From Pontibacillus chungwhensis (GTDB lineage Bacteria; Bacillota; Bacilli; Bacillales; BH030062): DNA of 64,000 nt. The stretch lies in assembly GCF_030166655.1 (NCBI RefSeq), contig NZ_CP126446.1:1488001-1552000 (forward strand), given 5' to 3'. Position 1 is the stretch's first letter. Each line of letters begins with the position of its first letter. The position numbers were made by a program, and so were the translations under genes. Positions 1 through 64,000 of this stretch are shown in pieces. Below the pieces are notes generated by a model. The model ran no database searches and was not told the DNA's origin. It was given only the letters and a program-made list of their open reading frames with translations.

Positions 1-891
1 ACACCAGGTGGTATTTTCTACAAACGTAGCATCGCGAAAGAAGTGCTTGGTACAGATGATCCAGATCAGTTAGGTGAGATGATGTCTTCTTGGGACGGAC
101 TATTTGAAGTGGGCGAGCAGCTAAAAGAAGAAGGCTACCGCTTGTTCCCTGATGAAGGTGCGATTCGTTGGTTTGCTAAAGGTGAAGATCCACAGCCTTG
201 GGTAAATGAAGACAATGAATTGATTATGACAGATGCGAAACTGAACTATTTTGATCACGCGAAGAAATTAAGAGAGAAAGATTATACAGCATTTGCTCCA
301 GAATGGTCTCCATCTTGGAACGCTTCTATGAGCGGTCCGATCGCTTATAACGGCGGATGGGAAGAAGTAGATGAAAATGCAAGTGACAAAACGGAAGTAT
401 TCTCTTACGCGCTACCAACTTGGGGTCTTCACAGTGTGTTAAAGCCTAACGCTGAAGGCACAGAAGGCGACTGGGGTGTAACAACGGGTCCAGTACCATA
501 CTTCTGGGGTGGAACTTGGATCGGAATTTACAGCGGTTCTGAGAAGAAAGATTTAGCTTGGGACTTTGTTCAAATGATGACGCATGATGAAGAATTCTTA
601 ACAGATTGGGCGAAAGAAACAGGTGACGTTTTATCTTATAAACCTGTTAACGAGAAGATCAAAGACGACTTCAGCGAGCCATTCTTAAATGGACAGAATA
701 ACTACACATTCTTCCTAGAGCAGGCGAAGAAGATTGAGCCAGGGGTCGTAACGAAGTATGACCAGCAGTTAGATACATTGCTTGGTGGTCAGGTCATTGA
801 GTACGTCGATGATAAGAAATCGAAAGAAGAAGCACTTGAAGAGTTCTACAAGCAAGTGAAAAATGCTTATCCGGACATTAAGACACCATAA
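1..891 (+). CDS. Sugar ABC transporter solute-binding protein, C-terminal part
   Basis: Open at the left edge: the reading frame runs from base 1 and leaves the last 296 residues. The internal GTG at 43 is not the start. Tryptophan- and acid-rich composition (WSPSWNASM, GVTTGPVPYFWGGTWIG) and the order binding protein-permease-permease downstream fit a family 1 extracellular sugar-binding lipoprotein (MalE/UgpB-like). It would deliver an oligosaccharide to the two permeases that follow. The lipobox lies outside the window. The glycosidases downstream suggest a beta-glucooligosaccharide as ligand; that is inference. No ATPase gene is visible, so a shared MsmX-type ATPase is likely. Confidence 0.88.
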   Translation, partial: TPGGIFYKRSIAKEVLGTDDPDQLGEMMSSWDGLFEVGEQLKEEGYRLFPDEGAIRWFAKGEDPQPWVNEDNELIMTDAKLNYFDHAKKLREKDYTAFAPEWSPSWNASMSGPIAYNGGWEEVDENASDKTEVFSYALPTWGLHSVLKPNAEGTEGDWGVTTGPVPYFWGGTWIGIYSGSEKKDLAWDFVQMMTHDEEFLTDWAKETGDVLSYKPVNEKIKDDFSEPFLNGQNNYTFFLEQAKKIEPGVVTKYDQQLDTLLGGQVIEYVDDKKSKEEALEEFYKQVKNAYPDIKTP

Positions 892-900
892 AGAGCAAGG

Positions 901-954
901 ATAGAAGAGGTGGTCCAGTCTCCCAAGTGGACCTGCGCCCGCCTCTTTTCTATT
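901..954 (+). terminator. Intercistronic hairpin after the binding-protein gene
   Basis: Nested complementary arms (ATAGAAGAGG with CCTCTTTTCTAT, and GGTCCA with TGGACC) form a long stem between the binding protein and the first permease. Such hairpins commonly give partial termination or protect the upstream mRNA, so that binding protein exceeds permease. Function is inferred. Confidence 0.55.
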
Positions 955-997
955 AAAGAGGGTTTATGCTGATAGTCTGATAGAGAGAGGGATTCCA

Positions 998-1891
998 ATG
1001 AAGAAGCTGAATCATAAGGGATATTATTTCATCGCACCATTTTTCGCGATCTTTCTCGTTTTTAATATTTATCCTGTTTTGCTGACCTTTTATTACACGT
1101 TTACGAAGTATGAAGGGTATGGAAAACCGGAGTTCATTGGACTCGAGAACTATACACGCATCTTAACGGATGGCTACTTTTTAGAAGCTTTTATTAATAC
1201 GTGGAAGATTTGGGGATTAAACTTTGCGTTACAACTTGGAATTGCGTTATTCCTGGCAGCACTGTTCTCCGATTTACGATACCGCATTAAAGGGATCGGA
1301 TTCTTTCGGGCTGTGTTTTACCTACCGAACTTGATTACGATTAGCTCGGTTGCGATTTTATTTAACATTATGCTTGATTGGCAGCATGGTTCGATCAATA
1401 TGTTCTTAATGAAAATTGGTCTTATCTCTGATCCTATTAATTGGTTGAACGAACCGGCAACCGCTCAAATATCAGTCGCGCTGATCTTAACGTGGATGTG
1501 GTTTGGGTATACTTTTATCGTTCTAATGGCCGGGGTGTCAGGCATTCCTGGTGAACTATATGAAGCAGCTCTTATTGATGGAGCGAACAGATGGCAGACA
1601 TTTGTACATATAACGCTGCCTCTATTAAAACCGATTATGCTTTATGTCATGATTACTTCACTAATTGGTGGATTGCAGCTATTTGACTTACCGATGTTAA
1701 TCACAGATGGGCTCGGGGCACCTGAGGGATCCTTGAATACCATGGTTCTCTATCTGTATAACCAAGCATTCCGCTATAACAACTACGGATATGCAGCAAC
1801 AATTGCTTATGCATTGTTCCTCATCACTGTGTTGTTCTCTGTAGTAACATTCCGATCTATGTATCGAACTAACGAGAAGAAAGAGGGGTAA
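998..1891 (+). CDS. Sugar ABC transporter permease, MalF/UgpA type
   Basis: A 297-residue integral membrane protein with about six hydrophobic segments. The inner-membrane EAA loop (YEAALIDGANRWQTF) begins near residue 188 and contacts the ATPase. It is the first of two permease subunits of a CUT1-type carbohydrate importer; MalF-type subunits form the channel with the MalG-type partner encoded next. ATG is preceded by a GAGAGAGGG ribosome binding site. The next gene starts 4 nt after the stop, so the two are translated together. The substrate is not readable from the sequence; the downstream glucosidases point to beta-glucooligosaccharides. Confidence 0.9.
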   Translation: MKKLNHKGYYFIAPFFAIFLVFNIYPVLLTFYYTFTKYEGYGKPEFIGLENYTRILTDGYFLEAFINTWKIWGLNFALQLGIALFLAALFSDLRYRIKGIGFFRAVFYLPNLITISSVAILFNIMLDWQHGSINMFLMKIGLISDPINWLNEPATAQISVALILTWMWFGYTFIVLMAGVSGIPGELYEAALIDGANRWQTFVHITLPLLKPIMLYVMITSLIGGLQLFDLPMLITDGLGAPEGSLNTMVLYLYNQAFRYNNYGYAATIAYALFLITVLFSVVTFRSMYRTNEKKEG

Positions 1892-1895
1892 CGAG

Positions 1896-2774
1896 ATGAA
1901 AACTGAGAAAAAGTCATTAAACGTGCCCGTTAAAAAACAAGGGGTAAAGAAAAAAAGAAGTTTCTCCAGAAAGGCGATCTACACCCTGTTGATCTTACTA
2001 ACGATTATCAGCATCGTTCCTTTCTATATGATGATCATTAACGCAACCCGTGAAAACCAAGACATTTTAGGTGGATTCTCGTTCCTTCCAGGGAGTGCCC
2101 TTATAGAGAACTACCGGACGATGATGGATTATGTGAACATTTGGAACGGCTTTAAGAACAGCTTGATTGTTTCGGTGTCCGTTACTGTATTAAGTGGTTA
2201 CTTCTCTGCTTTAACGGCATTTGGATTTGCGGTTTATGAATTTAAAGGAAAGAATCTATTATTCATCTTCATGCTTCTTATGATGATGGTTCCTGGGCAA
2301 CTAGGGTTAATTGGATTCTATGAGCTTAACAATGCGATTGGAACGCTTGATACGTACATTCCGTTAATTGTACCAGCGATTGCGAGTCCATTTGTTGTGT
2401 TCTTCCTTCGTCAGTACTTATCTACGACGCTTCACCCTTCTTTACTTGAAGCGGCTCGTATGGACGGAGCAGGCGAATTAAAGATTTTCCATACAGTGGC
2501 TCTACCGATTATGATGCCAGCGGTTGCGACAATGTCGATCTTCACATTTATTGGATCTTGGAACAACTATATCGTACCGCTTGTTGTCTTGTTCTCACCA
2601 GAGAAATATACGCTCCCTGTACTGATGGGATTCTTGAAAGGTTCACAAGTAGCGACAAACTTAGGATCAATGTATTTAGGAATTGCGATTTCTGTTGTAC
2701 CGATTATGGTCGCGTTTCTATTCTTCTCTAAATATATCATCAGCAGTATTTCAGCAGGATCAATTAAAGGATAA
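1896..2774 (+). CDS. Sugar ABC transporter permease, MalG/UgpE type
   Basis: A 292-residue permease with a lysine- and arginine-rich cytoplasmic N-terminus (about residues 1-27), six predicted membrane spans and the EAA loop (LEAARMDGAGELKIF) from about residue 184. It is the partner of the preceding permease in a CUT1 importer. The gene lies 4 nt after its partner and 17 nt before the GH1 glucosidase, so it belongs to the same transcription unit. Length and motif position are normal for the family. Confidence 0.9.
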   Translation: MKTEKKSLNVPVKKQGVKKKRSFSRKAIYTLLILLTIISIVPFYMMIINATRENQDILGGFSFLPGSALIENYRTMMDYVNIWNGFKNSLIVSVSVTVLSGYFSALTAFGFAVYEFKGKNLLFIFMLLMMMVPGQLGLIGFYELNNAIGTLDTYIPLIVPAIASPFVVFFLRQYLSTTLHPSLLEAARMDGAGELKIFHTVALPIMMPAVATMSIFTFIGSWNNYIVPLVVLFSPEKYTLPVLMGFLKGSQVATNLGSMYLGIAISVVPIMVAFLFFSKYIISSISAGSIKG

Positions 2775-2791
2775 AGAAGAGGGGTTTCACT

Positions 2792-4126
2792 ATGCAGCGA
2801 TTTAAAGAGGATTTTATTTTTGGAACAGCGACATCTTCCTATCAAATTGAAGGAGCCGTCAATGAGGCAGGTCGTACCCCGTCTATCTGGGATACGTTCT
2901 CTTTAACACCAGGCAAAGTTAATAACGGAGACACAGGCGATGTTGCGTGTGATCACTATAACCGTTTTGAAGAAGACATTGAAATTATTAAAAGCCTTGG
3001 GGTCGATTCGTACCGTTTTTCGATTGCCTGGCCTCGGGTTTTCCCACATGAAGGGCAGTACAATCCTGAAGGGATGGCGTTTTATAAACGATTAGCTACA
3101 CGCTTAAAGGAAGAAGGCATTCGTCCTTTTGTCACGCTTTATCACTGGGACTTGCCTCAATGGGCGTACGAAAAAGGTGGCTGGACGAATCGCGAGAGCA
3201 TCAACTGGTTTATGGAATTTGCAGAGAAATGCTTCGAGGAACTTGATGATGTGGTCGATATGTGGATTACACACAATGAGCCATGGTGTGTAGCAATGCT
3301 AGGATACTATGAAGGAGTGCATGCACCAGGGCATCAGAACCTGCAAGAAGCGATTCAGGTTGCTCACCATCTCCTTCTGTCTCACGGCATGGCCGTTCAG
3401 TATTATAAAGAAACGTTGAAAAAAGATAAGCCGATTGGAATTACCTTAAACCTTTCACCGGTCTATCCTGCAAGTGTAGAAGAGATGGATTATACAGCAG
3501 CTCAACATTTCGACGGATACCTGAATCGTTGGTTCCTTGACCCGGTATTTAAAGGAAGTTATCCGGAAGATATGAAGGCGCTTTATGGTAAGAATGGCTG
3601 TGATTTCGACTTTATCCATGATGGCGATTTGGAACTGATATCGATTCCGTGTGATTTCTTCGGAATTAATTTCTATAACCGTGCTCTAATCGAAGCTTCA
3701 GCCGATCACCCATTTTTATACCAGCATGCCGAGTCTGATTATCCAAAGACGGGTATGGGATGGGACATCTCTCCTAATGAGTTCAGAGAGCTGATCTACC
3801 GGGTTCGTGAGGATTACACAAGGTTGCCGATCTTTATTACCGAGAACGGCGCAGCGTTTGATGATCAGTTAGAAGAGGATGGAACGGTGAAGGATGAAGG
3901 GCGTAAAAGTTACGTAGAACAACACCTTGAAACGATTGCAGCGTTAAATGAAGAAGGAATGGGAATCCAAGGGTACTATCTGTGGTCCCTGCTTGATAAC
4001 TTCGAATGGGCATTTGGTTACGATAAGCGCTTTGGAATTACGTATGTTGATTTTAAAACGCAGAAACGATATGTCAAAGACAGTGCGAAACGATACACTG
4101 AAATTGTGCGGGCACGCACCATATAA
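2792..4126 (+). CDS. GH1 beta-glucosidase
   Basis: A 444-residue GH1 enzyme of usual length with no signal peptide, so cytosolic. It starts with the family's DFIFGTATSSYQIEGA. The acid/base Glu sits in THNEPW (about E163) and the nucleophile in ITENGAAF (about E351). It should release glucose from the non-reducing end of imported beta-glucosides or cello-/laminari-type oligosaccharides. No PTS components are nearby and no phospho-sugar signature is obvious; the ABC transporter upstream argues for an unphosphorylated substrate. The GH30 gene follows after 12 nt with AAGGAGGAG as ribosome binding site. Confidence 0.92.
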   Translation: MQRFKEDFIFGTATSSYQIEGAVNEAGRTPSIWDTFSLTPGKVNNGDTGDVACDHYNRFEEDIEIIKSLGVDSYRFSIAWPRVFPHEGQYNPEGMAFYKRLATRLKEEGIRPFVTLYHWDLPQWAYEKGGWTNRESINWFMEFAEKCFEELDDVVDMWITHNEPWCVAMLGYYEGVHAPGHQNLQEAIQVAHHLLLSHGMAVQYYKETLKKDKPIGITLNLSPVYPASVEEMDYTAAQHFDGYLNRWFLDPVFKGSYPEDMKALYGKNGCDFDFIHDGDLELISIPCDFFGINFYNRALIEASADHPFLYQHAESDYPKTGMGWDISPNEFRELIYRVREDYTRLPIFITENGAAFDDQLEEDGTVKDEGRKSYVEQHLETIAALNEEGMGIQGYYLWSLLDNFEWAFGYDKRFGITYVDFKTQKRYVKDSAKRYTEIVRARTI

Positions 4127-4138
4127 GGAGGAGAACTC

Positions 4139-5467
4139 ATGACGCAGATTCGTGAAATTATAACGTCAAGAGATAAAGGGGAGAGGTTAACCGAACGGGG
4201 GACTCTCCCTCTCCTTTCTGTAAAGGAAGGAGATTTACAGGTTCAGACAACTAAACGTTACCAGCAGATTCTTGGGTTTGGAGGAGCGTTTACAGAAGCA
4301 GCAGCTTATACCCTAAGCCAGATCTCACCAGAGAAACGCGAGGAAGTGATTCGCAGTTATTTTCACGAGCGTGAGGGACTTGGTTATACGATTGGAAGAG
4401 TGGCAATCCATAGCTGTGATTTTGCTCTTGGTAATTATACATACGTAGAAGATGGGGATGAAGAGCTATCTACGTTTTCTATTGAACGAGAACATAAATG
4501 GGTGCTGCCTCTCATTAAGGATGCCATGGCTGAAAAAGGTGGAGAGATTAAGCTTTTGGCCTCACCGTGGAGTCCTCCGGCATGGATGAAGACAAATGGT
4601 GAGATGAATAATGGCGGGAAGCTTTTGCCACAGTACAAGGATACGTGGGCAAAATATTATGCGAAGTTTGTTCATGCTTTCCGTGAAGCGGGCGTTGATA
4701 TCTGGGGATTATCTGTTCAGAATGAGCCAGCCGCTGTGCAGGTCTGGGATTCTTGCATTTATACGAGCGAAGAAGAGCGTGATTTTATTAAAGAAAACCT
4801 TGGGCCTACGCTTGTCCGTGAAGGGTTGGAAGACTTGAAGTTACTCATATGGGATCACAATCGTGACATTATGGTAGAGCGGGCTTCGACGATTTTAGAA
4901 GATCCAGAAGCAGCGAAATATGTGTGGGGAACAGGGTTCCACTGGTATGTCAGTGAAGCATTTGAAAACGTAGGAGAGGTTCATGAACGCTTTCCGGACA
5001 AACATTTGCTGTTTACAGAAGGGTGCCAGGAAGGTGGCGTGAAGCTTGGGGAGTGGTTTACAGGTGAACGCTATGGCCGCAATATGATTGGGGACTTAAA
5101 CAATTGGACAGAAGGATACATCGACTGGAATATGGTCCTGAATGAGGAAGGCGGTCCGAACCATGTAGGCAATCTTTGTGACGCCCCGATTATCGCAGAT
5201 ACAAAAACAGGAGAGGTTCATTACAACAGTTCTTTCTATTATATCGGTCACTTTAGTAAATACATACGCCCGGGTGCTGTTCGGGTAGGCTTAGAGATCA
5301 ACAATCCTTCCCTGCAGTCGACAGCCTTCTTGAATGAGGACGGGTCACTTGTAATGGTTGTGATGAATGAAACGGACGATAAGGCGAACTTTACGGTACA
5401 AAGAGATGAGGAAGGATTTAACGCAGAGCTTTCTCCTCATTCAATTGCGACGTACATTTGGGAATAA
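4139..5467 (+). CDS. GH30 glycoside hydrolase (beta-glucosidase / beta-1,6-glucanase-like)
   Basis: A 442-residue GH30 protein without a secretion signal. Family hallmarks: QxILGFGGAFTEAAA near the N-terminus, acid/base Glu in VQNEPA (about E196), nucleophile in LFTEGC (about E294), and a C-terminal small beta-domain ending SPHSIATYIW. GH30 includes glucosylceramidases, beta-1,6-glucanases and beta-glucosidases. A cytosolic member between a GH1 and a glucan phosphorylase most plausibly trims beta-1,6 branches or other beta-glucosyl links of imported oligosaccharides, for example from laminarin-like glucan. The linkage preference is inferred. Confidence 0.88.
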   Translation: MTQIREIITSRDKGERLTERGTLPLLSVKEGDLQVQTTKRYQQILGFGGAFTEAAAYTLSQISPEKREEVIRSYFHEREGLGYTIGRVAIHSCDFALGNYTYVEDGDEELSTFSIEREHKWVLPLIKDAMAEKGGEIKLLASPWSPPAWMKTNGEMNNGGKLLPQYKDTWAKYYAKFVHAFREAGVDIWGLSVQNEPAAVQVWDSCIYTSEEERDFIKENLGPTLVREGLEDLKLLIWDHNRDIMVERASTILEDPEAAKYVWGTGFHWYVSEAFENVGEVHERFPDKHLLFTEGCQEGGVKLGEWFTGERYGRNMIGDLNNWTEGYIDWNMVLNEEGGPNHVGNLCDAPIIADTKTGEVHYNSSFYYIGHFSKYIRPGAVRVGLEINNPSLQSTAFLNEDGSLVMVVMNETDDKANFTVQRDEEGFNAELSPHSIATYIWE

Positions 5468-5488
5468 ATCATGTTAGGAGGGTGTTTT

Positions 5489-8400
5489 ATGGAAGGGGTA
5501 AAAGACGGAGTTAAAGGAGTATCCTATCGTTTTGACGAAGAGGATCGGTTTGAGATTCGCCAGTTTGACCGGGCCAAGCCATTCTCAAGCTTCCTGCCTG
5601 GAATAGCTGGGGTAGACGGAATTCCGATGTGGGCGTTTTATGTGAACCGTGGCCAGGGGATTTGTAGCTTCGGAATTCAGGATAAGGACCATCCTATTAT
5701 GGAATTCTCCCCTGCCTCTATTGCGTATAAAAATGTGACAAATACAGGGTTTCGAACTTTTATCAAATGCGAGGGAGAGGTTTATGAACCCTTCTCTCCA
5801 AGAGTCGATGAGGAAACAATCGAGCGCAAAATGACCGTAGAAGCGAATGGTCTCAGGATCCAGGAAATCCACCATGGTTATGACCTTCAAGTAAACGTGA
5901 CCTACTTTACGATGCCTGGAGAGGATTTCGCTGCTCTCGTGCGACGAGTGGACATTGTGAATCTCAGAGAGGATAAGCGAGAGATTGAACTGCTCGATGG
6001 TTTACCAGAGATCCTCACGTATGGTGTCACAAACGCCGCTTATAAAGAAGTCGGAAACCTTACACGAAGCTGGATGGAAGTGTTTAACTTAGAGAAGCGG
6101 GTGCCTTTTTACAAAGTGCGTGCCAGTATGGAAGATGAAGCGGAGGTCAGAGAAATTGAGGGCGGTCACTTTTACATGTCGTTCTCTGATGATGAGGTAT
6201 TATTACCGCCAATTGTGGATGCGAATGTGATCTTTGGCAGTGATCAATCCCTTCTCCATCCTGAACGCTTCCTAAGCCATTCTACGGATGAGCTTCTATC
6301 TACTGATCAGTATCCAAAAAACAAGGTGCCTTGTGGATTTACTGCATTAACGCGCGAGGTGGAGGGAAATGGTTCAGTCTCTCTTGATACCATTATAGGA
6401 AACGTATCAGATGCTTCAAAGATTGACCGTAAAGTCGATACACTCGTTCAAAAACGTTTCTTAGATGAGAAGGAACAAATGGCCATGGAACTTGTTGAGG
6501 GTTTGACGGATGCGATCGATACGAAGACATCTTCGAAAGCGTTTGACCAATATTGCCGCCAAAGCTACTTGGATAATTTTTTAAGAGGCGGTCTTCCTCT
6601 TGTGTTAGACAACGGGGCAGATGGGTTTATCTATCATGTGTACTCCAGAAAACATGGGGACTTAGAGAGAGATTATAACTTCTTTAAGATTGCTCCGGAA
6701 TACTACTCGCAAGGGAACGGTAACTTTAGAGATATGAACCAGAATCGTCGAAACGATCTGTACTTCAATCCGAAGGTAGGTTCCTTTAACGTACGTATGT
6801 TTATGAACTTTATCCAGGCTGATGGCTACAATCCATTATTAGTAGAAGGATGCCAATTTGAAATTCATGAAGAAAATCTTGGGACCGTTGTAGAAGGAGC
6901 CGTATATTCTTATCAGGACGAATTTGAAACGCTCCTATCACAACCCTTCACTCCGGGCAAAGTCATGACCTTCTTACAAGATGAAAAGGTTTCTTTAAAA
7001 GGAACGGTGGAGGAGATCTTCACATTCGTATTAAGTCATGCTGAGCAAAGAATGGAAGCGAGCTTCGGAGAAGGCTACTGGGTCGACCACTGGACTTATA
7101 ATATGGATCTAATCGAAAACTTTAAAGCGATCTACCCAGACAAAATGGATCAACTTCTTTATGAAGACAAACGCTATCGCTACTTCGATAGTCCAGTGCG
7201 TATTGCGCCAAGACGTGAGAAGTACGTGGTCACGCCAAAAGGAGTCCGCCAATACGGCGCTATCCAAGAGGATGAGAAGAAAGAAGCTCATCTTGGAGTC
7301 AGTCTAAATGATACGAATTGGTTAAGAACGGATTATGGTAAAGGAACGATTTACGAAACGTCGTTAATGGAGAAACTCATCTCTCTTGCGCTTAACAAAT
7401 TCTCGCTACTAGACCCAGAGGGAATGGGCGTAGAGATGGAAGCAAATAAGCCAGGATGGAACGATGCCTTAAACGGGCTGCCTGGTCTTGTTGGTTCAGG
7501 GATGAGTGAAACGTTCGAACTAAAAAGGCTTCTCGCCTTTATCATTCCTTCATTAGAGAAGATGGAACAGGATCTTCGTCTACCGGTTGAAATGACCACC
7601 CTTCTTAAAGGAGTCGACCGTTTGGTTCAACAATGGGAGAACCAAGAAGTATCAGACTTCGCTTATTGGGATGGCGTTGCTACATTACGAGAGCATTATC
7701 GTGAATCGATTCATTTTGGCCTTGAAGGACAGGAAGAAACGATGGGTGGGGCAAAGCTTCTATCCGTCTTCCGTCGCTTTATGAATAAAGTCGATCATGG
7801 TATGGAGAAGGCTAAGGAATGGGGAGAAGGTCTTTATCCTACGTACTTCTACTATGAAGCGATCAACTTTAACACGGTTGAAGGGCAAGATGGATATAAT
7901 CGTGCAGAGGTCCTGGAATGGAAGACACATGTGCTGCCAACATTCCTAGAAGGTCCTGCCCGGGCGATGAAAGTGATCGATGACCGTAAAGAGATTCATC
8001 ATCAGGTTAAACAAAGTGACCTTTATGACAGAGGAATTCATATGTTTAAAACGTCTGTAAGCTTAGAAGGACAGTCCAATGAGATTGGCCGAATTAAGGC
8101 GTTTACTCCTGGTTGGCTTGAGCGTGAATCCGTCTTCCTTCACATGTCTTATAAATACTTGCTTTCGTTATTAAAAGCTGGTTTATATGATGCCTATTAT
8201 GAAGAGATGAAGAGTAGCCTTGTGCCGTTTTTAGATCCGGCTGAGTATGGAAGAAGTCCTCTTGAGAACTCTTCCTTTATCGCAAGTTCAGTCAACCCCG
8301 ATCCAAACACTCACGGGCAAGGTTTCGTGGCGAGACTGAGTGGATCAACAGCAGAATTTCTTAGTATGTGGAAGTATATGATGATGGGGGAAGGTCCTTT

Positions 8401-8689
8401 CTACATGCGTGCTGGTGAACTGCACTTAGCCCTAAATCCTATTCTTCAGGGTGAGCTATTCACGGATGATGGTGAGGTTTCCTTTACCTTCTTAGGCCAC
8501 ACACGGGTGACCTACCGTAACCCAGAACGAAAAGATACATTTGGCGAAAAAGGTGCGACGATTCAGTCCAGCAAGATTATATATAAAGATGGACAACGCG
8601 TAACGGTAGAGGGGCAAGAAATTGGCCAGCCTCATGCACAAGCCATACGAGACGGAAAAGTAGCATCGATCGTTGTTTATTTTGCTTAA
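5489..8689 (+). CDS. Large beta-oligoglucan phosphorylase (GH94/GH149/GH161 clan)
   Basis: Start chosen at ATG 5489 because AGGAGGG lies 5-8 nt upstream; an in-frame ATG at 5471 precedes that site. The 1066-residue product is too long for cellobiose phosphorylase (about 800) and matches the size of beta-oligoglucan phosphorylases. Seen: a beta-sandwich-like N-terminal half, NFRDMNQNRR near residue 411 where classical GH94 enzymes have YRDxxQD, and PGWNDALNG with the likely catalytic Asp near D659. Such enzymes use phosphate to release glucose-1-phosphate from beta-glucan oligomers in the cytosol. Whether the bond is beta-1,2 (SOGP type) or beta-1,3 (GH149/GH161 type) cannot be decided by eye. 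Confidence 0.8.
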   Translation: MEGVKDGVKGVSYRFDEEDRFEIRQFDRAKPFSSFLPGIAGVDGIPMWAFYVNRGQGICSFGIQDKDHPIMEFSPASIAYKNVTNTGFRTFIKCEGEVYEPFSPRVDEETIERKMTVEANGLRIQEIHHGYDLQVNVTYFTMPGEDFAALVRRVDIVNLREDKREIELLDGLPEILTYGVTNAAYKEVGNLTRSWMEVFNLEKRVPFYKVRASMEDEAEVREIEGGHFYMSFSDDEVLLPPIVDANVIFGSDQSLLHPERFLSHSTDELLSTDQYPKNKVPCGFTALTREVEGNGSVSLDTIIGNVSDASKIDRKVDTLVQKRFLDEKEQMAMELVEGLTDAIDTKTSSKAFDQYCRQSYLDNFLRGGLPLVLDNGADGFIYHVYSRKHGDLERDYNFFKIAPEYYSQGNGNFRDMNQNRRNDLYFNPKVGSFNVRMFMNFIQADGYNPLLVEGCQFEIHEENLGTVVEGAVYSYQDEFETLLSQPFTPGKVMTFLQDEKVSLKGTVEEIFTFVLSHAEQRMEASFGEGYWVDHWTYNMDLIENFKAIYPDKMDQLLYEDKRYRYFDSPVRIAPRREKYVVTPKGVRQYGAIQEDEKKEAHLGVSLNDTNWLRTDYGKGTIYETSLMEKLISLALNKFSLLDPEGMGVEMEANKPGWNDALNGLPGLVGSGMSETFELKRLLAFIIPSLEKMEQDLRLPVEMTTLLKGVDRLVQQWENQEVSDFAYWDGVATLREHYRESIHFGLEGQEETMGGAKLLSVFRRFMNKVDHGMEKAKEWGEGLYPTYFYYEAINFNTVEGQDGYNRAEVLEWKTHVLPTFLEGPARAMKVIDDRKEIHHQVKQSDLYDRGIHMFKTSVSLEGQSNEIGRIKAFTPGWLERESVFLHMSYKYLLSLLKAGLYDAYYEEMKSSLVPFLDPAEYGRSPLENSSFIASSVNPDPNTHGQGFVARLSGSTAEFLSMWKYMMMGEGPFYMRAGELHLALNPILQGELFTDDGEVSFTFLGHTRVTYRNPERKDTFGEKGATIQSSKIIYKDGQRVTVEGQEIGQPHAQAIRDGKVASIVVYFA

Positions 8690-8697
8690 CTAGTACG

Positions 8698-8729
8698 GAA
8701 AAAAGAGCTCACTAAGAGCTCTTTTTTTG
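8698..8729 (+). terminator. Terminator of the beta-glucan operon
   Basis: AAAAGAGCTC, loop ACTA, then AGAGCTC followed by a run of seven T directly after the phosphorylase stop codon. A canonical Rho-independent terminator. Confidence 0.92.
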
Positions 8730-8826
8730 TTTGCAAGTAGTAGGTGCGGTCTAAGATTTCATTATTCTGAAACTTTTGTCATAATCAATCGTATAGAAAA
8801 AAGAAGAAGAATTAAATGTAGGAGAA

Positions 8827-8862
8827 AGTGTAGATTTTCATTTTTAATGGAAAAACAACACT
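8827..8862 (+). promoter_or_regulatory. Long inverted repeat upstream of the Spo0A-like gene
   Basis: AGTGT...TTTTCATT pairs with AATGGAAAA...ACACT around a short T loop. No T-tract follows immediately, so it is not a simple terminator. It lies in the otherwise empty 8730-8985 stretch, about 125 bp before the next start codon. Possible leader structure or operator; function unknown. Confidence 0.4.
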
Positions 8863-8948
8863 CTACTTACATAATCTATGGTAAAATGAGGAGAGTTTTG
8901 ATAGTTGGAACATTGAGGAAATCTGTGGTTCTTTTTATCTGAAACATT

Positions 8949-8960
8949 TGGACTAGTCCA
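8949..8960. promoter_or_regulatory. 12-bp perfect palindrome before the Spo0A-like gene
   Basis: TGGACTAGTCCA ends 25 nt upstream of the ATG at 8986. A perfect palindrome here could be an operator or a leader hairpin. It does not resemble a 0A box (TGTCGAA). Confidence 0.35.
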
Positions 8961-8985
8961 TTATGAGGTTAGAAAGGGTTAGATT

Positions 8986-9513
8986 ATGACAGAAAATCAA
9001 ATTCGTACCGTTGTTCAACAGTTACTATACGATATGCAAGGGTTGAAAACGAAAGTAAGAGAATTAGAAGACGAGGTCGATCGTCTTAAACATAATCCAG
9101 TAAGTCATCAGGAAACCGAAGAATTAGAAGGCGTACCGTTAAGTGGGCTCATTATCCACTATTTACAACGAATCGGCGTTCCTTCACACATAAAGGGTTA
9201 CAAATATATTCAAAAAGCAGCTACGCTTGTTTTTGAGGATCATATTTACTTGCAGAAGATGACCAAATCCCTTTATCCGGAAATTGCAAATTCCTACGGA
9301 ACCACGTCAAGCCGTGTTGAAAGGGCTATTCGTCATGCCATTGAACAAGCTTGGAAACGAGGAAGCGCCACCTTATTCAGTCAGTGGCTAGAATGCCCCG
9401 AGCACGTATTTCAACAGAAACCATCTAACCGTTTGTTCATCACCCTCCTTGTCGACAAGATCCATCAAGATCGCACAGGCGAGCGAGTATTGTATGCGGA
9501 AGTGAATATGTAA
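8986..9513 (+). CDS. Orphan regulator with Spo0A-type DNA-binding domain and N-terminal coiled coil
   Basis: A 175-residue protein. Residues about 50-165 resemble the Spo0A effector domain: IGVPSHIKGYKYIQKA, SLYPEIANSYGTTSSRVE and RAIRHAIEQAWKRG, with the recognition helix near residues 108-120. The receiver domain that Spo0A needs for phosphorylation and dimerisation is absent; residues about 5-37 form a heptad-like coiled coil (MQGLKTKVRELEDEVDRLK). Inference: a phosphorylation-independent dimer that could bind 0A boxes or related sites. The gene stands alone, with GAAAGGG ribosome binding site and its own terminator. Target genes are unknown. It is not spo0A itself, which is longer and normally follows spoIVB. 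Confidence 0.85.
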   Translation: MTENQIRTVVQQLLYDMQGLKTKVRELEDEVDRLKHNPVSHQETEELEGVPLSGLIIHYLQRIGVPSHIKGYKYIQKAATLVFEDHIYLQKMTKSLYPEIANSYGTTSSRVERAIRHAIEQAWKRGSATLFSQWLECPEHVFQQKPSNRLFITLLVDKIHQDRTGERVLYAEVNM

Positions 9514-9526
9514 TTTGCGCTCAATT

Positions 9527-9568
9527 GACCACACATTTCTCCTTAACGGGATATGTGTGGTCTTTTTT
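9527..9568 (+). terminator. Terminator of the Spo0A-like gene
   Basis: GACCACACAT pairs with ATGTGTGGTC, followed by six T, 13 nt after the stop codon. Confidence 0.92.
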
Positions 9569-9638
9569 ACGATTTAAGATGAATGGGATTCAGGATTTTT
9601 TTACCGGTTGTTCGGGTATTAGAAGAATAGAAACGATG

Positions 9639-9669
9639 AAAGAAGAGCAGGTGGAGTGCTCTTCTTTTT
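9639..9669 (+). terminator. Terminator-like hairpin in a gene-free stretch
   Basis: GAAGAGCA and TGCTCTTC arms with a T-run. No gene lies between it and the terminator at 9527-9568, so it may end a short non-coding transcript or be a relic of a lost gene. Confidence 0.6.
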
Positions 9670-9707
9670 ACATAGGTTTGTTTAAGCGTGTTTCAAGACA
9701 GAGGGGG

Positions 9708-9744
9708 GAGGGTCCGATGCTGGGAAAGTGCTTGGACCTCTTTT
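9708..9744 (+). terminator. Second terminator-like hairpin in the same stretch
   Basis: GAGGGTCC pairs with GGACCTC, followed by TTTT. With the hairpin at 9639-9669 it makes two terminator-like structures within 110 bp and no convincing ORF. Confidence 0.5.
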
Positions 9745-9845
9745 CTGCTAGGCTTCTTACCCCTCGGGTGGTCCGCGAGTAAGCCTTGAAAATATGATGT
9801 TAACGGACCCACGCACAGTCATCTTAAAGTTACATTATAAAACGC

Positions 9846-10026
9846 GTTTCCGTTTACCTCAATTTTGGAAAAGAAGGGCCTGGAAACTGCGAGACTCCCG
9901 TGGGCAGAAGAGCCTAGGTGAGACCCCGGAGGCCGGCTCTGCCGGCTGAGGAGGCTCACCAGCTCCCCACAGGAAAGCGAGTGGTTTCCAGGCCCTTCTT
10001 ACGCTCAGACTAAAGCTAACGGAAAC
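9846..10026. repeat. Palindromic dispersed element, copy 1
   Basis: Outer arms GTTTCCGTT / AACGGAAAC enclose inner arms of about 18 bp (AAGAAGGGCCTGGAAAC with its complement at 9983-10000) and a core shared with copies at 18.4, 33.7, 39.1 and 62.3 kb (GCGAGACTCCCG, AGCCTAGG, AGACCCCG, GAGGAGGCT, AGCTCCCC, GGAAAGCGAGT). Directly upstream of glcD. Confidence 0.85.
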
Positions 10027-10116
10027 ATCTCTCATCTCAGAAAGAAAGCCATATAAGTGGTACATCTCAATCAATTAACGACTGTAAAAAAGTCGTTACA
10101 TAAGGGAGGAATTGGT

Positions 10117-11520
10117 ATGAGTGACTGGATAGATGAAATCAAGAGCCAGCTCCCTGCTGGCAGAGTATTAACAGACCTCGCAGATCGGTCTAGCTATAGC
10201 TTCGATGCCTCCTTTGGTCAATACATCCCAGAGGCGGTCGTGCAAGCAAAAGACAAAGAAGAAGTCGTCCATGTATTAAAGGTAGCCAACCGGTGGAAGG
10301 TCCCTGTCTACACAAGAGGGCAGGGAACGTGTCTGAGTGGAGGCCCCCTTCCCGTTCATGGTGGTATTGTATTAGACATCTCCCAGTGGCCACGGGAGAT
10401 TGAGGTGAAAGCAGATGATCTGACGGTTGTCGTGAGCCCCAGTGTGTTAACGGCTCGTATTGATGAGGAAGCAGCGAAACACGGGCTGATGTATCCACCT
10501 GACCCGAGCAGTGCCCATGTGGCTACGATTGGTGGCAATTTAGCGGAGAATTCAGGAGGGCCCCGGGGGTTAAAGTACGGAGTGACGAAAGATTTCGTGC
10601 TTGGCCTTGAAGTTGTAACGCCTGAGGGAGAGGTGATTCGGACAGGTGGTGGCACGATTAAAAACGTAACAGGCATTGATATGACAAAGCTGCTCGTCGG
10701 ATCAGAGGGAACGCTTGGGGTTATTACAGAAGCAACCCTTAAGCTCGTCCCGAAACCTCCTGAGGTCCAGACATTAATGGCGGTGTTTGATGAAGTACGT
10801 CTCGCGGGGCAAGCGATTTCGAAAACGCTAACCTCAGGTGTGCTGCCGTCTAAGATGGAGTTTATGGATAAGGCGTGTATACGAGCTGTTGAATCCTTTT
10901 ACCCTTCTGGTTTGCCAACAGATGCTGAAGCGGTGGTCCTTGTTGAGCTTGATGGGCATCCAGAAGCGTTAGAAGTCGAAGCAAAACTCGTTCAAGATGT
11001 CATGGAAGACATCGGAGCAAGGGAAACGAAGATTGCTCAATCGAAGGAAGAAGCCCAAGAAATGTGGCATGCGCGGAAACAGGTATCACCTGCGATTGCT
11101 CAGATTAAACCAACGAAAGTATCAGAAGATGCGACGGTGCCAAGAAGTAAAATTCCAGAAATGATTGAACGGCTCCGTGGTATTAAAGAGAAGCACAACG
11201 TTGAGATTGTGGTGTTTGGACATGCAGGCGATGGCAATTTGCATCCGAATGTGCTGTGTGACCAGCGGGACCAGGAAGAGATGAAGCGTGTGGAAGACGC
11301 GGTAGAGGCCATTTTTGAAGCGGCTATTGAACTTGGTGGGACGTTGTCAGGAGAACACGGCATCGGAACCATGAAAGCTCCGTTTATGGAACGGGAGCTT
11401 GGAAAAGTCGGCGTGTCTATGTTGAAGCGTATGAAGGACGCCTGGGACCCAAATGGCATCATGAACCCTGGTAAGATCTTTCCGGAAGAGGGCCAGAAGT
11501 TGGTGTTACGAGATGAGTAA
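10117..11520 (+). CDS. glcD: Glycolate/D-lactate oxidase FAD subunit GlcD
   Basis: Start at ATG 10117, because AAGGGAGGA lies 7 nt upstream; the longer ORF from 10057 has no ribosome binding site. The 467-residue product has the FAD-binding type 4 fold in its first 200 residues (PVYTRGQGTCLSGG, IGGNLAENSGGPRGLKYG, VGSEGTLGVITEATLKL) and the FAD-oxidase C-terminal domain ending SGEHGIGTMKAPF. It oxidises a 2-hydroxyacid such as glycolate or D-lactate and passes electrons to the Fe-S subunit. glcF overlaps its 3' end by 8 nt, so the two are translationally coupled. Substrate choice is not decided by the sequence. Confidence 0.92.
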   Translation: MSDWIDEIKSQLPAGRVLTDLADRSSYSFDASFGQYIPEAVVQAKDKEEVVHVLKVANRWKVPVYTRGQGTCLSGGPLPVHGGIVLDISQWPREIEVKADDLTVVVSPSVLTARIDEEAAKHGLMYPPDPSSAHVATIGGNLAENSGGPRGLKYGVTKDFVLGLEVVTPEGEVIRTGGGTIKNVTGIDMTKLLVGSEGTLGVITEATLKLVPKPPEVQTLMAVFDEVRLAGQAISKTLTSGVLPSKMEFMDKACIRAVESFYPSGLPTDAEAVVLVELDGHPEALEVEAKLVQDVMEDIGARETKIAQSKEEAQEMWHARKQVSPAIAQIKPTKVSEDATVPRSKIPEMIERLRGIKEKHNVEIVVFGHAGDGNLHPNVLCDQRDQEEMKRVEDAVEAIFEAAIELGGTLSGEHGIGTMKAPFMERELGKVGVSMLKRMKDAWDPNGIMNPGKIFPEEGQKLVLRDE

Positions 11521-12811
11521 TGTAGCAGAGCTCCAGAAAAAGATTGGCTATGATTTAACGTTTGATTGTGTGCAGTGTGGCTACTGCCTGCCCGTTTGCC
11601 CTACATATGAGACGATGGAAAGGGAGACCCATTCCCCGAGAGGGCGTATTAACCTTGTGAAGATGGTAGCTGAAGAGAAGATCGGTATCGAAGAACTTCA
11701 AAATCCAATTGAAAAGTGTCTTGGATGCATGGCCTGTACCACCGTATGTCCGACGGATGTGCAATACGGGACTATTTTGGAAGGGGCCAAAGAAGTCATT
11801 GAAGAAAATACGGAGAAGCCACGTCGGACAGAACGTTTAGAGAGCTTTTTGTTTGAATCCTTCTTTCCTTCAAAAGGATGGATGAACCGATTAGGAGAGG
11901 CGACCTGGTTGTATCAAGCCTCAGGATTACAGCGGGTTGCAGAGCGTCTTCATTTAACGAAAGTCGCGCCCACTCCACTTGAGCAATTTGAGAAGGTAAT
12001 CCCTGATCTGCCATCTCCTAAAGAACGACGGCAGAGGAAGAAGGCTTATGCTGCTGACGGACCGAAAAAGATGACGGTGGCCTTTTTTATAGGGTGTATT
12101 ATGGATGGTTTATTTTGGCGTACGAATGAGAAGACGATCGAATTGTTAAAACGGAGTGGAGCTGAGGTGCTCGTGCTCGATGGTCAAACGTGCTGTGGTG
12201 CGCTCCAGGCCCATTCCGGTCAAATCGATACATCTGTTGAACTGGCGAAGCAAAATATCCAAGCGTTTGAACAAGGCTCCATCGACTATATCGTCAACAA
12301 TGCAGGGGGCTGCGGGGCTCGTTTAGTGGAATATCACAAACTGTTTGAAGAAGGTTCTGAGTGGGAGGAGCGTGCTCTTTCTTTTGTTCGGAAAGTAAAA
12401 GATATCTCAGAGGTTTTAGTCGAACTTGATGGTCTTCAATTTACGGAGTCAGTGAATGAGGTTGTCACCTATCAGCCTTCTTGTCACATGACCAATGTCC
12501 AAAAGGTGAAAGAACCTCCTCTCAACCTCCTTGAAAAAGTTCCCGGTATTACGTTTAAGGAACTGGAGCGTCCTGATTTTTGCTGTGGTTCTGCTGGTGT
12601 ATACAACATTGTAAACTACGAGGAGTCGATGGAGATCTTAGATGTAAAAATGAAGGACGTTTGTGCCCGTGATCCTGAAACGATTGTTACTACGAACCCA
12701 GGATGCTTGCTCCAGATGAAACTGGGGGTAGAACGAGCTGGAAAGAAGGAAGACATGAGCGCTGCCCATTTAGTGGATGTGCTGATGAGGGCAAATCCTG
12801 TTCCAAAGTGA
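11513..12811 (+). CDS. glcF: Glycolate/D-lactate oxidase iron-sulfur subunit GlcF
   Basis: A 432-residue protein. Two ferredoxin-type cysteine clusters, CVQCGYCLPVCP (near residue 20) and CLGCMACTTVCP (near 70), bind [4Fe-4S]. Two CCG domains follow (CCGALQAHSG and CCGSAGVYN), typical of GlcF/LldE-type electron-transfer subunits. It accepts electrons from GlcD and hands them to the membrane quinone pool. The gene overlaps glcD by 8 nt. Length is normal for the family. Confidence 0.92.
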   Translation: MSNVAELQKKIGYDLTFDCVQCGYCLPVCPTYETMERETHSPRGRINLVKMVAEEKIGIEELQNPIEKCLGCMACTTVCPTDVQYGTILEGAKEVIEENTEKPRRTERLESFLFESFFPSKGWMNRLGEATWLYQASGLQRVAERLHLTKVAPTPLEQFEKVIPDLPSPKERRQRKKAYAADGPKKMTVAFFIGCIMDGLFWRTNEKTIELLKRSGAEVLVLDGQTCCGALQAHSGQIDTSVELAKQNIQAFEQGSIDYIVNNAGGCGARLVEYHKLFEEGSEWEERALSFVRKVKDISEVLVELDGLQFTESVNEVVTYQPSCHMTNVQKVKEPPLNLLEKVPGITFKELERPDFCCGSAGVYNIVNYEESMEILDVKMKDVCARDPETIVTTNPGCLLQMKLGVERAGKKEDMSAAHLVDVLMRANPVPK

Positions 12812-12870
12812 ATGGTAATCGTTCGTCTCGCAAAAGATAAGGGCACTACACCTTGAAAGGCGAGATGGTT

Positions 12871-13617
12871 ATGAAAAAGGGATTGCTATGTGGGTTAGCT
12901 TTTTTAGTGGGATGGGCAGGCTTTATGTCTTTTGGTAAGGCAGAGGATAAGAGGGAGCTTGCCATTGTCATCGATGATTTCGGCAATAACATGGGCGGAT
13001 CAGATGAAATGTTAGAATTACCAGCTTCCCTCACTGTTGCGGTTATGCCATTTATGCCAACGACAGCTGAAGATGCAGAGCGTGCGTTTTATCTAGGTCA
13101 TGAAGTGATTGTTCATATGCCAATGGAGCCTATGAAAGGGAAGAAGAGCTGGCTTGGCCCGGGAGCGATTACAACGGATCTATCCGATAAAGAAATCAGG
13201 AAGAGAGTACATGACGCGATTCACGCTGTTCCCCACGCGGTTGGTATGAATCATCATATGGGCTCAAAGGCAACAGCCAGTGAGCGTGTAATGAGAATCG
13301 TACTAGAAGAATGTAAGAAGCACGGGCTCTATTATCTTGACAGTAAAACGACAGGGAAAAGCGTTATCCCAGAACTAGCAGAAGAACTCGGCGTGCCTTA
13401 TTTAGAAAATGAGATCTTTTTGGACCACGTTTATTCTCTTGATCATATGAAGAAACAGGCTAGAAAAATAGAGGAAGAGTTGGTCACAGAGAAGGATTTG
13501 ATTGCGATTGGTCATGTGGGTATTGCCGGAACGAAAATGGTTTCTGTTTTGAATGAATTTATCCCGATCTTTAAGAGTAAAGCCAATATTGTTCCGCTTT
13601 CTGATTTGTTGCCTTAA
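12871..13617 (+). CDS. Secreted divergent polysaccharide deacetylase, YibQ family
   Basis: Start taken at ATG 12871 (in-frame alternatives TTG 12853 and ATG 12865), with AAAGGCGAG in front. The 248-residue product opens with MKKGLLCGLAFLVGWAGFMS, a signal peptide or membrane anchor, followed by the YibQ-family core: AIVIDDFGNN, VAVMPFMPTTAEDAE, EVIVHMPMEPM, GMNHHMGSKAT, YYLDSKT and AIGHVG. The family resembles NodB-type polysaccharide deacetylases; its natural substrate is not established. Only 59 nt separate it from glcF, but no functional link is evident. Confidence 0.82.
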   Translation: MKKGLLCGLAFLVGWAGFMSFGKAEDKRELAIVIDDFGNNMGGSDEMLELPASLTVAVMPFMPTTAEDAERAFYLGHEVIVHMPMEPMKGKKSWLGPGAITTDLSDKEIRKRVHDAIHAVPHAVGMNHHMGSKATASERVMRIVLEECKKHGLYYLDSKTTGKSVIPELAEELGVPYLENEIFLDHVYSLDHMKKQARKIEEELVTEKDLIAIGHVGIAGTKMVSVLNEFIPIFKSKANIVPLSDLLP

Positions 13618-13627
13618 TGTTGATATC

Positions 13628-13666
13628 AAAAGGGCCAGAGATCTTGATTAGATCTCTGGCCCTTTT
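13628..13666. terminator. Bidirectional terminator
   Basis: AAAGGGCCAGAGATC and GATCTCTGGCCCTTTT arms between the convergent yibQ-like gene (+) and cstA (-). A- and T-runs on the two sides serve both strands. Confidence 0.92.
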
Positions 13667-13674
13667 TAGATTGA

Positions 13675-15126
13675 TTAACTTGCTTTTGTGTTCATATTGA
13701 CAGCTGGTTTAGCGATACGTGGCTTGAGAAGTTGAATCACAAACCATGTTGCAACCATCAGCCAAACGATCGATCCTAAGATCATTGATGTGTTGTAAGA
13801 AAGACCAAATCCTTCTGGTGCGAAGAAGATATAGATACTTACAACGGCCGTCATGAAGAGGGCGGGCACCGAACAGATCCAGTGGAACTTCTGGTTATGA
13901 AGCAAGTACATAGCAGCTGTCCAAAGCATTACCGTTGCAACCACCTGATTCGACCAGCCTACATAACGCCATAAGAATGTGTAATCAATTTGCGTTAAGA
14001 AGAATGTCGGGATTGCTACTGGAATGAGTAAGAAGAACATGTTTAGCTTACCCGAAATTTCTTTCTTTCGCATTCGACCGATTAGATCAGCCAGCATCAT
14101 ACGGGATGAGCGAAGCGCTGTGTCTCCTGTAGTGACAGGTAGAATAATCACTCCAATAACAGCAAGAACGCCACCAAATGCACCAAGGGTAGATTGACTG
14201 ATTTCATTCACAACCCCTGCAGCTCCACCAGCGTCAAGAGCTGCCTGAAGAGAACCTGTACTGCCGAAGAACGTCATACCGGCAGCAGCCCAGATGAGAG
14301 CAATCACGCCTTCAGCGATCATAGCACCAAAGAATACTTTTCGTCCTTCACTTTCTTTCTTTAGCGTGCGTGCAAGGATCGGGCTTTGTGTGCTATGAAA
14401 ACCTGAGATAGCACCACAAGAGACGGTCACCATAAGAAGCGGCCAAATCGGCGTTTCTCCTTTGTTCGGGTGCATATTCTCAAGCGTTAGGTTAGGGATT
14501 GGATTATCAAAGAAGAATAATCCGATTCCGATTGAAACCGCCATAAAGATTAGAATCGCCCCAAAAATTGGATAAACTTTTCCGATAATCTTGTCTACCG
14601 GAAGAACAGCCGCGATTAAGAAATAAGCAAAGATTACAAGTAAAGAAGCCATAAATCCTAATGGGGTCACTTTAGCCATCAGCTGGGCTGGGCCTGCTGT
14701 GAAGGCTGCAGCAACTAGAATCATAAGTCCAATTGATAAAAGGTTAATGATTGAACGAGCGTATTTTCCTAAGTATTTTCCAACGAGTGTTGGGTACTGC
14801 GCTCCGTTATGTCGAATGGAAAGCATGCCTGAGAAATAATCGTGAACAGCTCCTGCAAAGATGGATCCCACTACGATCCAGATAAAAGCAACGGGGCCAT
14901 AAAGGGCTCCCATGATTGCGCCGAATATAGGTCCAAGGCCGGCGATGTTTAACAGTTGAATTAAACTCGCTTTCCACCAGCTCATGGGCTTATAGTCAAG
15001 GCCGTCGTTATTTGTGTAGGCAGGGGTTTTGGCATCATCGTTGATCCCAAAAATTCGTTCCACCACCTTTGCATAAACGAAATAACCTAAAAGTAGTAAT
15101 ATGATGGATGCAAGAAATGTAACCAT
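13675..15126 (-). CDS. cstA: CstA-family transporter (carbon starvation protein, pyruvate/peptide type)
   Basis: A 483-residue protein with more than ten membrane segments. CstA-family motifs: GPIFGAIMGALYGPVAFIW, HDYFSGMLSIRHNGAQYP, CGAISGFHSTQSPILARTLK and LPVTTGDTALRSSRMMLAD. Members take up pyruvate (BtsT/CstA) or are linked to peptide use during carbon starvation. This is the short form, lacking the C-terminal extension of the roughly 600-700-residue enterobacterial proteins. GAGGAGG precedes the ATG. A cre-like site lies 130 bp upstream, consistent with glucose repression. Confidence 0.87.
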   Translation of the reverse strand: MVTFLASIILLLLGYFVYAKVVERIFGINDDAKTPAYTNNDGLDYKPMSWWKASLIQLLNIAGLGPIFGAIMGALYGPVAFIWIVVGSIFAGAVHDYFSGMLSIRHNGAQYPTLVGKYLGKYARSIINLLSIGLMILVAAAFTAGPAQLMAKVTPLGFMASLLVIFAYFLIAAVLPVDKIIGKVYPIFGAILIFMAVSIGIGLFFFDNPIPNLTLENMHPNKGETPIWPLLMVTVSCGAISGFHSTQSPILARTLKKESEGRKVFFGAMIAEGVIALIWAAAGMTFFGSTGSLQAALDAGGAAGVVNEISQSTLGAFGGVLAVIGVIILPVTTGDTALRSSRMMLADLIGRMRKKEISGKLNMFFLLIPVAIPTFFLTQIDYTFLWRYVGWSNQVVATVMLWTAAMYLLHNQKFHWICSVPALFMTAVVSIYIFFAPEGFGLSYNTSMILGSIVWLMVATWFVIQLLKPRIAKPAVNMNTKAS

Positions 15127-15257
15127 CGCCTAGCCTCCTCTCGAAAATTGAATGTAAGACGTATTCTATACGGATTGTTATGCAGAAACAACCCTTTTTC
15201 TGAAAATTTCATTTTTTCTCTTATTTTTCTCGGAGGATGGAAATAAATGCTGTTATA

Positions 15258-15271
15258 TGAAAGTGTTTTCA
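15258..15271. promoter_or_regulatory. cre-like (CcpA) site upstream of cstA
   Basis: TGAAAGTGTTTTCA matches the cre consensus TGWAANCGNTNWCA at 13 of 14 positions (CG to TG). It lies in the divergent cstA/nhaC promoter region. Confidence 0.45.
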
Positions 15272-15304
15272 ATGATAAAAATCTTTTTTTATTAAAAAAA
15301 CCGG

Positions 15305-15332
15305 TTCTTACAAGTGGAACTTATGATATAAT
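15305..15332 (+). promoter_or_regulatory. Extended -10 promoter of nhaC
   Basis: TGATATAAT (extended -10, TATAAT at 15327-15332), with a weak -35 TTCTTA at 16 bp. Transcription would begin near 15339, giving a leader of about 70 nt. Confidence 0.55.
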
Positions 15333-15363
15333 TCCTCGATATAAGTGAATTTTTATACACAAT

Positions 15364-15394
15364 TGCCGTCCTTTAACGGGGATCGGCTTTTTTT
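15364..15394 (+). terminator. Terminator-like hairpin inside the nhaC leader
   Basis: GCCGTCC pairs with GGATCGGC (one bulge) and is followed by seven T. It ends three bases before the GGAGGAGG ribosome binding site of nhaC, so transcripts from the promoter at 15305-15332 must read through it. A candidate attenuator. Confidence 0.6.
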
Positions 15395-15410
15395 GTGGAG
15401 GAGGTTGAAT

Positions 15411-16802
15411 ATGGGTCAAGCAAGATTGCCCTCTTTGCTAGAGGTCATGAGTGTTTTAGTCGTCTTTTTGGCGATTGTATTTTCATTTACAATTTATGAA
15501 TTACCGATCCAATTGGCATTATTTATTTCATTATTTGTTGTCATTGGCTTAGGATTAATGGTTGGTTATACGTACGATGACTTACAAGCTGCGATGATCA
15601 AAGGGATTTCAAATGGTCTTGAAGCCGTCCTGATTCTCTTGGCGGTTGGAGCGTTAGTTGGAACATGGATCGCTGGTGGTGTTGTGCCGACATTGATCTA
15701 TTTTGGACTTGAGTTTATTAATCCTTCGATCTTCCTGTTAGCTACGCTTGTGATTTGTTCTGTTACAGCTCTTGCAACTGGGACGTCCTGGGGGACAGTT
15801 GGTACAGCTGGTATCGCAATGATGGGAATTGGTGAAGGACTGGGTATGCCACTACCGATGGTGGCAGGTGCGATTCTGTCTGGTGCTTATTTCGGAGATA
15901 AACTATCTCCATTATCAGATAGTACAGTTCTTACAGCCTCTATGTCGAAAGTAAACGTTATTCAACACGTCAAGTCGATGCTGTATTTAGATGTACCGGC
16001 GTTCATTATTACAGGTATTCTATTTACCATTGCAGGGTTTATGTACGGCGGTGGTGAAGCGGATCTTGATAAAGTGAATTCGATTATGGGTTCATTAACA
16101 GATGTATTTAATATCAACGGCTTGATGCTGCTTCCGGCTGTCGTCGTGATTGGTTTACTTGTTATGAAGAAGCCATCGATTCCTACGATTTCATTTGGTG
16201 CGTTACTCGGAATTGTGTGGGCGATCGGATTCCAAGGCATGGGTCTTGCTGACGCGATTAGTACAGCCTACAGTGGTTTTAATATCACAACAGACATTGA
16301 TTTTATTAATGATCTGTTAGCTGGTGGTGGTATTAGTGGTATGCTAGGGTCAATCGTTGTTATTATCTTTGGTTTAGGATTTGGTGGACTGCTTGAGAAG
16401 ATCGGAGTCCTTCAGGTCATTATGGATGCCTTTATTCATAAGATTCAATCGGCAGGAAGCTTAACATCTTCAACGCTTCTTGTAGGCTTCTTCTCAAATG
16501 TATTTGGCTGTGCAATGTATGTTTCATTGATCTTAACGCCAAAGATTATGGAAAGAAGCTATGATTCCTTAGGGTATCGCCGTGATACATTATCTCGTAA
16601 CACAGAAGTAGGGGGAACGATGACTTCAAGCATGGTCCCTTGGTCAGATAACGGAATTTACATGGCTGCAACCCTTGGTATTTCAACGTTTTCCTATCTA
16701 CCATTTATGTGGATGAGTTTCGTCTCCATCATTATTGCCCTTATATATGGATATACCGGCAAATTTATGTGGAAGAACCAAGACACAAGAGAAACCGTAT
16801 AA
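15411..16802 (+). CDS. nhaC: NhaC-family Na+/H+ antiporter
   Basis: Start at ATG 15411, seven bases after GGAGGAGG; the ORF extending upstream to 15345 crosses the leader hairpin and is not used. The 463-residue product has 10-12 membrane segments and NhaC-family motifs (ATGTSWGTVGTAGIAMMGIG, GAILSGAYFGDKLSPLSDST, VGGTMTSSMVPWSDNGIYMA). It exchanges cytoplasmic Na+ for H+; some relatives are malate/lactate or arginine/ornithine exchangers, so the exact ion couple is inferred. Fits a salt-tolerant host. Confidence 0.9.
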   Translation: MGQARLPSLLEVMSVLVVFLAIVFSFTIYELPIQLALFISLFVVIGLGLMVGYTYDDLQAAMIKGISNGLEAVLILLAVGALVGTWIAGGVVPTLIYFGLEFINPSIFLLATLVICSVTALATGTSWGTVGTAGIAMMGIGEGLGMPLPMVAGAILSGAYFGDKLSPLSDSTVLTASMSKVNVIQHVKSMLYLDVPAFIITGILFTIAGFMYGGGEADLDKVNSIMGSLTDVFNINGLMLLPAVVVIGLLVMKKPSIPTISFGALLGIVWAIGFQGMGLADAISTAYSGFNITTDIDFINDLLAGGGISGMLGSIVVIIFGLGFGGLLEKIGVLQVIMDAFIHKIQSAGSLTSSTLLVGFFSNVFGCAMYVSLILTPKIMERSYDSLGYRRDTLSRNTEVGGTMTSSMVPWSDNGIYMAATLGISTFSYLPFMWMSFVSIIIALIYGYTGKFMWKNQDTRETV

Positions 16803-16805
16803 GAC

Positions 16806-16836
16806 AAAGCCTGTCCCACTTGGGGCAGGCTTTTTT
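16806..16836 (+). terminator. Terminator of nhaC
   Basis: AAAGCCTGTCCC and GGGCAGGCTTTTTT arms immediately after the stop codon. Confidence 0.92.
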
Positions 16837-16854
16837 ACTGTAAAGCACCGACGC

Positions 16855-16939
16855 GTGTCAGACACCATTTAGCGCTTTAGCGTAAAGGAGCGTGTCAGAC
16901 ACCCGTTAGTGCTTTAACGCAAAGCAGGGTGTCAGACAC
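16855..16939. repeat. 37-bp array, locus 1 (3 copies)
   Basis: GTGTCAGACAC begins at 16855, 16892 and 16929, exactly 37 bp apart. The spacers carry GTGCTTTAGCG-like sequence. It lies between the nhaC terminator and the terminator of the coat gene. Confidence 0.95.
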
Positions 16940-16964
16940 CCATTAGTGCTTTAGCGCATAAAAA

Positions 16965-16992
16965 AGAGGCAAACCTGGGTGGGGTTTGCCTT
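16965..16992 (-). terminator. Terminator of the spore-coat gene
   Basis: AGGCAAACC and GGTTTGCCT arms; read on the minus strand the hairpin is followed by TCTTTTTT. Confidence 0.85.
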
Positions 16993-17030
16993 ATTCCGAC
17001 TTTAAAGAAAGGAGAAAAATGGGGATTGGG

Positions 17031-17582
17031 TTATTCAGCTGATGAGATAGCGCCCATCATGCTTGGATCAGATTTTAATTGTTGAACTGTTTCAAGACCT
17101 GCAGCAACTGTATCATCGTTTGCATTCAAGGCTGCTACTGGGTGGAAGCATGTGATTCCTGTGAATTTGCTTAAGTCTACTTCAATACATACACCTGTGC
17201 GGTAGAAGTTTTCGTATTTGAAGATTGAACCACATAATTCTGGATACAGAAGTTCTAAGATGGCACAGCATCGTTTCCCGTCAACGAATTTCTTCACACG
17301 AAAGAACGGTGAAGGGATTGGACCTGAACAACCATCGCTGTACTTATAAATGCCCCAACCGAAGTAAGGAAGTAATCCAGCAAATGTGTTGTCACATCCA
17401 CAAAGAAGCATGAATGGAACAGTATCTGCACCGTTACCACCAGTAGGAGATACTAAGTCTTGAATAGCACGGTGACATGACCCGCTATCACAACAGTTTT
17501 GATCAACTGTATCTTGTGCGTCTGCGATCTTTCTTACTTTATCACATACACAAGAATCGTTATAAGATTTTCCACAACTCAT
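17031..17582 (-). CDS. Spore coat protein, CotY/CotZ family
   Basis: A 183-residue cysteine-rich protein beginning MSCGKSYNDSCVCDKVRKIADAQD, the diagnostic start of the CotY/CotZ family, followed by SPFFRVKKFV and CCAILELLYP. These proteins build the cross-linked outer crust of Bacillus spores through their cysteines; about 13 are visible here. AAGGAG lies ahead of the ATG. Synthesis is expected in the mother cell under SigK/GerE, though I cannot point to a clear SigK promoter. The gene stands alone and has its own terminator. Confidence 0.92.
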   Translation of the reverse strand: MSCGKSYNDSCVCDKVRKIADAQDTVDQNCCDSGSCHRAIQDLVSPTGGNGADTVPFMLLCGCDNTFAGLLPYFGWGIYKYSDGCSGPIPSPFFRVKKFVDGKRCCAILELLYPELCGSIFKYENFYRTGVCIEVDLSKFTGITCFHPVAALNANDDTVAAGLETVQQLKSDPSMMGAISSAE

Positions 17583-17792
17583 AAACTCAACTCCTTAACA
17601 TAAATTACCCGAAGGTAGTAATAGAATATGTGGATAAAGGTTTTTGGTATAGGGGTTTGTCTCTGTATCTACTGAAATGTACGGTTGTACCCTATTAAAA
17701 CGTCTAGAATAATAGGGAAGGAGGTTTTGTAATTTATGTAAATAGCGGGTATAATGGGCAAAAGGAACTAAAACGATAGGAGATGAGGCGGG

Positions 17793-18200
17793 ATGTGGAA
17801 TCATTTAAGTAAAGGGAATAAACTCATTTTATTAGCATCTGCAATGGCTATTCTTTCATTATTCTTTACGTGGGTTGACCTTGGCATTTTGTCAGCTAAT
17901 GGCTTTCAGCAACAAGGATACATTTTATTAGTCTTCTTTATTTATCCGGTATACCAGGCCCTTAAAGGAAACAAGATCGGGCGTATGGCCGGATATATTA
18001 GTGCGGTCGGGGGAATTGTCTCGATTGTAGCCTTTATGATGAGTAAGACGGGCAACATACTAGGCCAACAAGTTAACCTTGCTTCAACTGGTATGTATAT
18101 CTTTCTGATCGCTGCTATTCTATTAACCGTTGGCATCTACCTAAGTAGGAAAGAAGATGCGAGTGCTTCTTATACAGATGCATCGCCTTTGTCTAAATAA
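17793..18200 (+). CDS. Small four-helix membrane protein of unknown function
   Basis: A 135-residue protein with four hydrophobic segments (about residues 10-30, 43-57, 66-84 and 98-118) and a short polar tail. TAGGAGATGAGG precedes the ATG. No family was recognised. The hydrophobic pattern and clean ribosome binding site support a real gene. It lies between a coat gene on the other strand and a palindromic repeat, so the context is uninformative. Confidence 0.65.
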   Translation: MWNHLSKGNKLILLASAMAILSLFFTWVDLGILSANGFQQQGYILLVFFIYPVYQALKGNKIGRMAGYISAVGGIVSIVAFMMSKTGNILGQQVNLASTGMYIFLIAAILLTVGIYLSRKEDASASYTDASPLSK

Positions 18201-18331
18201 AAGTGGGTATGGTTGTTTCCGGAATTTTAGTTGAGCGCAAGGAGGTTCGGGAAATTACTCAATTTCCTGTGGTACGTGGTTTCTAGGCCCACCTTTGTGA
18301 TTAAGAGATTAACGGCAACATGCTTGAGATT

Positions 18332-18510
18332 GCGGGGCCGTTCGTTTCCTTAAGTTAGGGGGTTGCTCGGGGACTGCGAGACTCCCGCGGGGTAAGGAGC
18401 CTAGGGGAGACCCCGGAAAGCGCGTAGCGATTGAGGAGGCTTCCCAGCTCCCCGCAGGAAAGCGAGTAGTCCCCGAGCAACCCCAAGCACTCATCAATCG
18501 TAACGGTCCT
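18332..18510. repeat. Palindromic dispersed element, copy 2
   Basis: Inner arms GGGGTTGCTCGGGGACT (18359) and the complement ending at 18484 enclose the shared core. Outer arms GGGGCCGTT / GTAACGGTCC are nearly complementary. Little else is seen in the 18201-18528 intergenic stretch. Confidence 0.85.
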
Positions 18511-18528
18511 ACCCAAACAGATCCAACC

Positions 18529-18568
18529 AAAAAGAGTGCTGATCCTATTCGGATCAGCACTCTTTTTA
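18529..18568 (-). terminator. Terminator overlapping the stop codon of the SSS transporter
   Basis: AAAAAGAGTGCTGATCC and GGATCAGCACTCTTTTT arms; the TAA of the minus-strand transporter lies within the distal T-run. Confidence 0.92.
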
Positions 18569-20404
18569 CACTTCGTTGCTATTTTGAGAAGGATAAACCT
18601 GGTCACTAGAAGAGGATGATCCCCATTGTTCCTTAAGGTTTTTCCCTTTTTGGCGAAGGGAACCAAACGAACTTGATTTCATATACTTCTCATTCCAGCT
18701 TCGTAAGCTAAACAATATGCAGACAACTGTCAGTAGGGCCAACACCCCTGTGGCTGGCCAGAAGTAAGAGGAAACGATTCCTTCAGTGTATGCTACTCCG
18801 ATAGGGGAGAACACAATATACGTTTGACCGACGCATGCGAACAAGAAGATCGAAGTCGGCATGGCATATTTCCAAGGTGTCATTTCAACACTAGGGTTGT
18901 GAGGCATTTGATAAGCTGTTCTTCTTGGCTTAACATAGCCGATAATAAGCATCATCGCAAGTTCTGTGGCGAATAAGATGCCATAGATATGGATGAAGTG
19001 TATGGATACGGTTAAACCAAAGAGTTGTTCGAAGCCCCATACCATCATGTAATAAGCAAATACGTGGAAGATCACTACGACTTTTGCTGCTAGGGCTGGG
19101 ATTCGTTTTGTTAACACACCCATTAAGACAATGGTGATAATCGGAATGTTAAAGAATCCGGTAAACTTACGAATTAGATCCCATAGCCCGTTTGGTGCAT
19201 TTAAGAGCATCGGAGAGATGAAGAACGTTGCTAAAGCGATTAGCGTTCCAACCCATTTACTCACTCGAATCATTTGTTGATCTGTTGCATTTTTATTAAT
19301 ACTCGTCTTATAAATGTCAAAAGCAAACATCGTAGATGCACTGTTTAATAGAGAGTTAAAGGAACTTAATACAGCTCCAAGTAACACAGCTAAGAAAAAG
19401 CCATTCATGTAAGAAGGAAGGACATTTGCTACGAGTGTCGGATAAGCTAAGTCTACTGATTTTAATTCACCGCCGTACTGATGGAAAGCGATGACGCCTG
19501 GGATCATCATAAAGAACGGAACTAGAAGTTTGAAGAACCCAGAGAAGATTACCCCTTTTTGTCCTTCTTTTAAGCTTCCGGCTCCAAGTGTACGCTGAAT
19601 AACATACTGGTTTGTTGCCCAGTAGAACATGTTAGCGAACAGAAGACCAGAGAAGATTGTGCCAAATGGTACAGAATCATCTGGACCCCCAATTGCGTTT
19701 AACTTATCTGCATTCTCTGTCGTAAGGGTCTCAACCCCGCTTAAGAATTCACCGTTTCCTAGTGAAATTATTCCCAATATTGGCACAATTGCGCCGACAA
19801 TTAAGAGACCGATTCCATTGATCGTATCGGATACCGCAACGGCTTTCAAACCACCAAAGATGGCGTAAATAGCTCCGATGATTCCGATAACCCAAATCAC
19901 AAGCCAAACGGATTGGGTGTAAGATAAGTTTAATAATGAAGGAACATCAAACAGTTTTAATACCGCAAGCGCACCAGAATATAGCATAGAAGGAATAGTT
20001 ACAAATACATACCCTAACATAAAGAGGATGACTGTATACCGGCGTACGCCTTCATCAAATCGTTTACTTAGGAATTCTGGTAACGTTGTGATATTTGCAT
20101 TCATGTATTTAGGTAAGAGATAGAGAGCGAGTAGAACGATCGCAAAGGCGGCGGTGACTTCCCACGCCATGTTCGTTAAATTTGCTCGGAAGGCTTGTCC
20201 ATTTAAACCGACAAGTTGTTCTGCAGAGAGATTGGTTAAAAGTAATGAACCTGCGATAACGGTTCCGGTTAATCCTCGTCCTGCTAGGAAATACCCTGCA
20301 GAATCGGATGTGCTACCTTTTGTTTTCCTGTAAGATATGTAAGCAACTAATGCCATGAATAAAATACAAGATACAATTGTAAGCCAAAGTCCTGATTGTT
20401 GCAT
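18566..20404 (-). CDS. Sodium:solute symporter (SSS family)
   Basis: A 612-residue protein with about 14 membrane spans. SSS-family features: YFLAGRGLTGTVIAGSLLLTNLSAEQLVGLNGQA near the N-terminus, GGLKAVAVSDTING in the middle and LLGAVLSSFNSLLNSASTMFAFD. It resembles SglT/YidK-type Na+-coupled sugar or solute transporters; the substrate is not readable. The C-terminus is a polar, serine-rich tail (about 40 residues). A divergent nucleoside hydrolase shares the upstream region, so a sugar or nucleoside substrate would fit; that is inference. Confidence 0.87.
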   Translation of the reverse strand: MQQSGLWLTIVSCILFMALVAYISYRKTKGSTSDSAGYFLAGRGLTGTVIAGSLLLTNLSAEQLVGLNGQAFRANLTNMAWEVTAAFAIVLLALYLLPKYMNANITTLPEFLSKRFDEGVRRYTVILFMLGYVFVTIPSMLYSGALAVLKLFDVPSLLNLSYTQSVWLVIWVIGIIGAIYAIFGGLKAVAVSDTINGIGLLIVGAIVPILGIISLGNGEFLSGVETLTTENADKLNAIGGPDDSVPFGTIFSGLLFANMFYWATNQYVIQRTLGAGSLKEGQKGVIFSGFFKLLVPFFMMIPGVIAFHQYGGELKSVDLAYPTLVANVLPSYMNGFFLAVLLGAVLSSFNSLLNSASTMFAFDIYKTSINKNATDQQMIRVSKWVGTLIALATFFISPMLLNAPNGLWDLIRKFTGFFNIPIITIVLMGVLTKRIPALAAKVVVIFHVFAYYMMVWGFEQLFGLTVSIHFIHIYGILFATELAMMLIIGYVKPRRTAYQMPHNPSVEMTPWKYAMPTSIFLFACVGQTYIVFSPIGVAYTEGIVSSYFWPATGVLALLTVVCILFSLRSWNEKYMKSSSFGSLRQKGKNLKEQWGSSSSSDQVYPSQNSNEV

Positions 20405-20541
20405 AACGCATCCATCCTTTATTTGAAATAATAACTTAATCCTCTCATTTCCTTAAAAGGTATATTAGAAACATAAACATATGAGTTTTTGTATAAAATG
20501 GTTCTATTTGCCTACTTGAAAAAATGTTAGGAATATGTTTA

Positions 20542-20555
20542 TGAAAGCGTTTTTA
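20542..20555. promoter_or_regulatory. cre-like (CcpA) site between the SSS transporter and nucleoside hydrolase
   Basis: TGAAAGCGTTTTTA matches TGWAANCGNTNWCA at 13 of 14 positions. It lies 26 bp before the hydrolase start and 137 bp before the transporter start, so it could repress either gene. Confidence 0.45.
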
Positions 20556-20581
20556 TCACAATTTTTATACGAAAGCATAAA

Positions 20582-21574
20582 GTGAAAAAAGATGAAACGC
20601 ATTGGGCAGGGAATGGGGATGGTCTGTTGAAAAATGTGCTGATCTTTACCGATATCGGCGTGGATGATACGTTCGCGCTTCTTTACGCATTTAATCACCC
20701 TGAAATTCGAGTTGTGGGGGTTGTGGCAGGCTTCGGGAATGTATCAAAAGAAAAAGTAACTCGTAACGCTTATTATGTGTTAAAACAGTTGAATAAGGTA
20801 AGTGTCCCTTTAATCAGTGGGGCTTCGCGGGCATTTGCCGGGGATGAGCCTACTTATTATGAAGAGATCCATGGGATTAGTGGCTTAGGTAATATAGAGA
20901 CAGAGATTGAGGAATTTACTTTTTATAATTTTGATAAGGTGTTTGAAATTATTGATGAAACAGAGGACCTTGTTATTGTTAACATGGGACGCCTTACCTC
21001 CTTGGCTATGGCTTACATTATTTCACCTGAAAGGATGCAGAGGACCTCAAGGGTGGTCATTATGGGAGGAGCGTTTTTAGTACCTGGAAATGTTACGCCT
21101 TATGCGGAGGCCAATTTCTTTGGTGATCCCGTGGCTGCAAATGTAGTGTTAGAGAATACAGGACCTGATAAAATCGTTCTCTGTCCTTTAAACGCTTCAA
21201 TGAAAGGGGTTATTACACCGTATATCGTAGAGAATATCGTCAGTGAATCCGTAACGGAAATTGGCTCTCTGATAGGTAAACTCTATGAACCGTATTATGC
21301 TTTTTATCAAAAACAACACCCTTCTTTGAACGGTGCCCCCATGCATGATTTATTAACAATAGTTTACGTTTCGAACCCATCATTATTTAAAAGTGTGAAG
21401 CGGAATGTGACCGTAGAAGAGTCTTCTTACTTAACCACAGGGGTCAGCGTAGCAGATTTCAGGGACCAACCCCAGGTAAATGAAACCTTCAATAACTATT
21501 GTGAAATACTACTCGATATCGATTACCCTTCCTTTATTACAGAAATCACCACAACGATTATTGGTAACATTTAA
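20582..21574 (+). CDS. Nucleoside hydrolase (IUNH family)
   Basis: A 330-residue protein. The Ca2+/ribose-binding N-terminus reads TDIGVDDTFAL, keeping the DxGxDD core but with Ile instead of the usual Pro. MGGAFLVPGNVTPYAEANFFGDPVAANVVL and MHDLLTIVY supply the remaining active-site residues. It cleaves the N-glycosidic bond of nucleosides to ribose and base in the cytosol. The GTG at 20582 lacks a clear ribosome binding site; a TTG about 45 nt later, after GGGGATGG, is an alternative. Divergent from the SSS symporter. Purine against pyrimidine preference is unknown. Confidence 0.85.
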   Translation: MKKDETHWAGNGDGLLKNVLIFTDIGVDDTFALLYAFNHPEIRVVGVVAGFGNVSKEKVTRNAYYVLKQLNKVSVPLISGASRAFAGDEPTYYEEIHGISGLGNIETEIEEFTFYNFDKVFEIIDETEDLVIVNMGRLTSLAMAYIISPERMQRTSRVVIMGGAFLVPGNVTPYAEANFFGDPVAANVVLENTGPDKIVLCPLNASMKGVITPYIVENIVSESVTEIGSLIGKLYEPYYAFYQKQHPSLNGAPMHDLLTIVYVSNPSLFKSVKRNVTVEESSYLTTGVSVADFRDQPQVNETFNNYCEILLDIDYPSFITEITTTIIGNI

Positions 21575-21586
21575 CCCTAATAAAGC

Positions 21587-21671
21587 GTGTCAGACACCCT
21601 TTAATGCTTTAGAGAAAGGAATGGTGTCAGACACGCTTTATTGCTTTATCAGAATGACGCGTGTCTGACAC
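21587..21671. repeat. 37-bp array, locus 2 (3 copies)
   Basis: GTGTC-N-GACAC copies begin at 21587, 21624 and 21661, exactly 37 bp apart, in the 106-bp gap between the convergent nucleoside hydrolase and metI. Confidence 0.95.
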
Positions 21672-21680
21672 CAGTGTGGT

Positions 21681-22805
21681 TTAGTTGGTGGTGCTTAGGC
21701 TTTGGTTTGCGTGGTCGAGTGCATGTGCGAAGTCTGCCGTGAGATCTTCAATGGATTCGATTCCAACAGATAGGCGAAGAAGCCGGTTGCAGACGCCGTA
21801 ACTGGTGCGCACGTCTTCTGGGATATCCGCATGGGTTTGGGTAGCCGGATAGGTAATAAACGTTTCCACCCCACCAAGGCTCTCAGCAAATGTAATAAGC
21901 TCAAAGTATTCTAGTAGTTTAGGAGCGAGCGCTTCCTCTGTGACACGGAAGGAGATCATTCCGCCGCGACCAGGGTATAATACATCCGCTATTAGTGAAT
22001 GTTCGGAGAGAAATTGAACAAGCTCTTTCGCATTTTGTTCCTGTTGCTTCATGCGGAGAGGCAGGGTTTTAAGGCCTCGTATTAAAAGCCAGCTGTCAAA
22101 TGGGGACAACACCGCGCCTGAACCATTTTGTTCTAAACGTAGAGAAGTGCATACCTCTTCACTTTCGGCGACGACAAGTCCTGCCAGACAATCGTTGTGT
22201 CCTCCTATGTATTTCGTTGCACTGTGGATCACGATATCTGCTCCAAGTTCAATAGGGCGCTGGATATACGGGGTATAAAACGTGTTATCTACAATTAAAT
22301 GAAGGTCCCGCTCGTTTGTAAGCTGAGCGATTTCTTCTATATTAATTTGATGCATAAGAGGATTTGTTGGTGATTCGATGAAAATGCCTTTTGTATTTGA
22401 CTGGATACAGGCTTCAAATTCCTTTCTGCCATTTCCTTGGACATAGGAGAAAGAAAGTCCAAACTTCTTGAAATGCGTTTCAAATAAACGATAAGAACCT
22501 CCGTAGACGTCTTGTGTCACAATGAAATGATCTCCAGGTTCATAGATGGAGAAAATCGCCTGGATAGCAGCCATTCCTGAACTGAATGCAAACCCTTCTC
22601 GTCCGCTCTCTAGCTCCGCAATTTTATCTTCTAATAGATTACGAGTCGGATTTCCTGTTCGTACGTAATCATAGCCCATTGATTGACCAACCCCAGGATG
22701 ACGGTAGGCCGTTGATAAATAAAGGGGAGGATTGACCGTCCCTGTTATACTCTCACTTCGGTTTCCAGTTTGCGCAAATTCCGTTTCAATTTCATATCGT
22801 CTCAC
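21681..22805 (-). CDS. metI: Cystathionine gamma-synthase / O-acetylhomoserine thiolyase MetI
   Basis: A 374-residue PLP enzyme closely resembling B. subtilis MetI: GNRSESITGTVNPPLYLSTAYRHPG, AFSSGMAAIQAI, and HSATKYIGGHND with the Schiff-base Lys near 198. It joins an activated homoserine ester with cysteine (or sulfide) in methionine synthesis. Start set at GTG 22805: AAAGGAG lies 8-9 nt upstream, whereas the ATG at 22814 abuts that site. It is controlled by the SAM-I riboswitch at 23000-23112. Unlike B. subtilis, no metC follows. Confidence 0.92.
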   Translation of the reverse strand: MRRYEIETEFAQTGNRSESITGTVNPPLYLSTAYRHPGVGQSMGYDYVRTGNPTRNLLEDKIAELESGREGFAFSSGMAAIQAIFSIYEPGDHFIVTQDVYGGSYRLFETHFKKFGLSFSYVQGNGRKEFEACIQSNTKGIFIESPTNPLMHQINIEEIAQLTNERDLHLIVDNTFYTPYIQRPIELGADIVIHSATKYIGGHNDCLAGLVVAESEEVCTSLRLEQNGSGAVLSPFDSWLLIRGLKTLPLRMKQQEQNAKELVQFLSEHSLIADVLYPGRGGMISFRVTEEALAPKLLEYFELITFAESLGGVETFITYPATQTHADIPEDVRTSYGVCNRLLRLSVGIESIEDLTADFAHALDHANQSLSTTN

Positions 22806-22834
22806 ATTTATCATCTCCTTTAGTATAGTAAAGC

Positions 22835-22919
22835 GTGCCAGACACCCGTCACTGCTTTAGTGTAAGAAAGCGTGTCAGACACCATTCACTGCTTTAACGA
22901 GCAAAAGCGTGTCTGACAC
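22835..22919. repeat. 37-bp array, locus 3 (3 copies)
   Basis: GTGCCAGACAC at 22835, GTGTCAGACAC at 22872 and GTGTCTGACAC at 22909, 37 bp apart. They sit between the riboswitch terminator and the metI start, so they are transcribed as part of the metI 5' leader. Confidence 0.95.
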
Positions 22920-22950
22920 GCGTCAGTGCTTTAGTGCGTAAACGCATTAG

Positions 22951-22979
22951 AAAAAGGCTCTTCAGAAGAAGAGCCTTTT
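22951..22979 (-). terminator. Expression-platform terminator of the metI S-box
   Basis: AAAAGGCTCTTC and GAAGAGCC arms with a T-run on the minus strand. CUUCUUCU in its 5' arm can instead pair with AGAAGAAG just after the aptamer, giving the antiterminator. Confidence 0.88.
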
Positions 22980-22999
22980 GCGGGTAAGGTGCACTTCTT

Positions 23000-23112
23000 C
23001 TTATCTTTCAAGTGACTCGTCACTTGCTGGAAGGAGCACCACATCGTGTACGATAGGTTGCTGAAGCGTCTACGGACCAGATCCCTCGGCTTCTCTGAAT
23101 AAGAAATAAGAA
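23000..23112 (-). ncRNA. SAM-I (S-box) riboswitch of metI
   Basis: Read on the minus strand: CTTATTCAGAGAAG, CCGAGGGATCTGGTCC, GACGCTTCAGCAACC, GGTGCTCCTTCCAGCAAG and the closing AGATAAG, in the order of the SAM-I aptamer (P1, kink-turn, P3, P4). A terminator follows 21 nt later. SAM binding favours termination before metI. This agrees with the gene's identity as a methionine-synthesis enzyme. Confidence 0.95.
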
Positions 23113-23136
23113 AGTGTTTGATTTAATTTTCTCTAT

Positions 23137-23165
23137 ACTATACAAAAAAATAATCGTTCATGCAA
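23137..23165 (-). promoter_or_regulatory. SigA promoter of the S-box/metI transcript
   Basis: TTGCAT, 17 bp, TATAGT on the minus strand. The aptamer begins about 25 nt past the -10 element. The promoter lies just after the stop codon of the upstream C26 gene. Confidence 0.75.
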
Positions 23166-23172
23166 TAAGATA

Positions 23173-23910
23173 TCAGAATTTTTTTACGTTAATGACTTCT
23201 CTGACGAATCGATCGAATAATTGTTGCATGCGCTCATGCTTAGAAGTCATCATTTCTGCGTGCCATTGCACACCGATCACGAAGCTTTGAGTGTCTTCTT
23301 TCTCTATGGCTTCAACCACTCCGTCTGCTGCATAGGCTGTCGCTTTAAAGCCTGGCGCAACGTCTTTGATGGCCTGGTGGTGGAAGGAGTTTGTGATAGT
23401 TGTTTCACCGAATTGTTCGCGCATCACACTGTCAGGCTCTGTTGTGATGGTATGAGATTCTTGCCAAGGTTTATTGTACTGATCGTGCTTTAATGGCTCC
23501 TGATCCATATAGGAGACATCTTGGTAGAGGGAGCCCCCGTACGTTACGTTCAAGATTTGCACTCCGCGGCAGATCGCAAATACAGGCTTACCCTGACGAA
23601 TCATTTCTTTAGCGAGAATGGCTTCTGAATGGTCACGCTCTGGGAACGGGGAGCCTTGTTTTGGTCTTGGTTCTTCATTATAGAGTAATGGATTTACATC
23701 TTGGCCTCCAGAAAGAACAAGACCATCCATCGCAGCCGCTTGAGCTGTGACGGCTTCATCATCCTCTAATACAGGGAGAATAAAAGGCACACCTCCTGCT
23801 CGTAATACGGATTGAACATAGTCATTGTTAACGTAGGCGCGGTCATAACCAGGGAAGCGGCCGCCTTGGTCAATTATAATACTTCCAGATATTCCGATAA
23901 GTGGTTTCAT
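23173..23910 (-). CDS. Class I glutamine-amidotransferase-like gamma-glutamyl hydrolase (peptidase C26, PuuD-like)
   Basis: A 245-residue protein. The catalytic triad is visible: Cys114 in FAICRGVQILN, His217 and Glu219 in GVQWHAEM. The oxyanion region is LSGGQDVNPLLY. The family hydrolyses gamma-glutamyl bonds (gamma-glutamyl-GABA, gamma-glutamyl peptides). It is transcribed away from a glutathione-type ABC importer that shares its upstream region, so a gamma-glutamyl peptide such as glutathione is an attractive substrate; that is inference. AAAGGAG precedes the ATG at longer than usual spacing. Confidence 0.83.
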   Translation of the reverse strand: MKPLIGISGSIIIDQGGRFPGYDRAYVNNDYVQSVLRAGGVPFILPVLEDDEAVTAQAAAMDGLVLSGGQDVNPLLYNEEPRPKQGSPFPERDHSEAILAKEMIRQGKPVFAICRGVQILNVTYGGSLYQDVSYMDQEPLKHDQYNKPWQESHTITTEPDSVMREQFGETTITNSFHHQAIKDVAPGFKATAYAADGVVEAIEKEDTQSFVIGVQWHAEMMTSKHERMQQLFDRFVREVINVKKF

Positions 23911-23953
23911 AGGAAAGGAAACTCCTTTTTGTTAAAGTTTTAATATTTATTTT

Positions 23954-23982
23954 TTGACAGTGAACTATTTCTGTTATAAAAT
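23954..23982 (+). promoter_or_regulatory. SigA promoter of the glutathione-type ABC operon
   Basis: TTGACA, 17 bp, TAAAAT, about 90 bp before the GTG of the binding-protein gene. A second TATAGT lies near 24015, but its -35 is less convincing. Confidence 0.65.
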
Positions 23983-24073
23983 CCAAGTAATTTGATAAGA
24001 ATTGCATGCCATTATAGTATAGCTAGTGAAATGGTCTAAATTCAATTAAAAAATTTAAAAGGGGAGTTTATTG

Positions 24074-25672
24074 GTGAAATTATCACGGTTACTTACAGTC
24101 CTATCTCTTGCCCTCGTACTTGTTGTGGCTGGTTGCAGCAACGGCGGAGATTCTGAAGAGGACACATCTTCTAAAAATAATGAAAAAGCAACGCCCCCTT
24201 CTAGTGAAGAAGGATTAACGATTGCGGTGGAGAGCAACTTTACAAGTTTAGACCCGCATGACACGAACGACAACCAATCTTATTCAGCACAGTCTGCCAT
24301 TTACGAAGGCTTACTTGGATTTGATGAAGATTTAAATATCGTACCAGTCTTAGCGAAAGACTATAGTGCGAATGAAGATTCAACTGAATTTACTTTTACA
24401 TTAAAAGAAGGAATCAAATTCCACGACGGGGCTCCTTTTAATGCAGAAGCGGTAAAAGCGAACATCGATCGTTTATCCAATCCTGAGAGCCAGCTTCGTC
24501 GCGCCTCTTTATTTGAACTTGTTGAGAAGACAGAAGTACTTAGTGAATATGAAGTGAAAGTTACGCTGAAAGAACCATTTGGCGCTATGCCGAATAACTT
24601 CGCGCACCCAGCAGCTGCGATGATCAGCCCGAAAGCACTAGAACAAAGCAATCAAGACCTGGCTCGTAACCCAGCGGGTACTGGACCTTTTGAATTTGTT
24701 GAATGGAAAAGCGGCGATCATCTGACGGTTAAGAAGAATGAAGATTACCGCGAAGAAGGAGTACCGAAAGTTGACCAAATTAAGTTCAAACCGGTACCTG
24801 AAAGTGGATCACGCGTAGCGATGCTTCAAACAGGCGAAGCGGATTTCGCATTCCCTGTAGCACCGAACCAGGTTGAGACACTTAAAGAAGAAGACGGGGT
24901 TTCCATTGAAACGAAACCATCTCTTGTTGTGAAGTATTTCTCTATGAACACGATGAAAGAACCATTTACGAATCCAAAGGTTCGTAAAGCATTGAACTAT
25001 GCAATCGACAAAGAAGCGTATATCAAAGTTGTGTACGATGGCTATGCGTCTACAACGAAATCTGTGATTGCGCCAAATACACAGCACTATGAAGAACAAG
25101 AAGTGTATGAGTACGATCCTGAGAAAGCGAAGGAATTACTTGCAGAAGCAGGTTATCCAGATGGCTTTGAAACAACTATTTGGGGCGGTACAAGCTCGTT
25201 AAAGCAAAAAATGATGTCATTCTATAAACAACAGTTAAGCGAAGTCGGTGTCACGTTAAACGTGGTACCAATGGAAGGTGGAACGTTAGGCGATAAGATC
25301 TGGGGTGTTGATAACCCTGAAGACGCTGAGCTAGAGCTATACAATGGAGGTTGGTCTCCATCTACAGCTGATGCTGACTGGGGTATGCGTCCGCTATTTA
25401 GCAGCAACTCATTCCCACCAGATGCCTACAACACAGCTTACTATAAGAATGAAAAAGTGGATGAGCTTCTTCAAAAAGGATTATCCACGGCTGATGACGA
25501 GAAGCGCGGTGAATATTACGCAGAAGCACAAGAAATCATCTGGGACGAAGCACCTTGGGTTCCTCTTGCTGTACCAGATCTTCTTTATGGAAAGCAAGAT
25601 TACGTAAACGGATTAACGATGCTTCCTTCTGGTGTAATGGACTTAAAACAAGCAGAAATCGTATCAGAATAA
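24074..25672 (+). CDS. gsiB: Glutathione/peptide ABC transporter binding lipoprotein, GsiB-like
   Basis: Starts at GTG 24074, seven bases after AAGGGGAG (an in-frame TTG at 24071 is less well placed). The 532-residue product has a lipoprotein signal with lipobox VVAGC, then a family 5 solute-binding fold. It follows E. coli GsiB unusually closely from my memory of that sequence: NFTSLDPHDTND, HPAAAMISPKALE, AMLQTGEADFAFP, GYASTTKSVIAP and YNGGWSPSTADADWG. It binds the substrate outside the membrane and feeds the four genes that follow. A glutathione ligand is inferred from similarity; related proteins bind dipeptides or nickel. Confidence 0.87.
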   Translation: MKLSRLLTVLSLALVLVVAGCSNGGDSEEDTSSKNNEKATPPSSEEGLTIAVESNFTSLDPHDTNDNQSYSAQSAIYEGLLGFDEDLNIVPVLAKDYSANEDSTEFTFTLKEGIKFHDGAPFNAEAVKANIDRLSNPESQLRRASLFELVEKTEVLSEYEVKVTLKEPFGAMPNNFAHPAAAMISPKALEQSNQDLARNPAGTGPFEFVEWKSGDHLTVKKNEDYREEGVPKVDQIKFKPVPESGSRVAMLQTGEADFAFPVAPNQVETLKEEDGVSIETKPSLVVKYFSMNTMKEPFTNPKVRKALNYAIDKEAYIKVVYDGYASTTKSVIAPNTQHYEEQEVYEYDPEKAKELLAEAGYPDGFETTIWGGTSSLKQKMMSFYKQQLSEVGVTLNVVPMEGGTLGDKIWGVDNPEDAELELYNGGWSPSTADADWGMRPLFSSNSFPPDAYNTAYYKNEKVDELLQKGLSTADDEKRGEYYAEAQEIIWDEAPWVPLAVPDLLYGKQDYVNGLTMLPSGVMDLKQAEIVSE

Positions 25673-25676
25673 CCGG

Positions 25677-25706
25677 GAGAGGTTGAGCGATGAGCTCAGC
25701 CTCTTT
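25677..25706 (+). terminator. Intercistronic hairpin after gsiB
   Basis: GAGAGGTTGAGC pairs with GCTCAGCCTCTTT, five bases after the stop codon. It probably lowers permease expression relative to the binding protein or protects its mRNA. Confidence 0.65.
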
Positions 25707-25739
25707 CATTGCTTAATCACCTAAAAAAGGAGGGAGCTC

Positions 25740-26669
25740 ATGCTGAAGTATAGCGTGAAGCGGATACTTGGAATGATTCCGCTTTTATTTGTTATTTCTA
25801 TTATTGCCTTCATGTTCGTTCATTTAATTCCAGGCGACCCGGCCAGACTAATCGCAGGGACGGATGCAACGATTGAAGAAATTGAGAATATCCGCGAAAA
25901 GTATGGCTTAGATCAGCCGCTTTATCAGCAATATTTTGATTATATGGGGAACTTGTTTCAGGGGGACCTTGGTCAATCGATCGTAACAGGACGCCCAGTC
26001 TTAGATATGCTGTTGGAACGATTCGGACCAACACTCAGCCTGACGTTAGCCAGTATGGCCTGGGCGCTCATTTTTGGACTGTTAATCGGTGTCATTTCAG
26101 CGGTTAAACGAAACAAGTGGCCAGATCACTTATCTATGTTTCTTGCCGTATCAGGCGTATCGATTCCATCCTTTTGGCTTGGTCTTATGATGATTCAACT
26201 GTTCTCTGTTCAGCTAGGATGGTTCCCAACAGGGGGCATTGGCGGAATTGAGACCTATATCCTTCCGTCCTTTACTCTAGGAGCTGGTGTGGCAGCGATC
26301 ATTGCCCGTTTCACAAGGTCCTCTTTAATGGATGTGTTAAAAGAAGACTATATACGTACGGGACGCTCGAAAGGCCTGACTGAATATAAAGTCATTAACC
26401 GGCATGCTGTAAGGAATGCATTAATCCCGGTTGTGACAATGTCTGGTTTACAGTTTGGTTTCTTGTTAAGTGGATCCATTATTACAGAGACGATCTTTAG
26501 CTGGCCGGGTCTTGGCCGATTGCTCATTAACTCGATTACTGCACGGGATTATCCGGTGATCCAGTCTGAGATTCTTTTATTCTCCCTTGAGTTTTTACTC
26601 ATTAACCTTTTAGTAGATCTGTTATACGGATTCTTAAATCCAAAAATTCGATATGAGGAGGGATCGTAA
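25740..26669 (+). CDS. Peptide ABC transporter permease, GsiC/DppB-like
   Basis: A 309-residue permease with six membrane spans. It has the DppB/GsiC family start ([35 protein letters not shown]), the [13 protein letters not shown] segment and a permease loop around [11 protein letters not shown]. It pairs with the next gene product to form the channel. AGGAGGGAG precedes the ATG. Its TAA overlaps the next ATG by one base, so the two are coupled. Confidence 0.92.
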
Positions 26670-27553
26670 TGGCGGAAGCAGCGAAGAAACCTGAAGAACA
26701 GGAAGAGAAAAAAGTAACACCGTTCGGGCAGTTCTTTAAATCATTTAAGAAACAGAAAGTGTCCTTTGCTGCGGGAATCTTTTTACTCCTATTATTCATT
26801 ATAGCCATACTCGGCCCGTGGATCGCTCCTTATGGACCACAAGAATATGATTATGACAACCTATTATCTGGGCCATCTTGGGAACACTTAGCCGGGACGG
26901 ATGACTTCGGAAGAGATATCTTCAGTCGGATCTTGCACGGAGCGTGGATCTCCCTTTCCGTGGGGTTATCATCTGTCTTTATTGGTGCCTTGCTGGGCAC
27001 AATTTTAGGTATTATTAGCGGCTATTTTGGCAAGTGGATCGATAGTGCGATTATGCGTGTCATGGACGTTTTACTTGCTTTTCCGGGGATGCTTCTTGCG
27101 ATTGGGATTATTGCCATATTAGGCCCAGGGCTCTTTAATGTCGTGATGGCCGTTGCTATTTTCAGTGTGCCGGTCTTTGCCCGCATCATACGGAGCAGCA
27201 CGCTTGCGATTAAATCAACGCTCTATGTGGAAGCGACTCAATCGATCGGGTCCTCACACTTCCGCGTCATTATGAAACACATCTTCCCAGGTACCGTATC
27301 GACACTCATTGTGTACTTTACAATGCGTATCGGGTCCGCGATCTTAATTGCAGCAGGTCTTAGTTTCTTAGGGCTTGGTGCAGACCCGTCAACACCTGAA
27401 TGGGGAGCGATGCTAAGTAATGGTCGCGATTATTTAAATAATGCGCCACACGTTACGTTTTTCCCAGGGCTTGCGATCTTCCTGACCGTGCTTGCCTTTA
27501 ATTTACTAGGGGACGGACTGCGTGATGCGCTCGATCCGAAAATACGAGATTAG
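26669..27553 (+). CDS. Peptide ABC transporter permease, GsiD/DppC-like
   Basis: A 294-residue permease. It begins with a lysine/glutamate-rich cytoplasmic stretch, then a membrane segment and the DppC-type motif LAGTDDFGRDIFSRILHGAW. The C-terminal EAA-like loop is YVEATQSIGSSHFRVIMKHIFP. It is the second channel subunit of the gsi-type importer. Overlaps its partner by one base and precedes the first ATPase by 25 nt. Confidence 0.92.
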   Translation: MAEAAKKPEEQEEKKVTPFGQFFKSFKKQKVSFAAGIFLLLLFIIAILGPWIAPYGPQEYDYDNLLSGPSWEHLAGTDDFGRDIFSRILHGAWISLSVGLSSVFIGALLGTILGIISGYFGKWIDSAIMRVMDVLLAFPGMLLAIGIIAILGPGLFNVVMAVAIFSVPVFARIIRSSTLAIKSTLYVEATQSIGSSHFRVIMKHIFPGTVSTLIVYFTMRIGSAILIAAGLSFLGLGADPSTPEWGAMLSNGRDYLNNAPHVTFFPGLAIFLTVLAFNLLGDGLRDALDPKIRD

Positions 27554-27578
27554 GCCGTAGCGAAGGGAGAGAAGTGCT

Positions 27579-28553
27579 ATGACAGAACCAATCTTATCGA
27601 TTCAACAACTTTACACTAGCTTCCGCGTTGACGGCGAAACCATTCCGGCGGTGGAGGGCATTGATTTATCCCTTTACCCTGGTGAAATTGTGGGTCTCGT
27701 CGGTGAATCCGGAAGTGGAAAAAGTGTAACCTCCTTATCCGTTATGCAACTCCTCGATGAGACGCCAGGAGAAGTAACGGGTGGAGAAATCCTTTTTGAA
27801 GGAAAAGATTTATTGAAATTCACAGATCGTCAGAAGCGAAAAGTTCGCGGGAATGACATTTCGATGATTTTCCAGGAACCTATGACATCCTTAAACCCTG
27901 TCTTAAAAATAGGGAAGCAGCTTGTCGAAGCGATTCGTGAGCATCAACGAATAAGCGGTGCCGATGCCCGTAAGCATGCGGTTCATATGCTGAACCAAGT
28001 AGGCATACCCCGTGCTGAGGAAATCATGACGGAATACCCTCACCAGCTCTCAGGTGGTATGCGCCAGCGTGTGATGATTGCGATGGCCATGTCTTGTGAT
28101 CCGAAAGTTCTGATCGCGGATGAACCCACAACTGCTCTTGATGTAACGATTCAGGCCCAAATCTTAGATGTTATGCGCAACATGCGTAAGGAGCACGACA
28201 CGTCGATCCTCTTTATCACACACGATTTAGGCGTCATTGCTGAGATGTGTGACCGGGTCGCTGTGATGTATTCAGGTCGAATCGTTGAACAGGGAACGGT
28301 GTATGAAATCTTCGAAAATCCGAAGCACCCGTATACGAAAGGGTTACTAGGATCCATTCCAAAGCTTGGGGCAAAAGAGGATCGCTTAGCATCTATTCAA
28401 GGTCAGGTGCCTACTGTTGAGGACCGTCCTAAAGGGTGTAAGTTCGCCAACCGTTGTCCGTTTGTTATGGATCATTGCTGGGAAGAGGAACCGCCATTAT
28501 TTGATGGTCAGAACCGTTGCTGGCTGCATGAACGAGAGGAGGCTACAGAATGA
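27579..28553 (+). CDS. Peptide ABC transporter ATPase, DppD/OppD-like
   Basis: A 324-residue ATPase. Walker A GESGSGKS, signature [15 protein letters not shown], Walker [15 protein letters not shown] and the H-loop [12 protein letters not shown] are all intact. The C-terminal oligopeptide/dipeptide transporter domain carries the cysteine motif CKFANRCPF...C...C, likely an iron-sulfur site in this subfamily. E. coli GsiA is a single fused ATPase; here the two halves are separate genes as in opp/dpp systems. The next gene overlaps by 4 nt. Confidence 0.92.
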
Positions 28554-29521
28554 GCGAGCCATTACTGAAAGTGGAAGGACTGAAGAAGCACTTTGTCAGT
28601 CAAAAAGGGTTTAGCAAAAGTTCCAAACAGGTTGTGAAAGCCGTCGATGGCATCTCCTTTGATATCAAGCCTGGTGAAACATTTGGGCTTGTGGGGGAGT
28701 CGGGTTGTGGGAAATCGACAACCGGTCGAATGATCATGCGAATGCTTGAGGAGACAGAAGGGACGATCACCTTTGATGGTCAACGGATGGATCAGTTATC
28801 AGGGAGAGAGTTAAAGAAAGCTCGAAAAGATTTTCAAATGATCTTCCAGGATCCTTATGCTTCCCTGAATCCAAGAATGACAGTGCGAGATATTATTGCT
28901 GAGCCGTTAATCGTTCATGAAATGGAGACTGAAAACGGGATTGATGCGAGGGTATATGAACTGCTTGATACAGTCGGGTTACCTCGAAAAGTTGCCGGGC
29001 GTTATCCTCATGAATTTAGCGGGGGTCAAAGGCAGCGCATCGGAATTGCCAGAGCGCTTGCTGTGAGACCGAAGTTGATTATTGCCGATGAACCCGTGTC
29101 AGCTTTAGATGTGTCCATTCAGTCTCAGGTATTGAATTTGTTGAAGGATCTGCAGGATGAATTCGACTTAACCTACTTATTCATTGCGCATGACTTAAGT
29201 GTAGTTGACTTCATCTCAGACCGAATCGGCGTTATGTATTTAGGAAAGCTCGTTGAGGTCGGGGATCGCGAATCCATTATTCAAAATCCACAGCACCCGT
29301 ACACAAGAGCGCTTCTTTCCGCCGTGCCCGTACCAGACCCAAGAGCGAAGAGGGAGCGGATTGTCCTTGAAGGAGACCTGCCAAGCCCGTCCAATCCACC
29401 ATCAGGCTGTCCCTTCCATACCCGCTGTCCTTTCGCATGGGAACGCTGTGTAAACGAAACACCACAACTCCAAACAGCCGAAACCACAGGCCACACCGCC
29501 GCCTGCCACCTCCTCGACTAA
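28550..29521 (+). CDS. Peptide ABC transporter ATPase, DppF/OppF-like
   Basis: A 323-residue ATPase: Walker A GESGCGKS, signature FSGGQRQRIGIARAL, Walker B LIIADEPVSALDVS, H-loop FIAHDLSVVDFI, and a C-terminal cysteine motif (CPFHTRCPFAWERC). Start ATG overlaps the stop of the DppD-like gene (ATGA). It is the last gene of the five-gene importer operon, followed by a 37-bp repeat array and a terminator. Confidence 0.92.
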   Translation: MSEPLLKVEGLKKHFVSQKGFSKSSKQVVKAVDGISFDIKPGETFGLVGESGCGKSTTGRMIMRMLEETEGTITFDGQRMDQLSGRELKKARKDFQMIFQDPYASLNPRMTVRDIIAEPLIVHEMETENGIDARVYELLDTVGLPRKVAGRYPHEFSGGQRQRIGIARALAVRPKLIIADEPVSALDVSIQSQVLNLLKDLQDEFDLTYLFIAHDLSVVDFISDRIGVMYLGKLVEVGDRESIIQNPQHPYTRALLSAVPVPDPRAKRERIVLEGDLPSPSNPPSGCPFHTRCPFAWERCVNETPQLQTAETTGHTAACHLLD

Positions 29522-29538
29522 CCTTACCGTACAAAAGC

Positions 29539-29660
29539 ATGCCAAACACGCGTTCATGCGGCAGAGAAGTAAAGGGTGTCAGACACCCTTCAGTGCGGTG
29601 GTGGACGAAAGCGTGCCAGACACCAATCAGTGCGGTAAAGAACGAAAGGGTGTCTGACAC
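29539..29660. repeat. 37-bp array, locus 4 (4 copies)
   Basis: Copies begin at 29539 (degenerate ATGCCAAACAC), 29576, 29613 and 29650, each exactly 37 bp apart, in the 3' untranslated region of the ABC operon before its terminator. Confidence 0.93.
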
Positions 29661-29707
29661 GCGTCTGTGCTTTAAAGCGCGAATGAAATATCTGAATGTA
29701 CTGATAG

Positions 29708-29742
29708 CCCGGTAGAGATTCGTATCTCTTCCGGGTTTTCTT
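29708..29742 (+). terminator. Terminator of the gsi-type operon
   Basis: CCCGG...AGAGAT and ATCTCT...CCGGG arms followed by TTTT, downstream of the repeat array. Confidence 0.82.
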
Positions 29743-29807
29743 TTGGCGAAATGGGGTATGGATAATGAGATTAATCCAAAACATTCCAGGAGAGGTGTGA
29801 GGAGATT

Positions 29808-30317
29808 TTGAAAGAGATGACTTTCTATTATTCTAAGGGGAAACTCGTTTCCTTAACTGTTCTATGTTTCTTAATCGGGATCGGTTGTGCGTTCGTTTCT
29901 TATTTTGCTTTTACAGATAACGAACTCTTCATCGGATCCTTAGTTCTACTCGCTTCACTCGTTCTGCTCATTTGTGGAGGCGTTTATATCAAAAAGGCGA
30001 CCAATACGAAACCATATGTGATTCTGACAGATGAACAAGTAACGTTATATGTAACAAGGGATGAAGCGGTCCATATCCCTTATGAAGATATTGTGGACGT
30101 AATTCCGTATGAAATCCATCGCAATCGATTCTTAGGACTACAGTTAGCAGACGAAGAGCGCTATGCGAAACAAATGCCACAGAAAGTGAAGCGTCTGTCC
30201 AATATGAACGTAAAGATGGGGTATCCCATGTATAACATTATGTTGAGTCAACTGAAAGATCCACAAGGACTTATGGAAGCACTAGGCACACGTTTGGAAA
30301 GAAAAGAAATGATATAA
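29808..30317 (+). CDS. Small membrane protein, STM3941-like family
   Basis: A 169-residue protein: two hydrophobic segments (about residues 13-34 and 40-62), then a cytoplasmic domain with a PH-like beta pattern (YVILTDEQVTLYVTRDEAVHIPYEDIVDV). This layout matches the STM3941 family of unknown function. The start is uncertain: TTG 29808 follows GAGGAG at only 3 nt, ATG 29817 at 12 nt. It stands alone and ends at a bidirectional terminator. Confidence 0.65.
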   Translation: MKEMTFYYSKGKLVSLTVLCFLIGIGCAFVSYFAFTDNELFIGSLVLLASLVLLICGGVYIKKATNTKPYVILTDEQVTLYVTRDEAVHIPYEDIVDVIPYEIHRNRFLGLQLADEERYAKQMPQKVKRLSNMNVKMGYPMYNIMLSQLKDPQGLMEALGTRLERKEMI

Positions 30318-30356
30318 AAAATAAGCCTTTCCCAAATAAGGGAAAAGGCTTATTTA
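30318..30356. terminator. Bidirectional terminator
   Basis: ATAAGCCTTTTCCC-type arms on both sides of an AAATAA loop, flanked by A- and T-runs, between convergent genes. It overlaps the stop codon of the minus-strand flavin reductase. Confidence 0.9.
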
Positions 30357-30899
30357 TATCAACGTTTTAAAGTGTTCATTCCATTGTTTGGCTTTCTGTA
30401 AAGCCAAAATATCCTCTTTTACTTCTCCTGGCTTCACCGCATTCCCAATCATATAGTCTTTATAGGTCATCCCGACAAAATCAAAAATATGACCAAACTG
30501 CTGAATGAGAGGAAGAGCGGTAATGTGAGGATTGCTTCCTCCAGTCGTAACAACGTAAGCTTGCTTATTCTGCAAAGCTGCTTTCATATTAAAGCGTTCA
30601 TCTCTTAAATATTGACTCCAGCGATCAAAGAAAACTTTCATTTGTGCAGACATGCCAAACCAATAAACGGGTGTTGCAAACACAATAATATCATGAGCCA
30701 GTAACTGCTCTAAGACGGATTCATAGTCATCATGTGTTTCGTTAAAACCGCCTTCACGGTGTCGCTCATCAATAATAGGATCGAGTTTATAATCTCCTAG
30801 AAATAGCTCTGTGTGTTGCACGCCGTCCACAATTTTTCTTACGAGGTACTCTGTATTTCCCTCGCGTCTCGAACTACCGAGAATCGTTAAAATTTTCAT
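30354..30899 (-). CDS. NAD(P)H-dependent flavin oxidoreductase (flavodoxin-like fold)
   Basis: Start moved to 30899 (MKILTILGSSRREGNTEYL), because GGAGGGGTGAG lies 5 nt upstream. The 181-residue product has the FMN phosphate loop GSSRREGNTEYL at its N-terminus, FATPVYWFGMSAQMKVFFDRWSQYL around the flavin ring and VVTTGGSNPH. It reduces quinones, nitro compounds or similar with NAD(P)H; the physiological substrate is not readable. It is transcribed divergently from a LysR regulator, a common arrangement for such reductases. Confidence 0.85.
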   Translation of the reverse strand: MKILTILGSSRREGNTEYLVRKIVDGVQHTELFLGDYKLDPIIDERHREGGFNETHDDYESVLEQLLAHDIIVFATPVYWFGMSAQMKVFFDRWSQYLRDERFNMKAALQNKQAYVVTTGGSNPHITALPLIQQFGHIFDFVGMTYKDYMIGNAVKPGEVKEDILALQKAKQWNEHFKTLI

Positions 30900-30951
30900 C
30901 CTTCTCACCCCTCCATGATGAAAGTGTATCATTGTTTCTTCTATCAACGTT

Positions 30952-30964
30952 ATCTATAATAGAT
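30952..30964. promoter_or_regulatory. Palindromic LysR-type operator candidate
   Basis: ATCTAT-A-ATAGAT between the flavin reductase and the lysR gene, 36 bp before the lysR start. It fits the T-N11-A type of LysR binding site. Confidence 0.5.
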
Positions 30965-31000
30965 GATACTTATTATTAAAAATATTGATGGAGGGCCAGT

Positions 31001-31882
31001 ATGGATCTGAACTATATAGAAACGTTTCATGAAGTAGCCAAGACAGGCAGTTATACAAAGACAGGAGAAGTGCTTGGCTATGCGCAATCAAGCGTGACGA
31101 CACATATCAAGAAATTAGAGGATCACTACGGCGTGAAATTGTTTGAACGAGTCGGTCAACGGATGCGCCTCACCACATCTGGGGAGGAGCTGCTCCATTA
31201 TACAAAACAAGTGACCGATCTTCTAGACGAGGCAAAGATGCGTCTGTCTGAAGAGACTTCCGTAAGAGGGACGATCCGGATTGGTACGGTAGAATCACTG
31301 GCCGCTTACTTTATCACGCCATATATTAAATCGTTAAAAACCAGGCATCCTGATCTTATCATTCAACTTGAAGCAGGACTCTGTCCGAATTTAAAGCAAG
31401 GTACCGTAGAAGCAAATTTTGACGTGGCCATTCTGCTAGATCGGTATATCAATCATCCGAGCCTCACTACCATTCCGATCCGGGAGGAAGAGCTAGTAGT
31501 TATTGCACCACCTGGACATGCCCTGGCAGAGGAAGAGGTGGATCTTGAAGCACTAGGGAAAGAAACACTCATTTTAACAGAACAAGGCTGTTCCTATCGC
31601 ACGCTTCTTGAAGACTTGCTTCGTGAAGAAGGGGTAGAAATAGGACCTGTTATTTCTTTTACAAGCTTAGAAGCAATCAAGCAATGTGTAGCAGATGGCC
31701 TTGGGATCGCTCTCCTTCCGAGAATTACGATTGAACAAGAACTAAAAGATCAGAAACTCATCTCACTGCCCTTTCATCATGAGAAACTGACGCTTTGGAC
31801 TCAACTCGTTTATCAGAAGAAAAAGTGGATTACACCTCCGATAAAAGAGTTATTAAGTCTGATTACAGAAGAAGCGGGATAG
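31001..31882 (+). CDS. LysR-family transcriptional regulator
   Basis: A 293-residue LysR protein. The N-terminal winged helix-turn-helix reads YIETFHEVAKTGSYTKTGEVLGYAQSSVTTHIKKLEDHYGVKLFER. The C-terminal substrate-binding domain (about residues 90-290) begins GTIRIGTVESLAAYF. It probably controls the divergent flavin reductase and itself through the palindrome in between. Inducer unknown. GGAGG precedes the ATG. Confidence 0.92.
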   Translation: MDLNYIETFHEVAKTGSYTKTGEVLGYAQSSVTTHIKKLEDHYGVKLFERVGQRMRLTTSGEELLHYTKQVTDLLDEAKMRLSEETSVRGTIRIGTVESLAAYFITPYIKSLKTRHPDLIIQLEAGLCPNLKQGTVEANFDVAILLDRYINHPSLTTIPIREEELVVIAPPGHALAEEEVDLEALGKETLILTEQGCSYRTLLEDLLREEGVEIGPVISFTSLEAIKQCVADGLGIALLPRITIEQELKDQKLISLPFHHEKLTLWTQLVYQKKKWITPPIKELLSLITEEAG

Positions 31883-31971
31883 GGGCATCATCTTTTTTGA
31901 TACCCATTATAGAAAACACTGCATAACGGATCGCTTAAGCCCGTGGTATGATTTCGGGTGAGGTGATCGAA

Positions 31972-33135
31972 ATGCATACATTTTTACAACACAATCCAAC
32001 TAAACTGTACTTTGGAAAAGGACAAATTGAATATATAACAAAAGAAATTGCAAAAGAAAGTCGAGTGCTCCTTGTTTATGGAGGGGGAAGTATTAAACGT
32101 AACGGTGTCTATAAGGAAGCGATCAAACAGCTCAACGCCATTCATGCCACCGTTTTTGAATTAGCGGGTGTAGAACCGAATCCCCGATTAGCGACAGTGG
32201 AAAAAGGGGTTGAGATCTGTAAAGAGGAAGGAATCAACTACCTTCTAGCTGTAGGAGGAGGTAGTGTGATCGACTGCACGAAAGGCATTTCAGCTGCTGC
32301 CAATTATGAAGGAGAAGCCTGGGATCTCTTCACTCAAAAAGCTCCCATCGAATCAGCCCTTCCGTTTGGAACAGTGCTTACCTTAGCTGCCACAGGTTCA
32401 GAGATGAATCCAGTCTCTGTTATTACAAACTGGGAGTCAAAAGATAAAATCGGATGGAGTTCGTCTCATGTCTATCCAACTTTCTCAATCTTAGATCCTT
32501 CTTACACCCTCTCTGTCCCCCAGGATCAAACGGTCTATGGAATCGTGGATAGTATGTCACATGCGCTTGAGCACTACTTCCATCGCACACCGAATACACC
32601 CATGATTGATGGATTTATTGAATCATTGTTACGAACAGCTATGGAAACAGGACCGAATCTAGTAGAGAACCCTCAGTCCTTTGAACACCGGGAAACGATG
32701 ATGTATGTGAGCACGACGGCGTTTAATGGAACGCTCTCAAATGGAACAGATGGGGGAGACTGGGCCACGCATCGTATTGAACACGCATTAAGTGCGGTCT
32801 ATGATATCCCTCATGGAGGAGGACTTGCGGTTCTTTTCCCAAACTGGCTAGACCATGTGCTTGAAGAAGATCCTTCACGTGTGAAACAGCTCGCTGTCAA
32901 TGTCTTGGGTGTATCCCCTGAGGGGAAAGAGGAGATAGAGGTAGCCCGAGAAGGTGCGAAGGCTTTACGCGCGTTCTGGAATTCAATCGGGGCCCCAAAC
33001 CGATTAAGTGATTATAGTATTGATGAACGCCACTTTAAAGCCATCGTGGAGAAGACATTCATAAAACCAGGCGTTGGAACGTATAAAGAAATGGACCACA
33101 GTAGTGTTCTAGATATTCTTAAACGTTCTTTATAA
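31972..33135 (+). CDS. Iron-containing alcohol dehydrogenase (YugJ/BdhA-like)
   Basis: Start at ATG 31972, after GAGGTGATC; the product, 387 residues, matches the length of B. subtilis YugJ. Seen: the NAD(P) loop AVGGGSVIDCTKG, ATGSEMNP, and metal ligands around DSMSHALEHYFH and IEHALSAVYDIPHGGGLAV. It interconverts aldehydes and alcohols (butanol dehydrogenase type) with NAD(P)H in the cytosol. It follows the lysR gene by about 90 nt, but whether LysR regulates it is unknown. Confidence 0.9.
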   Translation: MHTFLQHNPTKLYFGKGQIEYITKEIAKESRVLLVYGGGSIKRNGVYKEAIKQLNAIHATVFELAGVEPNPRLATVEKGVEICKEEGINYLLAVGGGSVIDCTKGISAAANYEGEAWDLFTQKAPIESALPFGTVLTLAATGSEMNPVSVITNWESKDKIGWSSSHVYPTFSILDPSYTLSVPQDQTVYGIVDSMSHALEHYFHRTPNTPMIDGFIESLLRTAMETGPNLVENPQSFEHRETMMYVSTTAFNGTLSNGTDGGDWATHRIEHALSAVYDIPHGGGLAVLFPNWLDHVLEEDPSRVKQLAVNVLGVSPEGKEEIEVAREGAKALRAFWNSIGAPNRLSDYSIDERHFKAIVEKTFIKPGVGTYKEMDHSSVLDILKRSL

Positions 33136-33139
33136 AACA

Positions 33140-33179
33140 AAAAGGAAGCCCTACTTATACTTAGGTAGGGCTTCCTTTT
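33140..33179 (+). terminator. Terminator of the alcohol dehydrogenase gene
   Basis: AAAGGAAGCCCTAC and GTAGGGCTTCCTTTT arms just after the stop codon. Confidence 0.92.
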
Positions 33180-33402
33180 GATCTACATCCAAATTCACTA
33201 TAAGGAATCAGCTATTTCAACCAGCGCATCAGGTAAGCGTTCATCCATCGCCCTAAGGTTTAACGAAGAAACACATCAAGAGAATAAAATGATAGTAAAA
33301 GAGTCCCGAATATGGTATTTTATATACTAGAATAGGCAATTTGACTGACATTGCATTTACAAATCAGTCACCAAACATGAACACATAAGGAATCGATCAC
33401 AC

Positions 33403-33510
33403 ATGGAAAACGACACACAAAACCGAATTACGAAAGAAGACATTGATCTACTGATTCAAAAATTGGATGAATTAATAAAAGAAGACGATCAAAAGATTTC
33501 TTGTAAATAA
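33403..33510 (+). CDS. Possible 35-residue acidic peptide
   Basis: A short frame, MENDTQNRITKEDIDLLIQK then LDELIKEDDQKISCK, whose stop codon runs straight into a strong terminator. An upstream inverted repeat (TGACTGA at 33342 and TCAGTCA at 33364) suggests a structured leader. The AAGGA upstream is 13 nt from the ATG, which is long. The helix-forming, charged composition is protein-like, but no family was recognised. The alternative is an sRNA of about 150 nt ending at the same terminator. Confidence 0.4.
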   Translation: MENDTQNRITKEDIDLLIQKLDELIKEDDQKISCK

Positions 33511-33545
33511 AAAACACTTAAGCATGAGGCTTAAGTGTTTTTTTA
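33509..33545 (+). terminator. Terminator after the 35-codon ORF
   Basis: AAAACACTTAAGC and GCTTAAGTGTTTTTTT arms; shows that something is transcribed on the plus strand between 33180 and 33510. Confidence 0.9.
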
Positions 33546-33660
33546 CTTGTTCGCTAAAGGGTAGAAAAGGTGGTCTTTTGAAAACACTCGTTTCCTAAGA
33601 TGTTTCACTCCTTGTGGGATCTCTGAAGCCTGTCTTTTCGCAGGAGCATCTAATTAGCTG

Positions 33661-33836
33661 GGGGCCGTTATGCAATTTTAGTCAGGGCTTGCCCGTAGAC
33701 TGCGAGACTCCCGCGGGGTAAGGAGCCTAGGGGAGACCCCGCAGTGAGCGATAGCGAACGAGGAGGCTTCCCAGCTCCCCGCAGGAAAGCGAGTGGTCCC
33801 CGGGCAAGCCCAAGCACTTTTCAACGTAACGGCCCC
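33661..33836. repeat. Palindromic dispersed element, copy 3
   Basis: Perfect outer arms GGGGCCGTTA / TAACGGCCCC and inner arms GGGCTTGCCCG (33685) / CGGGCAAGCCC (ending 33811) around the shared core. It abuts the 3' end of the chemoreceptor gene. Confidence 0.87.
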
Positions 33837-33841
33837 GTCCC

Positions 33842-35533
33842 CTAAAACGTAAACCGCTTCACTTCGCCATCTAAACGCTCAGAAAGCTCAGCAAGTTCCT
33901 TAGAACGATGAGAAATCTCTTCCATAGAACTACTAGACTGCTGCGCAGAAGCCGCAGCCTGCTCGACCCCTGCAGCTGATTCTTCTGACACCGAAGCAAT
34001 CTCTTCAATCGAATGATTCATCTCCTGGCTATTATCCACAATCTCGGTTAACGTCGTTGTAACTTGCTGAATGTTTGACGTCATATCTGTAACGGACTGA
34101 TAAATATTTTCAAACGTTTTGCCCGTTACCTCAATTTGTTTCGACCCTTTATCAACCTCTGCGTAGCCTTGTTCAAGGGACTGAACAACGGTGGAGGATT
34201 CAGTTTGAATCGTCCCAACGATGCTAGTAATTTCCACAACAGAATGGGACACTTGTTCCGCTAATTTCCGAACCTCATCGGCAACGACCGCAAATCCTTT
34301 CCCATGCTCACCTGCACGAGCCGCTTCAATGGCAGCGTTTAATGATAAAAGATTCGTCTGTTCAGCAATATCCCGAATCACCTGAACAAGTTTAGAGATT
34401 TCTTTCGATTGAGTATCTAACCCTCTGACACTTTCGACCGATGTCTTCACAATGCTGTCGATCCGCTTCATCTGATCAACGGACTGATTCATCAGGTCAG
34501 ACCCTTCTTTTGTCATCGTTAATATATTTCCGGAGGTCTTTGAAATCGTTTCGCCGCTTGCATGAGCTTGTGTGATTTCCTGAAGAAGGTGATCCATCAT
34601 GACCGCTAGGCGAGAGGAGCTCGTAGCTTGCGTTTCAGCTCCTGAAGATAATTCTTCCATCGTAACGGCGATTTGTTCACTACCTTCTTTTACTTCAAAA
34701 GAGGATTGAGTAAACTCTTCGCTTTGCTTCGTTACAGTAGAGGAGACCTCAGCAATGTTAGATATCATCGAACGGAGGTCATTTTTCATCCCGTTCACCG
34801 CTTTCGTTAGCATACCGATCTCATCTTTTGACTTATGTTGAACATCTTCAGAATCTAAACGCCCCTGAGCAACTTCCTTAGCCAAGTGCGTCACTTTTCC
34901 TAACGGTTTAATGCGACGATACAGCGTCATATATGTAGTAATACTTAATAAAACCATTAGTCCAACGGATCCAATCGTTAAGTATAAGAATAAATCCATC
35001 TGTTGTTTTGCATCCGCTGCGTTACGAGCGCCAAGCGCCATAAGTTCTTCTTGAAACGTAGCTAGATTCTCATCAATATCCGCTTTCTTCCTTTGGTAGT
35101 TTTGGTCGAACACTTTCATTTGTGCCATTTCCATATTGCTCGTTTCTACAAACGAAATCGCTTTGTCCTCTACTTTAGCTAACTCATTGGATTGTTCTGT
35201 GGCTTTCTCTACGTTCGCCATAATGTCCTTAGGGATATTATAGGAAGAGAGTTCAGTTAACGCCTTTTCTCTGCGCTTAGTCTTTTCAACTTCTGTGTTG
35301 TAGTTTTCGAGGTTTTGAGGGTCTCCGTACTGAGAATAAATCCGTACTTGATTGGTTAAGTAATCTGATGCTTCCTGAACTTGTAGTCCAAGGTTTTGAA
35401 ACTTCATTTGTTGGTCGACAGCTTCTGTTCGGCTACTGATGCTTACAAAGAGTAATGATAAGCAGATAAGTCCAATGACACCAAGAACTGAAACTGTAAA
35501 GCCAATAACTTTCACTAACTTTGAGATCTTCAA
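33842..35533 (-). CDS. Methyl-accepting chemotaxis protein
   Basis: Start taken as TTG 35533 ([12 protein letters not shown]), with AAAGGGTG about 7 nt upstream; a GTG three codons earlier overlaps that site. The 563-residue chemoreceptor has a first membrane helix (about residues 8-28), an extracellular four-helix-bundle sensor (about 35-180), a second helix (about 185-205), a HAMP domain and a signalling domain with the conserved hairpin [38 protein letters not shown]. It relays an external signal to CheA/CheW. Ligand unknown. Confidence 0.93.
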
Positions 35534-35713
35534 GTGGCACACCCTTTCGTATGATTTTATAAAATCTCCATCTTAAGTCTCCTTTATATCCTTCGTGGCT
35601 AGGTAAAAAATCCTACCATCTTTTTTATCGACCAATCTTATACAAAATCAACTAAAAATAGACAAAAATATTAGAAAATTTACACTTCGGCAAAGTGGGG
35701 AAGTTCTCTATTC

Positions 35714-35742
35714 AAAAAAGCCAGGGCAGGACCCTGGCTTAA
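35714..35742 (-). terminator. Terminator of the thiamine salvage operon
   Basis: AGCCAGGGC / GCCCTGGCT-type arms; on the minus strand the hairpin is followed by TTTTTT directly after the thiE stop codon. Confidence 0.9.
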
Positions 35743-35743
35743 G

Positions 35744-36373
35744 TTACATAATAGCATTATAAAGCTCCCTGGCGGCTTTTGTAGCATCATCATAAGCTGT
35801 AATCGAAGAGATGAAAGAGCCTCCGTCTGCTCCTGCTTCTACAACTTCTTTCAGATTAGAAGCGTTGATTCCTCCAATCGCCACAACCGGGAAGGTCTTC
35901 ACGTTGTTCCGAATCTCCCTTAAACCGTCTAACCCAATCGGTGATTTCGCATCTTTCTTCGTAGAAGTCTGATAGATTGGACCGACACCCAGGTAATCGA
36001 TCGATAGAAGAGGGGCACTTATCGCTTCCTGAACCGAAGTAACAGAAAGGCCGACCCACATATCTTTACACCTCTCTATAACCTCATGGATATCCATAAC
36101 ATCTTGACCAACGTGGATCCCATCAGCGTCTAACGTAAGAGCAAGCTCTACATCATCGTTGACGATAAAAGGAATCCCATTTTCCAGGCAGATCCTTCTC
36201 AAATCTTGCGCTAATTTTACTTTTGCTGCTCCTGATGCGCATCCTGGACCTTTTTCACGAAATTGAAAGCAGGTGATTCCACCCTTAATGGCATCTTGTA
36301 AAATCATCCGTGGGTCCCGTGTAGCGTCTTGACTACCCATAATGAAGTAGAGCTTTAAATCTTCTTTCTTCAT
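35744..36373 (-). CDS. thiE: Thiamine-phosphate synthase ThiE
   Basis: A 209-residue TIM-barrel enzyme that joins HMP-PP with thiazole phosphate (HET-P) to give thiamine phosphate. Motifs: GITCFQFREKGPG, FIVNDDVELALTLDADGIHVGQ, YLGVGPIYQTSTKKDA and VVAIGGINASN. The start overlaps the thiM stop by 4 nt. It is the last gene of tenA-thiD-thiM-thiE. Expression is governed by the TPP riboswitch at 38842-38934. Confidence 0.95.
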   Translation of the reverse strand: MKKEDLKLYFIMGSQDATRDPRMILQDAIKGGITCFQFREKGPGCASGAAKVKLAQDLRRICLENGIPFIVNDDVELALTLDADGIHVGQDVMDIHEVIERCKDMWVGLSVTSVQEAISAPLLSIDYLGVGPIYQTSTKKDAKSPIGLDGLREIRNNVKTFPVVAIGGINASNLKEVVEAGADGGSFISSITAYDDATKAARELYNAIM

Positions 36374-37149
36374 CGGACTAGTCTCTTTTCGACATCCTCA
36401 GGAGTAATCGCATATAACGCATCAAGAAAATAAGGATGAAGCGTTCCAGGGCCTTTCACCTGTGGGTGTTCTGCGGCCATTTCACTTGCGACGGTATACG
36501 TTCTAATCGCTTCTGTTGCCTTTTCAATTGCTGGGCCTTCAAGGGTGAGGAAGGCAGTCAGCACAGAACTAAACAAGCATCCTGTACCTGTCACGGACCC
36601 AAGGAGAGGTGTCCCGTTTCGGCATACCACCGTTTCATCCTCAGAAGCAATCACGTCCGTTTCGCCAGTCAGCACAATAAGGGTACGGAAGGTGGCTGCA
36701 GCTTTTTGTGCGAGGCTTACGACATCTCCATTGCCTCTAGCGTCTACACCTCGTGATGCCCACTGTTCATCACCGATTAATGCGGCAATCTCACCTGCAT
36801 TTCCGCGGATCGCTGTAATATCAAGTTCTTCAAGAAGTTTATGACATGTTTCAAGGCGATACGAGGTAGCGCCAGCAGCTACTGGGTCAAGGACAACCGG
36901 AATTCCTTTTTTATTTGCGGCTTTTCCTGCAAGAAACATCGCTTCAACGTCGCTTGAAGTAAGGGTACCGATGTTTAAAAGAACCCCGTTTGTGATGGTT
37001 GCCATATCAGAAACTTCATCTAATGCTTTTGACATAACAGGCGCTGCCCCAATGGCATATAACCCATTAGCAGTAAAGTTCATCACCACTTCATTCGTCA
37101 GATTATGAATGAGTGGCGTCGTTTCCCTCAGTTTTTGTAAATAAGACAT
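36370..37149 (-). CDS. thiM: Hydroxyethylthiazole kinase ThiM
   Basis: A 259-residue ribokinase-like enzyme that phosphorylates the thiazole precursor for ThiE. Motifs: PLIHNLTNEVVMNFTANGLYAIGAAPVMS, VVLDPVAAGAT, IRGNAGEIAAL and the anion-hole GSVTGTGCLFSSVLTAFL with the catalytic Cys. Its ATG overlaps the thiD stop by one base. It serves salvage of external thiazole, as ThiW at the divergent locus may import it. Confidence 0.95.
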   Translation of the reverse strand: MSYLQKLRETTPLIHNLTNEVVMNFTANGLYAIGAAPVMSKALDEVSDMATITNGVLLNIGTLTSSDVEAMFLAGKAANKKGIPVVLDPVAAGATSYRLETCHKLLEELDITAIRGNAGEIAALIGDEQWASRGVDARGNGDVVSLAQKAAATFRTLIVLTGETDVIASEDETVVCRNGTPLLGSVTGTGCLFSSVLTAFLTLEGPAIEKATEAIRTYTVASEMAAEHPQVKGPGTLHPYFLDALYAITPEDVEKRLVR

Positions 37150-37964
37150 TACACATATTCTCCTTTCCGAATGGTTTCTTTATAAGCCCAGTGGTTTGTA
37201 GGGCCCTGGCCTTGACCGATCTCAAGCGTATGGTGGATGGCAAGCGTGATGAAGGACTTCGCTGTTTTAACGGCTTCCTTCAGACTTTCCCCTTTTGCGA
37301 GCTCAGCTGTGATGGCCGCAGCAAAGGTGCACCCTGTCCCGTGGGTATGCTTTGTCTCAAAGCGGGGGGATGTAAACGTTTCGAACCTCGTCCCGTCGTA
37401 GAAGAGATCAGTCGCTTCTCCGTTCAAATGCCCCCCTTTAATCACAACCGCAGAAGAGCCAAATTCATGCACGATTCTCTTCGCTGCCTCTTTCCGGTCT
37501 TCCTCAGATTTCACGCTATTCCCGGTTAATGCTTCCGCTTCAGGGATGTTTGGCGTAACGATTGTTGCGAGGGGAAGCAATTGATCCCGCATGGTTTGAA
37601 GCGCTTTGTCATCCACTAGTGCATCACCGCTTTGAGCGATCATAACAGGATCCACACAAAGGGGGAGGTGAAGGGGGCGTAAATGATTGGCTATCGTTTC
37701 AATCATCTTGGCATTTGCAATCATCCCTGTTTTGACAGCTTGCACAGGCATGTCGTCTGTGACAGCTTCAAGCTGTTGCTTGATAAAATCTGCTTCTAAA
37801 TGACGAACCCCTCTAACGCCCATCGTGTTTTGGGCAACGACTGAAGTGATCACAGACATGCCATACACATCTAGTTCCTGAAATGTTTTCAGATCGGCCT
37901 GTATGCCAGCACCACCGCTTGGATCTGTGCCGGCAATCGTTAGAGCTCCTTTTACGCTACGCAT
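37149..37964 (-). CDS. thiD: Hydroxymethylpyrimidine (phosphate) kinase ThiD
   Basis: A 271-residue kinase that phosphorylates HMP and HMP-P to HMP-PP. Motifs: ALTIAGTDPSGGAGIQADLKTFQEL, VVAQNTMGV, CVDPVMIAQSG, VTPNIPEAEAL and HTHGTGCTFAAAITAELAKG. It overlaps tenA by 8 nt and thiM by one base, giving a tightly coupled salvage operon. Confidence 0.94.
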   Translation of the reverse strand: MRSVKGALTIAGTDPSGGAGIQADLKTFQELDVYGMSVITSVVAQNTMGVRGVRHLEADFIKQQLEAVTDDMPVQAVKTGMIANAKMIETIANHLRPLHLPLCVDPVMIAQSGDALVDDKALQTMRDQLLPLATIVTPNIPEAEALTGNSVKSEEDRKEAAKRIVHEFGSSAVVIKGGHLNGEATDLFYDGTRFETFTSPRFETKHTHGTGCTFAAAITAELAKGESLKEAVKTAKSFITLAIHHTLEIGQGQGPTNHWAYKETIRKGEYV

Positions 37965-38655
37965 GACGGGTCACCTCTTTAATAGCAGATGTCGGCCACG
38001 TTTCCTGGCGGTAGGCCATTTCCCAAAACGCCCATTCCAATTGACAGCTCTTAATAAAGGCATCTTTCATCGCTTTCTTCTCCCTTGGTGAAGCAGTTTC
38101 TGCCCAAGCGTCTAATTTACTGCGCAGTTGGTTTGTCGTATCTTGGATTTCATCGTTTACATAAAACGTAATCCATTCATAGAACGGGTGCTCCGGTGTT
38201 GGCTGAACGTGATCCATCAGGTAATGTCCAATTTCAAGGTACGTCCAAGGGCATGGAAGGAGCACTGCCAGAATCTCACCAAGTGTTCCTTCATGGGCAG
38301 TCGTTTTCATATGTTTAATATAATGATCAGCCGTAGGAGGCAGAGGGTATCCTTGTAAATCTTCATAGGGCGTGTTGATATATGTGCAAAGATTATGGTG
38401 TGGATGGATTTCGCTATGAAGGACAAATTCAATATTTTCTTTGAAAAACGCAATGTCCTCCTTGTCCGTGCACTTCGAGATCGCAGTGCCGTACACATTC
38501 ATGAAGGCATGAAGGTATTCTGCATCTGCCTTAACATAGTGAGCGACAGCTTCTTTTGGCAAGTTGCCTTCTCCGATTCCTTTTACGAACGGATGGTTGA
38601 AAATTGCTTCGAAAATAGGGTGTGCGTCGTGACGAAGTTGTTCAGTAAATGACAT
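37957..38655 (-). CDS. tenA: Aminopyrimidine aminohydrolase TenA
   Basis: Start at ATG 38655 (MSFTEQLRHDAHP), with AGGAGGA 6 nt upstream; the longer frame reaching 38889 runs into the riboswitch. The 232-residue product has TenA motifs: HPFVKGIGEGNLPKEAVAHYVKADAEYL, LPCPWTYLEIG and the C-terminal WEMAYRQETW. It hydrolyses degraded-thiamine pyrimidines to HMP, which ThiD then phosphorylates. It is the first gene behind the minus-strand TPP riboswitch. Confidence 0.94.
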   Translation of the reverse strand: MSFTEQLRHDAHPIFEAIFNHPFVKGIGEGNLPKEAVAHYVKADAEYLHAFMNVYGTAISKCTDKEDIAFFKENIEFVLHSEIHPHHNLCTYINTPYEDLQGYPLPPTADHYIKHMKTTAHEGTLGEILAVLLPCPWTYLEIGHYLMDHVQPTPEHPFYEWITFYVNDEIQDTTNQLRSKLDAWAETASPREKKAMKDAFIKSCQLEWAFWEMAYRQETWPTSAIKEVTRHA

Positions 38656-38730
38656 GATTGTTCCTCCTGGTTTTTTATTTATAGGAAGTGAACCAGGTAG
38701 TGAGGAGGGAGGGGGTTGGGGGATAAATAT

Positions 38731-38766
38731 AAAAAAACCGCTCCTTAGAACTGGAGCGGTTTTTGG
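38731..38766 (-). terminator. Expression-platform terminator of the tenA TPP riboswitch
   Basis: AAACCGCTCC and GGAGCGGTTT arms; minus-strand T-run follows. It lies between the aptamer and tenA. Confidence 0.9.
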
Positions 38767-38841
38767 GTTTACGAAAGTATAGATTAAGAGAGTACAACAA
38801 ATGGACGCTCTCAAAATCATATATAGATAAATCCAACCGAC

Positions 38842-38934
38842 TCCACTTCCCTTCGCTGGTACTAACCAGATCAGGTTCAAAGGGACCAAGGATGACTCCT
38901 TATCTCAGCCAAAAAAATGGGCGCCCCTAGTGGA
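38842..38934 (-). ncRNA. TPP riboswitch of tenA-thiD-thiM-thiE
   Basis: On the minus strand: P1 TCCACT / AGTGGA, AGGGGCGCC, GGCTGAGATAAGG, CCTTTGAACCTGATCTGG and TAGTACCAGCGAAGGGAAGTGG, the THI-box in full. With the downstream terminator it should shut off the operon when TPP is plentiful. Confidence 0.97.
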
Positions 38935-39016
38935 CTTCCTATATTGTACCGTTACCTTAACATAGGTTTCCTTGGATTGTCTACTGTGATAGAAATTGGT
39001 AGGGGGAGATTCAGAA

Positions 39017-39196
39017 ATGTTTCCGTTAATGTAATTGAGAGTAAGGTGGTCCGTGAAACTACTCCCTTTCCGCGGGCGAGCTGTCGAGCCTCCTCCATCA
39101 CTTCGTTCAGTCCGGGGTCTCGTCGACCTCTTTCTCCCACAGGAGTCTCGCAGTTTCACGGACCACCTTTACGAAAAAAAAGAAGAACGGAAACAT
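39017..39196. repeat. Palindromic dispersed element, copy 4 (between two TPP riboswitches)
   Basis: Outer arms TGTTTCCGTT / AACGGAAACA, inner arms AAGGTGGTCCGTGAAAC (39043) and its complement ending 39169, with the core inverted relative to copies 1-3. Confidence 0.87.
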
Positions 39197-39321
39197 GCCT
39201 TAATGGGAGAGGGGGAAGTAAAACCAGCGAACCAATACTTAATACTGATATAACTGAAAAGAAACATACATTCACAAAGAACGACCATTCATAAAAAAGA
39301 TTTGCAAAGGTGGAAGTTTGT

Positions 39322-39336
39322 GTTAATCTGATTAAC
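39322..39336. promoter_or_regulatory. 15-bp palindrome in the probable thiW promoter
   Basis: GTTAATC-T-GATTAAC, a perfect palindrome lying between a possible -35 TTGTGT and -10 TTTAAT (17 bp), about 20 bp before the TPP aptamer. It could be a repressor site; no known Bacillus operator was recognised. Confidence 0.45.
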
Positions 39337-39356
39337 AAAGTTTAATACATTATGAA

Positions 39357-39451
39357 ACTACTAGGGGAGCCTGAATGGGCTGAGAGGAGAGCAAGCGAGC
39401 TTTCTGACTCTTACGAACCTGATCTGGGTCATACCAGCGGAGGGAAGTAGT
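39357..39451 (+). ncRNA. TPP riboswitch of thiW
   Basis: P1 ACTACT / AGTAGT, AGGGGAGCC, GGGCTGAGAGG, CTTACGAACCTGATCTGGG and CATACCAGCGGAGGGAAGTAG in THI-box order, followed by a terminator 34 nt later. Confidence 0.97.
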
Positions 39452-39484
39452 CAGGCGACACGTCTGTATACTCTACCATTCGAA

Positions 39485-39513
39485 GTCAGGTCTATTATAG
39501 ATCTGGCTTTTTT
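39485..39513 (+). terminator. Expression-platform terminator of the thiW TPP riboswitch
   Basis: GTCAGGTCTA pairs fully (two G-U) with TAGATCTGGC and is followed by six T, 31 nt before the thiW start. Confidence 0.9.
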
Positions 39514-39544
39514 GTTTCCCCTTGTCAGAAAGGGAGAGAAATGG

Positions 39545-40033
39545 ATGAACAAAACAAGAATGATCACGACCATGGCTATCTTTGTTGCGATTGGAACACT
39601 AGGGGCACAAATGTTATGGTTTCCGGCTGGAGTAGCTAAAGCCTACCCTGTCCAACACGTTGTCAATGTGCTAGCTGCGGTAACGCTTGGACCTATACCG
39701 GCCGTAGCGATTGCGTTTATGATTGGCGTTTTACGTGTTCTCTTAGGACTCGGGACACTCCTTGCTTTTCCAGGAGGAATGATCGGTGCCTTCTTGGCAG
39801 GTATTTTATATAAGGTCTCGAAGAAAAAAGGGTTGGCCGTACTAGGCGAAGTAGTGGGCTCAGGTGTGATCGGGGCGCTCTTTGCCGTTCTGTATGCCAA
39901 AGTAGTTATGGGGACTTCTGTTGGAGCTCTTGCGTTTTTACCACCGTTTTTCGTAAGCAGTCTTTCAGGGGCTTTTCTTGGGTGGTTTGTGCTTTCGAGA
40001 GTAGGGGAGCGGTTGAGTATACGGAGAGCTTAA
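39545..40033 (+). CDS. thiW: ECF transporter S component ThiW (thiazole/thiamine precursor)
   Basis: Start at ATG 39545, eight bases after AGGGAG; the frame from 39512 begins in the terminator. The 162-residue membrane protein has about five helices and resembles the ThiW family of ECF substrate-binding components (MLWFPAGVAKAYPVQHVVNVLAAVTLGP). It would capture a thiamine precursor, predicted to be thiazole, and use the cell's shared EcfAAT module. Control by its own TPP riboswitch and position beside thiM/thiE support this role. Confidence 0.9.
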   Translation: MNKTRMITTMAIFVAIGTLGAQMLWFPAGVAKAYPVQHVVNVLAAVTLGPIPAVAIAFMIGVLRVLLGLGTLLAFPGGMIGAFLAGILYKVSKKKGLAVLGEVVGSGVIGALFAVLYAKVVMGTSVGALAFLPPFFVSSLSGAFLGWFVLSRVGERLSIRRA

Positions 40034-40048
40034 TGGTTACCATGGATA

Positions 40049-40256
40049 GATCTATAACCTTTTACATGGGGTGAAGCTTCAAAAAGGAAGAGAAGAGCTT
40101 GATCTGTGACCTTTTTTGTGGAATTAGTACTTAAAAGGGAAGAGAGGGGAAGAATCTATGCCCTTTTGACGAAGTGTGACTCATGAAAGGTAACGGATAG
40201 AGGGAATCTGTGACCTTTTATGGTGAAAAGCTCTTCAAAAGGTTACAGATCAACAT
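40049..40256. repeat. 52-bp tandem repeat, 4 imperfect units
   Basis: Units open with RATCTRTRNCCTTTT at 40049, 40101, 40153 and 40205: exactly 52 bp apart each time. Units continue with GGAAGAGA- or AAAGGT-type sequence. The last unit is self-complementary (CTGTGACCTTTT with AAAAGGTTACAG). No ORF is maintained. Confidence 0.85.
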
Positions 40257-40282
40257 AGGCCTGTCACGACTTCACTAAAAAT

Positions 40283-40312
40283 GAGCCCATACCAATAAGG
40301 CATGGGCTCTTT
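40283..40312 (+). terminator. Terminator-like hairpin downstream of thiW
   Basis: GAGCCCAT and ATGGGCTC arms followed by TTT, after the 52-bp repeats. Confidence 0.7.
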
Positions 40313-40317
40313 CCCTT

Positions 40318-40537
40318 GTTTCCTAGATCTCATCGCCGGTTCAGTCCAGTCTATACGGTGCTGACCGGGCGCTTCCGCTTTTGTTCATCCAGCTCCAGCG
40401 CCCAGCACCTAGTAGACTTCCCTCACCTCTGGTCGATCAGTCAACATCGATTCGCCGGTGGCTCACCGTGTTTCCTAGATCTCATCGCCGGTTCAGTCCA
40501 GTCTATACGGCGCTAACCGGGCGCTTCCGCTTTTGTT
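40318..40537. repeat. 68-bp direct repeat (two copies, 152 bp apart)
   Basis: 40318-40385 and 40470-40537 are identical except for two substitutions. Each ends in GGGCGCTTCCGCTTTTGTT. The interval begins CCAGCTCCAGCGCCCAGC, a motif I recognise from dispersed repeats of other Bacillaceae. No open frame is convincing. Confidence 0.9.
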
Positions 40538-40544
40538 ATAGCTT

Positions 40545-41531
40545 TCAAGATGCTACAAAAGGGGAGCTTTTGTGAGCGTTTGGCACAGGGCTTGGTTCAG
40601 GTTGTTGGCTCAGTTCCTGAATCATCGGTAATCGGGCGAGGTCCATGTTGCCTCCACTTACGATAATGCCTGTTTGATTCGAATGGATGTGAGAGCCGTG
40701 GGCAAGTAACGCTGCAAGTGCAGAGGCTCCGGCTCCTTCTACAAGGGACTTGTTTCGCTCGAGCATCGTCACGATGGCATCGGCGATGTGTGTTTCAGAT
40801 ACGGTTACGATCTCATCAACATATTTCTTGATGAGTGGGAACGTGTTTTCTCCAGGTTTCTTCACGGCGATTCCATCTGCAATGGTGGAAACACTTTTTA
40901 AGGTGGAAGGGCCTTGTTTGTAATACTGATTGTACATGGCACTTGCGCCTCTAGACTGTACGCCGATAATTTTGATTGACGGCTTAACAGATTTTGCTGC
41001 TACAGCCACGCCACTAATCAGTCCACCACCTCCAATTGGGACAATTAGCGTATCAAGGGATGGATTTTGTTCAAGCATTTCAAGAGCAATCGTACCCTGA
41101 CCGGCCATCACGTCATAATCATCGAAAGGATGAATAAAGACGCTGCCATTCTGGCGTTGGTCCTCACAAGCAGCCTCGAAGGACTCTTGGAAGGATTCGC
41201 CGGTTAAGACAATTTCTGCTCCGTAGCTTTCTGTTGCCCTCACTTTAGCCTGGGGTGTCCCTTCAGGCATAAAGATTTTTGCTTTAATCCCGCGTTTAGA
41301 GGCAGCTAAGGCGACACCTTGTGCATGATTTCCTGCAGAGGCAGCGATGACACCACGCTTTGCTTCCTCGTTTGTTAATTGAGAAACTTTAAAGCTAGCC
41401 CCTCGAACTTTAAATGCGCCTGTTTTTTGCATGTTTTCCATCTTGAAATAGACTTGTTTTCCTGTTCGTTCGTTGATTGATGTTGATGTGGTTAAGGGGG
41501 TGCGGTGGACCACGTCTTTAAGATGTTCCAT
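40545..41531 (-). CDS. ilvA: Threonine ammonia-lyase (short form without ACT domain)
   Basis: A fold-type II PLP enzyme of 328 residues from the ATG. Motifs: KMENMQKTGAFKVRGA with the PLP Lys, SAGNHAQGVA and the phosphate loop PIGGGGLISG. It deaminates threonine to 2-oxobutyrate, feeding isoleucine synthesis. The C-terminal regulatory domain of classical IlvA is absent. The start is unusual: GGAGG is only 2 nt from the ATG, the family's first helix is encoded upstream in frame, and no ATG, GTG or TTG occurs before the TAG. An ATT at 41570, 9 nt after AGGAG and 4 nt after the leuD stop, may be the true start. Confidence 0.87.
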   Translation of the reverse strand: MEHLKDVVHRTPLTTSTSINERTGKQVYFKMENMQKTGAFKVRGASFKVSQLTNEEAKRGVIAASAGNHAQGVALAASKRGIKAKIFMPEGTPQAKVRATESYGAEIVLTGESFQESFEAACEDQRQNGSVFIHPFDDYDVMAGQGTIALEMLEQNPSLDTLIVPIGGGGLISGVAVAAKSVKPSIKIIGVQSRGASAMYNQYYKQGPSTLKSVSTIADGIAVKKPGENTFPLIKKYVDEIVTVSETHIADAIVTMLERNKSLVEGAGASALAALLAHGSHIHSNQTGIIVSGGNMDLARLPMIQELSQQPEPSPVPNAHKSSPFVAS

Positions 41532-41574
41532 CGCCTCCGTGATTTTGGTTCCTGTTAAGCAATTCCCAATGTCT

Positions 41575-42165
41575 TCACACTCCTACTTTGTTAGATTCAT
41601 ATTGCTTGATCTTATTTTCATGGGTGAGGGTGACGGAAATGTCATCCCACCCATTGATCAACATTTCTTTTTGGTACTCATTGACTTCAAACGACGTCTT
41701 AAATCCTTCATTGTCGTAAATAACCTGATTTTCAAGGTCAGCGGTCAAATGGTACGTTTCATTTTCTGCTTTTTGAATGAGCTGTTTAATCTCTTCTTCT
41801 GGAAGTGTGACAGCGAGAATGCCGTTCTTCACACAGTTGTTAAAGAAGATGTCAGCAAAGCTCGGGGCAAGAATGACTTTAAAGCCATAATCTTCAAGCG
41901 CCCACGGAGCGTGCTCACGAGATGAGCCACAGCCGAAGTTCTCACCTGCAACTAGAACAGAAGCCCCGTCGTATTTAGGGGAGTTTAGTGTGAAATCAGG
42001 CTTCGGTGTGCCATCAGCCTGAAAGCGCCAGTTATAGAAGAGGAACTGGCCGAACCCTTGTCGTTCAATCCGCTTTAAGAATTGCTTCGGTATAATTTGG
42101 TCTGTATCGACATTCGATCGGTTTAACGGATAAACCAACCCTTCATGCTTCCGAATCGGTTCCAT
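41575..42165 (-). CDS. leuD: 3-isopropylmalate dehydratase small subunit LeuD
   Basis: A 196-residue protein of usual length. Motifs: YPLNRSNVDTDQIIPKQFLKRIERQGFG and VLVAGENFGCGSSREHAPWALEDYG. With LeuC it isomerises 2-isopropylmalate to 3-isopropylmalate. It is separated from leuC by a 37-bp repeat array, which breaks the close spacing seen in the rest of the operon. Confidence 0.95.
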   Translation of the reverse strand: MEPIRKHEGLVYPLNRSNVDTDQIIPKQFLKRIERQGFGQFLFYNWRFQADGTPKPDFTLNSPKYDGASVLVAGENFGCGSSREHAPWALEDYGFKVILAPSFADIFFNNCVKNGILAVTLPEEEIKQLIQKAENETYHLTADLENQVIYDNEGFKTSFEVNEYQKEMLINGWDDISVTLTHENKIKQYESNKVGV

Positions 42166-42203
42166 TGTCTTAATCCCCCTTTATTGCTTTAGCGTGATGA
42201 ATG

Positions 42204-42251
42204 GTGTCAGACGCGCTGTGTTGCTTTAGTGCAGTAAATGGTGTCAGGCAC
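42204..42251. repeat. 37-bp array, locus 5 (2 copies), inside the leu operon
   Basis: GTGTCAGACGC at 42204 and GTGTCAGGCAC at 42241, 37 bp apart, occupying the leuC-leuD intercistronic gap. Confidence 0.92.
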
Positions 42252-42254
42252 CCT

Positions 42255-43673
42255 TTAGTGCTGTAATGCGTTTGTGAATTGGCGGACGTCTGTGAAGTGG
42301 CCTGTGATGGCTGCTGCTGCGGCCATTTCTGGGCTTACCAGGTGAGTGCGTGCGTCGGTTCCTTGTCGTCCTTCGAAGTTACGGTTAGACGTGGAAGCGC
42401 AGCGTTCACCTGGTGGGATCACGTCATCATTCATGGCGAGACACATGCTGCAACCGGCATCGCGCCATTCGAATCCGGCTTGTTTAAAGATTACATCCAG
42501 TCCTTTAGCTTCAGCTTGTTGCTTAACCGACTGAGAGCCGGGTACAACGATGGCTGTTACGGATGAATGAACCGTTTTGCCGCGCACAATTTCAGCTGCT
42601 TTTTCGAGATCACTTAAGCGTGAATTGGTACAAGATCCAATGAAAACGTGTTCGATTGGAATGTCTGAAATCGGCTGATTCGGTTTTAAATCCATGTACT
42701 GTAGAGCGTGTTCAATCTCTGAGCGCTCATTGTCTGTTTGAGCTTCAGCTGGATCTGGTACAGATGCTGAAACCGGTAAACACATTCCTGGGTTTGTTCC
42801 CCATGTCACCTGTGGTTCGATTTCAGAGGCATCAATTTCAAGGGTATGGTCATAAGTGGCTCCTTCATCTGTTGCAAGGGCCTTCCATGCTGCTGCAGCT
42901 TCTTCAAAAGCCTGGCCATCTGGCACGTGGCGTTTGCCTCGAAGGTACTCAACTGTCGTGTCATCCGGGCTGATTAATCCAGCTCTGGCACCGGCTTCAA
43001 TGGACATGTTACAGACGGTCATTCGTTGTTCCATCGAAAGGGAGCGAATGGCTTCACCTGTATATTCAATCACATATCCAGTGCCAAAGCGGACGCCGTA
43101 TTTTCCAATCACAGCAAGGATCAGGTCTTTTGCCGTAACCCCTGTGCCAAGTTCTCCGTTCACTTTCACATTTAGTGTCTTCGGAGATGCTTGCCAAAGG
43201 GTTTGTGTGGCTAATACGTGTTCCACTTCACTTGTTCCGATACCAAATGCTAAAGCGCCAAAGGCCCCATGCGTGGAAGTGTGGCTATCTCCGCAAACGA
43301 TTGTTTTGCCTGGCTGAGTAAGACCAAGCTCAGGTCCGATTACGTGAACGATGCCCTGGTCCGGGTGATCGATGTCGGCTAATCGAATGCCGAATTCATC
43401 GCAGTTTTGTTTTAACGTCTCCATTTGTTTCTTAGAGACAGCATCTTTAATGATGTGACGTTCACGTGTCGGTACGTTATGGTCCATCGTCGCGTATGTG
43501 CGTTCAGGGCGACGAACGGAACGACCGTTCATGCGCAGTCCCTCAAACGCTTGAGGTGATGTAACTTCATGGATTAAATGCAGATCGATATAGAGTAAGT
43601 CTGGCTTTCCTTTGTTTTGATGGACAACATGTTGATCCCAAATCTTTTCAACGATTGTTTGGGGCTGGGTCAT
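42255..43673 (-). CDS. leuC: 3-isopropylmalate dehydratase large subunit LeuC
   Basis: A 472-residue aconitase-family protein. The [4Fe-4S] ligands sit in [11 protein letters not shown] and [42 protein letters not shown] and NRNFEGRQG are the substrate-site motifs. It works with LeuD in leucine synthesis. GGAGTGAG precedes the ATG. The product ends [12 protein letters not shown]; the repeat array follows at once. Confidence 0.95.
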
Positions 43674-43705
43674 GGTCTCACTCCTTTATGAAAAAATAGG
43701 GGAGA

Positions 43706-43735
43706 GGACGTAATGGAGGGAGTCTCCTTACGTCC
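43706..43735 (-). other. Intercistronic hairpin between leuB and leuC
   Basis: GGACGTAA pairs with TTACGTCC around a 14-nt loop that itself contains GGAGACTCC-type pairing. A T-run occurs 9 nt further on the minus strand. Possible processing or partial-termination site. Confidence 0.5.
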
Positions 43736-43741
43736 AACTCC

Positions 43742-44848
43742 TTAGACGTAACAGGTCATAATACTATGGGTTGCATCTTGTTCAGTCACTCGCTCTAGTA
43801 CTAAGCGAGTCATTTCTTTTGTGCCGACTACTTTTCCGCCTTTTACGTCTAAATCGCCTGTGCAGTAGCCATCCTCCAGTACTTGTTGGACCGCTTCTTC
43901 AATGACCGCTGCTTCTTGGTCAAGTCCAAATGAATGGCGAAGCATAAGCGCAGTCGAGAGGATCATCGCAAGTGGGTTAGCAACGCCTTTCCCCGCAATG
44001 TCTGGTGCTGAGCCGTGTACGGGTTCGTATAACCCCACACCGTCTTCTCTGAGACTAGCAGAAGGGAGCATGCCTAAGGATCCAGTTAATACAGAAGCTT
44101 CATCACTCAAAATATCTCCGAACATGTTCTCTGTGACGATAACATCAAACTGTTTAGGGTTTGTAATAAGCTTCATGGCTGCTGCATCAACTAGCAGGTG
44201 TTCCACCTCAACATCTGGGTAGTCTGCCTTTTTCTCTTCAACCACTTCGCGCCAGACTTTACTAGATTCTAAGACGTTCGCTTTATCAACACTTGTAAGG
44301 TGCTTCCGTCGTAAGCGAGCGCTCTGGAATGCATTATCTACGATTCTCTCAATTTCTTCTCGCTTATAATGGAGCGTGTCGACGACCTCTTTTCCATTCT
44401 GTCGACGTTCACTCGGTGTACCGAAATAAAGCCCGCCTGTCAGTTCCCGTACAATCAGTAGGTCACTACCGGCCACAACTTCATGCTTTAGAGGAGACGC
44501 GTGAAGGAGTTGATCGAACCCTTTGATCGGACGAAGGTTCGCGAAAAGACCAAGCTGCTTGCGGATGCCAAGGAGTCCTTTTTCCGGGCGAAGGTGAGAA
44601 GGATTCTGGTCCCACTTTGGTCCGCCAACGGCTCCTAGTAAAACAGCATCAGATTGCTGGCAAGCGCGAACGGTATCGTCTGGAAGGGGAGTCCCGTGCT
44701 TATCAATGGCAGCTCCGCCAATATCGTGTGTATGATAGGTGAATGTATGGTGGAAACGTTCTGTAACGGACTCTAATACTTTCTTTGCTGATTCGATGAC
44801 TTCTTGACCAATGCCATCACCAGGCAACAATACGATTTGTTTTTCCAA
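43742..44848 (-). CDS. leuB: 3-isopropylmalate dehydrogenase LeuB
   Basis: A 368-residue decarboxylating dehydrogenase: [64 protein letters not shown] and [21 protein letters not shown]. It oxidises 3-isopropylmalate with NAD+ to 2-oxoisocaproate. It follows leuA by 13 nt. Confidence 0.96.
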
Positions 44849-44861
44849 TAGTAGAACCTCC

Positions 44862-47478
<2,617 letters not shown>

Positions 47479-47508
47479 CTAATGAAGGTGTAAAAATTCC
47501 TAAGCCCT

Positions 47509-48030
47509 TTACTGTAGCAGGGATTGTGGAGTGAACTCTGCGACTTGGGGCTGCTGCCCTCGTAAGAAAGCCGTAAGCCCAGTTCGCGCTAATTCCTTCA
47601 CACCGTAAGGGCGGAGGAGGTCAATGAGCGCTTCCACTTTATCTGATTTTCCAGTAACCTGAACCGTCATGCTTTCTTTACTGACGTCGATGACGGTGGC
47701 ACGGAAAGGTTCAATAATCGTTTGGATTTCGTTGCGGGTTTGAATGGTGCTGCCTACTTTAATTAACGCAAGCTCCCGAGCTACGATCGCTTTATCGGTA
47801 ATGTCTGATACCTTTAGCACATCGATTTGTTTGTTCAGCTGCTTCGTTAATTGTTCAAGCTTTTGGCTATCCTCGACATCCACAACAAATGTCATTTTCG
47901 ATATGCCTTCAGTTTCCGTACGACCAACGGAAATGCTTTCGATATTAAATTGTCGTTTGTGGAGGAGCCCCGTCACACGGTTTAAAACGCCGCTTCTGTT
48001 TTGGACGGTTGCTGTAATGATCCGTTTCAT
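47509..48030 (-). CDS. ilvH: Acetolactate synthase small (regulatory) subunit IlvH/IlvN
   Basis: A 173-residue protein with an N-terminal ACT domain ([34 protein letters not shown]) that confers valine feedback on IlvB, and a C-terminal domain (about residues 80-160). It overlaps ilvB by 4 nt, ensuring balanced subunits. Confidence 0.95.
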
Positions 48031-49763
48031 CGTTTCACCCCAATCATTTCGTGTAGCCCTTTTCCTGGGGCGATCATTGGATAGACATTTTCTTGCTGTA
48101 GAACGCGGCAGTCCATCAGTACGGGACCATCGTAATCAAACACATCAGCCAAGATTTGAGACAATTCGTCTTGTGACTGGACAAGTTCTCCTCGAATGCC
48201 GTAACTTTCAGCAAGTTTCACAAAGTCTGGCTGTGATTGAAGGAGGGATTGAGAGAATCGCTCTTCATAAAATTTCTCTTGCCACTGACGAACCATGCCG
48301 AGTGCACCGTTGTTTACGATAATAATTTTGACGGGTAGGTTCTGTTCTTTTAAGACAGACAGCTCTTGCAGTGTCATTTGGAATCCGCCATCTCCGACAA
48401 TCGCAACAACAGGTTCGTCAGGGGAGGCGATTTGGGCGCCGATTGCAGCGGGGAAGCCAAAGCCCATTGTGCCAAGACCACCTGATGTGACCCAGCGATT
48501 CGGTTTGTTAAAGGAATAATACTGTGCGGCCCACATTTGGTGTTGCCCCACATCTGTTGTGACGATCGCGTTTCCTTCTGTAACTCTATGAAGAGCTGAG
48601 ATGAGCCATTGTGGCACCATTTCTTCTTCAGGATTATCGAACCAAAGAGGGAAGTTCGCTTTGTTTCCGGATACCTCTTTTAGCCAATCTCCGTGATTCT
48701 TCATCTCCACGTCCATCTTCTCAAGTTCCATCAGGGCTTTCTTCGCATCTGCCACGATAGGAATGTGCGTTTTCACGTTTTTCCCGATCTCAGCAGGATC
48801 GATATCCACGTGAGCCACTGTTGCTTTTGGAGCAAAGTGATTTAAATTTCCGGTCAGGCGGTCATCAAACCTGGCACCGACATTAATGAGAAGGTCGCAA
48901 TCGTAAAGCGCCATATTAGCGGAATACGTTCCGTGCATCCCAGCCATCCCAAGGCTTAATTCGTTCTCACCAGGGAAGCTGCCAAGTCCCAAAAGGGTAG
49001 TGGTTACAGGAAGGGCATGCTTCTCAGCAAAATTCTTCAATTCTTCCGATGCCCCCGCGTGAATAACACCTGCTCCAGCAAGAATGACTGGTTTTTTAGC
49101 ATGGGCCAACGCTTCTTTTAATTTCGTTAGCTGAAGTGGATTCGGTTTGACCGTCGGCTGATATCCTTGCAGGAAGAAGGTCGTATCATAAGACTCTTCT
49201 GCCGTGCTTGATGAGATATCTTTTGGAATATCGACGACAACAGGACCAGGTCGACCAGTAGAAGCAATATGGAACGCTTCTTTCACAATACGAGGGAGGT
49301 CGCTTAAAGATTGAACCTGGTAGTTGTGTTTTGTAATTGGAGTGGTAATCCCCATAACGTCTGCTTCCTGGAAAGCATCTGTTCCAATTACTCCGCTGCC
49401 TACTTGACCTGTGAACACGACGAGTGGGAGAGAATCCATCATCGCATCAGCGATCCCGGTAATTAAGTTGGTAGCTCCTGGTCCAGAAGTGGCGATGACA
49501 ACGCCAGGTTTGCCTGAAACGCGAGCGTAGCCTTCAGCTGCATGGATCGAACCTTGTTCGTGGCGGGAGAGAATATGATTAAATGCATCTCCTGCTCGGT
49601 ATATCGCATCATAAATTGGTAAAACGGCCCCTCCCGGATACCCAAATAACGTATCAACACCTACTTGTACGAGTGTGTCAACGAGAAGGTCTGCTCCAGT
49701 TTTTGGAGCGGCTGCAAAAGACTCAGTTGGTTGCTGTGCCTGCTGTTTTGCTTCTACCTTCAC
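48027..49763 (-). CDS. ilvB: Acetolactate synthase large subunit IlvB
   Basis: Start set at GTG 49763: GGAGGG lies 7 nt upstream, and the in-frame ATG at 49778 is part of the same site. The 578-residue ThDP enzyme has the catalytic Glu in [24 protein letters not shown], then [19 protein letters not shown] and the ThDP/Mg2+ motif [29 protein letters not shown]. It starts the valine/leucine and isoleucine branches. It is the first gene after the T-box. Confidence 0.95.
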
Positions 49764-49835
49764 CTGTAATCCCTCCATTTCATGTGATCTTGTTTATTCA
49801 AACTAGCTTAGCTAGTGATTCACTTTTTTCCATAA

Positions 49836-50150
49836 TAAAAACCATCCCACCCCATATAAACTTCACGTGTTGTGAAGAGTTAGGGGCGAAATGGTTCTTT
49901 TCGCGGTACCACCCTGATTTCGCAGCTGTGTAACGTGCTGCCTTACGAGACGTAGAACAAGAGGATGTTCTTCGTCTCTTTCGATAACAGGTGCTCATTG
50001 TACACCTGACTTGAGCCTACTAAACTGGGTCGTTCAGCCAAGCACTCAGGGAGGATGTCAGAGTAAGGTGTATTTCCGGGCTTCCAGCAACCCCGGCTCT
50101 CTGTGAATACAGGTTCTTACTCCTTTATTCCCGTCGCAGATTTGTCGATA
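49836..50150 (-). ncRNA. T-box leader (probably leucine-specific) of ilvBHC-leuABCD
   Basis: On the minus strand: Stem I begins AGGAGTAAGAACC; the T-box core AGGGTGGTACCGCG maps to 49902-49915; the terminator AACCATTTCGCCCC / GGGGTGGGATGGTTTTT follows at 49836-49897. The likely specifier is CUC (Leu) in CTTACTCTGACATCC, as in the B. subtilis ilv-leu operon; this assignment is by eye. Uncharged tRNA-Leu would stabilise the antiterminator. The leader starts right after the ilvD stop codon. Confidence 0.95.
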
Positions 50151-50158
50151 TCCACTTT

Positions 50159-51829
50159 TTATACTTTCATGATTCCGCCTGTATTTGCGGAAGTAACGAG
50201 CTTCTGGTATTTGGCAAGGTAGCCACGACCATCGATTTTACTAGGGGGCTTTTCCCATGCCGCTCTTCGTTCTTCTAACACATCGTCTTCTACAAAAAGT
50301 TTAATCGTTCTTGCTTCGAGGTCAATCTGAATTGGATCCCCGTCAGCGACTAAGCCGATCGGACCACCTTCAGCAGCTTCAGGTGAAACGTGACCGATTG
50401 ATATACCGCGCGTTGCGCCTGAAAAGCGTCCGTCTGTAATTAAAGCGACATCTTTATCTAAGCCTCGACCCGCAATGGCTGAGGTAGGGGCAAGCATCTC
50501 TGGCATGCCAGGTCCGCCTTTTGGCCCTTCATATCGAATGACGACCACGTGACCTGCTTGGACCGTTCCGTCATCAATTCCAGCCTGCGCTTCATCTTGT
50601 GAGTTAAAGACGATCGCTTTCCCGTTAAACTGCTTAATGGAAGGATCAACGGCACCAACTTTAATGACGCCACCATCAGGGGCAAGATTTCCGTAGAGGA
50701 TCGATAAGCCTCCGACTGGGCTATACGGGTTCTCTTTTTCCCTAATAACATCTTTATTTAAGATCTCAGCGTCTTTTACGTTTTCGTAAACGGATTTTCC
50801 GGTAATGGTAACCCGGTCGCGATCAATCAATCCTTCAATCTGACACAGTTCACGGATGATGGCACTGAGGCCACCTGCATTGTGAACGTCTTGCATAGAG
50901 TAATCTGATGCTGGGCTAATCTTGGCCAAATATGGCGTTTTCTCGGCTATGCTATTCACTCGGCTCAAATCATAATCAACGCCTGCTTCATGGGCGATGG
51001 CTAGTGTGTGAAGGACTGTGTTTGTAGAACCTCCCATTGCCATATCCAATGCAAACGCATCGTCGAACGCTTTCTCTGTCGCGATATCTCTTGGACGAAT
51101 GTCCTTCTTCACTAGGTCTACTAAATGATGCGCTGCCTCTTTAATAAGACGATGACGCTCATCTGATGTGGCTACAATTGTAGCGTTACCAGGTACCGTT
51201 ACACCTAGCATTTCCATCAGAGAGTTCATGGAATTGGCGGTAAACATGCCTGAGCATGATCCGCAAGTCGGGCAGGCAGATGTTTCTAACTCGGCTAACT
51301 CAGCTTGGCTCATCTTTCCTTGGTTGTAGGCTCCAACGCCTTCGAAAACCGATACAAGAGAGAGGGGATCACCACTTGAAGATACCCCGGCTTCCATCGG
51401 TCCACCTGTTACGAAAACAGAAGGAACGTTCGTGCGCATGGATGCCATCAGCATTCCAGGTGTGATCTTGTCACAGTTTGGAATGAAGAACACTCCATCA
51501 AACCAGTGAGCATTAATGACGGTTTCAGCACTATCGGCAATAATCTCACGGCTTGGAAGGGAGTAACGCATTCCAATGTGTCCCATGGCGATACCATCAT
51601 CAACACCGATCGTGTTAAATTCAAATGGAATACCACCAGCTTCTCGAATGGCTTCTTTTACAACCTCTGCGAATTTATTTAAGTGTTTGTGCCCTGGAAT
51701 GATATCAATATAAGAGTTACAAACACCGATAAATGGTTTCTCAAGATCTCTTGTGTGCACCCCGGCTGCATGTAATAAAGAGCGGTGGGGAGCGCGGTCG
51801 ATTCCAACTTTGATCATGTCACTTCTCAT
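50159..51829 (-). CDS. ilvD: Dihydroxy-acid dehydratase IlvD
   Basis: A 556-residue protein. Fe-S cysteines lie in [13 protein letters not shown] and [32 protein letters not shown] and [23 protein letters not shown] are family motifs. It dehydrates dihydroxy-acids to the 2-oxo acids of valine and isoleucine. AGGAGG precedes the ATG. It lies upstream of the T-box, so it escapes tRNA control if transcribed from the ilvE promoter. Confidence 0.96.
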
Positions 51830-51841
51830 GATGGGTACCTC

Positions 51842-52750
51842 CTAACTAACAGCTACATCTTTTTTATTCTCTGGATAACACTGAACACCGTCACGTACGA
51901 CAAGTTCACGGAATAATTGGAGCATGTGGTTGGTGACTTCACCAGGCAATCCGTTCCCAATCTGTCGTTTGTCGACGTCCACAACAGCGATTACCTCAGC
52001 AGCTGTTCCTGTTAAGAAGACCTCATCAGCCACATAAACATCGTGGCGTGTGAAAGGTTCTTGTTTGAGTTCATATCCATGTTCCTCGGCAAGGTCGATA
52101 ATCGCATTTCGCGTTACACCTTCTAAAGCTCCGAGATAAACAGGTGGGGTATAGATCGTGCCGTTTTTCACAATAAAGATATTATCGGCTGATCCTTCTG
52201 TTACGTAACCTTGGTCGTTTAGCATAAGAGCTTCGTCTACACCGGCTTGGTTCGCTTCTAATTTCACTAGGATATTATTTAAGTAATTCAATGATTTTAC
52301 TTGTGGACTTAGTACGTCTGGTCGATTGCGTCTAGAAGCAACGGATCCAAGGCGTAAACCTCGTTCATATAATTCCTTAGGGAAAAGCGCGAGTGCTTCT
52401 GCGATGATCACAACGCGTGGTGTAGGGCAGCTTGCTGGATCTAAGCCAAGGTTGCCAGGTCCGCGTGATACAACAACTCGGATATACGCGTCAGACAATT
52501 CGTTTTGACGGATTGTATCGACAATGACTTGCTTAAATTCCTCCTTTTCGTATGGTAACTCAAGCAAGATTGACTTCGCGGAGTCATAAAGGCGGTTCAC
52601 GTGTTCGTCGAGTTTGAAGATGTTGCCGCTATAGGCTCTAATCCCTTCGAACACCCCGTCTCCATATAAAAATCCATGGTCGTAGACTGAAACGACCGCC
52701 TCTTCTTTTTTAACAAATTGGCCGTTTAGGAAAATCCATTGACTGCTCAT
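51842..52750 (-). CDS. ilvE: Branched-chain amino-acid aminotransferase IlvE
   Basis: Start at ATG 52750 (MSSQWIFLNGQFVKKEEA), eight bases after AAGGAG; the frame extending to 52954 covers the promoter. A 302-residue fold-type IV PLP enzyme of the short IlvE type: VYDHGFLYGDGVFEGIRAY, the PLP Lys in QVKSLNYLNNIL and EGSADNIFIVK. It transaminates the 2-oxo acids to Leu, Ile and Val. It is the first gene of the ilv-leu locus. Confidence 0.94.
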   Translation of the reverse strand: MSSQWIFLNGQFVKKEEAVVSVYDHGFLYGDGVFEGIRAYSGNIFKLDEHVNRLYDSAKSILLELPYEKEEFKQVIVDTIRQNELSDAYIRVVVSRGPGNLGLDPASCPTPRVVIIAEALALFPKELYERGLRLGSVASRRNRPDVLSPQVKSLNYLNNILVKLEANQAGVDEALMLNDQGYVTEGSADNIFIVKNGTIYTPPVYLGALEGVTRNAIIDLAEEHGYELKQEPFTRHDVYVADEVFLTGTAAEVIAVVDVDKRQIGNGLPGEVTNHMLQLFRELVVRDGVQCYPENKKDVAVS

Positions 52751-52925
52751 ACTTACACTCCTTCCCTTTAATGTATTAATGCTTAAACTCAGTAAAGTAT
52801 GAATGGTGAAAATATAGCCCGATTGCTTCATCGAATTTTTTAAATTGAAACAAGGGGCAATAGGTTCATGAATCACTCGAGAAAATGTTGATCTGTTTTT
52901 CAATGAATGATTTAAATTATGGATA

Positions 52926-52954
52926 ATCATAAGCCGAAAATAAGGCAAGGTCAA
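52926..52954 (-). promoter_or_regulatory. SigA promoter of ilvE-ilvD
   Basis: TTGACC, 17 bp, TATGAT on the minus strand, about 175 bp before the ilvE start codon. Confidence 0.78.
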
Positions 52955-52967
52955 CAGCTATTTACCA

Positions 52968-52982
52968 ACTTTTCTGACAAGT
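52968..52982. promoter_or_regulatory. CodY-box candidate upstream of ilvE
   Basis: ACTTTTCTGACAAGT matches the CodY consensus AATTTTCWGAAAATT at 12 of 15 positions, 14 bp upstream of the -35 element. CodY control of ilv-leu genes is well established in Bacillus. Confidence 0.45.
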
Positions 52983-53000
52983 GTGATAAATCAGATTATT

Positions 53001-53014
53001 AGAAAACGCTTACA
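53001..53014. promoter_or_regulatory. cre-like (CcpA) site upstream of ilvE
   Basis: AGAAAACGCTTACA matches the cre consensus at 13 of 14 positions. In B. subtilis a cre upstream of ilvB mediates CcpA activation; the equivalent here sits upstream of ilvE. Confidence 0.5.
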
Positions 53015-53165
53015 TCGTTGAGAGCGTTGAGCTTGGGAAAAACGAGAAGAAATCGAGAAAATAAAGAAAAAAAGTAAGAGGGTTTTTCTGGGGATTTGGC
53101 TTGTGTGGAGGGAGTATAAAACGGTGTTGAAGTAAAGATTTTATTTCTTTTTTTCTTATTTTTTT

Positions 53166-53650
53166 AGTGGGGTGTCGAAAGTGGGGTTTGGGTGTAGAAA
53201 GCGAGGGTGGAGTGTAGAAAGGAGCAGCGGAATGAAGAAAGAGAGAGGCGGAATGAAGAAAGGTAGCTGAGGACTGAAGAAAGCGAGGGTGGAGTGAATA
53301 AAGCTGATCTGAACTGTAGAAAGGAGCAGCGGAATGAAGAAAGACAGCCTGGAGTGTCGAAAGCAGCTCGTGAATGTGTAAAGTGGAGTTGGAATGAAGA
53401 AAGAGAGAGGTGGAATGAAGAAAAGTAGCTGAGGACTGAAGAAAGCGAGGGTGGAGTGAATAAAGCGGACCGAAATTGTAGAAAGGGGCAGCGGTATGTA
53501 GAATGACAACCTGGAATGCCGAAAGCAGCTCTCGAGTGTGTAAAGCGCATTCGAACTGTAGTAATAGAGCCGTGCACTGAAGAAAGGTTACCCAGCAGTG
53601 TAGAAACAGACGTCTAAGTGTCTAAAACGCACTCGAAATGCAGAAAAGAA
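53166..53650. repeat. 20-bp-period tandem array, about 24 degenerate units in a 162-bp higher-order repeat
   Basis: A motif close to GGARTGNAGAAAG recurs with its AAA at 53178, 53198, 53218, 53238, 53259, 53280, 53300 and so on to 53644. Steps are 20 bp, with pairs of 21-bp steps after every six 20-bp steps, so the pattern repeats every 162 bp (for example 53229 and 53391). The plus strand is strongly purine-rich. Frames through it are shadows, since 20 is not a multiple of three. The 53651-53809 remainder holds a TATAAT (53759) for the helicase gene. Confidence 0.93.
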
Positions 53651-53809
53651 TCCAAGCAAATAAAGATCCAAAGTCATTTAATACAGTTATTTCTTACAAA
53701 AACCCTTCTTTCCACTTCTTATTCACGAAAAATGTAGATAGCACTGCCTTGTAACGGCTATAATAGAACAAGTAACCGTAAGAGCGGTAGAGTAGAAAGG
53801 ATTTGTATA

Positions 53810-54937
53810 ATGGAACAACAATCACCATTTTTTGAAAGCTTGAAACCTTTCATAAAGGATGCATGGAACAAAGCAGGGTTTTCTCGAGCCACTGCCGTTC
53901 AGAACGAAACAGCGCCTTTAATTGTGGAAGGTAAAGATGTCATAGCAGAAGCACCAACAGGGAGTGGGAAGACGTTAGCCTATCTATTGCCTGTTTTACA
54001 AAAGATTGATCCAGAGGCTAAGCAGGCTCAAGTCGTCATTTTAGCTTCCTCGCAAGAACTTGTGATGCAGATTTTCGATGAAGTACGAAAGTGGACGGAA
54101 GGAAGTGGCATCAAAAGTACATCCCTGATCGGGGGTGCGAATGTGAAGCGTCAGCTCGAGAAACTGAAAAAGAAACCTCATATCATTGTTGGGACACCTG
54201 GGCGTGTTAATGAGCTGATTGAGAAGAAGAAGCTGAAAATGCATGAAGTGAAAACAATCGTCCTAGATGAAGGAGATCAGCTGCTCGTACCAGAACATAT
54301 GAAAACGATCCGTAGCATTATTAAGCCGACGCTTAAAGAACGCCAGCTGCTTGTTTTCTCGGCTACCCTTTCTGAAACAGCGGTAGAAGATGCTCGTAGC
54401 CTTATGCAAGAACCTGAAGTGCTGAAGGTTGAAGATAAAGAAACAGAACAGCCAGAGGTAGATCATTATTACATCGTAAGTGAAGGCCGCAAGAAAGCAG
54501 ACACTCTTCGTAAACTTGTTTATTTAAAAGGGTTCAAAGGTCTTGCGTTCATGCGGGACATTGGGAACTTAACGGTGTTTGCTGAGAAGCTTGATTATCG
54601 CGGGGTTGATGTAGGTACCCTTCACGGGGATACGAAGAAGCAACAACGTGCGCAGGTTCTAAAGAAATTCCGTCGAAATGAATACAGACTCGTACTAGCA
54701 ACAGATGTTGCTGCCCGTGGAATTGATTTACCTGATATTAATTATATTATCAACGTGGATCCTCCAAAAGAAACGGAGTACACTCACCGTGCAGGTCGGA
54801 CTGGACGCCTTGGTTCTTCAGAGGGTACAGTTATTACGATTGTAACTCCTGACGAAGAGAAGAAAATGAAAAAGCTAGCCAAAGACCTTAACCTCAACAT
54901 TAAGAAAACAGATATTTACAAAGGTCAACTAAAATAA
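53810..54937 (+). CDS. yfmL: DEAD-box RNA helicase, YfmL-like
   Basis: A 375-residue helicase, the length of B. subtilis YfmL, consisting of the two RecA domains only. Q-motif region FSRATAVQNETAPLI, Walker A APTGSGKT (48-55), GTPGR, SAT, and HRAGRTGR are present. Motif II reads DEGD (153-156) rather than DEAD. It remodels RNA, probably in ribosome assembly as reported for YfmL. TATAAT lies at 53759; GTAGAAAGGATT is the ribosome binding region. Confidence 0.88.
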   Translation: MEQQSPFFESLKPFIKDAWNKAGFSRATAVQNETAPLIVEGKDVIAEAPTGSGKTLAYLLPVLQKIDPEAKQAQVVILASSQELVMQIFDEVRKWTEGSGIKSTSLIGGANVKRQLEKLKKKPHIIVGTPGRVNELIEKKKLKMHEVKTIVLDEGDQLLVPEHMKTIRSIIKPTLKERQLLVFSATLSETAVEDARSLMQEPEVLKVEDKETEQPEVDHYYIVSEGRKKADTLRKLVYLKGFKGLAFMRDIGNLTVFAEKLDYRGVDVGTLHGDTKKQQRAQVLKKFRRNEYRLVLATDVAARGIDLPDINYIINVDPPKETEYTHRAGRTGRLGSSEGTVITIVTPDEEKKMKKLAKDLNLNIKKTDIYKGQLK

Positions 54938-54940
54938 ACA

Positions 54941-54977
54941 AGAACCGCATGGGCTAACCTAAGCCATGCGGTTCTTT
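54941..54977 (+). terminator. Terminator of yfmL
   Basis: AGAACCGCATGGC / GCCATGCGGTTCTTT-type arms directly after the stop codon. Confidence 0.9.
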
Positions 54978-54990
54978 CATGTGTTAAAGC

Positions 54991-55038
54991 GTGCCAGACA
55001 CCTATCAGTGCTGTAGAGTACTAAAGCGTGTCAGACAC
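54991..55038. repeat. 37-bp array, locus 6 (2 copies)
   Basis: GTGCCAGACAC at 54991 and GTGTCAGACAC at 55028, 37 bp apart, between the convergent yfmL and pterin dehydratase genes. Confidence 0.93.
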
Positions 55039-55068
55039 GCATCAATTCTTTAAAGCGCTAAAACGAGT

Positions 55069-55362
55069 TTAGGATTCTAAGTTCGTATAGGCTTCGTCGT
55101 AGCGCTGGGCGAGGTCGAAGTCTCTGGCGGATAGGCCTTTGACGTCGTGGGATGTAAGAGAAACGGTTACCTTCCCATAATCGACTCCAATGTAAGGATG
55201 GTGGTCTTTTTCTTCAGCGATTGCGGCTAATTTGTTCACAAACTGAATGCCATCTAAGTATTCGTTAAACGTAAAGGTTCTTTCGATTGAACCGTCTTTC
55301 CGTTCCCATTCAGGCACATCCTGTAGGGAGTGTTGAATTTCTTCTTCTGTATATGCTGCCAT
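55069..55362 (-). CDS. 4a-hydroxytetrahydrobiopterin (pterin-4a-carbinolamine) dehydratase
   Basis: A 97-residue protein of family length. The active-site motif EEKDHHPYIGVDYGKVTVSLTSHDVKGLSARDFDLAQ carries the His-His pair. It dehydrates the 4a-carbinolamine formed by pterin-dependent hydroxylases. No phenylalanine hydroxylase is visible in the window, so the physiological pterin cycle is unclear. It stands alone with AGGTG upstream. Confidence 0.9.
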   Translation of the reverse strand: MAAYTEEEIQHSLQDVPEWERKDGSIERTFTFNEYLDGIQFVNKLAAIAEEKDHHPYIGVDYGKVTVSLTSHDVKGLSARDFDLAQRYDEAYTNLES

Positions 55363-55603
55363 TATTAATCACCTGCTTTTGTATAGTAATATAATGATAG
55401 ACCTTACTCCAGATTGATTTAGGAGCTTCTTTATCTTTTTACCTTTTTAGTCTTTCCTTTAAACGTTTTGTCATGTTATCATCACATCCTTTGGGAAATC
55501 TCTCACCCAAAGCCCATTTATGCATATTATTAGGATTATCTTGCTGTGATATGGGTAACGATAAGAAGAAGATTTATTTTTCAGGAGAGGTGAAACAGAA
55601 ACA

Positions 55604-55855
55604 ATGAGGCTTTTTACAAAAGAAGACATTAAAGCCGACAACGGACACTATGAGATTTTTCTGACGATCAACAAGCAACAATTGCTTAAGCACATTGATG
55701 ATGAAATGCCAGCTTTTATTAAGAAACAAGCCATTGATCATATACAGGCAAGGTACGATCATGTTCCAATTCGAGTGGTTCGCATCATGATTGGTTCAAT
55801 GCTCTACTTTTCATTTGCTGTCAACCAAAAGAAACAATTAAGTCCACTTACGTAA
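55604..55855 (+). CDS. Hypothetical 83-residue protein
   Basis: AGGAGAGGTG lies 12 nt before the ATG and a strong terminator follows the stop, so this looks like a real gene. The sequence (MRLFTKEDIKADNGHYEIFL, IPIRVVRIMIGSMLYF-like C-terminal half) is soluble with a mixed alpha/beta pattern. No family was recognised and neighbours give no hint. Confidence 0.6.
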   Translation: MRLFTKEDIKADNGHYEIFLTINKQQLLKHIDDEMPAFIKKQAIDHIQARYDHVPIRVVRIMIGSMLYFSFAVNQKKQLSPLT

Positions 55856-55856
55856 A

Positions 55857-55896
55857 AAAAGGCGTCTCCTTTATAAAAAGGGAGGCGCCTTTTTAA
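55857..55896. terminator. Bidirectional terminator
   Basis: AAAAAAGGCGTCTCC and GGGAGGCGCCTTTTT arms between the convergent small hypothetical gene and the LysE transporter. Confidence 0.9.
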
Positions 55897-56540
55897 ATAA
55901 TTTGAAACACCAGCACAGCACACTGGTACCCGAAATAAATGCCAAAACCAATTAAAACAAGACTTGCGATAATACAAATGCTTCGCATAACAGCTTGGTT
56001 CATCAGTATACGACTGAAATGCACGGTTAAGGCGAGATTTAGATTCCAAAGCCCAATTCCCACAAACACTAAACTACTTGTAAGGAAGGCTTGGAGCTGA
56101 TTGTCCTGTTGGAAACTAGAGCTTAGTACAGACCCATAAATACTAATCCAAAATAATAAATTCATTGGATTCGTTCCGGCTATGGTTAATCCTGTAATAT
56201 ACGATCTCCGTCTGACTTGAACCGATTGGCGATGAACGCTCTCTTTTGCTTCGTTTGGGACAACGCTTGCAAATAAATTGACCCAGCCAGAGTGGATCAG
56301 AATAAAACAACCCAGTCCCATTAAGGTAATCTTGACCCAAACCATCGTTAAAACCTGTGATAGCCCAAAGAACATTGCAGCCATCAATAAAAGATCAGAG
56401 CTCATCCCGCCAAGCCCGACTAAAAAAGCGGGCCAGAATCCATAAAGCAAACCTCGCTTCACAATTTCAATGTTGATGGGGCCAATAGGCGCCGCAATCG
56501 ATAATCCCAGAATAATGGAACTAATCATGGTAGGAAACAT
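55893..56540 (-). CDS. LysE/RhtB-family amino-acid exporter
   Basis: A 215-residue membrane protein with six hydrophobic segments. The family signature appears at the N-terminus (ILGLSIAAPIGPINIEIVKRGLLYGF) and near the centre (GLTIAGTNPMNLLFWISIYGSVL). Such proteins export amino acids or their analogues by proton exchange; the substrate is not readable. Monocistronic. Confidence 0.88.
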   Translation of the reverse strand: MFPTMISSIILGLSIAAPIGPINIEIVKRGLLYGFWPAFLVGLGGMSSDLLLMAAMFFGLSQVLTMVWVKITLMGLGCFILIHSGWVNLFASVVPNEAKESVHRQSVQVRRRSYITGLTIAGTNPMNLLFWISIYGSVLSSSFQQDNQLQAFLTSSLVFVGIGLWNLNLALTVHFSRILMNQAVMRSICIIASLVLIGFGIYFGYQCAVLVFQII

Positions 56541-56608
56541 AACGATACCCTTTCATTTAGCTTGTCTTTATTAGTAAATGAAAGGGGGAGTGAATTCAGA
56601 ACATCGAT

Positions 56609-57307
56609 TTATTGGTAACGCTCGAACGGGAAGATACTGGTATGGAGATTTTTTGAGAAGTACGCTACGGGTTTTCGGTCAAACACAGAAGAAGGGAGAA
56701 AATCTGTCAGGTCATTTATAGGCATCTCCACTTCAGCCTTCTGCAACTGCCAGTTTTGATGAAAAATCGGACCCTTATAGATTCGTTTCCCACGGTTCAC
56801 CCAAAGGGCATAGCGTTCTGTGAGCCAATACATTAAAGACCCGGGTTGAGTTCTGAGTACTGGAGATACAGGCTTGTAGCGAGCATGAAAATGAGCCGGA
56901 GGGTATCCAGTATGGGTTCTGCGGCTTAGGAAATGGTACGTGCCATCTTGCTGATCGAGAGACATCCTAGCCGTTACGTAATTTAAGCCAAACACATACC
57001 TGGCTATGCCAACGCCTATGAGGTGATTTGCATCTAACGTATAAAAATAAACGCCAGGTTCGCCATTATAGGTTACATAGGTTCTGACGTTAAGTTCAAG
57101 TAACTGATTAAAACCAGGGACTGGTGGAAGTCCTCTTAGCTGGATGTTTTTCATTTGGAAGGGGACGATGGCAATCCAAGCCCAGCCTTCGTATGTATCG
57201 ATATCGAAACAATCTGGCACATGTGGCCTAAGATCGTCGACTTTAACGGGCCAATGGATAAATATCAGGTCATTCCAATCTTGTTTCATAATCCACGATT
57301 TTTTCAA
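56609..57307 (-). CDS. yqjF: YqjF-family DUF2071 protein
   Basis: Start chosen at TTG 57307 (MKKSWIMKQDWND), nine bases after AGGAGG; the frame runs on to 57364 without a ribosome binding site. The 232-residue product matches the YqjF/DUF2071 family (LIFIHWPVKVDDLRPHVPDCFDIDTYEGWAWIAIVPFQM, ELNVRTYVTYNGEPGVYFYTLDANH, ARYKP). Its beta-rich fold is known, but the biochemical role is not. Monocistronic. Confidence 0.82.
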   Translation of the reverse strand: MKKSWIMKQDWNDLIFIHWPVKVDDLRPHVPDCFDIDTYEGWAWIAIVPFQMKNIQLRGLPPVPGFNQLLELNVRTYVTYNGEPGVYFYTLDANHLIGVGIARYVFGLNYVTARMSLDQQDGTYHFLSRRTHTGYPPAHFHARYKPVSPVLRTQPGSLMYWLTERYALWVNRGKRIYKGPIFHQNWQLQKAEVEMPINDLTDFLPSSVFDRKPVAYFSKNLHTSIFPFERYQ

Positions 57308-57475
57308 AGCATCACGCCTCCTTGATCGTTCTATGTATACCCATAGATGGGGAGGACCATGCATAAGAGTGTTTTTAGAGCGGCAGGAGGGAGAAGGTTC
57401 TCATACTATATTACATATGGTAAGGTAGTGGTATGTAATATTTTCCATTAAAGCTTAAGTGGACTTTTGCTAAAC

Positions 57476-57670
57476 ATGGGGGTGGGGAAGATAATCAGTT
57501 TTTATCTAATCAATATGGTGGCCGCGCTTGGTATCATACTAGGTGTTGTAGGAATTGTCCTTATGCTAATTCGAAGAGTCACACAACCTCGTAAAGAACT
57601 ACAGGAGAAAGTGGATCATCTTGAACGTGAAGTAAGTGTATTACAACTTGAATTAAGGAAGGATCCTTAA
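57476..57670 (+). CDS. Small membrane protein with C-terminal coiled coil
   Basis: About 64 residues: one hydrophobic segment (ISFYLINMVAALGIILGVVGIVLMLI) followed by a basic turn and a coiled coil (LQEKVDHLEREVSVLQLELRK). The start is uncertain (ATG 57476 or GTG 57482); no strong ribosome binding site is visible. A terminator follows. The one-helix-plus-coil design resembles small scaffold or stress proteins, but no family was recognised. Confidence 0.5.
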   Translation: MGVGKIISFYLINMVAALGIILGVVGIVLMLIRRVTQPRKELQEKVDHLEREVSVLQLELRKDP

Positions 57671-57690
57671 ACGTTCATTCATTCTCCATC

Positions 57691-57726
57691 AAAAAAAGAA
57701 GAACTTCCTTAAGAGGAAGTTCTTTT
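57691..57726. terminator. Bidirectional terminator
   Basis: AAAAGAAGAACTTCC and GGAAGTTCTTTT arms between the small membrane protein gene and the convergent alpha/beta hydrolase gene. Confidence 0.9.
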
Positions 57727-57740
57727 GCTGTTTAACAGGG

Positions 57741-58544
57741 TTATTTTAGGAGCTTTAAGAGCTCTTCATTACATTTTTCGCGCTCATCGTAAACAAGGCC
57801 ATGTCCGCTAATTTCAAATGAAACGAACGTGGAGTCCTTAATTTCATTGTGTAAAATTTCGGAGAAGGCATAATCACAAATGTTGTCATCCTCACCGTGC
57901 ATGATAAGGGTTGGCACGTTTACGTACTCTAACACGTGCCTGAGGTCTTCATCTCTTAAGGATTTGGCTGTCTCTATCGTTGCATGGGAACTGGCTTCTA
58001 ATCCTAAATGGAAGAACCATTCGTCAAATGGTGCTGAGGTTGCTTTATGAAAGAAGTTACCGCCAAAGTCTTTTAAGGCTTTTGGTCGATCATTTTGGAA
58101 AGCATTGATCAGACCGTCTACTTCTTCTTGCGGCATACCGTGCTGGAATCCGTCCCGAGCCGTGAAGCTAGGGGCAGCGGCTCCGATTAGAATAAGCTGG
58201 GCTAGTTGATCGTTGGCGTGTTTCGTTGCGTATTGGATGCTAATTGGTCCGCCCATGGAAAAGCCGGCCAGGAAGAAGTTTTTAAGTTCTAACGTTTCCA
58301 CAACCACTTTTATATCGTGAGCGAGTGTATCGTAGTCATAGCCAAATGCCGGTTTATCAGATTGTCCAAATCCACGCAGATCAATGCCGATAAAGCGGTA
58401 GCCTTTCTGTGGAAGTTCATTCATTTGGTATTCAAACATCTTATGATTTAAAGGCCATCCGTGGATGAAGACGATGGGCTGTCCTTCGCCAATATCTTCT
58501 ACAAAAAGCTTTACTCCAGATTCTACTTCAATAAAATGTGACAT
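57741..58544 (-). CDS. Alpha/beta hydrolase (esterase / chloroperoxidase-like)
   Basis: A 267-residue cytosolic hydrolase. The oxyanion motif HGWPLNH lies near residue 29, the nucleophile Ser96 is in GFSMGG, the acid probably in HGEDDNIC and the catalytic His in SGHGLVYDE. It resembles non-haem chloroperoxidase and aryl-esterase type hydrolases; substrate unknown. GGAGTG precedes the ATG. Confidence 0.87.
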   Translation of the reverse strand: MSHFIEVESGVKLFVEDIGEGQPIVFIHGWPLNHKMFEYQMNELPQKGYRFIGIDLRGFGQSDKPAFGYDYDTLAHDIKVVVETLELKNFFLAGFSMGGPISIQYATKHANDQLAQLILIGAAAPSFTARDGFQHGMPQEEVDGLINAFQNDRPKALKDFGGNFFHKATSAPFDEWFFHLGLEASSHATIETAKSLRDEDLRHVLEYVNVPTLIMHGEDDNICDYAFSEILHNEIKDSTFVSFEISGHGLVYDEREKCNEELLKLLK

Positions 58545-58663
58545 CCTAACACTCCTTTTAGTTGCATAGCTAGTGAACTATTTCCCTCATAATGGAAGGA
58601 TAAACCCGTGGATGAGTGACCGGGAAGGATGCTTTAATGAGAGATAAAGTGGTTGGGGAAATA

Positions 58664-58690
58664 AAAAATACGCCCTGATTAAGGGCGTAT
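58664..58690 (-). terminator. Terminator of the SET-domain gene
   Basis: ATACGCCCT and AGGGCGTAT arms; on the minus strand followed by TTTTTTAT. Confidence 0.88.
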
Positions 58691-58697
58691 CAAAAGA

Positions 58698-59075
58698 TTA
58701 TTCTTTATCGAACCAAAGAAGTTCTTGGTCATCGACGAATCCGTTATAGTTAATGAGAATTTCCTCACCAGCTTTAATATCCGTGTAAGCGTAAAACTCG
58801 AACGTATCGTTATCAAAATTAATGACGTAATTTGAATTCGGTTGATACGAGTGGTTAAACAGCATTCCGTACCCTAAAAGAAGGGCCGTGTGATTCGCTC
58901 CATATTCAAAGGCATAGTCAGCCAGGAGCGTTTTCTCAATATGCTCATGGTCTTCATTTGGATAAGGTATGACCGGGGCTTCGTGGATTAGTTCACGCTT
59001 CTCAATATCACGCGTAGCGAAAACGCCTCTGTTATACTCTCCATCAGAGAGACTTGATGTCTTAATTTCAATCAT
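58698..59075 (-). CDS. SET-domain protein (putative lysine methyltransferase)
   Basis: Start at ATG 59075 (MIEIKTSSLSDGEYNRGVFA), with GGTGAT upstream; the longer frame to 59180 is not supported. The 125-residue product is a minimal SET domain: NRGVFATRDIEKRELI at the start, GYGMLFNHSYQPNSNY (the NHSxxPN knot motif) and YTDIKAGEEILINYNGF (the GEELxxxY motif). SET domains transfer methyl groups from SAM to protein lysines. Targets of bacterial examples are mostly unknown. Confidence 0.87.
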   Translation of the reverse strand: MIEIKTSSLSDGEYNRGVFATRDIEKRELIHEAPVIPYPNEDHEHIEKTLLADYAFEYGANHTALLLGYGMLFNHSYQPNSNYVINFDNDTFEFYAYTDIKAGEEILINYNGFVDDQELLWFDKE

Positions 59076-59169
59076 GTGTATCACCACGCATTCTAATAAA
59101 CTATACCCAGTCTGACACGTCTCACCCAAAAAAACAACCCCGCCCTTTACCGCAGTGAAAGAATAAAGC

Positions 59170-59254
59170 GTGCCAGACACCCTTTTGCGCTGTGAAGTAC
59201 AGCTGGGTGTCAGACACGCTTTCGTGCTGTAAAGACTTGCAGGGTGTCAGACAC
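59170..59254. repeat. 37-bp array, locus 7 (3 copies)
   Basis: GTGCCAGACAC at 59170 and GTGTCAGACAC at 59207 and 59244, 37 bp apart. They abut the 3' end of the acetate transporter gene. Confidence 0.95.
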
Positions 59255-59260
59255 CGTGGT

Positions 59261-59881
59261 TTAGTCTTTGAAGATACCAAATGGCTTTCCTACTGGTAAG
59301 GTTACGCGGCCGAAGTGTGTGTTTAAGACACTTGCAGCGGAACCGTAGAAGCTTAAGAGGGCGATGCAGAATTCTGCAATCGCTGCTAGGGTGTGCATCC
59401 CTTCAGGCATAATGCCTAGAGTAGAGAAAGATAGTCCAATAAATAAGAAATCAATAAAGACGAAGATAAAGAACAAGACTTTATGAGTTTCCATAGCGCC
59501 AATCGTCATAAAGACACTAAAGATTAAGTATCCAATGTAAGCCATCCCTAGCTGATTAGGGTCTACCGCTGCCGCTGCTGCTTCGCCGAAAACGCCAAAA
59601 TCAATTAACCACGAAGTTCCCACACCAAGCCAGAATAAGCCAAAAGCTCCAAAAGCAGTGGTTCCGAATGTATTGTTGTGTTTAGCATCCAGAGAACTCG
59701 CGATGAGCTGTGCGATCCCTCCTAAGAATATGGCCCATGGCAAGACAAATGAGACGCCGTCAGTCCAGCCTAATTTAGCGGATGATGCGACAAGCGTTAC
59801 CATGGCAAGGCCAAACAGCCCGATAGCAGATGGATCGGCCGTTGCTACTTGGACCTTTTGCGTTGTTTGTTGTTCATTCAT
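59261..59881 (-). CDS. Acetate uptake transporter, GPR1/FUN34/YaaH (SatP) family
   Basis: A 206-residue protein with six membrane helices. The family signature is ADPSAIGLFGLAMVTLVASSAKLGW near the N-terminus (NPAPLGLxGF-type in other members). Length and topology match SatP/YaaH acetate-succinate transporters. GGAGGTATCATC precedes the ATG. No terminator is seen; the 37-bp array lies at the 3' end. Confidence 0.9.
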   Translation of the reverse strand: MNEQQTTQKVQVATADPSAIGLFGLAMVTLVASSAKLGWTDGVSFVLPWAIFLGGIAQLIASSLDAKHNNTFGTTAFGAFGLFWLGVGTSWLIDFGVFGEAAAAAVDPNQLGMAYIGYLIFSVFMTIGAMETHKVLFFIFVFIDFLFIGLSFSTLGIMPEGMHTLAAIAEFCIALLSFYGSAASVLNTHFGRVTLPVGKPFGIFKD

Positions 59882-60113
59882 GATGATACCTCCTATTAAA
59901 CATACTTAGCTAATTTACATAAAAATGAGGTGCTATGCAATAGATTTTCTCATGTAAGCGTCATTTTCATTGTTCGCTCTCATTGAACGTAAAAAGAGCT
60001 TGCGTAATGCCTGTTAAAAATTTTGGAGTGAGATTAATTGAGTTAGAGGGGAATCCATAGGTGAAAAAGAAACTATTCATTAAGTACAATTTCTAGTATA
60101 GAGGGGGATGGAT

Positions 60114-60890
60114 ATGAAGAGGTGGAACGTCTGGTGGATTGGCATCGTGCTCTTATTAAGTGGATGTGGCTCGGCTTCTATTCCGAATGGTTCCGATGAG
60201 GAAGGTGACTCAAATGATTATTACGAATCTGCTGAAGGCTTGGAAGGAGAATCTTTAAAAGAAGAGCTTCACAGGATTATTGATGATCATAAGGAATTAT
60301 CCTATGACGACGTGTGGGATGCGCTTCGTCAAACCGATGAAGACCCGGGGAATGCAAGCAACGTCTTGCTCCTGTACAAAGGAGCCTCTATTTCAAAAAA
60401 TGAAAACGGCGGCCTTGTGGATGAGTGGAACCGCGAGCACGTCTGGGCTAAATCTCACGGTGACTTCGGAACCCGTAGAGGTGCAGGGACCGATCTGCAT
60501 CACTTACGCCCTACGGATGTTTCTGTTAATTCGACCAGGGGCAACTTGGATTTTGACAATGGTGGCTCATTGCATTCAGAAGCCCCGGATACCTATTACG
60601 ATTCAGATTCATGGGAGCCGCGTGATGAAGTGAAAGGGGACGTGGCTCGAATGATCTTTTATATGGCAGTACGCTATGAAGGAGACAGCGGTGAATTGGA
60701 CTTAGAGATAGCGGATGCCGTTGGTACAAGCGGGCCAACGCTCGGGAAGCTCTCGACCTTGAAAGAATGGCATGAAAGTGATCCAGTAGATTCATTTGAA
60801 CAAAATCGAAACGAAATCATTTTTTCAGCCTATCAAGGAAATCGAAATCCCTTTATTGACCACCCAGAATACGTAGAGTTGATTTGGTGA
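60114..60890 (+). CDS. Secreted endonuclease I-family nuclease, lipoprotein
   Basis: Start at ATG 60114, six bases after GAGGGGG; the ATG at 60108 overlaps that site. The 258-residue product has a lipoprotein signal with lipobox LLSGC (Cys about 19), an acidic linker, then the endonuclease I fold: catalytic EWNREHVWAKSHG, GTDLHHLRPTDVSVNSTRGN and a C-terminal NRNEIIFSAYQGNRNPFIDHPEY. It resembles EndA/BsnI-type extracellular nucleases that degrade DNA and RNA. Being anchored outside the cell next to a secreted nucleosidase suggests nucleic-acid scavenging. Confidence 0.92.
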   Translation: MKRWNVWWIGIVLLLSGCGSASIPNGSDEEGDSNDYYESAEGLEGESLKEELHRIIDDHKELSYDDVWDALRQTDEDPGNASNVLLLYKGASISKNENGGLVDEWNREHVWAKSHGDFGTRRGAGTDLHHLRPTDVSVNSTRGNLDFDNGGSLHSEAPDTYYDSDSWEPRDEVKGDVARMIFYMAVRYEGDSGELDLEIADAVGTSGPTLGKLSTLKEWHESDPVDSFEQNRNEIIFSAYQGNRNPFIDHPEYVELIW

Positions 60891-60987
60891 GTGACGATCA
60901 AGAAAAGTAGGTCCCTGAAAAGACGAACATTTTAGTTTTGGTAATAAAAAACATTCGTGATTTTGATTGAATCGATTTAATTCTTCT

Positions 60988-61006
60988 GTTACAGTTACCT
61001 TGTAAC
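60988..61006. promoter_or_regulatory. Inverted repeat at the riboswitch promoter
   Basis: GTTACA-N7-TGTAAC, a perfect 6-bp inverted repeat whose centre lies about 25 bp before the guanine aptamer, overlapping the region expected for the promoter. Candidate repressor site; regulator unknown. Confidence 0.4.
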
Positions 61007-61023
61007 CACCTAAAAATTTTATC

Positions 61024-61094
61024 ACTCGTATATTCTCAGTAATACGGTCTGAGCGTTTCTACCTGGTTCCCATTGAAAGAACTAGACTACGGGT
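61024..61094 (+). ncRNA. Guanine-type purine riboswitch
   Basis: P1 ACTCGTA / TACGGGT; P2 CTCAG / CTGAG with loop TAATACGGT; J2/3 GTTTCTACC; P3 CTGGTTC / GAACTAG with loop CCATTGAAA; J3/1 GACTAC. The nucleotide that pairs with the ligand is C in GACTAC, the guanine/hypoxanthine class rather than adenine. A terminator follows 94 nt later, then the lipoprotein nucleosidase. Confidence 0.95.
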
Positions 61095-61187
61095 TGAAGT
61101 ATAGCCATGGACAGCTTCATCTATGTTGCTGTTCATAAGAAACACTACAATGACGTTTGTATAGGTTTCTCATACTTTAACTTTGCT

Positions 61188-61229
61188 GGTCTGGAAGGTA
61201 GAAAGGATTCTACCTTCCAGACCTTTTTT
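61188..61229 (+). terminator. Expression-platform terminator of the guanine riboswitch
   Basis: GGTCTGGAAGGTAGAA pairs perfectly with TTCTACCTTCCAGACC (loop about 4 nt) and is followed by six T. It ends 90 nt before the nucleosidase start. Confidence 0.92.
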
Positions 61230-61318
61230 ATGGAGAAAAATAAGACCCTGATCGAATGACGAGGGAATCGGTAAAAGGTTTAGGCGACAACTAGATTTCT
61301 CAAAAGGAGCGATGTAAC

Positions 61319-62191
61319 ATGAAGCAAAACGTATTCACAAAACAAGTAGCCATCATTGCAACATTATGTCTTATCTTACTGGCAGGATGTAGTTCCACGG
61401 CAGAATCACAAACATCTGAAGAAGAGGTTCAACCGATTCTGGTTCAGGGTCCGATGCCAATTGAAGCGGAAAACTTCGCCGATAAACTATCAGATGTGGA
61501 AGAAGAAACATCCGGCACATTTGTATTTTATAAAGGAAAGCTTGATGGATATCCTGTCATCGTTGCGAAAACAGGTAAAGGAATGGAAAACACAGCTGCT
61601 GCAACTGCCGTAGCAATCGAACTTTATAACCCTGCAGCGATTATTAATCAGGGTACTTCAGGAGGACACGATCCGAATTTGAATGTATTTGATATTGTGT
61701 TAGGTGAAAAAACGACAAACATTGGCTCTCTTAAGACAGGAGACCGAGCGGACGGAGAAGGAATCAAGCCAACGAACTGGATTCCAATGGACTTAATGGC
61801 TTCTGAAGGAAGTGCAGGAGAGGACCCTGATGCGGAGAAAGCTCGATTCTTTGAAGGGGACGAAGATCTTCTTGCCGCAGCAAAAGCGGTTAAAGATGTC
61901 CATACAGAAGGAAAAGTCGTTGAAGGAACGATTGGGTCTGCGGATGTATGGAATAATGAAGTCGACCGCATTCAATGGTTCCACGAAAATTACGGCACAT
62001 CTGTAGAAGAGATGGAAGGAGCAGCAGGGGCTCAAATCGCAAAAGCGTATGATGTTCCTTTCTTAGGTATTCGCATTCTTTCTAATAATAAAACAAATGG
62101 TGGACAGTATAACCCTGAAACAGCTAGCGCTAATCAGGAATATGTGTTTGAGGTTGTAAAAGAATATATCGATTCTTATGTAGAGAAGTAA
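61319..62191 (+). CDS. Lipoprotein nucleosidase of the MTAN/PNP superfamily
   Basis: A 290-residue lipoprotein: lipobox LLAGC, short acidic linker, then a nucleoside phosphorylase/MTAN fold. Seen: PMPIEAENFADKL, GTFVFYKGKLDGYPVIVAKTGKGMENTAAATA, INQGTSGGHDP and VEEMEGAAGAQIAKAYDVPFLGIRILSNN. Glu233 in EMEG aligns with MTAN Glu174. The MTAN catalytic Asp197, 23 residues on, is Asn256 here (ILSNN against ISD). Asn at this position is used by trimeric 6-oxopurine PNPs, so inosine or guanosine is a plausible substrate. The guanine riboswitch supports that. AAAAGGAG precedes the ATG. Confidence 0.9.
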   Translation: MKQNVFTKQVAIIATLCLILLAGCSSTAESQTSEEEVQPILVQGPMPIEAENFADKLSDVEEETSGTFVFYKGKLDGYPVIVAKTGKGMENTAAATAVAIELYNPAAIINQGTSGGHDPNLNVFDIVLGEKTTNIGSLKTGDRADGEGIKPTNWIPMDLMASEGSAGEDPDAEKARFFEGDEDLLAAAKAVKDVHTEGKVVEGTIGSADVWNNEVDRIQWFHENYGTSVEEMEGAAGAQIAKAYDVPFLGIRILSNNKTNGGQYNPETASANQEYVFEVVKEYIDSYVEK

Positions 62192-62199
62192 GTTTGTAT

Positions 62200-62233
62200 A
62201 CACATGCGGTCCTAGACCGCATGTGTATTTTTT
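62200..62233 (+). terminator. Terminator of the nucleosidase gene
   Basis: ACACATGCGGTC and GACCGCATGTGT arms followed by a T-run, 9 nt after the stop codon. Confidence 0.93.
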
Positions 62234-62293
62234 TCCACTCTTTGGAGCTGATATATGTTACTTAGATGGAGCCGCCTGTGTTTGATGAGTGCT

Positions 62294-62422
62294 TGGGTTT
62301 GCTCGGGGACAACTCGCTTTCCTGCGGGGAGATGGGGAGCCTCCTCGTTCGCTACCGCTCTCTGTGGGGTCTCCCCTAGGCTCTTTCCCCCGCGGGAGTC
62401 TCGCTGCCACCGAGCAAACCCA
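62294..62422. repeat. Palindromic dispersed element, copy 5 (inverted)
   Basis: Inner arms TGGGTTTGCTCGG / CCGAGCAAACCCA enclose the shared core in the opposite orientation to copies 1-3. Confidence 0.87.
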
Positions 62423-62475
62423 GGCTATAAGGAGAGGCAGCTCTGAGGCACGAAAGAAGAGAGCTCTCATACTCA

Positions 62476-62569
62476 CATGGCATGTTTTCGTTAATCCATA
62501 ACTCCCCGACAGGAAAGTGAGTGGTTTCCAAGCCCGCCTTACGCCCACCTTAAAGCAAACGAAAACATT
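62476..62569. repeat. Half-length remnant of the palindromic element
   Basis: Outer arms TGTTTTCGTT (62481) / AACGAAAACA remain, with CTCCCC...AGGAAAGTGAGTGGTTTCC from one half of the core. The other half is missing. Together with copy 5 it fills most of the 62192-62675 intergenic stretch. Confidence 0.7.
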
Positions 62570-62605
62570 CTCTCTTAGCAAAGTCTTATTTATGTAATTT
62601 TACCT

Positions 62606-62634
62606 TTGACTTAGCACCTCTACCGTGCTAAATT
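62606..62634 (+). promoter_or_regulatory. SigA promoter of the tetR gene with embedded palindrome
   Basis: TTGACT, 17 bp, TAAATT. The spacer is occupied by TTAGCAC-N7-GTGCTAA (62611-62631), a perfect inverted repeat placed where a repressor would block polymerase. Confidence 0.75.
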
Positions 62635-62638
62635 CAAA

Positions 62639-62661
62639 GTAGAATGAACGTTCTATCTAAA
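62639..62661. promoter_or_regulatory. Shared 23-bp operator candidate, copy 1
   Basis: GTAGAATGAACGTTCTATCT plus AAA, containing the half-palindrome TAGAA-N6-TTCTA. It is identical except for one base to 63339-63361 ahead of the MFS gene. Confidence 0.7.
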
Positions 62662-62675
62662 CTGGAGGTTTGCCA

Positions 62676-63221
62676 TTGAGTAAGAAGAGGAAACAACTCT
62701 TAAACGTAGCAGAACAATTATTTTACGATTACGGATTTCATGGGGTTGGTCTGAAACAAATTATACAAGAAGCCAATGTCGCAACGATGACCCTTTATAA
62801 TCACTTCTCTTCAAAAGATAAGTTAGTCGAGGAGTCGATCAGAAACCGTGAGGAGCGGTATTGGGCGTATATGGATACGGTGGATGAACATACAGAAACA
62901 CCCTTTATTGAATTAGCGAAACAACACGGACAATTTCTAAAAGAAGTCTCCTATCAAGGCTGTATGTTTTTAAGAGCCATTGAAGTGTACTCAGAGACTA
63001 ATCCAGAGATTGCCCAAATTGCCCGTGATCATAAAGACAAGCTACTCCGTTTTTTTGAAGACCTTGGAGAAAGCATTGGAATTAAGGAGCACAAAGATTT
63101 CTCTTATCAATTCCTATTGATTCTAGAAGGTGCGACCTCCATGACACAAATAACAGATTCGGAGCAAGCAACCGCACACGCCATCACCATGACAAAACGA
63201 TTACTAGATACTTACCATTAA
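62676..63221 (+). CDS. TetR-family transcriptional regulator
   Basis: Start at TTG 62676, seven bases after TGGAGG. A 181-residue repressor. The N-terminal helix-turn-helix reads AEQLFYDYGFHGVGLKQIIQEANVATMTLYNHFSSKDKLVEE; the C-terminal ligand domain is alpha-helical with one Cys. It is followed by an MFS transporter with the same upstream operator sequence, so it probably represses itself and the pump. The ligand is unknown. Confidence 0.9.
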   Translation: MSKKRKQLLNVAEQLFYDYGFHGVGLKQIIQEANVATMTLYNHFSSKDKLVEESIRNREERYWAYMDTVDEHTETPFIELAKQHGQFLKEVSYQGCMFLRAIEVYSETNPEIAQIARDHKDKLLRFFEDLGESIGIKEHKDFSYQFLLILEGATSMTQITDSEQATAHAITMTKRLLDTYH

Positions 63222-63255
63222 AAAAACGGCATCCGAACCTTGGGTACCGTTTTTC
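63219..63255 (+). terminator. Probable terminator of the tetR gene
   Basis: AAACGG...ATCC and GGGT..CCGTTTTT arms after the stop codon. The stem has an internal mismatch. Confidence 0.6.
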
Positions 63256-63338
63256 CTATAGGCTAAACTCAATCGAATACAAAGCGTGACTGCGTTGATC
63301 TGCTTGCCCATTTGGTGAGCGTATCTTTTTACACAAAA

Positions 63339-63361
63339 GTAGAAAGAACGTTCTATCTAAA
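63339..63361. promoter_or_regulatory. Shared 23-bp operator candidate, copy 2
   Basis: GTAGAAAGAACGTTCTATCT plus AAA; 22 of 23 bases match copy 1 at 62639-62661. It begins 46 bp before the MFS start codon. Confidence 0.7.
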
Positions 63362-63384
63362 TTTAAAGAAAGGTGGAATGAATT

Positions 63385-64000
63385 ATGAAATTTACGAAAC
63401 TCGTTTTTCCCGGTGTAACGATGATCGCGGTTACGTATGGCCTGGCCCGCTATAGCTATGGTTTATTACTTCCAAACATTCATGCCACCTTCGGCATGTC
63501 AGATCTAGTATCTGGTATTATTTCTTCATTATTTTATCTCGCATACTGCTTTACCATCCTCTATTCGACGGTCATGACGTCGAGGAAAGGTCCAAGGCAA
63601 ATGATTCTGCTCGCCGGTTCATTTGCGTTATGTGGACTACTGATTATTAGCGGGGCAAGGTCAGAGTGGGCCCTTGGAATCGGTGTGCTCTTAGCAGGGG
63701 GCAGTACAGGGCTCGTGTCACCCCCTTATGGAGCAGCGATCGCCTTGTGGATTAAAGAGCCTTTACAAGGAAAAGCCAATACTTGGATTAACGCTGGTAC
63801 GAGTATTGGAATTGTGGTGACAGGGGCAGCAGCCATTCTGTTAACGCCTCATTGGCGCATGACTTATGCGATTTATGCAGCCATTGCATTTCTCGTGTTG
63901 ATCTGGAATTACAGGATCATTCCTAAAGAAGAATCTTCGCTTCGATTTGAACAAGGTCGCTTATCGCTAAGAGGGCTAAAAGGGAGTCCTTCCATTGTTA
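63385..64000 (+). CDS. MFS transporter, N-terminal part
   Basis: Starts at ATG 63385 after GAAAGGTGG and runs open to the window end (205 codons). The visible half begins MKFTKLVFPGVTMIAVTYGLARYSYGLLLP and has about six hydrophobic segments, with a short basic loop TSRKGPRQ between the second and third as in MFS carriers. It is a probable efflux or uptake carrier controlled by the adjacent TetR protein. Substrate unknown. Confidence 0.87.
   Translation, partial: MKFTKLVFPGVTMIAVTYGLARYSYGLLLPNIHATFGMSDLVSGIISSLFYLAYCFTILYSTVMTSRKGPRQMILLAGSFALCGLLIISGARSEWALGIGVLLAGGSTGLVSPPYGAAIALWIKEPLQGKANTWINAGTSIGIVVTGAAAILLTPHWRMTYAIYAAIAFLVLIWNYRIIPKEESSLRFEQGRLSLRGLKGSPSIV

Follow-up and report, generated by a model that had tools for sequence, protein, structure and literature searches.

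A guanine-I riboswitch with an antiterminator complementary to its ligand pocket precedes a predicted exported 6-oxopurine nucleoside hydrolase of the MTAN fold in Pontibacillus chungwhensis

Among the described hydrolases of the MTAN fold, futalosine hydrolase (MqnB) is an enzyme of the menaquinone pathway, and a periplasmic enzyme of Aeromonas hydrophila (MtaN-2) has reportedly been published and cited as an MTA/SAH nucleosidase. Two reference sites of MTAN, Glu174 and Asp197, lie 23 residues apart. Futalosine is treated in a passage of one study as an inosine analogue of the menaquinone pathway (PMC6302742). In purine nucleoside phosphorylases (PNPs), sections of two papers describe an Asn that accompanies 6-oxopurine specificity, and its replacement by Asp widens specificity to adenosine with 6-oxopurines still being used (PMC6128611, PMC5074518). 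Since hexameric PNPs carry an Asp that is compatible with 6-oxopurines, as part of one of these papers reports (PMC5074518), the residue rule is firm only as Asn against adenosine, and it is a rule shown for PNPs. For the RNA partner, guanine recognition by purine-type aptamers is ascribed to U22, U51 and C74 at the ligand in a section of PMC9295807, and the adenine type carries U74 in a passage of PMC11477304. The 2'-dG-III riboswitch, also described in PMC9295807, has non-consensus sequence in each of its three joining regions and is a predicted ON switch. Here we describe a locus in a 64,000-nucleotide stretch of the P. chungwhensis genome (the window; contig NZ_CP126446.1) in which a guanine riboswitch stands before a gene for an MTAN-fold lipoprotein. 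Our literature search, mostly at the level of titles and with subscription papers outside its scope, found no link between a guanine riboswitch and this gene, a statement that extends no further than that search.

A search of the whole window with the full Rfam purine riboswitch model (RF00167) gave a match at 61006..61109 on the forward strand with 68.8 bits (cut-off 37, E 5.4e-10). The three helices, on the same strand, are P1 (61024-61030/61088-61094, so that P1 starts at 61024), P2 (61035-61039/61049-61053) and P3 (61063-61069/61079-61085). In xpt numbering, with positions assigned by us, the ligand contacts are U22 at 61031, U47 at 61056, U51 at 61060 and C74 at 61087. Conservation was assessed in an alignment (A2) of 37 of the 40 aptamer-bearing sequences, namely the window and relatives described below, with the near copies L039, L041 and L044 omitted. 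The helices are 99.1% paired, U22, U47 and C74 are present in all 37 sequences and U51 in 36, and J2/3 is without insertion. With three helices, a score above the Rfam purine cut-off and U22, U51 and C74 in place, the aptamer is by its sequence of the guanine-I class and not of the adenine (U74), xanthine-II (position 51 changed) or 2'-dG-III (joining regions altered) classes. A 2'-dG-type aptamer had been considered as a candidate and was ruled out because U51 and the joining regions match the consensus. Loop L3 has 9 nt in 31 of the aligned aptamers, 8 in four, 7 in one and 10 in one; among the other aptamers of the genome, seven of eight being measurable by pattern, it has 7 nt in six and 8 nt in one. 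In two Paenibacillus aptamers (L026 and L051), U replaces A next to U75 on the 3' strand of P1, which breaks the second pair from the ligand.

The aptamer is followed by an intrinsic terminator at 61188..61223 (forward strand; 16 pairs, a 4-nt loop, then TTTTTT), and a scan of 60880-62300 found three terminator-like sites compared with a shuffled mean of 0.7. Among the relatives the hairpin is frequently imperfect, and a perfect-stem scan matched in just six of 40 sequences (the window and 39 relatives), one of these matches (L045) being spurious. Because that scan caught few terminators, the GGTAGA strand was sought and folded instead, and a GGTAGA hairpin was found at the matching place in 31 of the 40; folding was applied to these 31, and the nine sequences without an exact GGTAGA were inspected as sequence.

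The aptamer core finds its complement in the terminator's 5' half. The resulting antiterminator (61056..61204, forward strand, 25 pairs) has three parts: 61056-61064/61196-61204, in which AGGUAGAAA (61196-61204) pairs with the J2/3 sequence UUUCUACCU (61056-61064); 61082-61087/61189-61194, in which GUCUGG pairs with CUAGAC, the latter including C74; and 61093-61102/61172-61181, which takes in the last two bases of the P1 3' strand. Antiterminator formation thus occupies J2/3 and C74 along with some of P3 and the end of the P1 3' strand. In the segment 61020-61206, the minimum-energy fold contains all 25 antiterminator pairs at -55.7 kcal/mol, compared with -46.7 kcal/mol when the aptamer is forced. 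Once the transcript reaches 61224 and the terminator is complete, the terminated fold has the minimum energy (-71.7 kcal/mol), and aptamer plus terminator stands at -71.2 kcal/mol versus -59.7 kcal/mol for the forced antiterminator.

Across the 37 aligned sequences, 93.0% of the antiterminator cells are paired, compared with 31.5-46.0% when the partner strand is slid by one to three columns, though the structure was drawn from the window sequence, which is itself in the alignment, and is favoured over the slid versions by that alone. The comparison with shuffles gave mixed results. Cells changed on both sides (15 versus 8.2, with 3 of 500 shuffles as high), the covariation score (0.160 versus 0.144; 1 of 500) and the paired fraction (93.0 versus 92.4%; 12 of 500) exceeded the shuffles, while pairs changed on both sides (4 versus 3.2; 208 of 500) and further pair types (19 versus 19.4; 395 of 500) did not stand out. 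One pair has changed on both sides from U-A to C-G in 11 sequences, in columns also constrained by P3 and the terminator. The covariation above shuffles is modest, and it is the slid control that carries the claim. Because the antiterminator is complementary to the core, a ligand that stabilises the core would free the terminator strand, which is the logic of an OFF switch. Antiterminator and terminator are mutually exclusive in ligand-free folding and in their conservation, as in guanine-I OFF switches, and on these grounds guanine is predicted to turn the gene off. As far as sequence can tell, we regard the riboswitch and its OFF platform as nearly certain. The initial annotation had already described a full purine aptamer with the guanine-specifying C and a terminator after it, and had proposed switching off; the Rfam score with C74 at 61087, the strong hairpin and the specific, conserved antiterminator support these readings, and the complementarity between the antiterminator strand and the aptamer core is a new observation beyond it.

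The gene under this switch (61319..62191, forward strand) encodes a protein of 290 amino acids whose sole domain is PNP_UDP_1 (PF01048; 138.3 bits, Pfam cut-off 25.1). By the lipobox rule, its start (61319..61390) is a signal sequence with the lipobox LAGC and Cys24, so that by motif the protein qualifies as a bacterial lipoprotein; the lipobox pattern recurs in 35 of 42 relatives, and the other seven appear hydrophobic near the N-terminus by eye. The key residues are Glu49 (MTAN Glu12), Met232, Glu233 (MTAN Glu174), Arg252 and Asn256, which occupies the place of the catalytic Asp197, and Glu233 and Asn256 are 23 residues apart. A terminator scan found a terminator-like hairpin at 62198..62228 on the forward strand, and the gene seems to be transcribed on its own. 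A simple scan of the locus for sigma-70-like promoters found none (shuffles 3.2).

Several other elements were noted in the window. An interspersed palindromic repeat at 62270-62450 (arms 62291-62330/62386-62425, 70% complementary) has at least 46 matches in the genome, with 40 of 129 first-look candidates scored, and two more copies lie, by coordinate subtraction, near 18359-18497 and 33676-33824. The 16-mer GAACGTTCTATCTAAA occurs exactly twice, at 62646-62661 before a TetR-type gene (62670) and at 63346-63361 before an MFS transporter gene (63385), with 0.03 chance matches expected at up to two mismatches; the pair is likely a shared TetR operator. Two TPP riboswitches stand back to back at 38831-38938 (reverse strand) and 39353-39462 (forward strand) with 414 bases between them, and a SAM riboswitch lies at 22998-23105 (reverse strand).

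Relatives of the protein were searched for with peptide patterns that exclude the Asn stretch, which yielded 43 (42 from Bacillales and one from Alteromonas); the closest named relative is a Pontibacillus salipaludis protein with 94% identity. Recognition of their open reading frames required EEME or ELME and the QGTSGGH region with no requirement for Asn, and all 42 relatives with a recognised frame have R[IVT]LSNN with the Asn 23 residues after the Glu. The remaining relative (L056) matches residues 108-263 only, with no frame recognised. Fixed in 42 of 42, the Asn and its spacing can hardly be a matter of chance.

An aptamer above the Rfam cut-off lies upstream in 39 of the 43 relatives (15/19, 12/12 and 12/12), the exceptions being L032 (the second Peribacillus cavernae contig), L034 (Niallia), L054 (Alteromonas) and the partial match L056. 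Of 299 sampled genomes of the class, including that of P. chungwhensis, seven have a match with an E-value of 1e-30 or lower, in two cases with an in-frame stop, so the gene is patchily distributed. Among eight further Asn-type loci (L089, L090, L114 and L116-L120), whose species may overlap with those of the 43 relatives, six have the aptamer. The other two, L119 and L120, lack a purine aptamer and are also the ones interrupted by an in-frame stop, which may point to joint decay of gene and switch. None of five loci of Asp-type lipoprotein paralogues has a purine aptamer.

A collection of plasmids, in which some records are as long as chromosomes, provided eight records with a relative (Acinetobacter 5, Metabacillus 1, Photobacterium 1 and Pantoea 1). 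Four of the eight are annotated at the match, all as MTA/SAH or methylthioadenosine nucleosidase, so that the label which, on the reading of the initial annotation, would be misleading is in use; on the relatives it is probably wrong about the substrate. In the four plasmid-record regions inspected, all proteins have the Asn and one region, that of Metabacillus, has the aptamer. No purine aptamer was found at the four Gram-negative relatives examined (L054, L122, L123 and L124), which shows that enzyme and switch are separable. We also clustered the neighbouring reading frames of 46 loci (the window, the 43 relatives, L089 and L090) and found no neighbour gene conserved in more than 10, those 10 being mostly Cytobacillus, which rules out an operon or conserved neighbourhood. 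As the surrounding genes differ between loci, in Bacillota only the riboswitch accompanies the gene consistently.

The protein family was compared with MTAN-type sequences, futalosine hydrolases and one DeoD in a joint alignment of 60 sequences, with group names set by us. Asn256 falls at the Asp197 place, and this place holds Asn in 20 of 20 Asn-type proteins, although these rows were picked with a pattern demanding LSN and are thus biased, the unbiased tally being the 42 of 42 relatives. Asn is likewise found in 14 of 14 futalosine hydrolases scoring above their model's cut-off, which were drawn from 149 genomes of the phylum. In contrast, the place is held by Asp in 15 of 15 MTAN-like sequences, five of five Asp lipoproteins and five of five cytosolic MTANs (25/25), as well as in the single DeoD compared. 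The Trp of the Asn-type proteins at position 211 (20/20) is Phe in 24 of the 25 MTAN-type sequences. The equivalents of Glu12 and Glu174 are each kept in 20 of 20 Asn-type proteins, which speaks for hydrolysis. The tree recovers the Asn lipoproteins as a single clade (98/98), which does not group with that of the futalosine hydrolases (100/100); since the branch parting the two has a support of only 88/92, branch lengths are large and the root was placed for display, a separate origin of the Asn is a suggestion. The protein initially annotated as a surface lipoprotein of the MTAN/PNP fold, a nucleosidase with Asn in place of Asp exactly 23 residues after the Glu, thus keeps that description: the domain score, LAGC with Cys24, the two Glu equivalents and the conserved Asn all agree with it, and the signal sequence supports a predicted extracytoplasmic placement. 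The analogy that had been drawn with trimeric PNPs holds for the Asn at the base-contacting residue, but futalosine hydrolase, which shares the fold and is itself a hydrolase, is the better analogue.

The alternative that survives best, yet which we consider unlikely, is that the protein is a cell-surface nucleosidase for MTA/SAH (or adenosine) comparable to Aeromonas MtaN-2 and acts on adenine nucleosides despite its Asn, with the switch tying it to purine salvage in general. A Foldseek search with an AlphaFold2 model (mean pLDDT 83.2; built from alignment A1, which holds 36 of the 44 sequences formed by the window and its relatives) returned 5b7q as the best match (E 1.3e-29, 40% identity) and then ordinary MTANs, so the closest solved structures are named MTA/SAH nucleosidase, and a passage of a review on a periplasmic MTA enzyme points the same way. 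If the Aeromonas relative turns over MTA well, the Asn would be compatible with adenine nucleosides in this clade. The profile models divide: the protein narrowly passes the MTA/SAH model TIGR01704 (74.5 bits, cut-off 73.8) but falls far short of the main MTAN model NF004079 (95.3 bits, cut-off 169), and it also stays below the futalosine hydrolase model TIGR03664 (71 bits, cut-off 124.7). Of the features of an MTA/SAH nucleosidase it has the PNP_UDP_1 fold and the Glu12 and Glu174 equivalents, and Asn256 in place of the catalytic Asp197. Going by the titles of PDB entries 1z5o, 4p54 and 4oy3, crystals of engineered Asp-to-Asn MTANs from E. coli and Helicobacter pylori were obtained with MTA or SAH. 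This is consistent with lost activity and speaks against this alternative, as does an Asn that no recognised relative has exchanged.

The purine genes elsewhere in the 4.17 Mb genome bear on the same question. Five genes have the PNP_UDP_1 domain. One (L001) is a trimeric-type PNP with the motif CISNMAAG, which shares the Asn, and its flanking genes are presumably a pyrimidine-nucleoside phosphorylase and a phosphopentomutase. Another (L002) is a second MTAN-fold lipoprotein, which lacks a purine aptamer, has Asp as its catalytic residue and scores 250.3 bits against the MTAN model (cut-off 169). The product of a third is shorter and by its sequence looks like a cytosolic MTAN, a fourth reads as DeoD-like, and the fifth is the gene described here. 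With an apparent cytosolic MTAN and an Asp lipoprotein at hand, another surface enzyme of the adenine type would be superfluous, and L002 and the window enzyme may instead form a surface pair that divides 6-amino and 6-oxopurine nucleosides. NCBIfam matches identify the genes that follow the other eight purine aptamers as purE, xpt, ade, a NupC-type transporter gene, guaA and a weak RihC-type match; two of the eight have no NCBIfam match at 1e-20 and resemble AzgA/PbuG-type permeases. The ade gene (adenine deaminase) is itself preceded by a guanine-type aptamer, and this favours the adenine reading to the extent that the switch alone neither settles the substrate nor excludes adenine release.

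Less probable still is that the substrate is a different nucleoside of the 6-oxopurine type (xanthosine, 2'-deoxyguanosine, deoxyinosine, or one modified or phosphorylated at the 5' position), the loop 139-176 recognising the 5' side. This stretch is strongly conserved in A1, with K139, W154, P156, D158-L159, S162-E163-G164-S165 and R176 invariant, it is unlike MTAN by eye, and the AlphaFold2 model has low confidence at 141-170 (block means 59-69). A lipoprotein of the Endonuclease I family (PF04231, Pfam; 60108..60890, forward strand) adjoins upstream, outside the riboswitch unit, yet such a neighbour occurs in four of the 46 loci only, three of them close kin, and none of the evidence fixes the 5' group. 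That the protein is a phosphorylase, as the Asn shared with the trimeric-type PNP L001 might suggest, is very improbable and was rejected on the Glu12 equivalent, as this water-activating Glu, which a PNP would be expected to lack, is kept in 20 of 20 proteins with Arg in the one DeoD compared, and extracellular ribose-1-phosphate would be of little use.

We therefore favour a stand-alone purine-scavenging unit built on an exported hydrolase of 6-oxopurine nucleosides. When guanine (or hypoxanthine) runs short, the terminator's 5' half would pair, as it is transcribed, with the empty core at J2/3, J3/1, some of P3 and the last bases of P1; with the antiterminator formed, no terminator would arise and the lipid-anchored nucleosidase would be made. 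Outside the membrane, its substrates would be inosine, guanosine and possibly the corresponding 2'-deoxynucleosides; Glu49 would activate the water, Glu233 would hold the ribose and Asn256 would make the contact to O6/N7 of the base. The base set free would be imported by purine permeases, so named by sequence likeness and some apparently also under guanine riboswitches, and would then close the switch. An exported hydrolase is very likely and the predicted preference for 6-oxopurine nucleosides fairly probable; the switching off by the enzyme's own product base we infer, and we hold the account as a whole with moderate confidence. We give an even chance to the wider proposal that exported MTAN-fold hydrolases of 6-oxopurine nucleosides in Bacillota and Gammaproteobacteria make up a family so far overlooked and filed as MTA/SAH nucleosidase, in which Asp changed to Asn independently of futalosine hydrolase and which in Bacillota is under a guanine-I switch with an antiterminator complementary to the ligand pocket. 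If so, a single residue separates two chemistries that automatic annotation has merged, and exported enzymes assigned to methionine recycling or quorum sensing, including the solved Aeromonas structure, would move to purine scavenging. The guanine switch provides an independent metabolic hint in this matter, and the guanine-riboswitch regulon of the genome, otherwise made up of transport, salvage and synthesis, would gain an exported step.

In comparison with known systems, the Aeromonas hydrophila periplasmic enzyme (5b7g, 5b7n, 5b7p and 5b7q) is the closest, sharing the fold, export, EEME and the Asn at the Asp197 place at 40% identity; it differs in its published assignment as an MTA/SAH enzyme, and the four examined Gram-negative relatives lack a purine aptamer. 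Futalosine hydrolase (TIGR03664) shares hydrolysis on the MTAN fold and the Asn (14/14), but belongs to a separate clade, and no lipobox was found in the 14 sequences. Canonical MTAN (MtnN) has the same fold and the equivalents of Glu12, Met173, Glu174 and Arg193, and the window family departs from it in Asn for Asp197, Trp211 versus Phe, the different conserved stretch at 139-176 and export. Among riboswitches, a 2'-dG-III relative of the guanine riboswitch is likewise placed before a purine nucleoside hydrolase gene in PMC9295807, whereas the aptamer described here has consensus joining regions and is OFF by folding, which sets it apart from that class. The guanine-I terminator riboswitch of the xpt type shares U22, U51, C74 and the predicted OFF direction, and the window riboswitch differs from it in an L3 of mostly 9 nt, an antiterminator strand that invades J2/3 itself and a gene for an exported nucleosidase downstream.
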